Below are positions 1 to 64,000 of a stretch of 64,000 nt of DNA, piece by piece. The stretch is from Batrachochytrium dendrobatidis JAM81 (lineage: Eukaryota; Chytridiomycota; Chytridiomycetes; Rhizophydiales). How positions within the stretch are numbered: the stretch's first letter is position 1; the number at the start of each line of letters is the position of its first letter. The notes under the pieces were generated by a model. The model was given only the letters and a program-made list of their open reading frames with translations. It was not told the DNA's origin and made no database searches. The stretch is from the NCBI RefSeq assembly GCF_000203795.2, contig NW_006281110.1, forward strand, positions 556,494 to 620,493, written 5' to 3'. The position numbers were made by a program, and so were the translations under genes.

Positions 1-2164
1 TTGTTTTGAAATAGGCAGTGAATCCCTGCGCAGAGTTACTTGCTTATCGAGTGCTTTGAGATCCAGCTTTAAATCAACGGTTTCACCCTAAATTGCGTTG
101 TATTCAATTTCAGCTATGCAATGGTTGCTTGTTATATATTAAAGCAGACATGAGCGTATTTGCATACCTGAACAAATTGAAGCTTTTCCTTGACATGTGT
201 CAACACCTGGACAACATTCGTGATTTTTTTACGAAGTTTGAGCAGCTCCTGTATTGTACAAAACTGTAAATATGTACACAGCTTTGAACAGTATATTTGT
301 AAACCTTGACAATATATTACCTCGTTACGTTCCTCGATTTTTTCATTATACGTTTGGTTTTCGATTTTCAACTGCTCAAAATCAATCAAATGAAGTCCAT
401 CCGCAAGCTCCTCCTATATATATGTGTGTGTATATGTGTGTATTTGAAATACAATGTTTAGCTGTTGCATTGAATAAAGCCATGCATTTTGAAATACTGT
501 ACTTTTTGGCGGAGCAGTTGCTCGTGTCGTCGAAGCTTGTTCCTCAACTTAATATTATCTAGTCTAACTGCCACCACCTCGTTTTCCTTTTTGCGTTCAG
601 TAGATTCGAGTTGGTCTACTATTTTAGTTGGAAGAGGTTTACCCGTGCGAGAGTTTTCAGCATCGAGAGCAATCGATCGCTTATATTTCCAAAACTCGTC
701 CGCTTTGGTCGTCACTTCGTCTAGTCTTTCCTCAAGCTTGCCTTTGTATTCGCCAATAAATTTTTGATTTGCAATGTTTATTGAATTGTATTCTGTTCGG
801 AGTTCATTGAGGGATGACATGCAGTTGGCGTATCGCTGCTCTTGATCTGATACACTTTTTTCTCCGTCGCGTGTGTCGTCGGTCTATTGGATTGTACATG
901 GGTCGTGCATAGTTGAAAGGGTAGTAAATGATGGCAGATGAGTTGTTTAAATCAGGTACACCAGTCAATTTATAAATTTGAAACACATACTTCAAGTCGT
1001 ATGGATTCGACTCACCCTTTTTTTTTTAAAATACTCGCTCAGCTTGTATTGTAGCATTGAGTTTCGTAAAGATAGCTTGTCTCTGAGTTCCAAGTTTTTT
1101 TTGATGGACAATACAATGGCATCTCTGTCAATTTCAATTTCGATCAGAGATTCACTTGGCTGGCGATCTATTGTACTATTGCGATACTCTTGTCCGTCTT
1201 GGTTGTCATTGTCCATCATGTCTTGTGTTCCAATTCGCATACTACTGTTCGCGTCATGTTTGATATCATTGCTCTGCCAAGATGAACCAAGATGCTCGTG
1301 TTGGTTGTCGACAGCATGCTCATTGGTTTGATGATCGGTACAAGTCAATGTAGGAGAAACAGGACAAAGCAAAGCAATTTGCACAGTATTGTGTACGCCC
1401 AACATAGTGTCATTAACCATTTCATCAACCGACGCAGATCGAGTCATGTTAGTTGTCAATCCAAACATCAATTCATCCTGATCCGCTTCATAATCTGCAT
1501 GAACAAATGGAAATGTACTATCCACATCAACAGGTAATGGACTTGTCATGAGTTGTGTTGTTTTGGATAACGGGTGGATTCGATCGTCAGAATAAATGAT
1601 GTTTGCAAAGTCATTCAAAATCTTTGTATCTTGGGGTTCAACTGGTTCGAACATGTTGGCGAATTGAATATCCTGTACATCCAACACACCCATATTTTTT
1701 TCATCCGCTTCGATGGTTTCTTCTTGGATATGGGCTTGAATGCTATGAAGGATGGATTCCAGCAAAGCGTTATCTTTTTCATTTTCCTCTGCCAAGTTGG
1801 CCTGCATGGTAGATGCATGGATAATAGATGCATCGTCTTCATTATACTCATTTGATTCTTGTATTTCGGTAGATGGTAATAAAGAGTGATCTAGCTCGTC
1901 ATTTATATCAATTTGGGATGTATGAGAGCAAGGTCGCGACTGGGTGATACTGGACGCGATATATTGGGATGCGTCGACTTGAGGCAAGGGTCCATCTGGC
2001 CTATCTTCTGGAAGCATGGGTGGTGGCTCTTCACTTGCCACTAAAGTGGGTGTGGAGATGGTTTCTGCATTGGTATCCGAAAACTCCAGTACGGATTGTA
2101 TGTCTGCATTGGATATCGCCTGCTCTTCTAGGGGATAAACCTTGGAATTCTCTATATTTTCCAA
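1..2164 (-). CDS. CFAP184: CFAP184/CCDC96-like cilia- and flagella-associated coiled-coil protein (3' end cut by window edge)
   Basis: Axonemal coiled-coil protein of the CCDC96/CCDC113 (DUF4201) family, which works in motile cilia; it implies flagellated zoospores. The N-terminal ~380 residues are acidic and low-complexity. The conserved coiled-coil domain is spread over short exons: 1016-2164, 503-883, 321-413, 168-248 and <1-87. Joined in phase these read SLNELRTEYNSINIANQKF, then ELADGLHLIDFEQLKIENQ, then VVQVLTHVKEKLQFVQ, which I recognise as the family core. The first intron uses GTGAGT and an acceptor at 884-885, giving in-frame TDDTRDGEKSVSDQEQRYANC-type sequence. Start 2164 is the first Met of the long exon. 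A further coding-looking stretch near 2230-2390, also minus strand, may be an upstream exon that I could not join convincingly. The C-terminus lies left of base 1. Confidence 0.88.
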
Positions 2165-2529
2165 AATTATAAATGCAAATGTTGAATTTAGATGGTTTAC
2201 TATGTTAAAAACGTATCAAACCCACCTGGAGTTTTTGAGATAATCTGCTCTGGAGTGTTGACTTGTGCAGCTTCATTCTGTTATTGAAGCGTTGGTTATT
2301 CAATAAAAAGAGTCGGTCAAAAACTGGCTCTTGAATTCTAAACATTCCTCATGAATCAAGGCACGAACCTCTTTTACTTCGTCTTCCATTGTAGAATAAA
2401 GGAAAAGAAAATTCACCATCTAATCTAGCTTTTATCAATTGTTTTACATTCCCCAACATCACTTGCAATTTTATTGAATTAGGTGAATGAAACATGACAC
2501 CATAAAATTCATTTTTAAATGGAATGCTC

Positions 2530-4579
2530 TCACGCAGCATAAGTCGAAGAGGCAACACGTCCACCACGACCTGTCCAGTTGGTATGAACCCATTTTCCAG
2601 GAGCAGTTTCGAGCTCGTAGGTATGAGCACCAAAGTAATCACGCTTCAATCAATGATCAAAAACAATTAGAATGCTAGTTTTAAATCAAGCAAAACAAGC
2701 AAAACAAACCTGGGCTTGCAAAAGACTTGCAGGAAGCTTGGCACTGCGGTATCCGTCATAAAAGGCAAGTGCAGATGAAAAGCAAGGAACGGGAACGCCA
2801 AGAAGAACGGCCTGGGAAACTACACGACGGAAATGGGGCATACAACGGTGAATTGCTTTGGTAAAGAAGGGATCAACAAGAAGGTTTGGAAGTTCGGGAT
2901 TGTTGATGAAAGCCTTGGTGATATCACCGAGGAAAACACTGGATAGGGATAAATAGAATTTGAAAAATGCAAGTTAGTTGTAATGTATACAACAATTAAA
3001 GACAGGATAGATCATGTTTATACCTGCGAATGATGCAGCCACCACGCCACATGAGAGCAATTCCACCATAGTTGAGGTTCCATTTTTGCTCCTTGGCGGC
3101 CTCACGAAGTTCCATAAAGCCTTGAGCATAGGAGATAATCTTGGCGGCATAGACAGCCTGACGAATATCTTCGACAAAAGCCTTTTTGTCACCAGGAAAG
3201 TGAACGCCTACTGGACCCTGAAGAATCTTGGATGCTGAGATACGCTCATCCTTGATGGCAGACAGACAACGAGCAAAGACAGCTTCACCAATCAAGGTGA
3301 CAGGGGTGCCAAGATCAAGAGCCGAAATGGCAGTCCATTTACCAGTTCCTTTCTGACCAGCAGTGTCGCGAATTTTGTCGACTAAAGGCTGACCATCGGT
3401 ATCCTTGAAACGCACAATATCTCTGGTGATTTCAACGAGAAAAGAGTCGAGCTCGCCGCGGTTCCATTCATCGAAAATGTCACCCATCTCGTCATGAGAA
3501 AGACCGAGAACATCCTTGAGAAGAGCATAGGCTTCAGCAAGAATCTGCATATCACCGTATTCGATGCCATTGTGAACCATTTTGACATAGTGGCCAGAGC
3601 CGCCTTCACCAACCCAGTCGCAGCAAGGTTCTCCACTGGAAGCCTTGGCAGAGATGTCCTGGAAAATAGACTTGACATGAGGCCATGCAGCAGGAGAGCC
3701 ACCAGGCATGATGCTGGGACCGTAGCGAGCACCCTCTTCACCACCGGAAACTCCAGATCCAACAAAAAGGAAGCCTTTAGATTCAAGTTCGTGACAACGA
3801 CGAATGGTATCGGGATAATGAGAATTTCCACCATCGATGATGATGTCACCAGGTTCAAGGAAGGGAAGCAATTGAGAAATAAAATCATCTACGGCAGCAC
3901 CAGCCTTTACAAGAAGCATGACTTTTCGAGGACGTTTTAGTTTAGAACAAAGTTCCTGAATGGAATGTGCACCAACAATCTTGGTTCCTGTTGTTCAGAT
4001 TCAAACAAATGTACAACAACGATTCAAACGACATTATAAGTTTATGAATGGTAAGAATAAGGATTGCAGGAGTTGTAATAATAATACAGATTAGATTTGT
4101 AATGTAAGCAATTGATCAAGATTACAAGGGCCAAGACTTGCCTTTTGCTTCGTTGGCAAGAAAATCATCGACTTTTGAAGTAGTGCGGTTAAAGGCACAA
4201 ACCTAATAAGATCAGTAAAAGCAATCAAGTTTAGGAAGAAAGCTGAACACAACACACCAGAACAGTAACAAGGGATGAAACAAGACTTGAGACTTGTTAT
4301 AGTTGAATGCAACGAGCATAATGGAAGATCAGCAATTTGTAGTAGATCAAACTTACAGTGTAGCCATGATCATTCATGTTTAGAATCAAGTTCTGGCCCT
4401 ATAATAAGAATATGAAGATGGTTAATATAGAATGGAATGAAAGCCTCATTCTTGTAGATGAGATTTACCATGACAGCCAGACCAATAAGACCAATATCAG
4501 CACTACTCATAAAATATAGAATGTTAATAGAATGTTAATGGATTGAATTGAATTGAATGTTTTCTTACACGGCAGTCAT
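2530..4579 (-). CDS. GND1: 6-phosphogluconate dehydrogenase, decarboxylating
   Basis: Oxidises and decarboxylates 6-phosphogluconate to ribulose 5-phosphate with NADP+ (oxidative pentose phosphate pathway, cytosol). The Rossmann start [14 protein letters not shown] is split over exons. The long exon (~3020-3987) holds [13 protein letters not shown], the substrate-site [14 protein letters not shown] and the catalytic-region [19 protein letters not shown]. The C-terminus ends near [11 protein letters not shown] and [13 protein letters not shown], typical of the family. About seven exons; the first is only 11 nt (4569-4579, MTAV). The intron at 3988-4141 has a GC donor (G|GCAAGT): only this splice restores the conserved LANEAKGTKIVGA. 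Length and motifs look complete, so the gene appears functional. It is divergent from the small ORF at 4791. Confidence 0.96.
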
Positions 4580-4790
4580 TTCAAGATGGAATCAATGCGA
4601 TGGATAAAGATCTGAACAAGGCGTTGACTTGCTTGAAATTCACAAGACATTATCAATAAACAAGCTTATTCAACTTGTTAACAAGTTGTTGACAAGTTAA
4701 CAAGTTCTAAGCTCGCTAGTCTTGAATCTAAAAACAACTTTTTCTTTGTCAGCTTCGTTTCAAGTCATTTGCTGCGTTTATTACTCTGGC
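4580..4790. promoter_or_regulatory. Divergent promoter with nested palindromes
   Basis: Short spacer between the 6PGDH start (minus) and the small plus-strand ORF. It contains a perfect 18-bp palindrome CAACTTGTTAACAAGTTG at 4671-4688, followed at once by GACAAGTTAACAAGTTC, so AACAAGTT half-sites recur in both orientations. This could be a dimeric transcription-factor site or a cruciform; function is inferred only from symmetry and position. Confidence 0.4.
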
Positions 4791-5038
4791 ATGACAGTCT
4801 CTCCTCTTACTATTCTCGACAGACTCATCTCAGAGAACTTACATGGTCCAACTATTCCATTTAATCCAAACTCTTCTGCTGCTGCAAAGGCTAATTCTCT
4901 CAACTTTGACCAATGGGTACTCATTGGTGATGAATACACCGACTTGGATGCTAAAGACCCAAGGTGCTGTCTTACTACATTCTACTCATCATCTCTTATC
5001 ACTTCAATCTGCATAGATTGACTCTGAGCTTCACTTGA
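4791..5038 (+). CDS. Small hypothetical protein (one predicted intron)
   Basis: No family recognised. From the ATG at 4791 (MTVSPLTILDRLISENLHG) the frame is open and looks coding, with balanced composition and no low complexity, up to DLDAKDP. It then meets a GT donor at 4964 and an AG at 5015-5016; splicing this 53-nt intron gives a protein of about 64 residues ending LTLSFT at the stop 5036-5038. Without splicing the frame stops at about 5021. An in-frame upstream Met at 4722 is possible. No signal peptide or membrane segment from the 4791 start. It lies head-to-head with 6PGDH, so it could be a genuine small gene or a chance ORF in the promoter. Confidence 0.35.
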
Positions 5039-5839
5039 ATCACCGCAAATTTCATTTTTACTTTTATTGTTGGTCGATGAATCTCTGCATCCTTGTTCAT
5101 TGTCGTATTCATGTAAAATCAACCCTGTTTTTGGTTTCAATATTTCATGGGGTTTACTTTACATTGACTGGATTGGATTGAATAGTCTCGGTTCAATCGA
5201 CACTGCAGTCATTGTATGATCTCAGTCTAAACTATAGTTTTAAACTGAAATGATCTACTCGTTGTACAATCACCAGATTCACAACAGTCCGGATATCGAG
5301 TTGTGATCTTGTCAAACTATTGTATTCTAGAATTACAGATACGCTCGCGTTCGACAAAATAGATTGCAGTTGATTTCATGTCAATCAGCCAATGTTGTGA
5401 TGTTCAATTTGTAGATTGAACACATGTGAGTGTGTTGAAACTGCAATACAAACATTGAGTTGTGTATACAAACATGGGCAAAATGCCAGCCAACCCTGTC
5501 GAGGAATTCAAACAGTGACCAGTAAATGTAATGGACATTATTCCATGAGACTGGCTGTTGATTATAACCGACACCTCTACTGTGTTGCAGTTTACATGAA
5601 TACGACTGTGTATTGATCAGGCTTGTTTTTAAAAGGATTATTTGCTGATATAACTGAGGAATGTGAATAATAATTCACGATTTCCTTTTAAACTTCAAGA
5701 TTTTGTATATCCGCTGTTTTTTGTTGGCATTCATGTTGTACTGAGATACAATATACTATCACTTATGCTTTGTGATCTTGTTAATATCCATAGTATATAT
5801 TATTATAGACTGTTTTGCTAACACTGCAAACCATTGCAG
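5039..5839. other. Intergenic, no gene recognised
   Basis: AT-rich sequence without convincing coding signal. It probably contains the missing first exon(s) of the KIAA0930-like gene downstream, because that gene enters through a splice acceptor at 5838-5839. No RNA gene or long repeat seen. Confidence 0.4.
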
Positions 5840-7304
5840 ATGGTTTGAACTATTTATGGATTTTTTTATAAAAACAACTGGATTCGAAGTGCATGACGAT
5901 CTTTTGTTTTTTGTGCGCCAGCTGCCCTCTAATTCAAAAAACTCTCCAACTGCATTGCCCGACTCGGATGCTGTGTTGGTGAAGCGTCGTACTGCTGGTG
6001 TGATCCCTGCTCTTGATGATGTGGTAGACTGGAAACAGTCTTTTTTTTTAAATCTCATTTCTCAGCTGCCCTGCACATTGACAGTAGCCGTATGCACTCG
6101 TGGATCTTCACAAGCAGTATCCACGCCAGATATTTCAAGAGAAATCACTGATTTGTCATTACGTGCTTTGGACACCAAACCAACCACTAATTTGGACAAA
6201 CATACTTTACCTGGTGGTTCTATCCCAACTGAATCCAATACTGAATCATCTGCTGATTCGGGATCCGTGTTAAATCAATCTCAGCATGCTGCAGATAAAA
6301 CACCATCAGCGTCTATACACGATGCAAGTAATGGTTCTAGCCGCTCATCAACGGCTCTCCCCAACAATGGTATTCACACACCTCATTCATCTGCTGCTCC
6401 TTCTGAGTCGACGTCTGCCTCGAATGCTGCAGTCTCACAGCCTTCTGAAACATCTAATACTCGTACAGGCAACAAGTCACGCATGGTGGCTCAGCGTAGG
6501 ATAACCAAAAAAGTATTTGCCTCTCCTTACAAATCTAGAATGGATGTCAAGGACGCAGTGATGAACGAATGCTCCTTTCCACTCGTGTACTACACGGTAA
6601 ATGACTTTGAATCGCATGCCCTTCATTTGCCTATTTCAGAACGCGAGTATCTATGCGTCGAGCTGTCGTTTACCATTCCTGATAATCAATCCTCTTCTGC
6701 ATATGCTGCCGCTACAGATAAAGTGGCCAGTATTTCTTTGGAAGAGGACAGCACACCATTTCCTGTTCCTCCAAATCACACCAAGGTGATCTTGTTTCAA
6801 GGTGCAGTACCGTACTCTTCTCTCTTAGACAACTACCAACAAAAAGGTCTTGCTGTTCAAAGCCAGTTCAGGCAAGCATGGACAAACATGAACCGTCATT
6901 CTTCTGCTGCATCAACCAATCCCAATACGGGTGAAGTAGATTTGAATCGATCTGCTGGTCGTACCGAATATATTATGATGCGTGGTCCAAATGGAAAGGG
7001 ACAATGCCAAGTTGCCATTACAGACAATGACAGCTACGTTTCTGCCGATGTTGTATCTCAGGAATCTTCAGCTGTAGAGAATTCACCGCCATCATTCACT
7101 GATCGATTAAGGTTTTTTGGAAGCGTGGTAAAAAATCAACTTATTGGCAATACTGGATCTTTGGGTGATCATCATGCTCACAGATTATTGAAAAAACCAG
7201 AAAGTTTGAGATGTTCCATGACTTATGTCAACGTTCCTTGGCAATCCATCTCGAGCGATCTATTAGAATTTGCCAAACAAAAAAAACCAACTGCAACGAA
7301 ATAA
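5840..7304 (+). CDS. KIAA0930/DUF2045 family protein (5' exon not located)
   Basis: Homologue of the animal protein KIAA0930, a family of unknown function. Family anchors in order: DDLLFFVRQL, then VDWKQSFFLNLISQL with TVAVCTR, then KKVFASPYKSRMDVKD, VILFQGAVPYSSLL, YIMMRGPNGKGQCQVAI and, near the end, SMTYVNVPWQSISSDLLEF. A Ser/Thr-rich, probably disordered insert of about 125 residues separates CTR from KKVFASP, longer than in the animal protein. The frame is open upstream to a Met at 5772, but TTGCAG at 5834-5839 followed by A-TGG-TTT looks like a real acceptor and the family aligns only from about here, so exon 1 probably lies further upstream. The stop is at 7302-7304. A tRNA on the other strand follows 220 bp downstream. 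Confidence 0.82.
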
Positions 7305-7522
7305 ACTTTGAATTTATCAAGACAGACTGATTTATGTACTCGTTTATACTACTCGATGGTAAGCTATCAATGTAGCTTGCAAAAGTGGAAAACAAGCGAT
7401 GGTTTGAAAGCAGTCATACAAGTAAACTTGAATAAAATAAACACCAAGTGTTGATATAGCAATAGATTACAAGCCATCTTGTTTAATCCACACTAATGTA
7501 TAAAACATAAAAAACGCAAAAG

Positions 7523-7595
7523 TGGAGAACCTGGGCATTGATCCCAGTGCCTCTCGCATGCTAAGCGAGCGCTCTACCATTTGAGCTAGATCCCC
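7523..7595 (-). tRNA. tRNA-Ala (anticodon AGC)
   Basis: 73-nt cloverleaf on the minus strand, intronless. The acceptor strand is GGGGATC, D-arm GCTC..GAGC, anticodon stem CTCGC/GCGAG around loop TTAGCAT (anticodon AGC), T-arm CTGGG/CCCAG, 3' strand GTTCTCC plus discriminator A. The G3:U70 pair, the major alanine identity element, is present. Acceptor pair 6:67 is a U-U mismatch; all other stem pairs form. Confidence 0.95.
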
Positions 7596-7915
7596 ATGTT
7601 TTTACTAAAAAATAATAATAGTATTGATTGTACTCACACTTGTGCAAGATTACCAACGCAGTGGTTTTGTAGAATATTGTTGTTTCCTATTACAAATGTG
7701 TTCATCAGACACAACTACAGAGTTGAACACTGATTGTCTAATCTTGACAGTCACACACTGTACAATCACTCAATACAATTAAAGAGTTGAATAACAATTT
7801 TCAACAAGTCCATCATTTGAGATGGTGAATGTTAGACTTTACACGAATGGGAGTGACTTGAAGTTGGTTTTGAATTCAGATGCAAAGTTGGGTTTCTTTA
7901 TTCTACAACTAAAGT

Positions 7916-9657
7916 ATGGCATCTACCAGCAACCAACCACAATCATTTGTAGCCATTACAGGCTCATCTACATCTTCATGTGGATACTGTCATGCTTCAT
8001 CAGATTCTTCCCATTCGTTTGGTCTTTGGGCATATAGATTGACTCCATCAGTGTATCAAAACCTGATTGATCATGGATGGCGACGGTCAGGGAAATACCT
8101 CTATAAGCCAACATTAACGACTACGTGTTGTCCTGCTTATACCATTCGTTTGAATGCTGGTTCTAGTAGTGTGAGTAAAGGGCAGAAGAAAGTACTGAAA
8201 AAGATGAAGAGGTACTTGAACAGTGGTAAAGGGATTGTTGCTAAAGATGAGGAGAATGAGATGAGCAAAGTTGGACCAAGAGAACAGTTTATGATTCCTG
8301 CCAGTGATATTCCTACTGCCATCGACACTGCTGCATGGATTCATGCTGATACTGCTAGATCTGATGTGTCCAACCCAAAAAACAAGACTCGCTTTGAGCA
8401 AGAATCTGCTCAACATCTCGGCAGCACTATTTCTGTTCTCATTCATGAAACGGAATCCATTGCCAACCAACATTCCCATCAACTCAAGGTGGGATGTCAA
8501 TATTGTTTTTCTGGTTGATATTTCATTTAGATTCTCAACTCAATGTTGTATTCAGGTAGTGCTGGAAGTGGCTTCATTTACACAGGCAACGTTTGAATTG
8601 TATAAAAAATATCAGATTGCAGTTCACAACGATCCGCCATCAAGATTGAATCCGGAACAGTTTACCCAGTTTTTGGTCGATACGCCCATCTGTACAGAAT
8701 TAATTCCTGAAACAGATTTTAAATCTACTACATCTCAATTAGCTTGTTGGAACGATCCAACTCATTCCATTCAACCTCAACCCTCGTATGGTTCATTTCA
8801 TCAGAAATATTACATGGATGACAAACTCATTGCCGTTGCAGTCTTGGATATTCTTCCTCGGTGTGTATCTTCAGTGTATTTCATGTACGATCCTGCATTT
8901 GGATTCTTATCTCTGGGCACTTATTCCGCTTTGAGAGAAATTGCTCTTACAAAATGGCTATCTGATACCATGCCTCGTGGGCTAGATTACTACTATATGG
9001 GTAAGTCTTTTAGTTTTGTTGTAGCCTAGTTTACGAGCTTGAATTTCTTAAATGTTTAGGATATTATATACATTCGTGTATTAAGATGCGGTACAAAGCT
9101 GCATATAAACCATCCCAAATTCTATGTCCAGTAAGTACACCTTGTTTTTAATCTAAAAGGTTTTGGCTTAAAACCAGCTTGTCACTCACCAGATCTGATT
9201 TTGAAAATGGGGGTTTTGGATGTTTGGAATTTAGGAAACCTACAAATGGGTTGATTTGAGTCAAGCTACTAGATTGCTGGATTTGAGAAAAGATACAGCA
9301 CTTGTGGATTGCAAAAACAAGACTGAAGGCGATACAGAAGATGCTGCAATACAACCTCGACCTATTCGTGATGTTTTACACGTGGATATTCCCACAAATG
9401 TAATTGAGAAATCCGTTGCACTTGTTGGACGCAAACTTGTCCCATTAAATGTAAGATTTCAATCGTGTCGTTGTATGTGTTGGTTTCTTTACAGCAGTTA
9501 CTGCAATCACTTGTCATGCTTGATATCTTGTGACCTATACTGACTACTGTTATAGATGCTTGGTCCCAAGCATAAACTAGTGATTCAAGTTAAAGAGTTT
9601 TCCACTCGTGTAAACCCATCTACGCTTTTAGATCAACTGGTGTTTGTCGCCACTTGA
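7916..9657 (+). CDS. ATE1: Arginyl-tRNA--protein transferase
   Basis: Transfers Arg from Arg-tRNA to N-terminal Asp/Glu (and oxidised Cys) of proteins, creating Arg/N-degrons. The N-terminal domain has the essential CGYC (residues ~22-25) and the CC pair in TTTCCPAYTIRL, preceded by WRRSGKYLYKP. The C-terminal acetyltransferase-like fold shows YYMDDKLIAVAVLDILP, VYFMYDP and GLDYYYMGYYIHSCIKMRYK. Exons are 7916-8488, 8556-9000, 9060-9130, 9235-9450 and 9556-9657, summing to 1,407 nt (468 residues) with every junction in phase. All motifs are present, so it should be active. It is the next plus-strand gene after the tRNA and is convergent with VPS26. Confidence 0.95.
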
Positions 9658-9982
9658 TTTGTCTAGAACCTTTTTGTTGCAAATGTGCTAATTGATTTAT
9701 TAATGCATGTGCAGTGTCGAGTATTTATAGCCCAACTATCAAATTTATTTTGACTGAAATAAAGTATTTGTCAACCCTTGATTATTCAACAATTTATCGC
9801 CAGTATAGCATGCACTCAATTCGACAAGGTAAATAGTTTAACAATTTTGAATTCATGACTTTTAATGGCCACACAATCACATTTTTCTGACATAATCAAT
9901 ACAACTCCAAAATAAAAATGTTTTCTAGTCAAAACCACTTTTGAAACAAGCATCTTGGTTTTAGTATCGAGCTAAACTATAT
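9658..9982. other. Convergent 3' intergenic spacer
   Basis: Between the ends of ATE1 (plus) and VPS26 (minus). AT-rich with AATAAA-like signals (for example near 9760); no ORF or structured RNA recognised. Confidence 0.5.
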
Positions 9983-11413
9983 TCATCCTTGCGATCCCTT
10001 GTAGGTACTTAAAGCAGCAACAGATGCACCACCAGCAATTTCCTTGTGTTCTTCTGAATCATCCTTGATACGATATATAGTAATCTACAAACCATTCAAC
10101 ATAGGATTAAAACTCAAAAAAAATCCAAGTATAATGATGCATATACACGTACCTCTTGTTGTTTGAAATATCGACGGTTTTCTTCATCAATCAAAACTAG
10201 ATTGAGATAGTACCGTACCGAAAACTTTTTGTTGATGTCTCTATACGTTGGTGTCAATTCAAATCCGCTCAAAAAAAGTCTGATGGGTATTGTCTCGCCT
10301 ATATTGCAGAGTTCAAATCAGAACAAAAACCAAACCTATCAATTCCATAGTTGTGAATAAAATGGCTTACCCCGTACTGGTGCACCATCCATAATCTCAA
10401 ATTTGGTGATGGTCTCGCTCTCGTTATACTGATTTGGCGCAATACCTGTAGATTCGCGTCTAATGATTGATAGTTCCATATTCTTGATCTTGATTCTCAC
10501 AAGTAAAAAGTAAATCTTGCCAACAATGACATCGCGCAAATGGTACCTAAATAGTTATACAAGTATTCAGTGACATGGCAATGTGTATAAAATAAAAGCA
10601 ATACCATCACAGTACTTACTTTGATTTGTTGTATTCAAATTCAATATGGAGACAATCTTCAATACCCACTTCCATTTTAATCGAGTTGTTGATCTCGGGT
10701 GGCATGCGGTAAGAGTATGCCCAAATCTCGCGCTCCTTGACAGCATCCGATAATCTCCTAGATATCGTTACTCTCACAAAGTATCTTTTCATTATGGAAA
10801 TAAAATATGCCATGTTTTGTATGAATACATGAAACAGGACTCAAATTATAGTGTGACAATACTCATTACCGAAGTTTGACATTTAATCCGTGATAACTCT
10901 CGTAAGCTTTTTCAATGTTTTTGAATTCAAAATCAAATGTGGTACTTTGACGAAACTCGCCAGGACCTGACAATTCTTGGGAAAGCGATAAAAACTCGTA
11001 ATGATTACCACGATCGTAAAACAATTCTAAAAATATCAAGATTTAGTTGTTCGGTTTTATGCATAGTTGAATCCAACTGTATGGTTTGATGTAGACAGCA
11101 CTCACGTATTTGCCCGACAAATTCGATTCGAATGCCTTGATGTTCTAATCGCTTCCCATCCCGAGTCCGTACTTGAACCTGGTTAAAATAGACGACCCAA
11201 ACAAACATATCAGTTGATCCAACGAATTCAATACTTTGTCCTATATGTTACAGTACAACATATGAGTACCTTTCCAGCGACGGATTCGCCGTCAAAGTAC
11301 AAGGGGAATTTAGCACGACGATCCTTGTCAGCCTTGACATCAATAATCTTTCTTTGATCCTCGTCAGTAAAAACAACTTCAATGTCTGCAGCTGCGCCCA
11401 GACCAAACAATGC
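9983..11413 (-). CDS. VPS26: Retromer subunit VPS26 (first exon not located)
   Basis: Arrestin-fold subunit of the retromer that recycles cargo from endosomes to the Golgi. Exons on the minus strand read in order: ALFGLGAAADIEVVFTDED, FPLYFDGESVAGKV, KRLEHQGIRIEFVGQI, SIKMEVGIEDCLHIEFEYNK, DVIVGKIYFLLVRIKIKNME, TKFEIMDGAPVRG and FSVRYYLNLVLIDEENRRYF, ending YKGSQG at the stop 9983-9985. These are the best conserved VPS26 segments. The first recognised exon begins at 11413 after a TATAG acceptor in phase 0, so the initiating Met lies on an unlocated upstream exon within 11414-11900. About seven exons are recognised. Confidence 0.93.
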
Positions 11414-13668
11414 CTATATATGAGATATTGCAATAAATTGGCGTAATCGATGAGTTGCAGTAGTCAACACGACAAGACTGGTAGATATAACAATATGAAT
11501 AGCGGATGAATGTACTATCCACTCTAATGCAGTGAATAGTGTCATAGTGATAGGACTAAAGCCAGGGATGAGTGGATTTTCGACGATTTAAATGTACACT
11601 GGAATAATTCAGCATTGAATCTCAACCAGTTGGAGATGCAGACATTATATTTGTAGTAGGATTTCCCGACTCGAATTCCAGAATATTAGCCATGTAGAGC
11701 AATAGAATAGTGTATGGTTTAGCCAGAAATAGTTACAACAAAGTTGTAGAATTTTGACAGCGTAGATTGAACAAGAGAGCCGAACCACTTGATTGTAATC
11801 ATAAGATATAAAAGTATTGTATAAAGCAATGGACGGCTGACCTCCATCAATGACCGGTTGTAAATATGGAGTTCAATGCGACCAATTCAATTAAATATCC
11901 GTTGCTGAGTTTCAAGAAAAGAATTCAATAATCAAAACAAGTATTTAAAGCCGTGTTGACTTGAATGGAATTCTTGCAATGATAGAAACTGGCTTGATTC
12001 GACATTCTCGATTCTTTTAAATATTCGTCATGATACAAGTTGTGAATTGGAATAGTTTGTTCTTGAAAGTCATGCATTGCACGATCAACAAGTTTAAAAC
12101 TGAATATCAACTGTTTTGTTAAACTCTTTTAAATCTCAGTTACGCTTTCTCGTTAATTCAAGTCGTTTTGAAAATCAACGCTTGTTTTCATGTTCATCAC
12201 ACTAATGTTTGTGGGAAACAAGTCCTTATTTGAATGGAAAAACAATTCGTCGATCGTATCTTATATATCAACTAACAATCTGATTGTTTGACACGATCTG
12301 CAGCTTCTGTCATTGAATATAGAACGTCGTTTGGTGACTGTTTGCTGAGTTGGTGTCGCTCTTGCTGATACGAGAGTTTCAACATTCCATCTATATAAAG
12401 TCTGTTTGTTAGTCTGAATCAATCGTGCAGTTTTACAAACGGATGATTCACACTGTTGAAATGCTGCAACAATAGTCTGCTCAGTCCTGTCGGAATGGCT
12501 TCAAAACATGCGAAATCGAATGGCTGAAATATCAATATTCCATTCTGCTTTCTCGTCCTTTTTCCCCTTCAGCTGTAAATATTTATTTCGAGCCCATTCG
12601 AGTTCCTTGACTCAACCCTAGACAAACCATTGGTCTGACTCATATTCCTCTGTTGTTTTGAAACTAAAAGGTATCCAATCACTACATATATCGAGCTATT
12701 ACCTCTGATATATCGACTGCATTTTTTTGCAATTGCTATTTTTGCAATTTCAAAATGCTTAGTAGCTGAAGTTGTAAATCCTTCTCAACCTCAATCAAGT
12801 GCTATTCCTATCAGTGGTTTTGTCTTGACCAGTATATATTCAGCTGGGTATATATTAGTATTATTGAATAGTACATTCCTATCAGCATCATTGTAGTCTG
12901 ACAGTTGGCACTTGAATTCATGTTGATTGCTCATACGCGCCAACTTGGCCATATAACTTGTTATAATCCAATATCCCGACCATCTTGCATATCTAAGCAT
13001 GAGTGAAAACTCTACTACAATACATACTCTGATAGTACACTTTATACTATAACTACTGGTTTTTTGAATATCTTGTTCTACGCAGTTTAGCGTATGCAAA
13101 TTTAATTATATGTTTGATTTGTACTGCATATCCATCATGTCAACTTAAATAACAGGCGTATCTATTTTTATGACTAATTTTTTGTGAAATAGTTTGGTGC
13201 TTTTCTGTATTTGAACTCTATTTATACCCCTTAGCGCTAATACCCTGCCAACTCTGGAGCAGCTTGAGCTGGAGTTTCTATTGATTGATTGTAAGTCGCA
13301 TCGATTAAAATTGAATCAAGTTTTGATCAACTATTATTCATTACAACTGCTTGAAATTATTTCTTTTTCTACTCAGATTGTTTAAACAAATTGGTCAAGA
13401 CATTTACAAATGGATGCTTTTCAGCCAGGTAGTTTACTGCTGTACAAAGTTGGAATTATTCATCATTGCAATCTAGAATCATTGTAGTGATGCGAGTAAG
13501 CCATCGTATACGCATTGTATTGAAACTCAATTTTATATTCAAATGATATTATGAATAGCACTTTGGGCAAAGGGACTCGAGTCTCAAAAATGCTTAAATT
13601 CTGACACTCAAGTCCGTCAATTTAATCGTACAATATCTAAAAAACCATTCCTGTCCGATATTTTCCAT
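11414..13668. other. Long intergenic region (2.2 kb)
   Basis: Holds the unlocated first exon and promoter of VPS26 on the left and the promoter of the kinase gene on the right. Small open frames exist (for example minus 12791-13099), but their translations look random and match no family I know. No RNA gene, TIR pair or tandem repeat seen. Confidence 0.4.
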
Positions 13669-16119
13669 ATGGCAACGAGCGACGATGACGTCAGTGAAGA
13701 TGACTTGACAGATGGCCATGACAGGCGCAACGCAAAAGATCACTGGCATAATCAACCCAATTCTCATCGATGCGGCGAAACTCCTGCAGCATCTTCGTGT
13801 TCAAATCACAATATAACATTTAAACCCGCCTTGCCTTTTTCTAAACTAGCAGAGCAAGCTAGGAAATTCCCCTTGGTCAGTCATCGACGATCGGTAAAGT
13901 CTATTTCTACAAATTCACCACCAGTTATAGTGTTCGAGTCAAAATCTAAAAGCGGTAGCAGCGATCATGGTATGCCAAGTAATATATTACATTCCAACAA
14001 TACCAGCAATTGTGCTGACGCATCTGTTGTAACATTTCATGAATCAACATCTATAGCACTTTCAACAAAAGATGCGCTGGAGATTATCAAAGACATTCCG
14101 TCCAAAACTCCAGTTTCATCCCAGCACGCTGAAAAAGAATATCCATATATAGAACCACCATCATCTAAAGTCGCCAACCCAACACATTCTGCCCAACTGC
14201 GTAAATTTGGCGGATTCAATCTTTTTCATTCTCTCATTGATAGACAACCCTCACAAAATCGAATGATGTTTTACAAAGCACGCTCGCCAGGGTCAAATTC
14301 GTCAGCCCAGTCATCATCATCTGGCAGTGTTTCTGAACAAGACGATGGATCTGATGGTGAATCCAGCATGGAGTCATTAGATACTCATGGTCATCCATCA
14401 AGCCCACGTACTCAAAAACATGCTAATCAAAATGAGCCACATGGTAGAACAGTATCTTCATTTAATGTGCCCACACAAGTGCCATTGGCTAAACCTAGTA
14501 AAAAATTGACAGCTTCTGAATCAAGAACTCGTATGATTCAAAAACTGCTCAAGGAATTGCAAATTTCGAAAAGTAATACGAACCGTCGAGATAAACATTT
14601 GCACGCCATCAAAAACCCTGAAATCATTTTAGTGCCACGAGTAGATAGTACTAGTCATTGTGCAAATAAGTCTGGCAACTCAAAAAATGTGCCATCATCA
14701 ATCAATTCATGTAAAATACCAATAGCTGCCACTTTACCAGACACTGTTATTCAACCACCTTTATCTCAGACACTGCAGCCAAAACTAGTAGGTGATTGCT
14801 TTCAAGATACGCAGTCATTATGCGAATGCAAGAGCGTCGAAAGCAAAGTATGCCGAGAAAATAACCAAGTATCGATTACGACTGTAGTTGGAGAAGGCTC
14901 AGTGTCAATTCCTCAGAGTTTATCGTCACCGGGTTCCCCAGATGCATCGCTTGAAAAAACATCGCAGGTTTTATGGAAGCGTAAACATAAAGTTGCACTC
15001 AAGGATATATGGTATCCCATGGCACTTGCACTTCATCACCCGCATCACAATAATCAATCTGTATTGCAAACAGTTACGACAACTTCTCAGCGACTTCAAG
15101 GCATTTCTCGTCCAAGCTGTACTTTGACAGAGAAATTTGGTTGTGGTGAGATGCGTGTTATTGGTCGTGGTGCAACATGTAGAGTCCGAATGCTTATTGT
15201 CACCAACATGGGATCGACCCAATCCACACCAACACACTTTCAGTCCACTCCAACTCCACAACCGCCATTCACTCGCCAAAAACGAGTTTATGCTGTCAAG
15301 GAATTTCGCAAACGATCCAAAAACGAAAGTGAAAAAGTTTACATCAAACGTATGACCAGCGAATTTTGTATCTCATCTAGTCTTCATCACTCGAATGTTG
15401 TAGAAACTCTTGATCTAGTTGTCGACGAGCATCAAAAGTGGTGTGAAGTGATGGAATACTGTTCGGGTGGTACTTTATTTGATTTACTTAGAGAAGTGTG
15501 CATGACTCTACAGGAAGTAGGATGCTGTTTTAAACAGTTGATTCAAGGTGTACAGTATATTCACTCTATGGGTGTTGCACATCGAGATTTGAAGCCAGAG
15601 AATATTTTGTTCAATGCAGAGGGGCAGCTAAAGATTTCGGATTTTGGCGTGTCGGATGTTTTCAAAACTGCTTTTGAGAGTTTTCCACATTTGTCTAAAG
15701 GTCTCTGTGGATCAAAACCATATATTGCTCCTGAAGAATTTGAACGAGGAGAGTATGATGCTCGTGAGGTGGATATATGGGCAACAGGAGTGATTTATTA
15801 CGTTATGAGGCACACAGGTCTTCCATGGCATCTGGCTGTTCCAGACGATTTCAACTACGCAGTATTTTTGCAAACACGAAATGGAAGGTTTAAGCCAATT
15901 GATTCTTTGGAAAATGGATGCAGAGAGTTGCTCAATTGTATTTTGGAACCAGATCCAAAAAAACGATATACAGCCGACAAAATCTCTGCCGATCCTTGGT
16001 TTCAAAATATTATTGTTTGTCAAGGATTGGAATGTGCTGATGGATCGCTGCATCGACATATATGTCATAAAATGTATGCTGATTGGGCTCAACGACATCA
16101 TCGGCAACTGATTGCCTAA
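13669..16119 (+). CDS. HAL4/HAL5-like serine/threonine protein kinase
   Basis: 816-residue single-exon kinase. Residues 1-~480 are Ser/Asn/His-rich and probably disordered. The C-terminal kinase domain has the glycine loop IGRGATCRVRM, the VAIK-type lysine in VYAVKEFRKR, then KRMTSEFCISSSLHHSNVVE and WCEVMEYCSGGTLFDLL, the catalytic loop VAHRDLKPENILFN, DFG (ISDFGVSDVF) and the APE-like PYIAPEE. These match the fungal NPR/HAL kinases (Hal4/Sat4, Hal5), which stabilise plasma-membrane nutrient and potassium transporters. An insertion rich in Thr/Pro/Gln lies between the glycine loop and the lysine. All catalytic residues are present. Start 13669 is the first Met of the frame. Confidence 0.92.
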   Translation: MATSDDDVSEDDLTDGHDRRNAKDHWHNQPNSHRCGETPAASSCSNHNITFKPALPFSKLAEQARKFPLVSHRRSVKSISTNSPPVIVFESKSKSGSSDHGMPSNILHSNNTSNCADASVVTFHESTSIALSTKDALEIIKDIPSKTPVSSQHAEKEYPYIEPPSSKVANPTHSAQLRKFGGFNLFHSLIDRQPSQNRMMFYKARSPGSNSSAQSSSSGSVSEQDDGSDGESSMESLDTHGHPSSPRTQKHANQNEPHGRTVSSFNVPTQVPLAKPSKKLTASESRTRMIQKLLKELQISKSNTNRRDKHLHAIKNPEIILVPRVDSTSHCANKSGNSKNVPSSINSCKIPIAATLPDTVIQPPLSQTLQPKLVGDCFQDTQSLCECKSVESKVCRENNQVSITTVVGEGSVSIPQSLSSPGSPDASLEKTSQVLWKRKHKVALKDIWYPMALALHHPHHNNQSVLQTVTTTSQRLQGISRPSCTLTEKFGCGEMRVIGRGATCRVRMLIVTNMGSTQSTPTHFQSTPTPQPPFTRQKRVYAVKEFRKRSKNESEKVYIKRMTSEFCISSSLHHSNVVETLDLVVDEHQKWCEVMEYCSGGTLFDLLREVCMTLQEVGCCFKQLIQGVQYIHSMGVAHRDLKPENILFNAEGQLKISDFGVSDVFKTAFESFPHLSKGLCGSKPYIAPEEFERGEYDAREVDIWATGVIYYVMRHTGLPWHLAVPDDFNYAVFLQTRNGRFKPIDSLENGCRELLNCILEPDPKKRYTADKISADPWFQNIIVCQGLECADGSLHRHICHKMYADWAQRHHRQLIA

Positions 16120-16537
16120 TTGATGTCTACATGACATGATTTTTACCAAACATTCTATAGCAAAATTTAGTTTTTCTACCGTCTAGCTACCACAGCCAGT
16201 GACAAAAGGTATGATAATGGAGAGATGAAATAAAACAGGAAATTGTCAGCAATAAGTTGTGTTTGAAGTGTTGGTGTGGAATTATCATTCTTGTTACAGC
16301 TTTGTTTTCAATTTGGTCGTCAATATCATAATTCCAAAAATGTGTCATGTCCTTGATCATGGTACTTTTTTATAGTTCCAACAAGTCGTTTTGTGATGAA
16401 TGCAGCCCATCATTTGGGTTCTAATACCAATTTGACCTGAGATTATGTCAGAACCGCGAATCGGCTTTAGATTTATACATGGCTTCGCGACTTGGTTGAA
16501 TCTAGCTTGAATTGAGAGGTATTACTCTATTTTACAA
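16120..16537. other. Intergenic spacer
   Basis: Between the kinase stop and the first recognised exon of the SERINC gene. It may contain a SERINC 5' exon; no other feature recognised. Confidence 0.4.
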
Positions 16538-18253
16538 ATGTGTAGGTTGCTTTATTGCTGCTGTATACCTCCACTACCCCTATCAGCTCGAGCCCAGTAT
16601 AGTATTGGTCTTATTTTAGCATGTATTTTGGCACTGCTATTCAAGTAAGTTTATGGTCATTATTGTCTGAATCTTGAATCTCCGCATAAGAGTTCCAACT
16701 CTACAATCCGTTGATTCAGTCTATAGTCTTTGGGTTTAACTCCATGCAGCAACTCGACTACGATATGCTTATTGAAACCAATTCATATAATTATTTGACC
16801 GATTGAAATTATGACGAAACAGAACACATGGACTGGAATGGTTTCCGTATAGACAGACACCAGAATGTGGCATGGCTTGTTGGAACACATTGGCGGTATA
16901 TAGAATATCATTCGGTTTAGTCATATACCATGCATTTCTTATGGTTTTTCTGATTGGTGTGTCAGATCCATCAGATCCACGAATACATGTTCAGAACGGG
17001 TAATATCAGCTGTACTTGATCATCAACTTGTAACTGGATTCTATGTAGCAACTCATGTCAAACAATATATATTAGATTATGGCCAGTCAAGTTTGTTGTA
17101 TTTGTTGGTGTCATGGTTGGACCATTCTACATGGCAAATCACTTGTTTTACCAATATTGGATAGCCTGTTGTAAGTACAAATATATTTTGCAATGTCAAT
17201 TTTAATTGCTCAACTATACCAACACTCTAACCCAATTGAACTCTAATCATTTGAATCTATTCAAAATACATGCAGTGATATTTAGCGCAATGTTTGTCAT
17301 TCTTCAATCCATCATTTTAGTGGACATGGCACGAACCATTTCAGAACATTGTATAGAGATGTACGATCAAACACAATCCATACTAGCAAAAATACTTCTT
17401 TTATCAACCACATTTATCTGCACAACCGGATTCATCGCCATCACAGTTGTTCTCTACATATTCTACGGAAATTGTGTACTCAATCGTGTATTTATTTCTG
17501 TCAATCTGATCATGAATCTAGCTCAAATGGGCGTGAGTGTAGTACCCAAAGTGCTGGAAAATCATGCAAAAGGCGGACTATTGCCTTCATCTGTTTTAGC
17601 ATTATATAATACGTTTCTAGTTGCTGTATCTGCCGTATCCAATCCAGATCATTGTCAGATTGGAGTGGTGTGGGCTTCTACAGCAAACGCAACAAAAACT
17701 AGCGGTGATACGGCTGTGGAAGTTGCAGGTATTGCCTTTTTGGTGATCAATATTGCTTACTTGGCATTTTCGACTAGCACAATGGATATATCTGGTAAAA
17801 GCAGCGTTGCTGTTTCTTCTGATCAAGGGGAAACCATCGAGTATAATTTCTCCGTTTTTCATTTGATATTTATCCTCACTGCGTTTTACATGGCTTCAGT
17901 GTTTACCAACGTGAGTATGCAATGCCAATGCACCGTGTAGAATGATTTTAATCTTTGTTGCATACTAATCAAGATTGGTTTAGTGGAGTGTTTTTTCCAT
18001 CAGTACAGTGGCTGGTGTAGATTTATCCGCTGTGGACAAGGGAGTTGGACCCATGTGGGTATGTTTTTATCATTTCTCGTTAAACTTTATACTGTCATCA
18101 ATACTTGTATGCATTGAATCACAATCAATTATAAATCACCAACTCGATTTTTTGTCAAAATAGGTTTCTGTAGCGACAAGCTGGATAAATGTGTTGTTGT
18201 ATATCTGGTCACTGTTGGCACCCATTGTTTTCTCAAACCGAGACTTTTCGTAG
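16538..18253 (+). CDS. TMS1: SERINC/TMS1 family multi-pass membrane protein
   Basis: Member of the serine incorporator (Serinc/TMS1/TDE1) family of polytopic membrane proteins. Exons are 16538-16644, 16823-16999, 17076-17170, 17276-17910, 17984-18058 and 18164-18253, totalling 1,179 nt (392 residues), in phase throughout. Family landmarks are the Cys cluster LLYCCC near the start, ECGMACWNTLAVYRISFGL, DPRIHVQNG with LWPVKFVVFVGVMVGPFY, SSVLALYNTFLVAVSAVSN, and the end MWVSVATSWINVLLYIWSL with NRDF. About ten hydrophobic segments are visible. SERINCs usually start a little further upstream, so a short first exon before 16538 is possible. Yeast TMS1 is vacuolar; the precise biochemical role is debated. 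Confidence 0.88.
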
Positions 18254-18401
18254 CGCATAATAACCTGATAGTAGCCATTTCTAATTTATTCAAACAACCT
18301 TCAATCTACTTTCTAATATAGTCAAATAAAATCTGTTTGCGATTGGTTTATTTCAAATGTAGTAGATAACATCATGCAGTCTTTGCAAAACAGTATGCTA
18401 A

Positions 18402-18600
18402 CGTTCGCGTTCTAGTTCAAGAAACCAGAGATTGCACATTTCACAAATGTGATTACTGTTTGCACTCCAATTACTTCATGTTTGGATTGGATTGAATGAA
18501 AGGAAAGTTGGAGATTGGAGATTGGTACCAATCAAACATGAGACTGACCATGTACTTTGACTTGTTTGGTTTCATTCTACATGAATAAAACTGTAAAAGC
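18402..18600 (+). repeat. Dispersed repeat copy 1 (inverse copy at 37343-37530)
   Basis: About 190-200 bp starting CGTTCGCGTTCTAGTTCAAG and ending CTGTAAAAGC. It recurs in reverse complement 19 kb away (37343-37530) with few differences and one internal length difference. It lies downstream of SERINC, inside the 18254-18912 intergenic spacer. No coding content; it could be a MITE- or SINE-like element, but I saw no clear target duplication. Confidence 0.75.
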
Positions 18601-18912
18601 GTGAGCTAGGTGGAAAGTTGCAAGATCATGACTAGTGTCACGTGTACACTAATTTCAATAAATTAAAAATTGCAAGTTTGACAATTCGACAAAAAACTGC
18701 AATACAAGACAGCAGCAATGCCCATCCCACTGTTTCGTATGTACCCTCTGCTATGACTTGCAAGTTGAATTCATGATGTGTAAATGACTGATAATTTTTT
18801 AATTCAAACCATTTATGATGATGGGTTATGAAATGAACATCAACTTGCAACCGGATTGATGATACTGGAACAAACCTTGTCAAACTGCTGATTCTACCAC
18901 ATTGTCTATTAG

Positions 18913-19397
18913 CTGGATCGAAACTTTATTTTCCAAATATTGTTGTTCGTATGGTACGATCGAATCTTCCACCCCATCAAGCAGTTTTTCGTTGTCCTCA
19001 GCAACTCAACAAACTAGACATGAAATCATATCTAAGCCAACTATACAATATTACTATTACAGATATTCGAACAATGAATTATACAGGTAGCACAGTGAAA
19101 AAAAATGCAGGCCCAAAGCGACCTGGAAGAGGCAAAATGACTTCCCCATCATACAAAAAAGTTATTATAACTATGGATGATGATTTTGTGTTTCCCATGC
19201 CGCCAATTATAGGCGATGGTACTGGCGATGAAACGTCGGCTACAACGGGTGCGGTTCGTATGCCTCCACGAGTATCGTTTGGTAAAGGATCAGCCAACAA
19301 AGTTCGTGCAAAGATCAATAAGCAAGCATTGGAGCGAGGTGTGGAATTGGACGCTTCACAAACCCCAAAAGATTCTTCGACTGACGTACAAAAATAA
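18913..19397 (+). CDS. MRPL23: Mitochondrial large-subunit ribosomal protein uL23m
   Basis: Protein of the mitochondrial large ribosomal subunit near the exit tunnel. The reading frame shows LYFPNIVVRMVRSNLPP, then QAVFRCPQQLNKLDMKSYL and YNITITDIRTMNYTG, matching the L23 fold and the mitochondrial L23 pattern, followed by a basic stretch (KRPGRGK) and YKKVIITMDDDFVFPMP. The family homology extends upstream of the first Met at 18951 to a TATTAG acceptor at 18907-18912, so the true start is on an unlocated upstream exon. The tail after ~residue 100 is polar and variable. The stop is at 19395-19397. Confidence 0.85.
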
Positions 19398-19786
19398 ACT
19401 ATGGTTTAATGTGATCTTTGAATCCCTAGATTTGCTAGCGGGATTCGTAAATGTTTTTAGATCCATTCTACCTGGTTGGTGTTTTTGGATAGTCATGTGT
19501 ATAAATAGTGTGCAGATCTCGATATATCCCACCAAATAAATGATTAGATGCTACTTTGCATTGCGTTGGCACATACAGTAATTCGACTTGAAGAGCACTC
19601 AAGCCTGATTGAGAATAAAACTTTATATGAATAGGCACCAGTCAAGAATATAAAAACAAGATTGCATTTATCCAAAAAATACTAATTGATAATCATGTTT
19701 AATGTTGATAAAAACGCAGATAATGCTCGAGAAATCCAAATACGAAAAATCGAGTTAAACAGTCTTTACATCAACCCACATTGCGA
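19398..19786. other. Convergent 3' spacer
   Basis: AT-rich DNA between the ends of uL23m (plus) and RCC2 (minus). No ORF, RNA or repeat recognised. Confidence 0.45.
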
Positions 19787-22313
19787 CTAAGAATTAATTT
19801 TACGTCCTATGGGGTACACCAAGAAATATAGGATAGTCAGTTTCAATACATTGATGATAAAAATGAAATCGAAAAGACTTGCCTTTTTTCGGCTTAGTAG
19901 TAAGTTCAGCATCAGCAACAAGCGCATCGGCAGCATCTTTTCCAGGTTCATCTGAAGTTTTCCTTTTACCCTTTGCTGCAGGAGCTTTGGCTTTGGTTCC
20001 AGCAGCGACTTTCTTTGTAGCTGCAGGAGTCGAAACTTCAGCAAAAGGAGAAGTTGTAATCAGTTCCTAGATGAATCGATACGCATTCAAAATAACAGTT
20101 AATTTCATGCCCAAGAGTTTCAAAAAGCAAAGCTGATTACCCCAATAGCAGGAAGATCTGCAAACGGTTTGGAACCTAATGGATTGGAAATATCAAGACG
20201 TGTCAATTCACATTTCGATGATACGAATAAAACAGTAATGTAGACACTCACTTTTATCAGCAACCATCAGAGTAAAACCCAGACCGCACGAAACCTTTTT
20301 ACATGAGATTCCCTCCATCCCCTTGACAATATCAGCATTTACACATGATCGCGGAGCATTAGGTCCGTGTCCAAGCTCACCATGATAGGCGTTTTGTCCC
20401 CAACTGACGGTTGATTCACCTAGATGAAAATAGTAATGGCATTAAAAGTCTAGCGCAGGTTCAAGCCAACCGATATCATTTGAACAACATGGAATACTTA
20501 CCAGCAAGTGCAAATAGAGTAGAACCACCGGCGCTAATTTCCCAAACCTCCCATCCAGACAGTCCAGGGTAATGCCTTGAAATCATTAACACAAGTAAAT
20601 GGTTGACACGAACACAAGCGATTAATATAATGCCATATTCTGAGTAATCAGATGACTGCAGGTGGAATATGTCAAGCTGTAATTCCAGTTTACGCAAAAA
20701 GATGGACATTTACTTTGGATAAAGCCACGGTGTTCCCTGACCGCCATCTCCGGACTGTTTCCACTTGCCCCAAAGATAGAGTGCATTACGACCTAGAATA
20801 GAATTCAACGATTATCAATGTTTTTTGCCACGCTTGAATGATGGATATTCAAAAGGTTAGTGCTGATGATCCGACTTTAAAGCTTACCATCAATGGCCAT
20901 GCAACTTGTTGTACCACATGCGATTTTTTTGACCATGTTGTTACGATCTTTGAAGCCAGGAACTTCTGTTGGAACAAAAATGTCTTTTGGAGGAGAATCG
21001 GGAAGACCCAGTCGACCATATCCACCGCAACCCCAAGAATACACGGCCCCTTGATCATCTAGCGCAAGAGAATGGTTGGTACCACATGCGATTGCAACAA
21101 TTTTTTTATCTTCGAGTTTGGTGATGGGTTTTGGCATTTGTGGGTCGTATATCATACGACTAGTACCAGATATGTAGCTATGATCTTTACCATCACCAAG
21201 CTGACCATATTGCGGACTTCCCCATGCAAACAATGTTCCGTCCTCTAAATTTTAAATGACAAGCCAAACAGTCAATCTAAATATCCAGTCTAATCATTTA
21301 TGATGAAATTCAAGTTTGATTTTACCAGTAATGGCGAGTGAAAAGTCTAAACCACAAGCAACGTCAACAGCATGTTGTCCTTTGATGGCCGTGACTTGCA
21401 CAAATGTTTTAATATCGACACCAGCCTTGACACCACATTGCTGTACTTTGTTTTCACCAGCAGCGTAAACTCTACCAGAAGCTAAACACACGAATTAGAT
21501 TAGAACAGTGTGGAAACAAGCACATTGACTTTAGATTTAAATGATTTACCAGTAACCAGGAGAGTATGTGCCTTTCCAACAGCAGCCTTTACAAAGGTTT
21601 CACCTTTGATATTGATTCTGAATGGATCGGAACGAGAAGTGGTTGTACCATCACCTAGCTGACCATTCTGGTTTCGTCCAAATGTGTATGCAGCACCTTG
21701 ATCTAAACTCATTCTAGTTAGAATCAATACACATAAACTATGGATTCCAAACTATCGACTGTCTTATACACACCATCAATGATGACTGCATGTGCACTCG
21801 TGCAGTGAGAGAACACATCTACAACATTGATATAAGCAGCAGCTCCATAGATATGCGGTGCGGGGAATTCATGCGAGCCAAAACTAGAATTACATTTTAA
21901 AACAAATGAGCATGTAGTTGTAGTCTATAATAGTCTGACTACACACATGGTGTCCATCCATACAGTCTGTCATGTAAAAACATGAATCAGATCATATTGA
22001 TAGAAATGGACTGCGTGTTGTTTAAAGCGCTCTGACCAATACCATGCGTAGATTCAAGTAAATGACTTGTTCAATTATAATGCGATGACAGTATCTAACA
22101 TGCATGTTGATGTATGCAATAGACTCTCAATTTTTACAAAGCAACAGCAACATACTCCATGGTTTTGGAGTTGGTTGAAGATTTTCTTCCAACCCAGTCC
22201 CAGATAGTTGCACCACAAAAGACCAGACCACCAGTACTGTGACTGTTTTTAGAAATATCAGCACTAGTTTCAGGACTCATGCCAGCAGGTTTGGAATGAG
22301 TTTTTGAATCCAT
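19787..22313 (-). CDS. RCC2: RCC2-like RCC1-repeat protein
   Basis: Seven-bladed beta-propeller of the RCC2/TD-60 type, in animals linked to mitosis and small-GTPase control. The N-terminus after a short polar lead has GGLVFCGATIWDWVGRKSS, the RCC2 signature. RCC1 repeats follow across many short exons: AYTFGRNQNGQLGDGTTTS, VYAAGENKVQQCG, FAWGSPQYGQLGDGKDHSY, CGTNHSLALDDQGAVYSWG with YGRLGLPDSPP, and a last blade with GELGHGPNAPR. The basic Ala/Lys tail ends in KPKKG. A predicted GC-AG intron (19807-19882) would finish the protein as KPKKGRKINS with stop 19787-19789; unspliced, the frame runs to 19800. Start is the Met at 22313 (MDSKTHSKPAGMSPETS). It is divergent from UTP15. Confidence 0.9.
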
Positions 22314-22798
22314 TATAATTCGAGGCAAGTCGCGAGTCTTTTACAGCGACAATGCGATAAAATGGGAAATTATTAAAATCATTGAATTGCTTTTTATAAA
22401 CTGAATCTAAAATCACAATATTCTATTCGAGTTGATTCTTGTAAGATTAAGTTTATTTTTGTAAGATTAAATTAATTCTTGTGAGATTAAATTGATTAAA
22501 CCAAGTGATAATGAAAATACATTATTTTATTGATTTAATAATTCAACTTTATATTTTGATGAAATTTTGACAGAATCAACAAATTGTTCCAACAAATCAA
22601 ACTGTCTTTATGACACAATCGACACTTTATTATTCAAATTCACTAAAAATGAGTTGAATTTCATTTTCAACAATTTCTTGTTTTCATTACTCAACTCAGC
22701 ACGTGGCTAAATCCATTTTTATCGAATTTTCTTTTTTTCTTTGATAATAATTTCTGGTCAACTTGAATATTTTCAACGCAACATTCGACACTTGTATA
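22314..22798. promoter_or_regulatory. Divergent promoter RCC2/UTP15 with a short tandem repeat
   Basis: Very AT-rich 485-bp spacer between two outward-facing genes. Near 22433-22497 there are three imperfect direct copies, period about 20-22 bp, of TTCTTGTAAGATTAA. The repeats may carry binding sites for both genes; this is inferred from position alone. Confidence 0.45.
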
Positions 22799-24594
22799 AT
22801 GTCCGATTATACAAAACTACCCATTCATCAATTTCCAAAGGTTGCTGGAAGAGTTACTGATGATACTGCTTACTGGTCAAAACTAAAAGTAGGTTGTTTT
22901 CAAGTTTATTGAATCATGTTAATGTGAGGTTGAATTCGAGTTTTATATTCATTCAAATACTAACACATCATGAATGGATTAGTCACCAGTCATCATTAAA
23001 GAGTTTTCATCCATCAACTCGGTTCAATTCTCTCCTCACTCTCCACACGATTTTTGCATATCTTCATCCACTAGAGTTCAAATTTACTCGGCAACCACAC
23101 AATCTGTCAAAAAAACTATTTCAAGATTCAAGGATGTTGTTCATTGTGCATCAATTCGTCACGATAATAAGCTGCTTATTGCTGGTGATGCATCGGGACT
23201 CGTTCAAATATTCGAGCTCAATTCTAGAGCAATATTGCGTACTTTGGCTGGCCATAAAGCTGCAGTACATGCAGCAGAGTTTTGTCCAAATGATACCTCA
23301 AAAGTGTTGACTTGTTCAGATGACAAAACTTGTGTGGTATGGGATGTGCCTACACAAATGCAGACCAGTGTGTTTTCTGAGCACACCGACTATGTACGAT
23401 CTGCCATCGCAATGCCCGATAACGATACTTTATTCATGACAGGCTCGTACGATCATACTGTCAAGTTATGGGATACCCGTTCACCTGATGCATCAACAAT
23501 GACCATGAATCACGGATCTCCAATCGAAGCAATTCTTAGACTTCCTGGCGGTGGTCTTGTGGCCTCTGCAGGTGGAAACCGTATCAAAATTTGGGATATT
23601 CTATCGGGTGGTAAACTGCTGCATTCGTTTTCAAACCATCAAAAAGCAATCACTTCTCTATGTTTGGATTCTACAAACTCCTTCTTGATTAGTGGTGCAC
23701 TCGACCACCATGTCAAAATCGTGTCGTTAGAGGACTATAAAATCGTCCACAGTCTCAAGTACTCTGCTCCCATTCTGAGTCTCGGCATTTCTGTATGTGT
23801 TTCTTTAAATCTGTCCATGTAGAGTGAATGCATCTGACTCTTGTACACTTTTTTTTTGTAAATAGCCTACAAATTCACAATTGGTGGTGGGCATGTCTTC
23901 TGGACTCTTGTCTATTCGACAACGTGCAGTAAGATCAGAGGATATTGCCAAAAAGCAGGATGTTCAAACTCATAATGGCACCTATCAATATTATATACGT
24001 GGATCCAATTACACTCCAGACGAGGTAGAGTTGAACGCTTGCTGTTTGTAGTATCTGTATTGGCTATTCATATTTATCTACACTATTGCATTATAGAATG
24101 ATACGCGCATTGAATCAAAAACTAAAGCTAGGCTCCAGTCCTACGATAAGCTGCTCAAGGGATTCCAGTATGCCAACGCATTGGACGCAGTTCTTGAAGG
24201 ACCACCTAAACCGCTTTTGATTATTAGTATGCTCGAAGAACTGATTCATCGTGATGGCCTTCGTGCTGCCCTTGCTGGACGAGATGAACATACTTTGCAA
24301 CGCATCTTGTCGTTTCTGATGCGATACATATCAAATCCAAGATACACAGTCTTGCTTACGGATGTGAGCAACACCATTCTTGGTAAGTTTGCAATCTATT
24401 CTTTTTGCTGTTTACCATTAATAACATGTATTGGTATAGATATTTACTCTCTGGTGCTGGGTCACTCTCAAATCATTGGAGAGCTGTTAAAAAAGTTGAA
24501 ATTTAAAGTGCACGAGGAAATCCAGCTAGATTATAGGCTTGGCGAAGTGATAGGATTGATGGATACGCTCATGAGCATGTCTGTCCGTGAGTAA
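22799..24594 (+). CDS. UTP15: U3 snoRNP / SSU-processome WD40 protein UTP15
   Basis: Nucleolar WD40 protein of the t-UTP/UtpA subcomplex required for early 18S rRNA processing. Exons are 22799-22888, 22983-23792, 23866-24024, 24097-24382 and 24440-24594, summing to 1,500 nt (499 residues), all in phase. WD repeats are clear: LRTLAGHKAAVHAAEFCPND, DDKTCVVWDVPTQ, SGSYDHTVKLWDTR-like TGSYDHTVKLWDTRSPD, and NRIKIWDI. The C-terminal UTP15 helical domain reads KLLKGFQYANALDAVLEG, VISMLEEL-like IISMLEELIHRDGLR and ALAGRDEHTLQRILSFL. The start is MSDYTKLPIHQFPKVAG on a 30-codon first exon. Complete. Confidence 0.95.
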
Positions 24595-24693
24595 TAAACA
24601 TTGCTTTAAGCTAGTGAGGAACAGTATGATGTAAAGTGTTTGCTTTAGTTTATTGTTTCAATACCGACATTCAGAATATGCTAAAGGCTGCAT

Positions 24694-25628
24694 TTATACA
24701 TCTGAAAACATATCAGAAACTTGTGCATAATAAGCGGGATCAAGATGGTTGGCTAGTTCATCACTGGTCATCCATGCAAAATCAGAAATTGTAGATGAAG
24801 GAATAATTTTGCCAGAAATAATATGTGCCTTCATATAAAAAATCTAGTGAAATAAAAACATAAGATTGAAACCCATTAGATGACATACACTCTATCATAT
24901 AGGGTTGTAAAAGATCAAGCCATTCATTACCTTTTTACTAGAAAGATGATCGGCTTTGACGTGACCAACAGGAGTTTTACCAACAAACCAAGTATCCATG
25001 GCAGCACCACAAACATCAACCAATCTCGCCGACGCAGCCTGTGAATTCAAATGAATGAGAACAGAATATACGATCCAACTATTTCAACTATTCCAAACAT
25101 TTAAACTACCTCGTGCAATAGCTCATCACCCAGCACATCGCCAGAAGGAAGTCTCCACAAGGCATCATCACTTGCTTGTTTGACAACTAAATATACAGAT
25201 CGTTGCATGATCCGATTCAAAGACTTGAAATCGGCATCAGCAGATGAGATGTTTTTTGCCGTAACAAGCTTGATCAACTCATCGTCTTGAGGTTGGACTA
25301 GAATGGGAGGTTTACCATCTTTTATTTTTCCCGTGGTCACTTTGGCTTGAGCTGCTAGCCATCTTTGTTCTGCCATGGATCCCTTTTTGAAATAAAATGT
25401 GTAGTCAAATGGTGCAGATTCACTTCGTTCAATAGATTCTCTATATGCATAGTACGCTCGTTGGAACTCGGTCAGTTCAGGAAGAGTCAGTGGGTTACGT
25501 TTGAGAAGAACACCTACTGCAACTGCAGTATGTGGTAATGGGGATGCAGAAGCTGTTGCTAGAAATCGTTTGTTTAAACATAAACTAGAAACTCTCGAGT
25601 TGCTATGGCGAATGGCTGTAGAAAACAT
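24694..25628 (-). CDS. MRPL46: Mitochondrial large-subunit ribosomal protein mL46
   Basis: Nudix-fold protein of the mitochondrial large ribosomal subunit (yeast Mrpl17). Exons are 25110-25628, 24931-25038 and 24694-24843 on the minus strand, totalling 777 nt (258 residues). The N-terminus is a likely mitochondrial presequence (MFSTAIRHSNSRVSSLCLNK, rich in Arg/Ser, no acidic residue). Core motifs are GVLLKRNPLTLPELTEFQ, YYFKKGS-like FYFKKGSMAEQRWLAAQ, and the Nudix-like part LWRLPSGDVLGDELLHEAA with DTWFVGKTPVGHVK. The ending FAWMTSDELANHL is typical of the family. Complete; convergent with UTP15, with only 99 bp between stop codons. Confidence 0.9.
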
Positions 25629-25740
25629 TTACCAACACTCTAAGATTGACAAAGTTCAGATCTTGTCGATGAAATTAAAATTTTATAAAATAAATGATCG
25701 GACACGTTCAGTATTATATCACGTGGTTTTATCAGTTTAT

Positions 25741-28700
25741 TCAGTCTGTAAAATACAACCTCAGCTGATCTGCCATTTGCTGCAAAGACTGCCGTTCAAT
25801 CCGATTCAATCTGCTTTTTGGTTTTGACTGAAGACACTTGTCCAATGCACTAAGTACTTCCATCAGATTGGAGTTGCTGTGAGATGACAAACGATCTGAT
25901 GCCAATGTGGATACCGACCCAGTGGAAAGTGTAATGGGTCCAATCAAGTGTGATTTCAAATTATATCCTTTTATGGTCAACAGCGTATCTGCTGCTACAG
26001 TGCTAGCAAGTCGCATCTAAAACATACGTGTTTCAAAGTTAGATGAGTAAGTCATTGGTATGCCACGTCAGAACTTACTGATTTTGGTTTGACAGCTGAT
26101 CTGCTCAGTAACTCTTGAACTAGAGATCTGCTGACAGCCGAGAGTTTGGGTGCACCGATTGGAGATACTGACGCAAATGCAATGGCAGTCTGGGTTGCAG
26201 TGTGAATGGTTACCCAATCGCTGTTTTTTGATTGCATTATACGATCCAAAATCCGTGACACTTCCTAAAGCGTTCAATTCATTACCATGGTTGCATCAAT
26301 AGCCAACAATACAGTCTGACACGAATATAGTCGAATGGTGTTGGGTTGGTACTTACAACAAGACTGTTGAATCGATGTGTTGCAGTCAATCGAATAAAAC
26401 GCAATACTAGTGTTGAATAAACACGAATTGGTTGCAGTGTTAGTATTGCAACAAAGCATAATCCAATAGAGTGACACTACCGTGAAATACAAGCGTTGAA
26501 TCTGATACATCAGTTTCCATCCACACATCAAAAGAACAAAGTATTCGATACGCTTGACTTGTATCGAATTTAGCTGAAATTGAGCAAGCTAAATCCGTCA
26601 AAGCAATGCACGCTTTTATAGTCTGTCATATAAATATATCAGTTACAATAGATCATAACAATGCATACAACACATGGTATAGTTACGCACCAAGCAAAAT
26701 GCTTCGCCAGGATTATTCATTGATTTAGAATGTTCTAATGCTCCACTCGCACCTTCGATATATAATAGTAACGGTTTACTGATTACGTTTTTAAATGTTT
26801 CGTTGTCAGCACCAAACACCTGTTTGAAAGATTTGCACGACAAGGGAAATTGATGACTGAGCGTTTTTAAAAAATCCCATTCAATGATTCGCGCAAGAGG
26901 AACGGCTACCAATGCTAAACGTTGAAACTCTACCACCGCGTATGAAACATCTGATTCTGTGTCCAAGCAATGGCACAATCTTGTCCAGATACAATACAAT
27001 AAGTTAATCAACGATGCCATATTTTGATCATTCACTCCAAGTTGGTATTGCTGGGTTGTAGAAAAGGGTTGGATCAGTTCAAATTGACAGAGACATTTCA
27101 CTAGATCAGCATTGGTAGATATGCTCAACAAAAGTGCAGATGAATCTGGCATTAAAGTTTTTGGACTCAGAAACGGATTAGATTTCAAGACGATCGCTGA
27201 ACTATCAAGCCCAAGCAGACAGGCCAGTCTGGTCATTCGAGGAAATAATGGTGACGTGGAGGCCAATCTTGGAATCAATGCAGAAACCATTGTTTTTGCA
27301 AAAGTGTAGCCATCTTTTGTACTTTTAGTGTTTCGTGACACATGTCCAAAGAATTCTGTAATCAACAACCACGTAGTTGATTGTGTACAGTTGAAAAATA
27401 TCCTCCAAAATATATGCTCAAATTGTGGCCATTCAGATACTCTGTCAAGTCCATGAGAAAACACACAAAACGACACAAGAATATCTGTGTACATTGGCTG
27501 AGCTTCATGGATGGGAAGCACAAGTAAACGCGAATCACTCGACTCTAGTGCATGAAATATTTGCTCAATTCTGTTCATCCATGGTAGAGATCGTCGTGAG
27601 TTTATGGTCATTGGAAGTGTGCATGTACACAACAGTGCCTTGACGGCATAATACGTTCCAGCAGATACTGAATGTTGAACTGTGTTTGTTTTATCATAGG
27701 CGTCAACCAAAGTATCCAAGTTGTTTTGATCAGATTGGGGATTGTGAGATTCGTTGTATTGATTCACAGAGTGAATATAAAACTGAAGCGTGGTGTAAAC
27801 ACTTTGAAGTAGTACTGAATCTGGTCCTCGCATTCCATCCAAAGTACATTGAGTGACTACAAAACTAATATAAACCAATGTTGGCTCATTGATCAATAAC
27901 GTGCATGTTGGAGTTTGTAATATATTGATAAGCGCAATCCAAGCAAAATATAGTTTATGGCTAGCTTACAGTATATTGGCTACAGCACTTGTAAACACGG
28001 ATGATATTTTTGAAAGCATGTTTACGGTGGCCATTATTTTGATCAAGTGATTCAAATGAGCCAAGAAAAACTTGGCTGACGTCGAGTTGGACATGTAAAA
28101 TTAAAATTGTGATGAAGACATACAAATTTGAAATGGTAGTGCTTTAATTTACCTAAAGAGCATAGTGCCGATAAAGACTTTTCCGGACAGGTATGATGAT
28201 CGTTTGATAACAATGGTAATAAAGTCAGCCTGCGTGTAGCAGTATCCAAATGTTCCATGCAAATGACACCAAGCGCTTCATTTGGCATTAGTTGAGTATT
28301 CGCTGCCAATAGTATACCAATATGCTTCCATCTGTTAAAAACTATATTTAGCATCTTCACAAAACCCCAAAACAGTGTTTCATGTTAAATATAACCAGCC
28401 AATATGATTTTGGCGTCTTACCCATGATTCAGTAGTGCAAAATCATGCTCAACGTGTGCAAATTCCACAAATTGAAGCATCAGCATTAGTATTGCTGGCC
28501 ATTCTAGATATATATAAAATTTAAAAACAATGAATAGTTTTACATTTATAGCAATTTGGATTTACCTTTAGCGGAGAGATTGATGCTATTGGCAGATTCT
28601 CCTACGCTAGCCATCAGATTTTCTGCAGCGATTGATGCCTAATTCAAATGACTTGTAGTCAGCATGTGTATTTTAGATATGTTTAAACCAAACAATCCAA

Positions 28701-29396
28701 ATACCGAGCTGTATATTTTCTGGAGTTGGCCCATATGCTCATCCGTAATGCAGGGATTGTTTCGAGCTTTGGCATGTTCTGTCGTCGGTTTAGTATTGCT
28801 AGTTCGTATCAGTTTCTATTAAACGCATTCCAAACGGTCATGCGTTATAATGTTAATAGATATGATTTGATGGTAGAGTTTATAGAATGCATGTGTTTAA
28901 CCTTTGTAGATTCCAGTACATGAAATACACTCTTGAAAAGCAAATTAATGCATTTAAATTCGGACAAGTATATCAAGTGGTTGGATTCACTTTTAGCCAA
29001 AGATAGCAATGCGATTGTTTCCAATGCAGATGCATCGACCTAGCAAGATCATGCAAAACTGTTATCAAAACATGATCATTCCAACATGTCAAATCCAGTA
29101 TGCGCACAATACCATGGATTCGATTGCAAGTCCATTCCGTTGTATGCCAGTAACTAGACTATGAATCTAAATATAAAAACAAGATGAATGTCAAAATAGC
29201 TACCATAATACAGCCATTCGACTATCAGTTTATTTCGGACCTTTTCGAGTAAATTATAGAGAGTTTCAGGCGTAGAAACAGTACTAATTTGGGATGCTGC
29301 TGTTTGGTAAAGTGCTTGAGCAGTGGATATACATGAAAAAGAATCGTTTGAATGTATATCGTCATGGATCGGATCGGTGGTTGTATTAATAGTCAT
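25741..29396 (-). CDS. Large helical protein, intron-rich, family not recognised
   Basis: About a dozen exons on the minus strand give a protein near 900-1,000 residues. It starts MTINTTTDPIHDDIHSNDS at 29396. Middle exons include SIAAENLMASVGESANSI, then LMLQFVEFAHVEHDFALLNHG, GVICMEHLDTATRRLTLLP, and a long exon (~26670-27896) with PTLVYISFVVTQCTLDG and SVYTTLQFYIHSVNQYN. The end reads SMRLASTVAADTLLTIKGY then RQSLQQMADQLRLYFTD, stop 25741-25743. It is Leu/Ser-rich and all alpha, as in HEAT/ARM-like scaffolds, with no signal peptide. I cannot name the family. The internal exon joins are approximate; the frame stays open across plausible GT-AG junctions, so it is a real gene. Divergent from EB1. 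Confidence 0.7.
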
Positions 29397-29793
29397 TTCT
29401 TGATGGATTTAAAGTTTAGATTTGATAAAAATGTTCAACATTATCTCTTACCCTCAGGTTATTATGCACGATTAACGAGTTGATTTACAGCGTATTTTAC
29501 TCAGAATTGATTTTGAATCGACTATTTTAAAAATAATTCACAATTGAATGTTGTATTTTATCAACTTTTTATTATTTGGAATTATTCAACACACAAACTC
29601 ATTCTTATATTTGAATCAAAATGTCATGATTGGAATGTTGAGTGAATTTAACAAGTTTTTTTGGTGAATTTGGAGTGAAATGAAATCGGACATTTGCTGG
29701 CAACAACTTTAAAGTCAATCTAAAAACACGTGATGAATGGTTTCAACGTTGAAATCGAAAAACCGCCATTTTATCATCATTGCCATCATCACC
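29397..29793. promoter_or_regulatory. Divergent promoter between the large helical gene and EB1
   Basis: AT-rich spacer, 5' flank of two outward-facing genes. No further element recognised. Confidence 0.4.
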
Positions 29794-31174
29794 ATGAGCG
29801 AATCTCGTACGGAACTGCTTGCTTGGCTGAATGACTTGTGTCAGATCAATCAAGCTAAAATTGAACAATGTGGATCTGGTGTTGCTCACTGTGTTATTAT
29901 GGACTCAATCTACAGAGATGTAATGCTGACTATTGTCGAGTTTATTAGTGTGGTCTTGAAACGATGTTGGATTATATTGCTGTTTTGTCTAGTGTACTGC
30001 ACAGTGTTGTCTGTAGTGGAATATGTCTTGTGTGTATCTGATTATGAGAAAAGGGAGCGGGAAAAGTGTTGATACTGTTTGCAGAACAAATGAAAGGATT
30101 CTTGAGTTGTGGTTGCACTGAGTAGTTGTGTATTCCGCTCTATTGTCATCCTATCAGATCTATAGGTTCCTTCTTGAATATCAAATTCTCTGTAATATTC
30201 GGACGTTTTCTTTCCGACCACTCCATCCATAACACTGCTTGTTTGTATTAATCTTTTGTCATTGTTTTGGTATTAAAACTTATTCTATAATTAGGTTCCA
30301 ATGAGCAAGGTCAAGTTTGGTGCAAAACACGAATACGAATACGTATCCAATTTCAAGGTCTTGCAAGCTGTATTTGATAAACACAAGATTGATAATACGA
30401 TTCCCGTTGAGCGTTTGATGAAATGTCGGTTCCAGGATAACCTCGAGTTTCTTCAGTGGATGAAAAAGTAACACTATTATGCGTTGTTAATAGTTGATGC
30501 ATCTATTGCAATGGTTTGGTCTTGAGCACTGATCTATTGTTTTTTTTATATTTAGATACTGGGATCAGTATTATCCTGGTGGTCCATATGATGCGCTTGG
30601 AAGAAGAAAGGGTGAGGTTGTTGGCGGAAACACCATGCGTCACTCTGCCATCAAAGCTCCCTCTCCTCATATGCCTGGCCCAGGATCTGCAGGGGTCAAA
30701 AAAGCAATGTCGAATAGCCACATGTCTCGATCTACTGCTTCAACCACGTCTGCATCAACTGCTCGTAAAACTACGGCACCTCCACGCGCAGCTGCAGCTG
30801 CAGGCCCTCTCAACAATAACGAAGATGCTATTCGTGCTGAACTTGTGGCAGAGTATCAAAAAATGACAACGCAAATGACCCAGCAAATGCAAGAGCTTAA
30901 GCTCACTGTAGAGCAGGTTGAAAAAGAGCGCGAATTTTACTTTTCAAAACTGAGAGAAATTGAGCTTTATATTCAAACACGTACTGAGGCTGGTATTGAC
31001 GATCATATGGATGCAACATTCAAAGAGGTTCAGGCCATCATGTACAAGGTAAATAATCTTGTATGCAATTCAACACATTCATTGCTATCCTGCATGATCT
31101 AATACGTAGACTATGATTTTTAGACCGAAGATGGTTTTGAAATTCCAGAAACTGCCGAAGAAGCTACATTTTAA
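29794..31174 (+). CDS. EB1: Microtubule plus-end tracking protein EB1 (Bim1/Mal3 type)
   Basis: Binds growing microtubule ends through its N-terminal calponin-homology domain and recruits partners through the C-terminal EB homology domain. Exons are 29794-29919, 30295-30467, 30556-31048 and 31124-31174, totalling 843 nt (280 residues), all in phase. The CH domain reads SRTELLAWLNDLCQINQAKI, VKFGAKHEYEYVSNFKVLQ, RLMKCRFQDNLEFLQWMKK and YWDQYYPGGPYDALGRRKG. A Ser/Thr/Ala-rich basic linker follows, then the coiled coil and EBH domain (EREFYFSKLREIELYIQTR). The acidic tail ends AEEATF. The first intron (375 nt) is the longest. Start is MSESRT rather than an upstream in-frame Met at 29737, by family alignment. 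Confidence 0.96.
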
Positions 31175-31389
31175 ATCATTGATCGAGAGTTGAAATTCAC
31201 CGGGTTGCTTTGAGTTTTTTAATGCATACAAGAGTGTCAATTGTTGAGTTTTTTCCAGTGATTTTGCTCAACACCACGACGATTGAAAATGAATTTTGAT
31301 TATCCTTGTTGATAGGAAACTGCATAACAAATGGGTCAAGAATCAAATGCATTTCATTTCTTGAAAATTTTGCACAAACTCCAAAACAA

Positions 31390-35026
<3,637 letters not shown>

Positions 35027-35172
35027 CCTAAAGCCTTTTTGTGAGGGAAACCTTTGGCGCGATGCTTCGAGGCCGTTTCATCTTTGTTTCAATCTTCTTG
35101 AACTCTCGATCAATACACAATGTTTCATATTTTACACTTGCTAAACACTCGATTCAAAACTAATTATTAAAA

Positions 35173-36013
35173 TCATCTGGAAATTGACTTTGTATTGGGC
35201 TGCCAACTTTCAGGTACAAAATCATCTATGTTCAATTTATAAATTATTATTAATGATCGCATTCCATCCTTGTCAAATGGATGATATTTACCCGATGGAT
35301 TGCGTTGCTGTGCATCAGTATGGCTTTTAGTATGATTCATGTTGCTTGTGGTAGCATCCTTGGATTCCAAATTTGTTAATGGCAGTCGATCTTGCTGGAT
35401 GCGCTCATTTTCCAACAGAGCGTTCTCTTGCTCTTGAATTTCCAATGCTCTCTTTTGAATATATAAGCGACGAGCAATTTCATCTTGCAATTCCTAAATA
35501 TAAATAAACTGAGCTTAGCAACAGACGACATTTCGAATAAAATATCAAATGTGTAAAAGCGCTTGAGCCTACTTGAACAGTCGGAGCTATAGCATAAAAT
35601 AAATAAAATCAATGATCTGCAAGTGTATTGTTTCGACATTAAATGCTAAGACTCGAATGAGAATAAATCATACCAGTTTCACGAGTATGTCTTAGCCAAG
35701 CCTGCCATTGTATTGGAATAGCATTTGGTTCGTATTGAGATATATTACTACGACCATCAGCATACTCGATAGATCTTCTTGGAAGAGAAATGCCTAAATT
35801 AAACAAGCGTAAAATGAGCATCAGGTGAATACAAATGAGATTACATGAACAATAAATGCAACCTTCACGAACAGGAGGCCCTTCAAAATACATATTTCCT
35901 TCCAAGTCACTCCCAACGTATCTTGTTGCCTTCCATGGCTGGTTGATAACCTTGATTTTGTTGAACAATCGTCGTAACATTGTGAGTTTAAAACGTGATG
36001 CAAAAACTGTCAA
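35173..36013 (-). CDS. NDUFAF2: NDUFAF2-like complex I assembly factor (NDUFA12 family)
   Basis: Mitochondrial protein of the NDUFA12/B17.2 family that helps assemble NADH:ubiquinone oxidoreductase. Motifs in order: PWKATRYVGSDLEGNMYFEG, RRSIEYADGRSNISQYEP, IPIQWQAWLRHTRETG, APTVQELQDEIARR. The long polar tail after the core favours the assembly factor over the structural subunit. A 14-nt micro-exon (35573-35586, APTVQ) joins two larger exons in phase. Start is either Met 36013 (MTVFASRF) or Met 35980 (MLRRLFNKI); the former adds a short Arg/Phe-containing lead that could be part of the presequence. Stop 35173-35175. The last exon may contain an unrecognised intron, but the frame is open to DFVPESWQPN. 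Confidence 0.85.
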
Positions 36014-36417
36014 AATTCAATATCCCGTGACTAAATCTCATCAGGTAAAAAACGCTTCACATTAATTTAGTAGAATTGGTCAACTATTCAGTCACGCTGG
36101 TATGTTCAGCTTGAAGCATATCGTCGTGATTTACGTTACTACAAAGTATAATTAATTATAGATTTCATTCAAAAGTCTTGTGAAAATGCAACTTTTGACA
36201 TTTTGCATTTTCATATGAACAATCCATCTCAACAAGGAATGTTTCATTGTATTTTACTCTTGCAATGCAACTACAAAGTCCGAGTAGTTTACACGATAGT
36301 TGGATTTATTAACTTGAAACTAGCCAACAAATGAATCGTTGAAGCGTGTTGTTGGTAGTGAATAATACAGTAATTGTTGAACACTCATTTTTGGTTTGTT
36401 GAGTTCATGACATTCAA
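36014..36417. other. Intergenic spacer
   Basis: AT-rich 5' flanks of NDUFAF2 (minus) and RRG7 (plus). No RNA gene or repeat recognised. Confidence 0.4.
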
Positions 36418-37143
36418 TTGTCATGTTATCAAAGTTTTCATTCCACTATCAAATTGATTCATTCAATTCCCAGAATGATATTACACAGACTAGCTCATCA
36501 GCACATATATAAACCATTTATACCACGTACCATATGTCTGAAACATGAGATTATTACTAGACCATCTATTCACTGCAAACGACATCCATTCTATCAACAT
36601 CGTATGTTGATTCGAACAAAGCATAATGATCTAGATCCACCAGTGGAAACAGCAGAATCACTAGCAGCCATTAGCATGCTTCACTTGGGAACTCATTATG
36701 AACTCCAATCCATGCGCACACTAGAGACGTTGGGCATACAGTTGCGACGAGTCGGTGGTTCTAATGATCGAGGAGTCGACTTGCGAGGACAGTGGATCCT
36801 TCCAACTAGTACTGCATCGGACAGTCATCGCACTATACCAGTGGTTGTTCAGTGCAAAGCAGAGAAAAAACCACTTGGACCCAGCAAAGTACGAGAGCTA
36901 CAAGGGACGTTATTGGGAGAGTTTGATTCAACTATTGCAATATTGGTTTCGTTGTCCGGATTTACCAGTCAGGCATATGCAGCAGCTGAACGAGCACAAA
37001 AGATTTGTATGGTGGAGATTGGCTTGCATGGTGGATGCAAATCGTTTTGGATTGGACGCAAAGCATCTCAGTTGTTGGGTGGAGTATCGGTCGTCAAGAG
37101 TTTCAATGGCAACATTACTGTAGTAATGCCGCCTACTTTATAG
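36418..37143 (+). CDS. RRG7: RRG7-like mitochondrial protein with a restriction-endonuclease-type fold
   Basis: 241 residues. The N-terminal ~65 residues are rich in His/Arg/Ser/Ile and low in acidic residues, as expected of a mitochondrial presequence. The core starts at LGTHYELQSMRTLETLGIQL and contains VGGSNDRGVDLRGQW and VVVQCKAEKKPLGPSKVREL, i.e. the PD-(D/E)xK-like D...QxK pattern of the DUF2034/Rrg7 family (required for respiratory growth in yeast; molecular role unknown). The later conserved part is AILVSLSGFTSQAYAAAERA. Putative active-site residues Asp and Lys are both present. Single exon. It is the last ordinary gene before the repeat region. Confidence 0.88.
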   Translation: MSCYQSFHSTIKLIHSIPRMILHRLAHQHIYKPFIPRTICLKHEIITRPSIHCKRHPFYQHRMLIRTKHNDLDPPVETAESLAAISMLHLGTHYELQSMRTLETLGIQLRRVGGSNDRGVDLRGQWILPTSTASDSHRTIPVVVQCKAEKKPLGPSKVRELQGTLLGEFDSTIAILVSLSGFTSQAYAAAERAQKICMVEIGLHGGCKSFWIGRKASQLLGGVSVVKSFNGNITVVMPPTL

Positions 37144-37342
37144 TGCTATTGATCTTGCATCTAATATCATGTATCGCCTATTATACAAAATGATTGAATA
37201 TTTATGTCACTAATGACATTGAATGATGTTGACTACTCGTTGCAATTAAAGTCTCATGGGTTTGACACATGTAATATGGCAATGTACAGCTACTTGCCAA
37301 CATGAATGCAATATTACGATCCATTAATTGTAATGAAATCAT

Positions 37343-37530
37343 GCTTTTACAGTTTTATTCACGTAGAATGAAACCAAACAAGTCAAAGTACATGGTCAGT
37401 CTCATGTTTGATTGGTACCAACCTCCAACTTTCCTTTCATTCAATCCAAACATGAAGTAATTGGATTGAAAACAATAATCACATTTGTGAAATGTGCAAT
37501 CTCTGGTTTCTTAAACTAGAACGCGAGCGT
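37343..37530 (-). repeat. Dispersed repeat copy 2 (inverse of 18402-18600)
   Basis: Reverse-complement copy of the repeat at 18402-18600. It runs from GCTTTTACAG to GAACGCGAGCGT. It sits in the gap between RRG7 and the first secreted-gene unit; the rest of 37144-37689 shows no gene. Confidence 0.75.
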
Positions 37531-37689
37531 ATCTGATATCAAGATACAACAGAGCTTTCGTAAAAGAAACAATCCATTTCTAGTAGAAAAACAACGTATA
37601 TTTAATCATTGTATATTCCAAAACAATCATTTCGAGATAAATACAAAAAGGTATTTCATTTTACTGATTAGTATTAAAATCATGCTAAA

Positions 37690-37870
37690 TGACCGTTCAA
37701 AAAACCTGTGTTGTCAAGGCTAATGACAATTCATTGCTATTAATACCAAACTCGAGAGGGATCTCCCTTTATATGACGATTCGCAATTTGTTTGAACCGC
37801 TGCTTAATTATGCATTCAAAAGGGGTCAGTGAGCTACAGCCTAGGAAACCAGTACAAGCCAAGACTTTAT
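37690..37870 (-). repeat. Orphan secreted-gene promoter module
   Basis: Matches the 5' flank of the secreted genes (for example 39625-39848): CCTGTGTTGT, the GGGATCTCCCTTTATATGAC motif and GTTTGAACCGCTGCTTAATT, then the AGGAAACCAGTACAAGCCAA stretch. The polypyrimidine segment before AAAAGGG is deleted here. No secreted ORF lies to its left, so the first unit of the array has a promoter and block but no gene. Confidence 0.7.
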
Positions 37871-38655
37871 GCAACTGAGCTGACATTCAGTTATTAGTTG
37901 ATCATCAATGTGTTGTGATATTGTATGGTTTACAATCACAGTTGATTGACATGATTCAACTACAATGTCACATTGATGATCAGTGACTTGCAACTGTTGT
38001 GTTGGCATTGCATGTTGTGTGTTACTATATCAATATCGATTGTCACTATATAGCTGTATTGACTACACATCATGATCATATGTCATGGTTGACTTGTATT
38101 CTGGATTGATGTACACATTGTATTGTATTGCATCACTCGAACACGAACACGAACTTTGTATGACTCGTTGAGCAACTTGTTCAATAACTCGTTGTATGAC
38201 TCGTATATACACTGCAATTGGATCCAGTCACTCGACATTACAACATGATCCACATACAACCTGATTGTGATGGTGGCTGTCGATCTGATTGTCGTGTCGG
38301 TGTATATGTCGAGTATGTACATCCGAGTGATCAAGCCATACATGTATATGCACACCAATTGCGTTGATCAGCATGTGTCAACTGGTCAATATCGTCAACC
38401 TGGTTATACACGCACTTGACATGTACATCTGGACAGTGATCATTGTACAATCCAGATTGTTGTGCAAACCATATATGACCAGTCATGTCAAATATCCAAT
38501 CAAACATCCAGTCATGAATACAACCAGAAATACAAACTCGGGTAGTCCGAGTATCGATCAACAACTGCAATCGATATCAAACTACCATGCACAATCGATT
38601 GCAGTCCATACCAGTTATAGTCAATCACACATGTCACATGTCATGGTGTATGTAT
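37871..38655. repeat. Conserved array block, copy 1
   Basis: About 0.8-kb block beginning CTGAGCTGACATTCAGTTAT and ending in CACATGTCATGGTGTATG. Internal marks are CATGATCATATGTCATGG, ACTCGAACACGAACACGAAC and GGATCCAGTCACTCGACATT. Open frames occur on both strands but are shifted by indels in other copies. Confidence 0.9.
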
Positions 38656-38915
38656 ATTTAATGTCAAATGACAATCAAAGTTTATTGTAAATTAAATCAG
38701 AATGACAGTTGAAACAGTTGAGCCAGTCCATATTAGAATTCAAATCAATTGTATTGGGTCTCACGCCAAGATCATTTAAAAAATGATTTAAGCTATTCAT
38801 AAATTTAAAAATTCCCTGTGAATTGAAGGGGGTTTGAGTGGAATGAGCTTCAAGATTTTGAAAAGTTTGTTGTGGTAGATTTCAAGCCCAAGTAAAAGTC
38901 ACCATTAGATCCTGA

Positions 38916-39518
38916 CTATTGTTTTGCTACGAGACTGTGTACTCCATCGCCAATTTGTATAGTAATGACCCTGAATCCAAATATTAATTTCAGGTTAATT
39001 AATAGAGCACTTGGATATGTTTGAGTGAGAAACTCTGTGATTTTGCTTGTTTTTAGCTCCAGGTATGCCGATTCAGTTTCAAGCTCAACTTTGATTTTAA
39101 GCATTTGTTCTTCAAGGTTGGTAGATTTGACAGTTTGTTTTCCAAGACTAGGTTTAAGCAAGAGAAGTTTACTTCCGTGTTTTAAAGCACCATTGCTTTC
39201 CTGATATTTACGTGTCAACTGGATATGTTTTCTTTCTAGTTTAGTCATCCGCTTTTGTTGAGTGGTAGCCTTATTCTTTAACGATTCATATAACTGCATT
39301 TTGCTGTGATGATTACAAGTGTCTTTTGCATAGTCATGGATTAAATTTTCATGCCCAGATGCAAATATACGTTCGTCAGTTTGACCTACACCATTTGCAT
39401 ATAATATCTCCACAGTTACAGATCCAGTACTTGTAGTTTCAGTAGGGAGAATTGGTTTGGCGATAGTAACTGAGCAAACAAGCAGGATTGATGATAGTAC
39501 AGCGGTTGGTAGTTTCAT
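38916..39518 (-). CDS. Secreted family protein A (probably decayed C-terminus)
   Basis: Single-exon gene; start at the family Met (MKLPTAVLSSILL), not the longer frame from 39557. Signal peptide of about 20 residues ending TIAKP, then ~180 polar residues: EILYANGVGQTDERIF, a Lys/Gln-rich helical part (KKNATTQQKRMTKLERK-like, 39200-39300) and a short hydrophobic end. No domain recognised. Downstream of its stop, 38775-38870 still matches the coding end of gene E (FNSQG.FKFMN) but with a lost base and stops, so the original C-terminus has been lost. The shared signal peptide and promoter with neighbours define a family of rapidly diverging secreted proteins. Function unknown. Confidence 0.75.
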   Translation of the reverse strand: MKLPTAVLSSILLVCSVTIAKPILPTETTSTGSVTVEILYANGVGQTDERIFASGHENLIHDYAKDTCNHHSKMQLYESLKNKATTQQKRMTKLERKHIQLTRKYQESNGALKHGSKLLLLKPSLGKQTVKSTNLEEQMLKIKVELETESAYLELKTSKITEFLTQTYPSALLINLKLIFGFRVITIQIGDGVHSLVAKQ

Positions 39519-39848
39519 TTTACTGGTTTGGTTAGGCAAGTTGTGGATGATTATCATTCAACAGGCCGAGTTTGGATGGTATTTATATTGGTTATTGAGC
39601 GGATAATATTAAAAAGCATACTGAATGACCGTTTAAAAAACCTGTGTTGTTAGAGCTAATGAAGATGCATTGCTATCAATGTCAAACTCAAAAGATCTCC
39701 CTTTATATGACAATTCGCAATTTGCTTGAACCGCTGCTTAATTATGCATCCAAACCTTGTATGGTTGATTATGCAGTTTCCCACCCTTATTTACCCCCAA
39801 AAGGGTCAGTGAGCCACAGCCTAGGAAATAAGTATAAACCAAAACTTT
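39519..39848 (-). promoter_or_regulatory. Conserved promoter module of the secreted family (type copy)
   Basis: Shared 5' flank of all secreted genes. Reading toward the gene: CCTAGGCTGTGGCTCACTGA, then CCCTTTTGGGGGTAAATAAG with GGGTGGGAAACTGC, then CGGTTCAAGC, then GTCATATAAAGGGAGATC, a TATAAATAC box near 39580-39588, and finally AACTTGCCTAACCAAACCAG just before the ATG. Equivalent modules lie at about 44225-44568, 46403-46727, 48508-48862, 50650-50983, 60217-60562 and 63176-63532. High conservation of the core across copies suggests shared regulation. Confidence 0.65.
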
Positions 39849-40628
39849 ATGCAACTGAGCTGATATTCAGTTATTAGTTGTTCATCAATGGATTCAATCA
39901 ATAAACTAAATTAATACAATCCAGTTCATATTGTAACCACAATGTCACATTGATGATCAGTGACTTGCAACTGTTGTGTTGGCATTGCATGTTGTGTTAC
40001 TATATCAACATCGATTGTCACTATATAGCTGTATCAATCACACATCATGATCATATGTCATGGTTGACTTGTATTCTGGATTGATGTACACATTGTATTG
40101 TATTGCATCACTCGAACACGAACACGAACTTTGTATGACTCGTTGAGCAACTTGTTCAATAACTCGTTGTATGACTCGTATATACACTGCAATTGGATCC
40201 AGTCACTCGACATTACAACATGATCCACATACAACCTGATTGTGATGGTGGTTGTCGATCTGATTGTCGTGTCGGTATATATGTCGAGTATGTACATCCG
40301 AGTGATCAAGCCATACATGTATATGCACACAATACATACAATACACACCAGTTGCGTTGATCAGCATGTGTCAACTGGTCAATATTGTCAACCTGGTTAT
40401 ACACGCACTTGACATGTACATCTGGACAGTGATCATTGTACAATCCAGACTGTTGTGCAAACCATATATGACCAGTCATGTCAAGTATCCAATCAAACAT
40501 CCAGTCATGAATACAGCCAGGAATACAAACTCGGGTAGTCCGAGTATCGATCAACAACTGCAATCGATATCAAACTATCGTGCACAATCGATTGTAATCC
40601 ACATCAGTTATAGTCAATCACACATGTC
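39849..40628. repeat. Conserved array block, copy 2 (split by the TIR element)
   Basis: Same block as copy 1. It ends at 40628 in ...CACACATGTC, where a 2,615-bp element is inserted; the block resumes at 43244 (CATGTCACACATGTCATGG). Removing the element and one CATGTC restores exactly the sequence of copy 3 at 45330-45360. Confidence 0.95.
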
Positions 40629-40734
40629 AGTAGTATAGATAGGGCACCGAATGATACCGTTTTTCTTGGCAGATGCTCTCTGCTAAAAGGTGTACAAAGT
40701 GTTTAAAGTTGATCTCGCCTGTGGCAGGTGACTT
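40629..40734 (+). repeat. Left terminal inverted repeat
   Basis: 106 bp from AGTAGTATAG to GGCAGGTGACTT. Inverse match to 43137-43243 with roughly 85% identity. The longest exact shared stretches are GGCACCGAATGATACC, CTGCTAAAAG and GCCTGTGGCAGGTGACTT. Confidence 0.93.
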
Positions 40735-40900
40735 TTGACAAAATGCTATGGGCGATTAATGCCAAATATGATGGGTTGTAGTCAGTGCTATATTCAAACC
40801 AATATTTGTCTCTTATTTATTCCAACCCAAATGAATTTTTATTATCAGAACTAGTAACTAACTTCCAAGGTTAATTTGAAGTAATAATCACCACGAATCA

Positions 40901-41352
40901 TCATCTGATTGTAAAAAGTCCAGCTACAATTCCAATGAACAGGGCTGACATACCAATGGGAGATAGGAGAAAGCTGCCCATCATGGCTGATTGAAGCATG
41001 GCATATAGACTGCCTGAAACAACACCGACTCCATTGGCCAACGCAATAGATGACATTCACTGGGCAGCAATGCTACCAGCAGCAATTCCAGTTGTAGTAA
41101 AGCCAATTGACATCAGGAATGTCCAAGTAAGACCAACAGAAAAGCCCGGCGCCAAATGTCCTTAAAACATCCTGAAGTAGTCAAGGGTTGTTATGTTCAC
41201 CCAAGAAGGTGACGCTAACCGTTTGAATGTTTTGAAGGCCGTCTGACTCGTCTTTCAGTATAGTTCCTTCATGAGATATAACAATTCTTTCAAATGGGAA
41301 CTGTAAGGAATTAGAGAGCCTTTCCCTTGACTGAGTTATAGTTTCATTGGCA
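40901..41352 (-). pseudogene. ISG12 (IFI6/IFI27)-like protein gene, broken by an in-frame stop
   Basis: On the minus strand one frame reads MSIGFTTTGIAAGSIAA, then Q, then TGA (41057-41059), then MSSIALANGVGVVSGSLYAM and LQSAMMGSFLLSPIGMS. This Gly/Ala-rich hydrophobic pattern is the interferon-induced 6-16 (ISG12) family fold (GIAAGSIAA..MMS...ANGGGV). Upstream, past a possible short intron (about 41157-41200), the frame continues as QFPFERIVISHEGTILKDE toward 41352. The family encodes small membrane proteins of mitochondria/ER in animals and occurs in diverse eukaryotes. The single TGA inside the conserved core makes this copy a pseudogene unless read through. It lies inside the TIR element. 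Confidence 0.6.
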
Positions 41353-41412
41353 GCATTGAAATTAATTTCAAGTGTTCATGGCGAAGTTGTCAAAATTTTC
41401 CAAATCAGACAA

Positions 41413-41955
41413 ATGGACAGACCAAGCGATGACCCTTCACCAACCACCAGCGACAGCAGTGGACACTCACTCATGGACGCTCCTGGGTACATCAAGCCTG
41501 ACCTCCAAGACTTGCTGTTGACCGACATTACTGCCAAAGAACTACGAGTCATTGCCGAGACTATGGAAGTCGACTACTTGGGACCAGCAGTCTTTCCAGG
41601 AACATTTCCAGCCATGGGAAACATCAAGGGTCAGAACTACCGACTCATGGTCCCATTGGTCTGTCGCCGCCGAACAACAAAGGATGTTCCTTCTGTCAAC
41701 ATCATTTTTTTGATTGATACAGGCTCTCCAGTCACATACCTTTGCCACGAAGCTATGGAAGTATTGATTGGGAAGGACTCTCACCTGCCTCAATCACTCT
41801 ATGTCAAAATCCACAGTGAAGAAGCTATTGAAGCCCACCTTTCCCCCAAGGGCAGTCATTTTGCTGATGTGAATGTGTTGGGAATGGATTTTCTTGCCAA
41901 GAACAGAGTGTTTCCCATTCCCGATTGGACGAATGGAACATTTATTCTTCAATAA
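41413..41955 (+). CDS. Retropepsin-like aspartyl protease-domain protein
   Basis: Intact 180-residue ORF inside the TIR element; the true ATG is 41413 (MDRPSDDPSPTTSD). After a Ser/Pro/Asp-rich lead and DLLLTDITAKELRVIAE, it has the catalytic motif IIFLIDTGSPVTYLCHEAME (D-T-G) and the second retropepsin landmark DVNVLGMDFLAKN, the hydrophobic-hydrophobic-Gly element, spaced about 65 residues later. This is a single-lobed, retroviral/Ddi1-type protease that would work as a dimer. No reverse transcriptase, integrase or gag lies beside it, unlike an LTR retrotransposon. The stop overlaps an AATAAA. It is the only undamaged gene in the element, which suggests recent arrival or selection. Substrate unknown. 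Confidence 0.75.
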   Translation: MDRPSDDPSPTTSDSSGHSLMDAPGYIKPDLQDLLLTDITAKELRVIAETMEVDYLGPAVFPGTFPAMGNIKGQNYRLMVPLVCRRRTTKDVPSVNIIFLIDTGSPVTYLCHEAMEVLIGKDSHLPQSLYVKIHSEEAIEAHLSPKGSHFADVNVLGMDFLAKNRVFPIPDWTNGTFILQ

Positions 41956-42050
41956 AACCACTTCGACTTTGCAGGTGTAAAACAGTCTCGCACATGTATA
42001 ATTCTATTTGAATAGTCAGTGCTTAGTGGGGAGGTTTCTGTGATTCGCTA

Positions 42051-42101
42051 GAAGGTTCCACAACATTCCAGAACCTTCCAATGGCGTCTCGACTATAAAA
42101 A
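42051..42101 (+). promoter_or_regulatory. Heat-shock element array with TATA box
   Basis: GAAggTTC at 42051-42058 and TTCcaGAAccTTC at 42066-42078 match alternating nGAAn units of an HSF site. A TATA box TATAAAAA follows at 42094-42101, with the next ATG at 42141, a normal spacing for a promoter. No other such arrangement was noticed in this window. It lies inside the TIR element. Confidence 0.6.
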
Positions 42102-42140
42102 GCGCAACTGCCTGTTTAAAACACTTCCAACAACTTGCGC

Positions 42141-42304
42141 ATGAGTGAATATGATCGGTTTGCCGACTGGGTCAAGGAGCAACGCAGGTGTCCAAAAGAT
42201 GCCTTGGAAACAACAATCAACCAAATTGACATCAAATTTGTGCGATCATGAAGGAAATGGACCAGTTCAATGAGAACACCAGAAGCTGCCAAGAAAACAG
42301 ACAC
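42141..42304 (+). pseudogene. Small ORF behind the heat-shock promoter, frame-disrupted
   Basis: From ATG 42141 the frame reads MSEYDRFADWVKEQRRCPKD and on to FVRS, stopping at about 42249-42251. The neighbouring frame continues with coding-like MKEMDQFNENTRSCQENRH to a stop near 42304. Read together they suggest one small acidic, helical protein of about 55 residues with a frame error. Family unknown. Confidence 0.35.
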
Positions 42305-42537
42305 TGAAAAGTCTAAATCATTTTTATTGAAATGCTACACTACGACACCAATGTATCGTTGTATCTACTTGTTAATAATAAAACACGTTGATTGTTTCTA
42401 ATGCTGTTTTGAATGTGGATCTTCGCTTTCTTTAGGGAATCTGATTAACAAATAGTATTCTATAGCGTTTCCTTTTTTCATCAAATTAAAATATCAATTA
42501 CAATTAATTATTTTCAATAATTAATGTATAACCATTT

Positions 42538-43157
42538 ATGACTGAAATTGATGTTACTTTTCGAATGAACAGTGAAAACACGTGTCCAATATGCTATTCA
42601 ACTATTACCACACCATTAATTCAATGCCATAACGCATTACATTTTGTCTGTTTGACTTACTTTAAAAAGTGCCGTAGAAAAGGCTATTGTGCGCAATGTC
42701 AGCCAAGCAGAATGTTTCATAACAAGCTTCTCGAGAAAACCATCAAAAATCAAATGAGAGCGTGTATGAATGAAGGATGTACATTACTACTATTTCCTTG
42801 GGACAATGAGCATGAAAAAGAGTGCCGATTTAAACAAAGTGTCAATTTTGCGATGGCATGATTTCAAAAGCATCGATCAAACAACATTTTAAAGACTGTC
42901 AAGTACCATGGATAATCGATTCCGAATTAAATAAAGGTTCATCATCTATGACAGAATACTGTCGCAAGTCAAGCAAAGGTTTCCAAATAGAGATGGATTC
43001 GATGAAAAAGTCATTTGTTGTTATAAGAAGTGACCAGGTGATAACATTCAAAAGGAATGGGAGCAATTACGACATGAAAATAACACAATTGAACAATGAT
43101 TCCACACGAACAGAGGTTACTTATTGGCTTCCGAATAAGTCACCTGCCACAGGCTAG
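42538..43157 (+). pseudogene. SIAH-like RING/zinc-finger E3 ligase, frameshifted and lacking a zinc ligand
   Basis: Two overlapping frames, 42538-42861 and 42858-43157. The first encodes a seven-in-absentia-type RING: CPICYSTITTPLIQC, HFVC, then Tyr where the sixth zinc-binding Cys is expected, then YCAQC; then the SIAH finger start RACMNEGCTLLLF and HEKEC. The second frame supplies the following finger CQFCDGMISKASIKQHFKDC. Joining them needs a -1 shift near 42835-42845; no GT-AG intron fits. The rest (DSMKKSFVVIRSDQVITFK) is reminiscent of the beta-rich SIAH substrate domain, shortened. The final codons run into the right TIR. A degraded cargo gene is the best reading; programmed frameshifting is less likely. 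Confidence 0.65.
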
Positions 43158-43243
43158 ATCAACTTTTAGATACTTTGGGCAACTTTTAGCAGGGAACATC
43201 AGCCAAGATAAGTGGTATCATTCGGTGCCTTATCTATACTACT
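43137..43243 (-). repeat. Right terminal inverted repeat
   Basis: 107 bp, inverse of 40629-40734, ending ...GGTGCCTTATCTATACTACT. Followed directly by the target duplication CATGTC. Confidence 0.93.
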
Positions 43244-43378
43244 CATGTCACACATGTCATGGTGTATGTATATCCAATGTCAAATTACGATTATATTTTA
43301 TTGTAAATTAAATCAGAATGACAGTTGAAACAGTTGAGCCAGATCAGATTAGAATTCAAATCAGTTGGATCAATCGTA

Positions 43379-44224
43379 TTAATTCTCACGTCTGATTTGC
43401 TTCAAGAGTAAGTCAGCTCCATCATTAAATTTAAAAGCAGCATTTCGTAAACCAGAAAAGATCATTTGCCCAAAGGAACGAGATTCAGATGGTATTACTG
43501 ATGATGGTTGTGAATCTTGTTCTTGTTGCTCTTGCTGTTGCTGTTGCTCTTGTTGTTGCTCTTGCTCTTGTTGTGGGGTTTGTTCAGCATCAGAATCTTG
43601 ACCATAACTATTTTTGCATTCTGGTGATGATCCAGTGACACATAGTTCTTGAAGATATTTCCTAACGACAGGATGTGAGTCGATACGCGAAAGTTGCTCA
43701 TCAAGTGGTCGAGAATCCCAAAGGCCTCCGAAAATATACTTTAGGAGTTTCACTCTGAGAATATTCAGTTCACGAAGCAGAAGATCACAGTGAGTATTGC
43801 ATTTCTTTTCTGATTTTTCAAGCTTGACAAGTATGGAACGCTCGCTCTGAAGATTACGCTCAGCCTTCTGAAGTTTAGCATTGTATCTTAGATCGCCATT
43901 GTTTTTCAAAAGTGCATTTTTGGACTTGACAGCTTTTATTTCCAGATGTTTTACTTGTTTCTGCTGACTATAAGATTCAGTCTCTATTTCTTCGCATGTT
44001 GCTTTTTGATTATTATAACTACGTTGTTTTTTTACGACTTTTCTGAGCAAATTCTTCATGTCAACTGAAAGTGAATCAAGACTACCCAAGTCTATGCTGT
44101 TTGTATTAGGAGTTGTAGAGGGGTTGGACTGGGTACTTGTAGCCTTACTGGAACGGATCGGTTTGGCGATAGTAACTGAACAAATAAGCAGGATTGATGA
44201 CAGTACAGCAGTTGGTAGTTTCAT
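43379..44224 (-). CDS. Secreted family protein B (Glu/Gln-rich C-terminal tract)
   Basis: Single exon; start at the family Met (44224), which follows the conserved leader AACTTGCCTAACCAAACCAG. Signal peptide MKLPTAVLSSILL... ending TIAKP, then a Ser/Thr-rich linker (STQSNPSTTPNTNSIDLGSL), a long Lys/Glu coiled-coil-like region with conserved Cys (ATCEEIETESYSQQKQVKHL, KCNTHCDLLLREL), the segment GGLWDSRPLDEQLSRIDSH, then a CAA/GAA-encoded Gln/Glu tract (43500-43580) and an end with SRSFGQ and LLLKQIRREN. It is the close paralogue of D. No catalytic domain seen; extracellular, function unknown. Confidence 0.85.
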   Translation of the reverse strand: MKLPTAVLSSILLICSVTIAKPIRSSKATSTQSNPSTTPNTNSIDLGSLDSLSVDMKNLLRKVVKKQRSYNNQKATCEEIETESYSQQKQVKHLEIKAVKSKNALLKNNGDLRYNAKLQKAERNLQSERSILVKLEKSEKKCNTHCDLLLRELNILRVKLLKYIFGGLWDSRPLDEQLSRIDSHPVVRKYLQELCVTGSSPECKNSYGQDSDAEQTPQQEQEQQQEQQQQQEQQEQDSQPSSVIPSESRSFGQMIFSGLRNAAFKFNDGADLLLKQIRREN

Positions 44225-44568
44225 TTTACTGGTTTGGTTAGGCAAGTTGTGAATAGTTTCGTTCAGCAGGCCGAGTTTAGATTGTATTTATGTCGGTTAT
44301 TGAGTGGATAATATTAAAAGAATATTGGATGACCGTCCTAAGGGATTGGTGTTGCTGGCAGGGTTGGTGTTGATTTGCTATCAATGCCAAACTTTGAAGG
44401 ACCTCCCTTTACATGAAGTCTGTAGTTTCTTGGTTAAACCGCTGTTTGGCTATACATCAAATATAGCTGATTGATTATGCAGTTTCCCACCCTTATTCAC
44501 CCCCAAAAGGGTCAGTGAGCCACAGCCTAGGAAATAAGCACAGTCCATGTAAACATACATAGCTATAT

Positions 44569-45370
44569 GCAACTGAGCTGATATTCAGTTATTAGTTGTT
44601 CATCAATGGATTCAATCAATCAATTGAATCAATACAATACAGTTCATGTTGCAACCACAATGTCACATTGATGATCAATGACTTGCAGCTGTTGTGTTGG
44701 CATTTCATGTTGTGTTACTATATCAATATCGATTGTCGCTATATAGTTGTATCAATCACACATCATGATCATATGTCATGGTTGACTCGTATTCTGGATT
44801 GATGTACACATTGTATTGTATTGCATCACTCGAACACGAACACGAACTTTGTATGACTCGTTGAGCAGCTTGTTCAATAACTCGTTGTATGACTCGTATA
44901 TACACTGCAATTGGATCCAGTCACTCGACATTACAACACTGTCCACATACAACCTGATTGTGATGGTGGTTGTCGATCTGATTGTCGTGTCGATATGTAT
45001 GTCGAGTATGTACATCCGAGTGATCAAGCCATACATGTATATGCACACAATACATACAATACACACCAGTTGCATTGATCAGCATGTGTCAACTGGTCAA
45101 TATCGTCAACCTGGTTATACACGCACTTGACATGTATATCTGGACAGTGATCATTGTACAATCCAGGCTGTTGTGCAAACCATATATGACCAGTCATGTC
45201 AAGTATCCAATCAAATATCCAGTCATGAATACAACTAGGAATACAAACTCGGGTAGTCCGAGTATCGATCAACAACTGCAATCGATATCAAACTACCATG
45301 TACAATCGATTGCAGTCCATACCAGTTATAGTCAATCACACATGTCACACATGTCATGGTGTATGTATAT
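44569..45370. repeat. Conserved array block, copy 3
   Basis: Uninterrupted copy, with ACACAATACATACAATACAC before the CACATGTC tract. It shows the empty insertion site of the TIR element at about 45338-45355. Confidence 0.9.
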
Positions 45371-45604
45371 TTAACGTCAAATGATAATCAAAGTTTATTG
45401 TAAATTAAATCAAAATGATAGTTGAAACAGTTGAGCCAGATCAGATTAGAATTCAAATCAATTGGATCAATTGTATTGATTGATACGCCTCTTGATTAAA
45501 ATATGATGACCCCATCGTTGAATCTGGAAAAGTTTTTTGTAAATTGAAAAAACTCCAGATATTTTCACCAATGTCAGATATTTAATATTAAGATATTAAT
45601 AACC

Positions 45605-46402
45605 TTATCGTCGAGCACCAGGATATTGATAGCTCTGTCGCCAAGCACCGGGATATTGATAACCTTGTCGCCAAGTGCCAGGATATTGATAGCTCTGTTG
45701 TCGAGAACCAGGATATTGATAGCCCTGTTGTCGAGCACCAGGATATTGATAGCCCTGTTGTCGAGAACCAGGATATTGATAGCCTTGTCGTCGAGCACCA
45801 GAATATTGAGAACTTTGTTGTGGTGGTCGACTAGCAAATTCCTTTTCAAATTCGCGGATGCAATTCAAAATTGTGGGGTTTGATTCGAGGAGTGTCATAC
45901 GAGAATTCACTAGTTTGCTATTTGAAGCTCCCCCGAAAAAGTGATTCACAAGGTTGTTTCGTTCCTGATTCACTGCCGAAGATGACAATCTATAATAGTA
46001 ATTAGACTTACTAGACTGTTCTTTAAGTTTGGAGAGAATGAAATATTGTTCACTAAGCTCGTGATTTGGATTGGCACTGATTTCCCAAGATCTACTTTGA
46101 AAGCGTTTAGGGTCCTCACCCAGCCCAATTAATAGGTTTGCCTGAGCATTATACACAGATTGTACCAAGCCGTGTAGTTTGCTTGCCTTTTTATGGTACT
46201 CTTTTTTTGCTACAAAGGTTTTGATAACAGACCTATCACGGGTTGAAAGCGAGTTAATGCCAGCTAATCCTGCATCTCGTGCACTATGACCTGTTGAAAT
46301 TTTAGGCACAGTGCTTATAGTTGTAATGGGAGGGGCTGGTTTAGCTGTAGTAACTGAGCAAGTAAGCAGGATTGATGACAATACAGCGGTTGATAGTTTC
46401 AT
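45605..46402 (-). CDS. Secreted family protein C (GYQYPG decapeptide repeats)
   Basis: Single exon; family Met at 46402. Signal peptide MKLSTAVLSSILL... ending TTAKP. The mature part (SARDAGLAGINSLSTRDRSV, SKLHGLVQSVYNAQANLL) differs almost wholly from B and D, but keeps FFGGASNSKLVNSRMTLLES, resembling GGLWDSRPL...RIDS at the same place. The C-terminus is seven to eight copies of a roughly ten-residue repeat of the type RQQGYQYPGA (45605-45800), an aromatic/Gly/Pro-rich, probably disordered tail. The repeat units are nearly identical at DNA level, so they expanded recently. Function unknown. Confidence 0.83.
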   Translation of the reverse strand: MKLSTAVLSSILLTCSVTTAKPAPPITTISTVPKISTGHSARDAGLAGINSLSTRDRSVIKTFVAKKEYHKKASKLHGLVQSVYNAQANLLIGLGEDPKRFQSRSWEISANPNHELSEQYFILSKLKEQSSKSNYYYRLSSSAVNQERNNLVNHFFGGASNSKLVNSRMTLLESNPTILNCIREFEKEFASRPPQQSSQYSGARRQGYQYPGSRQQGYQYPGARQQGYQYPGSRQQSYQYPGTWRQGYQYPGAWRQSYQYPGARR

Positions 46403-46727
46403 TTTACTGGTTTGGTTAGGCAAGTTGTGAACAGTTTCGTTCAGCAGGTTGGGTTGATTGTATTTATACCCATTGAGTGGATAGTATTAAAAGCATACTT
46501 TTGGGTAGCCGTCCTAAGGGACTAGTACTACTGTCAGGGTTGGTAGCAGTTTGTTGCTATCAATGTTAGACTTTGAAGGGCTCCTCCCTTTATGGTAGCC
46601 TGTAGTCTTGGACAGACTATTGCTTGTGTATTCAAACGTATAGTTGGTTGTGTAATTTCCCGCCCTTACTCGCCCTAAAAGGGTCAGTGAGCTACAGCCT
46701 AAGAAACCAGTACAAGCCAAGACTCTA

Positions 46728-47518
46728 TGCAACTGAGCTGACATCCAGTTATTAGTTGATCATCAATGTGTTGTGATATTGTATGGTTTACAATCACAGT
46801 TGATTGACATGATTCAACCACAATGTCACATTGATGATCAGTGACTTGCAACTGTTGTGTTGGCATTGCATGTTGTGTGATACTATATCAACATCGATTG
46901 TCACTATATAGCTGTATCAATCACACATCATGATCATATGTCATGGTTGACTCGTATTCTGGATTGATGTACACATTGTATTGTATTGCATCACTCGAAC
47001 ACGAACTTTGTATGACTCGTTGAGCAACTTGTTCAATAACTCGTTGTATGACTCGTATATACACTGCAATTGGATCCAGTCACTCGACATTACAACATGA
47101 TCCACATACAACCTGATTGTGATGGTGGTTGTCGATCTGATTGTCGTGTCAGTATGTATGTCGAGTATGTACATCCGAGTGATCAAGCCATACATGTATA
47201 TACATACAATACACACCAGTTGCATTGATCAGCATGTGTCAACTGGTCAATATCGTCAACCTGATTATACACGCACTTGACATGTATATCTGGACAGTGA
47301 TCATTGTACAATCCAGACTGTTGTGCAAACCATATATGACCAGTCATGTCAAGTATCCAATCAAACATCCAGTCATGAATACAACCAGGAATACAAATTC
47401 GGGTAGTTCGAGTATCGATCAACAACTGCGATCGATATCAAACTATCGTGCACAATCGATTGTAATCCACACCAGTTATGGTCAATCACACATGTCACAC
47501 ATGTCATGGTGTATGTAT
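46728..47518. repeat. Conserved array block, copy 4
   Basis: Same block, with one CGAACA unit fewer in the CGAACACGAAC run and a shorter CATACAATACACACC stretch. Confidence 0.9.
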
Positions 47519-47616
47519 ATCTAATGTCAAATGATAATCAAAGTTTATTGTAAATTAAATCAGAATGACAGTTGAAACAGTTGAGCCAGATCAGATTAGA
47601 ATTCAAATCAATTGGA

Positions 47617-48507
47617 TTAATTGATACGCCTGATTCGATTGACAAACGATCTAAACCTATGACCAAGTCTGGAGAAACCCTCACGTATACCAGAGGAAGC
47701 TCTTTGCCCAAAGGAACGAGATCCAGGCGGTATTACTGGTAATACTCGTGGGATTTGTTGTTGCTCTTGTTGTTCTTGCTGTTGTTCTTGTTCCTGCTCT
47801 TGCTCTTGTTGTTGCTGTTGTTGTGGTTCTTGTTCTTGCTGTTGTTGTGGGGTTTGTTTAGCACCAGAATCTTGACCAAAGCTATTTTTGCATTCTGATG
47901 ATTTACCGACACATAGTCCTTGAAGGTATTCCCTAACGACAGGATTTGAGTCGATATGCGAAAGTAGCTCATCAAGTGGTCGAGAATCCCAAAGGCCTCC
48001 GAAAAAGTACTTTAGGAGTTCCTCTCGTAGGAGATTCAGTTCACGAAGGAGACGATCACAATAATTATTGCACTCCTTTTCTGATTTTTCAAGCTTGACA
48101 AGTATGGAACTCCCGCTCTGAAGATTACGCTCAATCTCCTGAAGTTTAGCATTGAGATTGTCATCGTCATCGCCATTGCCATTGCTTTTCAAAAGTGCAT
48201 TTTTGGACTTGACAACTTTTATTTCCTGAAGTTTTACTTCTTTCTGCTGCTTATAAGATTTAATCTCTATTTCTTCGCATGTTATTTTTTGTTGATTATA
48301 ATTATGTTGCTTTTTTACGATTTTTTTGAGCAACTCCTTGATATTATCTGAAAGTGAAACAAGACTACCCAAGTCTACACCGTTTGTATTAGGAGTTGTA
48401 GAGGGGTTGGACTGGGTACTTTTAGCCTTACTGGGACGGATCGGTTTGGCGATAGTAACTGAGCAAACAAGCAGGATTGATGATAGTACAGCGATTGGTA
48501 GTTTCAT
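47617..48507 (-). CDS. Secreted family protein D (Gln/Glu-rich C-terminal tract)
   Basis: Single exon of 296 residues. Signal peptide MKLPIAVLSSILL... ending TIAKP. Clear paralogue of B: NPSTTPNTNGVDLGSLVSL, CEEIEIKSYKQQKEVKLQE, ALLKSNGNGDDDDNLNAKLQ (an Asp insertion absent in B), ECNNYCDRLLRELNLLREEL and GGLWDSRPLDELLSHIDSN. The Gln/Glu tract (47755-47860) is longer and differently phased than in B. The end is PPGSRSFGQRASSGIREGF and VNRIRRIN, the fullest version of the family C-terminus. It has paired Cys, helical charged repeats and no enzymatic motif; probably secreted, function unknown. Confidence 0.86.
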   Translation of the reverse strand: MKLPIAVLSSILLVCSVTIAKPIRPSKAKSTQSNPSTTPNTNGVDLGSLVSLSDNIKELLKKIVKKQHNYNQQKITCEEIEIKSYKQQKEVKLQEIKVVKSKNALLKSNGNGDDDDNLNAKLQEIERNLQSGSSILVKLEKSEKECNNYCDRLLRELNLLREELLKYFFGGLWDSRPLDELLSHIDSNPVVREYLQGLCVGKSSECKNSFGQDSGAKQTPQQQQEQEPQQQQQQEQEQEQEQQQEQQEQQQIPRVLPVIPPGSRSFGQRASSGIREGFSRLGHRFRSFVNRIRRIN

Positions 48508-48862
48508 TTTACTGGTTTGATTAAAAAAGTTGTGGACGATCGTTATTCAACAGGTCGGATTTAGATGGTATTTATGTCGGTTATTGAGTGGATAATATTA
48601 AAAAGCATATTTCCTGGATGACCGTCTTAAGGGATTGGTGTTACTGGCAGGGTTGGTGTTGATTTGCTATCAATGTCAAAGCGACTCAAGAAATCTCCCT
48701 TTATATGGTGGCATGTAACTTTGGTTGAACCGCTGTTTGGCTATACACTCAAACATCGTATGGTTGATTGTATAGTTTCCCACCCTTCCGCCCTAAACAG
48801 GGTCAGTGAGCCACAATCTAAAAAATCAGTGTATGCTATGTAAACCTGTAAACCTATGTGGG

Positions 48863-49650
48863 ACTGAGCTGACATCCAGTTATTAGTTGTTCATCAATGG
48901 ATTCAATCAATCAATTGAATCAATACAATGTAGTTCATGTTGCAACCACAATGTCACATTGATGATCAGTGACTTGCAATTGCTGTGTTGGCATTGCATG
49001 TTGTGTTGCTATATCAATATCGATTGTCACTATATAGCTGTATTGACTACACATCATGATCATATGTCATGGTTGACTCGTATTCTGGATTGATGTACAC
49101 ATTGTATTGTATTGCATCACTCGAACACGAACTTGGTATGACTCGTTGAGCAACTTGTTCAATAACTCGTTGTATGACTCGTATATACACTGTAATTGGA
49201 TCCAGTCACTCGACATTACAACACTGTCCACATACAACCTGATTGTGATGGTGGTTGTCGATCTGATTGTCGTGTTGGTATGTATGTCGAGTATGTACAT
49301 CCGAGTGATCAAGCCATACATGTATATGCACACAATACATACAATACACACCAGTTGCGTTGATCAGCATGTGTCAACTGGCCAATATCGTCAACCTGGT
49401 TATACACGCACTTGACATGTATATCTGGACAGTGATCATTGTACAATCCAGACTGTTGTGCAAACCATATATGACCAGTCATGTCAAGTATCCAATCAAA
49501 CATCCAGTCATGAATACAGCCAGGAATACAAACTCGGGTAGTCCGAGTATCGATCAACAACTGCAATCGATATCAAACTATCGTGCACAATCGATTGTAA
49601 TCCACACCAGTTATAGCCAATCACACATGTCACACATGTCATGATGTATG
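48863..49650. repeat. Conserved array block, copy 5
   Basis: Same block, again with a shortened CGAACACGAAC run; ends CACATGTCACACATGTCATG. Confidence 0.9.
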
Positions 49651-49767
49651 TATATCCAATGTCAAATGACAATCAAAGTTTATTGTAAATTAAATCAGAA
49701 TGACAGTTGAAATAGTTGAGCCAGATCAGATTAGAATTCAAATCAATTGTATTGTCTCGCGCCAAGA

Positions 49768-50649
49768 TCATTTAAAAAATGATTTAAGCCTATTCATAAA
49801 TTTAAAAGTTCCCTGTGAATTGAAGGAGGTTTGAGTGGGACGAACTTTGGACGGTATTTGTGACTGCTGCGAATGTTTAGGAATTGTATTGCTATGTGAT
49901 GAAGATTGACGGTTTTGTTGGGCACTAAGTTTTTGAAGTTTTTTAAGTTTTCGTTGTGGTTTATTCTGGAATTTTTTACGAGAACACTCCTTACAACCTG
50001 ATGATAGTTTATCGATGGATTCTAATTTGTAGAGATATTCCTTAACGAGGGAGTGTGAGAGGATAAGCAAAAGTTGCTCATTGAGTGATCTAAAATTGAA
50101 AGGTTTTCCGGAAAAGCACTCCACAAGACTTATTTTGATAAGCTCTAGTTCAAAATTAAGACGACCACTATCAATATTGCATTCCTCATGACTCTTTTCA
50201 AGATCTTCAAGTTTGGAATGCTGTTTTCCAAGCTCAAGCTCGAGTTCTTGAACTTGACGATTATAATTTGGATTGCCATTGCTTTTCAAAAGTGCACTTT
50301 TCAAATCGTCGATTCTTTTCTTGAGATCCTTTATCAACTGCCGTTGATCCTCAAGTTGAAGCTTTATCAATTTGCATTTTTCTCCATGTTCATCAAAACC
50401 ATGTTGTTTTTTTGAGTAACTTTCAAGCAAATTCTCCATGCCATCTGAAAGTAAATCAAGACTACTCAAGCCTGCGCCGCTTGTATTGGGAGTTTCAGAG
50501 GGGTTAAACTCGGTACTTGTAGTTACACTGGGAATGACTGTCGAGAAGCTAGATTCATCATATGTGGTCGTACTGGGATGGATTGGTTTGGCTGTAGTGA
50601 CTGAACAAATAAGCAGGATTGATGATAGTACAGCGGTTGATAGTTTCAT
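49768..50649 (-). CDS. Secreted family protein E (basic, coiled-coil)
   Basis: Single exon; family Met at 50649. Signal peptide MKLSTAVLSSILL... ending TTAKP, then a Ser/Thr-rich linker (EFNPSETPNTSGAGLSSLDL), a charged helical region (KCKLIKLQLEDQRQLIKDLK, ALLKSNGNPNYNRQVQEL, ECNIDSGRLNFELELIKISL), GKPFNFRSLNEQLLLILSHS, a Lys/Gln-rich basic stretch (KFQNKPQRKLKKLQKLSAQQ) and the end TFKFMNRLKSFFK. The linker and the 'E-C...LI.L.LEDQ' core are shared with F and G, so these three form a subgroup distinct from B and D. No acidic/Gln tract. Function unknown. Confidence 0.85.
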   Translation of the reverse strand: MKLSTAVLSSILLICSVTTAKPIHPSTTTYDESSFSTVIPSVTTSTEFNPSETPNTSGAGLSSLDLLSDGMENLLESYSKKQHGFDEHGEKCKLIKLQLEDQRQLIKDLKKRIDDLKSALLKSNGNPNYNRQVQELELELGKQHSKLEDLEKSHEECNIDSGRLNFELELIKISLVECFSGKPFNFRSLNEQLLLILSHSLVKEYLYKLESIDKLSSGCKECSRKKFQNKPQRKLKKLQKLSAQQNRQSSSHSNTIPKHSQQSQIPSKVRPTQTSFNSQGTFKFMNRLKSFFK

Positions 50650-50983
50650 TTTACTGGTTTGGTTAGGCAAGTTGTGAATAGTTTCGTTCAGCAGGCCGAG
50701 TTTAGATTGTATTTATATCCAGCTGAGTGGATAATATTAAAAAGCATATTTCCTGGAGACCGTCCTAAGGGATCGGTGCTACTGTCAGGGTTGGTAGCAG
50801 TTTGTTGCTATCAATGCTAAACTCAAGAGGGATCTCCCTTGTATGACGATCCGTGAGCTTGGTTGAACTATTGTTCATCTGTGTATTCAAACGTACAGTT
50901 GAATATGTAGCTTCCCACCCTTATTTACCCCCAAAAGGGTCAGTGAGCCACAATCTAGGAAATCAGTACAAGCCAAGACTCTA

Positions 50984-51775
50984 TGCAACTGAGCTGACAT
51001 CCAGTTATTAGTTGGTCATCAATGTGTTGTGATATTGTATGGTTTACAATCACAATTGATTGACATGTTACAACCACAATGTCACATTGATGATCAGTGA
51101 CTTGCAACTGTTGTGTTGGCATTTCATGTTGTGTGTTACTATATCAACATCGATTGTCATTATATAGCTGTATTGACTACACATCATGATCATATGTCAT
51201 GGTTGACTCGTATTCTGGATTGATGTACACATTGTATTGTATTGCATCACTCGAACACGAACACGAACTTTGTATGACTCGTTGAGCAACTTGTTCAATA
51301 ACTCGTTGTATGACTCGTATATATACTGCAATTGGATCCAGTCACTCGACATTACAACACTGTCCACATACAACCTGATTGTGATGGTGGTTGTCAATCT
51401 GATTGTCGTGTCAGTATATGTCGAGCATGTACATCCGAGTGATCAAGCCATACATGTATATGCACACAATACACACCAGTTGCATTGATCAGCATGTGTC
51501 AACTGGTCAATATCGTCAACCTGATTATACACGCACTTGACATGTATATCTGGACAGTGATCATTGTACAATCCAGACTGTTGTGCAAACCATATATGAC
51601 CAGTCATGTCAAGTATCCAATCAAACATCCAGTCATGAATACAACCAGAAATACAAACTCGGGTAGTCCGAGTATCGATCAACAACTGCGATCGATATCA
51701 AACTACCATGCACAATCGATTGTAATCCACACCAGTTATAGTCAATCACACATGTCACACATGTCATGGTGTATG
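50984..51775. repeat. Conserved array block, copy 6
   Basis: Same block; a 4-bp deletion near 51415 (GTGTCAGTATATGTCGAG) breaks open frames that look continuous in other copies. It continues directly into segment X rather than into a secreted gene. Confidence 0.9.
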
Positions 51776-52345
51776 TTGATATGTTGCATTTGAATACATG
51801 ACATGATGGTCAATGTCAATCACACACAACTGGTAATGCATGACCAATGATGGCACTCGACGACTGCAACAATCGATACCAACCATATTGAGTGTGTTGA
51901 TACATTGCATTGACATTGAATGCACGATATCAACAGTGTAATATGATGTACTGCTGAAAGTGTACCATACCGTGTATGTAGTGGTTCAGTAAACCATACA
52001 CATCATTATCATGCAAACACGATGATCAATAATGCAATAGTATGCTTGACATGATTGTATTGCATCAGTCGACTCTATACGATCACTATATACACCAATG
52101 TGTGCATATTGGACACAATGGACACAATGGACACAGTGTCAATATGTGATGGTTGTCGTTGTTGATTGTTGGTTGTGTGATGATCATATTGTTGGCATTG
52201 TATATCCAAGTTGTAATACATGACAGTTTAAATCGACGCGATCCAAGACAAATGTGGACATCAACTATACATTGGATCGAGTATTTACAGTGTAATTTGG
52301 TATGTACAAGTATGTACGGACATGCACAGGTATGAACATGCATGT
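51776..52345 (+). repeat. Segment X, copy 1
   Basis: Extension of the block: GTTGATATGTTGCATTTGAA through GGATCGAGTATTTACAGTGT. It recurs in the same orientation at 61362-61915 after block copy 7. Contains ACAATGGACACAATGGACAC microrepeats. No convincing gene. Confidence 0.85.
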
Positions 52346-52361
52346 CAATGTGTGATCAGTC

Positions 52362-52881
52362 CAACTCAACTAATCAAACAGCCATGTATACAAATTGTTG
52401 TCAGTTACATCGAGTGATGGTCTAAGTAGGTCGATTCAGATGGGTTGCATATAACCGACTAATCCAGCATCCATCCATTGTCAAACAACCATAATGCACA
52501 ATACCACCAAGTGTGCAATTACACTCGCACTGATCAGTCGTTGTACAGTATGCATCGGTCAATGTCAAACATATGTGTGTCTGTAACTAAATTGCAGTCC
52601 ATGACACATCCACACGATCCAACATGACAAATCATGTATTGAGTCCGAGATTGATTCAAAACCTGATCATGGTAAACACAGCATGTTGTTGCATATCAGA
52701 CTCGATATATCAAGTGACAGTTGCACACTGGCTGATGGTGCACAGCGTATCAGTCACAATACATGCACGGTACTGCATTGCAGTCATTGGATGACAGCCG
52801 TTTGCAATGTGATACCGATCGACATACATCAGCATGGTGTGATGTGACCATAATCATGGTGTAATGTGTTGGAGTTGACAT
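52362..52881 (+). repeat. Segment Y, copy 1
   Basis: From CAACTCAACTAATC to GTGTTGGAGTTGAC; a direct repeat of 58446-58967 with few substitutions. The two copies bracket the S41 peptidase gene. No gene recognised inside. Confidence 0.85.
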
Positions 52882-53955
52882 TGTGAGTTGACAATCGATA
52901 CACCATGCACATGACTGGAACATATATATTCGAGTGTGATTTGGTTGGTGTCAGGTTGATCATGCAATCACATCGGTGCAACAAGTGAGCGAGCTGATGG
53001 TGATCTGAACCCATTTCAACAACAAGTATTGACAGTCATGGATTTGCTGCATTCAATATGCGTAGCACACCGTTGTTGATTGTTGACTGTGTATGCAAGT
53101 CAAGTTACCACCAACCACCAATCAGATCCAGTGCGTACATGACCATTCCTAGAATGACTGTCAAACATATTCGTGTCCAAAAGTTGATTGTGAGTTGGTG
53201 GTTTGCAAGCATTACACATAGTAGTATGCTGTTGATGCATCCAATATTTGATTTGGACTAGTAAGTTGTTTCTATCAGATTGATGAATATACAATATTGT
53301 GCTAGAAAGTCTTGCATAATATATTCATTATTTGGTATAGCCATACATTATACAATCACCAAACTCATCCATTGCAGTCCACATGTTTGGCTCAACTGCT
53401 TTGATGGTGTCAATCAAACCATAGTTTTAAATACCAGTTGAAATCATCAACTAAATGCGAATCAAGTAATCAACTCGAGATCGGCTATGAAAGCTAAAAA
53501 ACCAGTGAAAGAGTCCAAGAACAAGAACAAGACAATAGTGCAATGACCATTATCAACTCGAATGATTTCATGTCGCATCAGACCATTGAAAATGCAGGTT
53601 TAAATGCGGTTTTATCCAGATCTGTACCGAGTTTCATTAAACAACCATGACAACTCTGATTGGTATGGTAAATATCCAATATCAACTTTCATTCAAATGT
53701 CTAAAACACCAAAAAATACAAAAACCTGACAAGTTTAAAAACACTTGCAATATTCCATCCATGACAAAACCAGTTCAATTTAAAAAATGGTTTGAAATTT
53801 GCATATTTCACTCGACCAAATAAAAAGTTTACATGTGTTGATTGAAATAAACTTAAACAATAGTGTATAGGATAGTTATATGCAAGTACTATATTTATTC
53901 AAACATAGTCTGGTGGTGCAATCAATGATGCATTCAGCAACATTTACAACCCATT
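52882..53955. other. Unique intergenic sequence
   Basis: No similarity noticed to the array and no convincing ORF. It forms the 3' flank of the S41 peptidase gene. Confidence 0.4.
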
Positions 53956-56706
53956 TCAATTCATGGTAACACTCCAAGAATTGATTGTTGCTCCTTTCAT
54001 CTGCACAGAAAGATCTGACTCGAACACAAAACCGACGAAAAACTGTTCCGTCTTGGTTGTCACTGGAAACTTTTTCACAAGTGCTTCGGATCCAGAAATA
54101 CCGTCTGTAAGTATCCTACCACTATCCGGATCAACCGTATTCAAAAGCGATTCCACATTGTCATCCGCATCTGTGACATACAGTCCTAAAAAGTCGCTAT
54201 AAAGTTGTGATTCAAGCGTGACATCAATTTCAATAGTGATGTTGGATCCAACTGGTGCAGTATAGTATGATCGGATTTCAGTGAGCATTTCGGGACTGTA
54301 TTGTACTCCGTCGCCAATAACCCATTTACCATTGACCGAGTTCCATCCCTGTGACTTTTTGGTAAATGGCGAGTTGTATATTCCAACCGATTTACTGGTA
54401 CCATTAAACTCCCATTTGACACCATGTTCAAGTTTAACACGATCTTGTTGTTGTGGAATGCGACTGATATGCTTATGTGTTTTGAGAACCTGTTTGCCGT
54501 TGTTTTGGCCAATGATACTGACCCGAGTATTACCAAGATCGTTGATTACAGATGCCAGTTTGAACGAGTGTTGACTTTTTATGTTGCTTTTAAAATCGGC
54601 AACTGAAAGTGATTTGCCAGTGTCATCAACAACTGACAGTTGATTGATTCCTTGAACTTCTACATCAATGGTCACGTCACTGCTAGTGGTGTTATAGTTG
54701 ATAAGTTCAGAAACAAAGTAAAGATTGTTCAGTCCAGTTTTGGCACCCAGTGTTTTGAGCTGATCGGCAATACGGTCAAATTGAGAATTTTCAGTGGATC
54801 CAGACAATAGATCCGTCAAACGGGGACGTACAATATAGTCGGATACGACACCAATATCTTCGATCAATTGGCCTTGCTGTTTTCCATTACGTATATTTTG
54901 TCGAACTCCGACTGTAAGAACATTGGCATAGCTTTTTCTAGCTGTATTGTCAGTCAGCTCTTTGTAATACGGCATTGGCTTAAAATCAACGGGATTAAAC
55001 GCAAGTAAAGCTGGGTCAAGCCCAAACATGTCGGCACCACCACCTCCAGTTGTTCCATCTTCGCCAAAAATATGACCAGTTTCGGACGACTGAAGTGCTG
55101 CTGAAAACACTTCGCATGCAGAGTAGCACATGGCATTAGTAAATGCACCAACAGGTTTGAGATAGGCTTGACCATACATGTTTGCTTGATTAAATGAGTT
55201 TTTGACATGATCCACAGAATACTTGCTACCAGGTGGAGTATTGTACCATGCTGGACCAGAAGTGTCAAACGATTGTGAGCCATTAACCAGAGTGTTGTAT
55301 GCGACAGAGCTCATCAGATATCTCACCAGCACTGGCTGAAAATCAGGTTTGAAAAGTTGTGGAATGGCACTAGAAAACTGACCACCACCACCTGGGTTTC
55401 CACGGATATCAAATAGAATAGCATTGGTGTCTTTGAGTACAGTACTGAGAAGTCTGTGGATTTCACGAACAGCTTCCGCATTCGCTCTCGCACCAGTTTT
55501 AAGATTTCTTGGCGAAAAATCCTCCAATTTAATAATACCAAGATTCTTGGATTCGGGTTTCCAGATTCCCCAACTGATAGTCGACACGCCGGCGTTTTGG
55601 TACTCAAAAGTATGGTTTTGTGATGGCTGTCCAAGTAAAATCTGATCAATCTTTTGCTTTTTATGATGGTACTGGGATATCATTGATGGAGTTCTGATTT
55701 CTTTCCAAGTCTTCAACTGACGTTTGGCTCCAGTATCAGGTGCATCAGCGTCAATTATACTGCTAGAGTTGGTAGGCTGAGGTGTTCCAGGTAGAGTTTT
55801 TCCAGAAATTTTGGCATACAATTGACTAGTAATATTCCAGCATGATGACTCAAAACCAACAACCCACGGAGCTTCAATGTCGTACACTTTTCCAGTATCT
55901 TTTGATTTGAACCGATATTTGATCGTATCAGTTTCTGGCAAAGGAGTAAAGGCACCAAAACGAGACGTCATGTAGTCAAGAGCACCATGCTGGCCACCAT
56001 AATCATTGGCACCACCTGTTTTGTCCTGGTTCAAGTTCCGATAGTCAGCAAACGGCATACCATCAACAAGAAGTAATTCGTCGCCAGCTTTGATTTGGTC
56101 ATAGTCCTTTCCAAAAAAAGCACGCAAATCTTGATTCTTTGTGAATCTTTCAAAAACAACGGTTGGTTTCTTGACCATATCTGCATCGCCCTCGATAAAT
56201 CTGAAAGAAAGGCCAGTTGTGGCACGGAAACAAGAATATGGTCCAGATGGCTCAAAATGGGTATGATGGTCGCGCGCAAGAATAAACGCACTCAAGAGTT
56301 CAGTCTGCATCTCAGTATCGGTAAGATTGGATGCATCCAGTTTTGCACGCAGTTTCTTGATGATCGGGAAGGGATCGGCACGCTCACCATAGTGTTTGAT
56401 TTTAGATTCATAGTTGGACCACAATTTGAAACCATTTTCAACATTGGTCAGCACGACGTTTCGTTGTTCGTCAGTGTATGGCATAAAAACAAATCTGCCA
56501 GCATCACGGTGTTCTTTGATAAAGGCCCATGTAGGCATGGATTCTATAATGTATGCCAATTAGTACAGTTTTGAACGATTGCACAATCCAAACATTGATA
56601 AACCCAACATAAAATAGACTGATCAACAGATTTGCATACCAGATTTATTTCCTTGAGCATTGACAACGAACGCAACAGAAGCAATGGCTAGTAGTGAAAA
56701 CTTCAT
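53956..56706 (-). CDS. Secreted S41-family serine peptidase-like protein
   Basis: Two exons: 56640-56706 encodes the signal peptide (MKFSLLAIASVAFVVNAQG), then 53956-56543; the sum is 2,655 nt (884 residues), in phase. The N-terminal part has MPTWAFIKEHRDAGRF and LARDHHTHFEPSGPYSCFR. The C-terminal-processing-peptidase-type domain shows DTNAILFDIRGNPGGGGQFS and the predicted nucleophile region FTNAMCYSACEVFSAALQSS (Ser of CYSAC), then GHIFGEDGTTGGGGADMFG. After this comes a beta-rich domain (VDVTIDVEVQG-like, and GWNSVNGKWVIGDGVQYSPE). Expanded S41 peptidases are known from Batrachochytrium. It would act outside the cell; substrates unknown. No broken motif seen. It sits between direct repeats in the secreted-gene array. 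Confidence 0.87.
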
Positions 56707-57379
56707 CGTGACTGTAGTATACTATTGAAATGTATTTCGCAAGCGTATCAATACTATACGGATTGAGCTGTTGATTTGTAGCAGTCTGATGATGTTTGAT
56801 AGTGGCTGACGACTCATTTTTATACCTTGATGGTCTTGACTGGCAATACTAATGCTTGGTATTTTTGCATCTATATGCTTTGCTCTTACTAAGATGCTTG
56901 ATATTGAGCAAGATAACGAAATCGAGGTATATATTCAGAACAAATAAAGCAACGAATTTGTAGATTAACCAATCTATCCATATTATCACACATGCCATAT
57001 CAATTGTATTTTACTATCCAACACAACATCCAACTCAAACTGCTGTGAATCCAGTTCAATCAATATGATGATTAATGGTGTATTGACATTTGTCAATTGT
57101 GCCAGTCCGTATATCAAATATACAGAACATATTGGCTTGTCAATAGATAATCACTTGTCAGCTGCAGCATTGCCAATAATTTATGCTCATTTAATTTAGG
57201 GTCTAACACGTGGTGATTGCATAAACCCATTTAATGAACATGCCAATTATTACAATTGTCCGGCTTGCATGCTAATGGATTGCTTGTATACCACTATGGC
57301 TGTGTATGTCGTATGTCAGCTATGTCGGATAATTGAACGTAACAAAATGTGCTGTATTTATCCATACACTATCCAATCA
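56707..57379. other. Intergenic, S41 peptidase promoter
   Basis: 5' flank of the S41 peptidase; a TATA-like TATAAAAATGAG (minus strand) lies near 56820. No other gene recognised. Confidence 0.4.
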
Positions 57380-57793
57380 TCATAATTTGCTTTTTAGTAA
57401 ATGGTTGTCAAGTATCTTGCTCAATTCTGCCGCTTGATCTGTATTTTTTGAACTGGTTACTTGGCCAGATATGTCATTTCGGGTTGCGAGTGCCAACCTT
57501 ATGAGTTCTGTTTGGTCAGGGTTATCATGCAATTGATTTGCTGTTTGTGAGCAATGTGTTTGGATGGCAATAATGGTGTTTAAAACAGCCATTGTATAAC
57601 ATGTATTGACTCGAAAGCAAAATGGATCCACAAACTGTCTGGCATGTATTAGGTTTCCTTTGCGTAATATGTTGAACAGTTTGATTCTGATTCCCGGTTG
57701 TTTCAAATTGGCAAGTATAAGGCAGCCAATGCTCAGATCATAACTGGACACCAGCATGAATCCAAGTGTCGAATACAGTTTAAAAGACCCCAT
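57380..57793 (-). CDS. Hypothetical 137-residue protein
   Basis: Open frame starting MGSFKLYSTLGFMLVSSYDL. The N-terminal ~28 residues are hydrophobic enough for a signal peptide or anchor (up to SIGCLILANL); the remainder (FVDPFCFRVNTCYTMAVLNT, ELIRLALATRNDISGQVTSS) looks like a small helical protein with several Cys. No family recognised and no copy elsewhere in the window. Composition is protein-like and the stop is clean, but there is no independent support. It may be a spurious ORF. Confidence 0.4.
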   Translation of the reverse strand: MGSFKLYSTLGFMLVSSYDLSIGCLILANLKQPGIRIKLFNILRKGNLIHARQFVDPFCFRVNTCYTMAVLNTIIAIQTHCSQTANQLHDNPDQTELIRLALATRNDISGQVTSSKNTDQAAELSKILDNHLLKSKL

Positions 57794-58445
57794 TTTAAAT
57801 GATTATGCAGCATCAAGATCTACACTATGCATGGCTTGATCAGCTACTCCTAAACCTGAATAACTATCGTATTTTTGATTGCATTACCAATGTCGTGGAC
57901 ACCATACTCTTGAACCATATCAACATTCATGAATAATCATGTATGCTGTATAACACTGGATTACTATTGACTGAAACAACTTTTATACTCTGTTGTTGTA
58001 CACGTTGGTTATTGATATATTGCACATGTTGATCTACCAAGTGATTAGTTCAATCCAGTATACTGACGACAAATGGGATCCAATACAAGATAATGAGCAT
58101 TGACAAATGTAATATTTGACAGTATAACCGAGCCTTTGTGCTTGGACGAGACGAACCACAATATAATCAATAATAATACCAACCAAGATTAACAGATTAT
58201 ACTAGTGTATAAAACAGTGTTGGCTGGATTGAATTGTTGGTTTATTTGTTGATTTACAGTTGTTTTTTGAATGGATTTATTTAAAATAAACTCGGGTATT
58301 GAGACATGAAATGATCTCATGTGAACAGGCTGTAATCGTACAAGCATATTCTGGTGGTGTTACAAGTGTGTTGGTCAACTGTTGTATGGCAGTCCCAGTG
58401 ATGGTGTCAGGGTTGTGTTTGTTACCAATGGTACGCTACCAGCAC
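57794..58445. other. Intergenic
   Basis: AT-rich sequence with no ORF, RNA or array similarity noticed. Confidence 0.35.
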
Positions 58446-58967
58446 AAACTCAACTAATCCAACAGCCATGTATACACATTGTTGTCAGTTACATCGAGTG
58501 TTTGTTCAAATAGGTCGATTCAAATGGGTTGCATATAACCGACTAATCCAGCATTCATCCATTGTCAAACAACTATAATGCACAATACCACCAAGTGTGC
58601 AATTACACCTGCACTGATCAGTCGTTGCACAGTATGCATCGGTCAATGTCAAACATATGTGTGTCTGCAACTAAATTGCAGTCCATGACACATCCACACG
58701 ATCCAACATGTCAAATCATGTATTGTGAGTCCAAGATTGATCAAAAACCTGATCATGGTAAACACAGCATGTTGTTGCATATCAGACTCGATATATCAAG
58801 TGACAGTTGCACACTGGCTGATGGTGCACAGCGTATCAGTCACAATACATGCACGGTACTGCATTGCAGTCATTGGATGATAGTCTGTTGCAATGTGATA
58901 CCGATCGACATACATTGACATGGTGTGATGTGACCATAATCATAGTGGAATGTGTTGGAGTTGACCT
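58446..58967 (+). repeat. Segment Y, copy 2
   Basis: Direct repeat of 52362-52881. To its right, 59037-59240 matches the 3' flank of gene G (about 62110-62300), not that of genes A-E. Confidence 0.85.
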
Positions 58968-59367
58968 GTTTTGTACCGAGTTGGGTCATGGCTGTCACAA
59001 GTTTTATATTGATCCAGATCTGAATGGGTAGTTTATTGACATAAATGTGTACAAATATGCAATATACAATGTGCTGTATTGTATTGGAAATATACAAGTG
59101 TCAAAACACAATATCATGCTGACCAAGACTGTAGAATAATCAGATACAATGCATGTAAATTCAGTTTTATTGTAAGCTAAATCAGAAATGCAGTTATAGA
59201 ATGACAATCGAATGGGTTGGGACCAGACCACACTAGCATTCAAATCAGTTGTATGAATTAATACGTCTGATTTGCCTAAGTGATCTAATTCCACTACCAA
59301 ATCTGGAAGAAACTGTATGTCTGATGGAACGAGATACAGATGGTATTGCTGGTGATGGTTGCAAACC

Positions 59368-60216
59368 TTAGTTTTCTTGTTCAGCATCAGCATCAGGATC
59401 TTGCTCAGCATCGGGACCTTGTTGTTCAGCATCGGGACCTTGTTGTTCAGCATCGGGACCTTGTTGTTCAGCATCAGGATCTTGTTCAGTATCAGAATCA
59501 GAATCATAATCAGAGCTAGGATTTTGAGCAAGTCGCATACTGCCTGTTTGACCAAAGCCCTTCTTGCATGTTTTTTTACTTATTTTTAAAAGGTATTTTT
59601 TAACGAGAGATTTTGATACGGTACGGCTAAAATAGTCCTCGAGGTGTTCAGGATCGAAAGGTCCTTTAAAAACAAACTGAACGACCTTTTCTTTGCAATG
59701 CTTCAGTTTATTCTTGCAAGATTTCAGTTTGGATTGACACTTTTTAGCCTTTTTTTTAAGATCTTCAAGTTTGGATTTTTCTTTGTAAAGTCGACGCTTA
59801 TGTCTCTTTGCATTAAGATCATTGCTGTATTTTGAGTTCCTAAGACGAATTTCCTCAGGTCCATTTTCCAAAGCTTGAATGTCTTTCTCCAAAGCCTTTA
59901 CTAGCTTCTCTTGATCCTCAATTTCAAGATCTATCAATTCGCAATCTTCTTCTTGTTTAGTACATTCATGATTTCTGTTTGAGTAGTTTTTGAGCAATTC
60001 CTTCATATCCTTTGAAAATGGAGCATGACGACCAAGGCCTGCGCTGCTTGTATTGGGAGTTTCAGATGGGTTAGACTCGGTACTTGTAGTTGAACTGGGA
60101 ACAACTGTCGAAGAGACATGGTCTGTACTTGCAGTCGTACTGGGATGAACCGGTTTGGCGATAGTAACTGAGCAAGTAAGCAGGATTGATGATAGTACAG
60201 CAACTGATAGTTTCAT
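59368..60216 (-). CDS. Secreted family protein F (DAEQQGP repeats; premature stop)
   Basis: Single exon. Signal peptide MKLSVAVLSSILL... ending TIAKP, Ser/Thr linker (SNPSETPNTSSAGLG), charged helical core (ECTKQEEDCELIDLEIEDQE, a Cys-spaced KKAKKCQSKLKSCKNKLKHC), FKGPFDPEHLEDYFSRTVS, then Asp/Glu/Gln repeats (PDAEQQG about three to four times, 59395-59475). The frame stops with TAA at 59368-59370. The same frame continues beyond it with AIPSVSRSIRHTVSSRFG and LRQIRRIN, the conserved family C-terminus, to a stop at 59245. So one nonsense change has removed about 40 residues. Subgroup of E and G. Function unknown. Confidence 0.82.
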   Translation of the reverse strand: MKLSVAVLSSILLTCSVTIAKPVHPSTTASTDHVSSTVVPSSTTSTESNPSETPNTSSAGLGRHAPFSKDMKELLKNYSNRNHECTKQEEDCELIDLEIEDQEKLVKALEKDIQALENGPEEIRLRNSKYSNDLNAKRHKRRLYKEKSKLEDLKKKAKKCQSKLKSCKNKLKHCKEKVVQFVFKGPFDPEHLEDYFSRTVSKSLVKKYLLKISKKTCKKGFGQTGSMRLAQNPSSDYDSDSDTEQDPDAEQQGPDAEQQGPDAEQQGPDAEQDPDADAEQEN

Positions 60217-60562
60217 TTTACTGGTTTGATTAAAAAAGTTGTGGACGATTGTCGTTCAACAGGTTGGGTTTGTATTGTATTTATATCGGCTATTGGATGT
60301 ATAGTGTTGAAAGCATATTTCTTGGGTAGCCTTCCTAAGGGATTAGTGTTACTGACAGGGTTGGTGCCGATTTGCTATCAGTGTCAAACTTTGAAGGACC
60401 TCCCTTTATATGACGATCCGCGATTTTTGTTAAACCGCTGCTTAGTTATGTATTCAAATGTGGCTGATTGATTGTGTAGCTTCTTGCCCTTATTTACCCT
60501 AAAAAGGGTCAGTGAGTTACAACCTAAAAATAAGCACAGTCCATGCAAACCTCCAAACCTGT

Positions 60563-61361
60563 ATGCGATTGAGCTGACACAGTTATTAGTTGGTCATCAA
60601 TGTGTTGTGATATTGTATGATTTGCAATCACAGTTGACTGGCATGATTCAACCACAATGTCACATTGATGATCAGTGACTTGCAACTGTTGTGTTGGCAT
60701 TGCATGTTGTGATACTATATCAATATCGATTGTCACTATATAGTTGTATCAACCACACATCATGATCATATGTCATGATTGACTCGTATTCTGGATTGAT
60801 GTACACATTGTATTGTATTGCATCACTCGAACACGAACACGAACTTTGTATGACTCGTTGAGCAACTTGTTCAATAACTCGTTGTATGACTCGTATATAC
60901 ACTGCAATTGGATCCAGTCACTCGACATTACAACACTGTCCACATACAACCTGATTGTGATGGTGGTTGTCAATCTGATTGTCGTGTCGGTGTATATGTC
61001 GAGTATGTACATCCGAGTGATCAAGCCATACATGTATATGCACACAATACATACAATACACACCAGTTGCGTTGATCAGCATGTGTCAACTGGTCAATAT
61101 CGTCAACCTGGTTATACATGCACTTGACATGTACATCTGGACAGTAATCATTGTACAATCCAGACTGTTGTGCAAACCATATATGACCAGTCGTGTCAAG
61201 TATCCAATCAAACATCCAGTCATGAATACAACCAGGAATACAAACTCGGGTAGTTCGAGTATCGATCAACAACTGCAATCGATATCAAACTACCATGCAC
61301 AATTGATTGTAATCCACACCAGTTGTAGTCAATCACACATGTCACATGTCATGGTGTATGT
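60563..61361. repeat. Conserved array block, copy 7
   Basis: Same block as the others, continuing into segment X copy 2 as copy 6 does. Confidence 0.9.
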
Positions 61362-61915
61362 TGATATGTTGCATTTGAATACATGACATGATGGTCAATG
61401 TCAATCACACACAACTGGTAATGCATGACCAATGACGGCACTCGACGACTGCAACAATCAACACCAACCATATCAAGTGTGTTGATACATTGCATTAACA
61501 TTGAATGCAAGATATCAACAGTGTAATATGATATACTGCTGCAAGTATATCATGACGTGTATGTGGTGGTTCAGTCAACCATACACACCATTATCATGCA
61601 AACACGATGATCAACAATGCAATAGTATGCTTGACATGATTGTATTGCATCAGTCGACTCTATACGATCATTATATACACCAATGTGTGCATATTGGATA
61701 CAATGGATACAATGGACACAGTGTCAATATGTGATGGTTGTCGTTGTTGATTGTTGGTTGCGTGATGATCATATTGTTGGCATTGTATATCCAAGTTGTA
61801 ATACATGACAGTTTAAATCGACGCGATCCAAGACAAATGTGAACATCAACTATACATTGGATCGAGTATTTACAGTGTAGTTTGGTATGTACAAGTATGT
61901 ACAAGTATGCACAGG
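61362..61915 (+). repeat. Segment X, copy 2
   Basis: Direct repeat of 51776-52345. Confidence 0.85.
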
Positions 61916-61969
61916 TATGTCAATGTGTGATCAGTCAGGTTATTGATACAAGTATTGACACCATCATCA

Positions 61970-62006
61970 ACGAGTCAAATTGATCAAATTGATCAAATTG
62001 ATCAGA
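61970..62006 (+). repeat. Short tandem repeat, period 9
   Basis: About four units of AAATTGATC in a row between segment X copy 2 and gene G. Confidence 0.8.
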
Positions 62007-62302
62007 TCTGACACCAACACACATGACTGTTGTTGGTATTTGTGTTGCATGTCATGTGTCAATACTACATGTCAAGCAATACTATATTGACACAGTACAC
62101 ATGTATGTCAGAACCATCAATGTGTACAAATATGTAGTATAGAATAAATGTATTGTATTAAAAATGCAAGTGTCAAAACACAATATGATGATGAGCAATA
62201 CTGTAGAATAATCAGATACAATACATGCAAGTTTAAATGAAAATCCAAGTTTATTGCAAGTTGAATCAGAATGACAGTTGAAGCGGTTGAAACCAGTCCA
62301 GA

Positions 62303-63175
62303 TTAACATTCGGATCGATTACCACATCTGAGTCGTTCGACAAGCGATCTAAGCCCATCACCAAGTCTGGAGACAACATTACGCACACCAGAGTAAGCTC
62401 TTTCTCCAAGAGAGGTAAATCTTTGTCCAAAGGAGCTAAATCCAGACTGTGGTTGTGGATTTTGACGTTGTTTTTCATCACTAGGATCGTTAAGATCAAT
62501 ATCTTCAAAATCTTCAAAATTAAGTTCTTCGAGAGTAAACCTTTGTTTTTGTTGTTCATCACTGCATGCTGATGATTGTTCACCACCACATAGTCCTTCA
62601 AGGTATTGTTTAACGGGAGGATGTGAAAGGATAGGTAAAAGCTGGGAATCGAGTGATTCAAGATCGAGAGTTTTTCTGGAAACTAGCTTGATGAGATTTA
62701 TTTTGGCGAAATCCAGCTGTTGATTAACATGAGTCTGCTCGAGTATACACTTGTTCTTTTTTCTTTGAAGATCAGCAATTTTAGAGTATCCTTCTGCAAT
62801 CTCACGCTCAAGTTTTTTCATCATATCCATATACTTTGAACGGTCGCGACTATTTTTGTGGAATTCAAGTCTCAAATTGCCAAACCTTTCCCCCAAGCGT
62901 TTCACCAGGTTCTGTTGATCCTCAAGTTGAAGGTCTATCAACTCGCATTCTTTTGTATGCCTATCATGGTCATGTTTTCTTTTTGAGTATTCTCTGAGAA
63001 AATTCTTAGTTTTAGCTGAAAGTGGAACACGACTACTCAAGTTTATACCGCTTGTATTAGGATTTGACGAAGGACCATATTTTGGAGTTGTAGCTACAGT
63101 AGAAAAAACTGGATTGGCAATAGTAACTGAGCAAACAAGTAGGATCGATGACAGTACGGCGATCGGTAGTTTCAT
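62303..63175 (-). CDS. Secreted family protein G (acidic C-terminal part)
   Basis: Single exon; start at the family Met (63175), not the upstream frame start 63214. Signal peptide MKLPIAVLSSILL... ending TIANP, Ser/Pro/Asn linker (PKYGPSSNPNTSGINLSSRV), charged helices (RHTKECELIDLQLEDQQNLV, KKLEREIAEGYSKIADLQRK), SRKTLDLESLDSQLLPILSH, a Cys pair (CGGEQSSAC), an acidic stretch (LEELNFEDFEDIDLNDPSDE) and the Ser/Phe/Gly/Arg-rich end SGFSSFGQRFTSLGERAYSG. It keeps the SFGQ..SG.R family ending. No Gln tract. E/F/G subgroup. Function unknown. Confidence 0.85.
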   Translation of the reverse strand: MKLPIAVLSSILLVCSVTIANPVFSTVATTPKYGPSSNPNTSGINLSSRVPLSAKTKNFLREYSKRKHDHDRHTKECELIDLQLEDQQNLVKRLGERFGNLRLEFHKNSRDRSKYMDMMKKLEREIAEGYSKIADLQRKKNKCILEQTHVNQQLDFAKINLIKLVSRKTLDLESLDSQLLPILSHPPVKQYLEGLCGGEQSSACSDEQQKQRFTLEELNFEDFEDIDLNDPSDEKQRQNPQPQSGFSSFGQRFTSLGERAYSGVRNVVSRLGDGLRSLVERLRCGNRSEC

Positions 63176-63532
63176 TTTACTGGTTTGATCGAGTTGCGGA
63201 TGATTATCATTCAACAGGTCGGATTTGGATCGTATTTATGTCGGTTGTTGAGTGGATAATATTAAAAGCATATTTCTTGGAGACCTTCCTAAGGGATTAG
63301 CTTTATTGTCAGGGTTGGTGTTGATTTGCTATCAATTTCAAGGCGACTCAAAAGGGATCTCCCTTTATGACAATCTATAATTTTTACTGAGCCACTGTTC
63401 GGCTATACATCTAAACATCGTACGATTGATTGATCAATTATGTAGTTCCTCACCCTTATTCACCCTAACCCTGATTAGTGTCAAATCATAATCAAATAAG
63501 CACAGTCCATGCAAATCTGTAAACCTATGTGG

Positions 63533-64000
63533 GACTGAGCTGATATTCAGTTATTAGCTGTTCATCAATGGATTCAATCAATCAATTGAATCAATACAAT
63601 CCAGTTCATGTTACAACCACAATGTCACATTGATGATCAGTGACTTGCAACTGCTGTGTTGGCATTTCATGTTGTGTGTTACTATATCAACATCGATTGT
63701 CACTATATAGCTGTATTGACTACGCATCATGATCATATGTCATGGTTGACTCGTATTCTGGATTGATGTACACATTGTATTGTATTGCATCACTCGAACA
63801 CAAACACGAACTTTGTATGACTCGTTGAGCAACTTGTTCAATAACTCGTTGTATGACTCGTATATACACTGCAATTGGATCCAGTCACTCGACATTACAA
63901 CACTGTCCACATACAACCTGATTGTGATGGTGGCTGTCGATCTGATTGTCGTGTCAGTTTATATGTCGAGTATGTATATCCGAGTGATCAAGCCATACAT
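63533..64000. repeat. Conserved array block, copy 8 (cut by window edge)
   Basis: First ~470 bp of the block; the array therefore continues to the right of the window. Confidence 0.9.

What the first reader, a model, noticed from the sequence alone, without database searches (positions are those of the whole stretch)
40629..43243. Gene-carrying TIR element with a provable empty site
The sequence shows imperfect inverted repeats of about 106 bp, a perfect 6-bp target duplication (CATGTC) and, in the sister block at about 45338-45355, the uninterrupted target. The element has no transposase but holds pieces of unrelated cellular-type genes (retropepsin, ISG12-like, SIAH-like, heat-shock promoter). 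The AG terminus and 6-bp TSD recall Maverick/Polinton ends, yet core genes are absent. It may be a previously undescribed non-autonomous cargo element mobilised by another element's machinery.
Basis: partly seen in the sequence, partly recalled or inferred. Interest (0 to 1): 0.88.

Follow-up and report, generated by a model that had tools for sequence, protein, structure and literature searches.

The report
Stripped-down Maverick transposon carrying protease gene
A 2.6-kb piece of mobile DNA in the frog-killing chytrid fungus shares its ends with larger elements that carry a DNA polymerase and an integrase, so it is best read as a shortened, gene-carrying dependent of that virus-like family.

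Summary
Window 40629-43243 is a 2,615-bp element with ~106-bp inverted repeats (87% identical), a perfect 6-bp target duplication (CATGTC) and an uninterrupted empty site in the sister block. The genome is Batrachochytrium dendrobatidis, most likely JAM81. The 31-base terminus recurs at 84 sites (reversed control 0). Between such ends lie elements of 0.27 to 12.7 kb or more; the 12.7-kb one has open B-family DNA polymerase and retroviral-type integrase frames, as in Maverick/Polinton transposons. Caveat: the coding members tested show no target duplication; the good ones belong to members without integrase. The cargo is not random: retropepsin, the promoter/5' piece of a family gene and a RING gene recur elsewhere in the family. 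The retropepsin gene is open, under purifying selection, with 107 database relatives. Packaging ATPase was not found in the genome, nor Ulp1-type protease near listed ends; capsids were not tested. In passing: 17 of 36 Crinkler-header-like hits lie within 1.5 kb inside such an end (0.27 expected). Mavericks are already reported as common in this species; a dependent form with this cargo was not found in my searches.

The parts
40623..40628 (.). left target site duplication CATGTC
40629..40734 (+). left terminal inverted repeat (first 31 bases are the family terminus)
40904..41161 (-). ISG12-like (Ifi-6-16) gene, broken by one in-frame stop into two pieces, 41060-41161 and 40904-41056
   Evidence: E 1.9e-5 and 6.2e-6, both below Pfam's cut-off
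41413..41955 (+). retropepsin-like aspartic protease gene, 180 aa, open (IDTGSP and VLGMDF motifs)
   Evidence: open frame; 107 relatives; fold; dN/dS 0.27 and 0.15 against two other copies in the genome
42052..42251 (+). promoter-like stretch plus first ~35 codons of a family gene (MSEYDRFADWVKEQRR...), truncated
   Evidence: of 9 short matches to this stretch, five (C27, C32, C11, C1, C21) lie 1,589-1,615 bp from an integrase hit
42538..42861 (+). SIAH/Sina-like RING frame, 107 aa
   Evidence: Sina_RING E 5e-4, below cut-off; copies inside the C1, C26 and C3 elements, and beside an end in C3 and C33
42858..43157 (+). second frame continuing the RING gene (C-terminal part), offset by a frame change; a similar frame change is seen in the C1 and C26 copies
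43137..43243 (-). right terminal inverted repeat
43244..43249 (.). right target site duplication CATGTC
45341..45346 (.). uninterrupted target (empty site) in the sister block

Best explanation
The element is a non-autonomous, internally deleted member of a large family of PolB-integrase (Maverick/Polinton-type) elements in Batrachochytrium dendrobatidis. It kept the ends that the family's integrase would recognise, plus a small gene block (ISG12-like, retropepsin, promoter and 5' piece of a family gene, RING). It was inserted into one of two sister blocks after they duplicated, by an integrase supplied in trans, making a 6-bp target duplication. Shown: ends, duplication, empty site, copies of the ends, and PolB and integrase between such ends elsewhere. 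Inferred: that this integrase acted on this element, and that the core genes were lost before this insertion.
For: (1) Terminus at 84 sites, 0 in control; 196 sites with a looser pattern, 0 in control (100 listed). (2) Element C12:718657-731350, with both ends of the family, holds an open 828-aa PolB frame (PF03175 E 1.8e-9; 456 homologs, the 120 listed including echinoderm, amphioxus, mollusc and Phytophthora proteins) and a 345-aa integrase frame (rve). C3:445205-455872 holds PolB pieces and a 228-aa integrase frame. (3) Of 31 rve hits (27 over Pfam's cut-off), 14 of the 18 with frames up to 345 aa lie within 12 kb on the inner side of a terminus, against 3 of the 13 with longer, LTR-type frames (split by frame length made after seeing the list; 116 termini used). 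(4) Of 28 inward-facing combinations up to 16 kb among those 116 termini, flanks of 23 were held: 3 have a 6/6 duplication and 3 have 5/6 (by chance six or more such in 23 is about 1e-9, binomial worked by hand; one search gives 5e-11 for the 15 first chosen). Mavirus and Maverick/Polinton elements make 5-6 bp duplications (PMC8547959, passage). (5) Cargo recurs: retropepsin in C21 (827 bp from a terminus) and inside the 1,605-bp C31 element with its own 6/6 duplication; RING inside C1, C26 and C3; the 5' piece 1.6 kb from an integrase in 5 of 9 loci.
Against: 17 of the 23 combinations examined have 4/6 or fewer, among them those that hold PolB and integrase in C12 (0/6) and C3 (2/6), and C27:1148224-1162917 (0/6), which holds an integrase; the six with 5/6 or 6/6 show no integrase hit. 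Some of the 23 are wrong pairings, since one end was tried with several partners. At C12 the outer flanks are inverted copies of each other for about 860 bp. The exact 2.6-kb arrangement occurs only once in the genome, so repeated movement of this form is not shown. The longest relative by left end (C1:2527331, 75% over 180 bp) has no integrase hit. Many of the 84 sites are not independent insertions: eleven copies belong to one group, most of it in one larger repeat, others look like subtelomeric duplicates. Packaging ATPase (PF04665) gave no hit in the genome and Ulp1 protease (PF02902) none near listed termini, so strict Maverick membership is not met.
Confidence: 0.85

Rival explanations
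1. A full-length Maverick-type element inserted here and later lost its core genes by internal deletion at this site; it never moved in its short form. (A variant of the best explanation: same family, different timing.)
For: This arrangement is single-copy; two of its genes are broken or truncated; the two inverted repeats differ by 13%.
Against: Other short members have perfect or near-perfect duplications (C31 1.6 kb, C5 1.2 kb, C33 0.27 kb), so short forms seem to move. The retropepsin-5' piece order is shared with the C21 locus. No PolB or integrase remnant in this element: tblastx against the C12 and C3 core genes gave no hit at E 0.01, while the decayed C1 copy gave strong hits.
Confidence: 0.3
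2. A cut-and-paste transposon of another superfamily (for example Ginger2) with coincidental ends.
For: Ginger2 has an integrase-like transposase and a 6-bp target (PMC2836005, passages). Coding members tested here lack a duplication, so the link between these ends and PolB rests on position alone.
Against: Ginger2 ends follow TGTNR and its target is RTATAY; here the ends are AGTAG and the target CATGTC. The integrase frames lie beside PolB frames in C12, C3 and C27.
Confidence: 0.05
3. Not a mobile element: a host gene block bounded by chance inverted repeats.
For: It holds cellular-type genes.
Against: Empty site and perfect duplication; 84 copies of the ends against 0 in control.
Confidence: 0.01

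Closest known systems
Maverick/Polinton self-synthesising transposons
   Same: Inverted repeats; 6-bp target duplication; AG...CT ends (recalled); relatives with the same ends encode B-family DNA polymerase and retroviral-type integrase
   Different: This element is 2.6 kb and has neither gene. No packaging ATPase or Ulp1-type protease was found for the family, and no capsid gene was recognised in the frames scanned (capsids not specifically tested)
Maverick-type DNA transposons already annotated in B. dendrobatidis JEL423 (PMC11797018, passages seen)
   Same: Same species and class; named there with Mutator and Cacta as the commonest DNA transposons
   Different: The passages I saw name the class only; no dependent form, ends or cargo are described in them
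Truncated EMALE virophages of Cafeteria that keep inverted repeats (PMC8547959, passage)
   Same: Shortened virus-like elements that keep their ends
   Different: Different host and lineage (virophage)
Ginger2 DNA transposons
   Same: Gypsy-like integrase, 6-bp target
   Different: Ends TGTNR and target RTATAY (PMC2836005); not described there with PolB in the passages seen

Membership tests
Maverick/Polinton | terminal inverted repeats | tested here: met
Maverick/Polinton | 5-6 bp target duplication | tested here: met
   6/6 for this element. For the family mixed: of 23 combinations examined 3 are 6/6, 3 are 5/6, 17 are 4/6 or fewer, the PolB-plus-integrase pairs C12 and C3 among the 17
Maverick/Polinton | AG...CT termini (recalled feature) | tested here: met
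   AGTAGTAT...ATACTACT
Maverick/Polinton | encodes protein-primed B-family DNA polymerase | tested here: not met
   Not in this element (tblastx); present between the same ends in C12 and in pieces in C3 and C1. The 828-aa C12 frame is shorter than most full-query homologs (947-1,339 aa), so part may lie in other frames. Protein priming not tested
Maverick/Polinton | encodes retroviral-type integrase | tested here: not met
   Not in this element; present in C12 and C3
Maverick/Polinton | packaging ATPase | tested here: not met
   PF04665: 0 hits in the whole genome at E 0.01; a divergent ATPase could be missed
Maverick/Polinton | Ulp1-type cysteine protease | tested here: not met
   PF02902: 4 hits at two loci (C10:115.7-116.5 kb, C5:555.7 kb), none near a listed terminus
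Maverick/Polinton | major and minor capsid genes | not tested
   No capsid model was searched for on its own; 36 frames from the window and family loci scanned against Pfam gave no capsid hit, but not every frame was scanned
Non-autonomous derivative of a PolB-integrase (Maverick-type) family | ends shared with coding members of the same genome | tested here: met
Non-autonomous derivative of a PolB-integrase (Maverick-type) family | mobilised in trans by that integrase | not testable with these tools
   inferred only
Ginger2 | TGTNR ends and RTATAY target | tested here: not met
   ends AGTAG, target CATGTC

The most novel reading that the evidence does not exclude
Chytrids carry a lineage of capsid-less PolB-integrase elements whose full and dependent forms spread a gene pool: a conserved retropepsin family, RING proteins and Crinkler-type genes. 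On this reading much of the Crinkler expansion in B. dendrobatidis is transposon cargo rather than host gene duplication.
Probability: 0.33. Interest if true: 0.8.

Novelty: new variant of a known kind. Interest (0 to 1): 0.52.

Why it matters
It shows with an empty site that a short, gene-carrying element with Maverick-family ends inserted in this fungus, and gives a 30-bp end sequence with which the whole family can be counted. Through these ends one can test whether the large accessory gene families of the amphibian chytrid travel as transposon cargo, and whether Maverick-type elements can persist without packaging genes.

Tried and rejected
Horizontal transfer of the retropepsin gene: in a tree of 102 rows (100 of the 107 proteins found, plus the window copy and the C31 copy) the window copy falls in a 20-row set with Siphonaria, Rhizoclosmatium, Obelidium, Chytriomyces and B. 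salamandrivorans, without the other Bd copies, and it shares 91% identity over 78% of its length with a Chytriomyces confervae protein. The bootstrap had not settled, only 12 rows besides Bd bear names, the clustering of the Bd label is no better than shuffles (81 of 500 as low), and the closest named hit from another species (Siphonaria, 85%) is flagged as contaminated in its record. I do not claim transfer.

Relatives in viral contigs: two scans with the retropepsin (single sequence, then alignment) and one with the integrase gave no confirmed relative. A profile search of the retropepsin against PDB sequences gave 0 hits. The C12 PolB frame gave no Pfam hit by hmmscan at E 0.1 although the genome search with PF03175 scored it 39.3 bits; I rely on the latter, on motifs recognised from memory (DFETW, DANALYLW, DTDS) and on the homologs. 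I considered that the ISG12-like match at C33:629 kb was a second element: no listed terminus lies near it. I first compared 15 pairs chosen by eye; on checking I examined every inward-facing combination up to 16 kb whose flanks I held (23 of 28), which lowers the share with duplications, so I lowered confidence from 0.87 to 0.85 and raised the Ginger-type rival from 0.04 to 0.05.

Literature: 10 full-text searches. Six phrasings of 'non-autonomous Maverick/Polinton' gave 0 papers; preprints and most subscription journals are not held, so this is weak evidence of novelty. Eight papers were seen as passages only (PMC11797018, PMC12204190, PMC2836005, PMC10799480, PMC4046053, PMC8547959, PMC8647823, PMC5364385); none was read whole. 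'Transposons to toxins' (on Crinklers) was used as a search phrase; the paper itself was not seen and its content is recalled.

Full report
What was checked. The window is part of a 23.49-Mb genome in 33 contigs. Three contig lengths (1,564,682, 1,702,824 and 561,733) equal those of B. dendrobatidis JAM81 records returned with homologs, so the organism is B. dendrobatidis, most likely strain JAM81 (taxonomy). The element spans 40629-43243 (2,615 bp). Its inverted repeats are 106 and 107 bp, 86.9% identical. It is flanked by CATGTC on both sides, and removing one copy gives a match to the sister block that is gap-free at the junction, 93.5% over 970 columns. The insertion therefore followed the duplication of the blocks, or was lost precisely from one of them, which I judge less likely.

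The ends define a large family. The 31-base terminus occurs at 84 sites with up to 3 mismatches and never in the reversed control; a looser pattern gives 196 sites, control 0 (of which 100 were listed). These are sites, not insertions. Eleven loci with a close copy of the left end form one group: ten share the same outer flank, and of ten compared with the eleventh, seven align over 3.9-5.2 kb at about 95-97% and three over shorter stretches. Several other sites look like subtelomeric duplicates by position and flank. Among 116 termini typed from the two lists there are 28 inward-facing combinations up to 16 kb; flanks of 23 were held. Three have a 6/6 duplication (this one, C31 1,605 bp, C5 1,223 bp), three have 5/6 (C1 7.9 kb, C33 273 bp, C10 6.1 kb) and 17 have 4/6 or fewer. 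Some of the 17 are wrong pairings, because one end was tried with several partners. By chance six or more at 5/6 or better in 23 would have a probability of about 1e-9 (binomial by hand, treating combinations as independent; one search gives 5e-11 for the 15 pairs first chosen by eye).

Coding members. C12:718657-731350 has the same ends and holds an open 828-aa PolB frame and a 345-aa integrase frame. Most PolB homologs that cover 99% of the query are longer (947-1,339 aa), so part of the C12 gene may lie in other frames. The PolB has 456 homologs at E 1e-10; the 120 listed include echinoderm, amphioxus, mollusc and Phytophthora proteins, some with the PF03175 domain. The integrase has 213 homologs at E 1e-5. 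C3:445205-455872 holds PolB in several pieces and a 228-aa integrase frame; part of it reads N. The 7.9-kb C1 and C26 elements have split PolB-like frames (the C1 pieces match C12 PolB by tblastx), and the C1 copy an HNH frame recognised by Pfam. Over the genome, 14 of 18 rve hits with frames up to 345 aa lie within 12 kb on the inner side of a terminus, against 3 of 13 with longer frames (the split by frame length was made after seeing the list; 4 of the 31 hits, three of them among the 14, are under Pfam's cut-off). Against the reading: the C12, C3 and C27 pairs that hold an integrase show no duplication (0/6, 2/6, 0/6). PF04665 (packaging ATPase) gave no hit in the genome; PF02902 (Ulp1) gave four hits at two loci, away from the listed termini. 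In the parts tested, the family is thus PolB plus integrase without ATPase and Ulp1 protease; capsids were not tested.

The cargo. Element positions 786-1726 match C21 at 81% and positions 1424-2508 match C3 and C33 at 79% and 78%; together they cover retropepsin, the 5' piece and the RING gene in one overlapping order. The RING stretch also lies inside C1, C26 and the coding C3 element. The 5' piece, with a TATA-like box and conserved first codons, has 9 shorter matches in the genome; in five (C27, C32, C11, C1, C21) it lies 1,589-1,615 bp from an integrase hit. In C3 and C33 the long match lies just outside the nearest terminus, not inside it, so not every copy is within recognised ends. The retropepsin gene has four uninterrupted copies in the genome plus two fragments: this one, C21 (827 bp from a terminus), C31 (inside the 1,605-bp element, a fold-back with 492-bp arms) and C2 (no listed terminus nearby). 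dN/dS is 0.27 against C21 and 0.15 against C31; against C2 synonymous sites are saturated. The protein has 107 relatives among 144 candidates; the named ones are chytrids plus one zebra mussel protein. The best of five models has mean pLDDT 80.7, but two of the five only 51-53. The best solved match is a Rickettsia retropepsin (E 3e-4; 2 matches at or below 0.001; TM-score 0.38 on the query). The ISG12-like gene is broken by one in-frame stop. No PolB or integrase remnant was found in the element (tblastx).

Mechanism. Shown: ends, duplication, empty site, coding relatives with the same ends, recurrent cargo. Inferred: the family integrase inserts DNA with these ends and makes the 6-bp staggered cut; whether PolB copies the short form is unknown. 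Whether the core was lost before or after this insertion is open (about 0.7 to 0.3 in favour of before, because other short forms with good duplications exist).

Against known kinds. It would work like a dependent of a Maverick-type family, but it is not itself a Maverick: the defining genes are absent from it, and no packaging ATPase or Ulp1 protease was detected for the family. Maverick-type elements are reported as common in this species (PMC11797018, passages).

Crinkler link, seen in passing. The C12 element has a Crinkler-header-like frame just inside each end, and C3 has one inside its left end. The label rests on recalled motifs: Pfam did not recognise these frames, and a published study also failed to detect Bd Crinklers with PF20147 (PMC12204190, passage). 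A genome search with one C12 frame gave 36 hits; 17 lie within 1.5 kb inside a listed terminus (two of them the C12 query and its inverted copy), 5 within 1.5 kb outside, 0.27 expected at random for the inside. Several of the 17 look like duplicates of one another (four at 1,188-1,189 bp; the C1, C2 and C10 ones share an outer flank), so the independent number is smaller. Counts of Crinkler-like genes in Bd differ in print: 162 (PMC5364385, passage) and 106 (as cited in PMC12204190, passage).

Noticed in passing
L059:266-1678, L060:2697-3242, L082:500-1084, and 17 of 36 genome hits: Crinkler-header-like frames sit just inside the ends of these elements: 17 of 36 hits within 1.5 kb inside a listed terminus, 0.27 expected. 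Header identified by recalled motif; hits not all independent.
   Followed up: partly
L085/L086 (C12), L087/L088 (C1:2284477), L065/L066 (C10:220236): At some elements the flanks outside the two ends are inverted copies of each other (about 860 bp at C12, 221 bp at C1; only 14 bp looked at for C10). At C12 and C1 no direct duplication was seen at the outer edges. Unexplained.
   Followed up: partly
L018-L028: Eleven loci carry a close copy of the left end; ten share the same outer flank, and seven of the ten compared with the eleventh align over 3.9-5.2 kb at about 95-97%. They look like one insertion later amplified; L026 has a different flank.
   Followed up: partly
L011:2983-3447 (-): A glyoxalase-like gene (PF00903 E 6e-6) lies between the terminus and the retropepsin gene at C21, where the window element has the ISG12-like gene.
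   Followed up: no
L047/L079 (C31), L089 (C5), L090 (C15): Three short members are fold-backs with 330-589 bp arms over 98% identical.
   Followed up: partly
P0067: A relative of the retropepsin protein is annotated on a 107-Mb contig of the zebra mussel Dreissena polymorpha (52% identity).
   Followed up: no
window 38916-46402: Sister blocks in the window encode tandem paralogs with a signal-peptide-like start (MKLPTAVLSSILL...), by reading.
   Followed up: no
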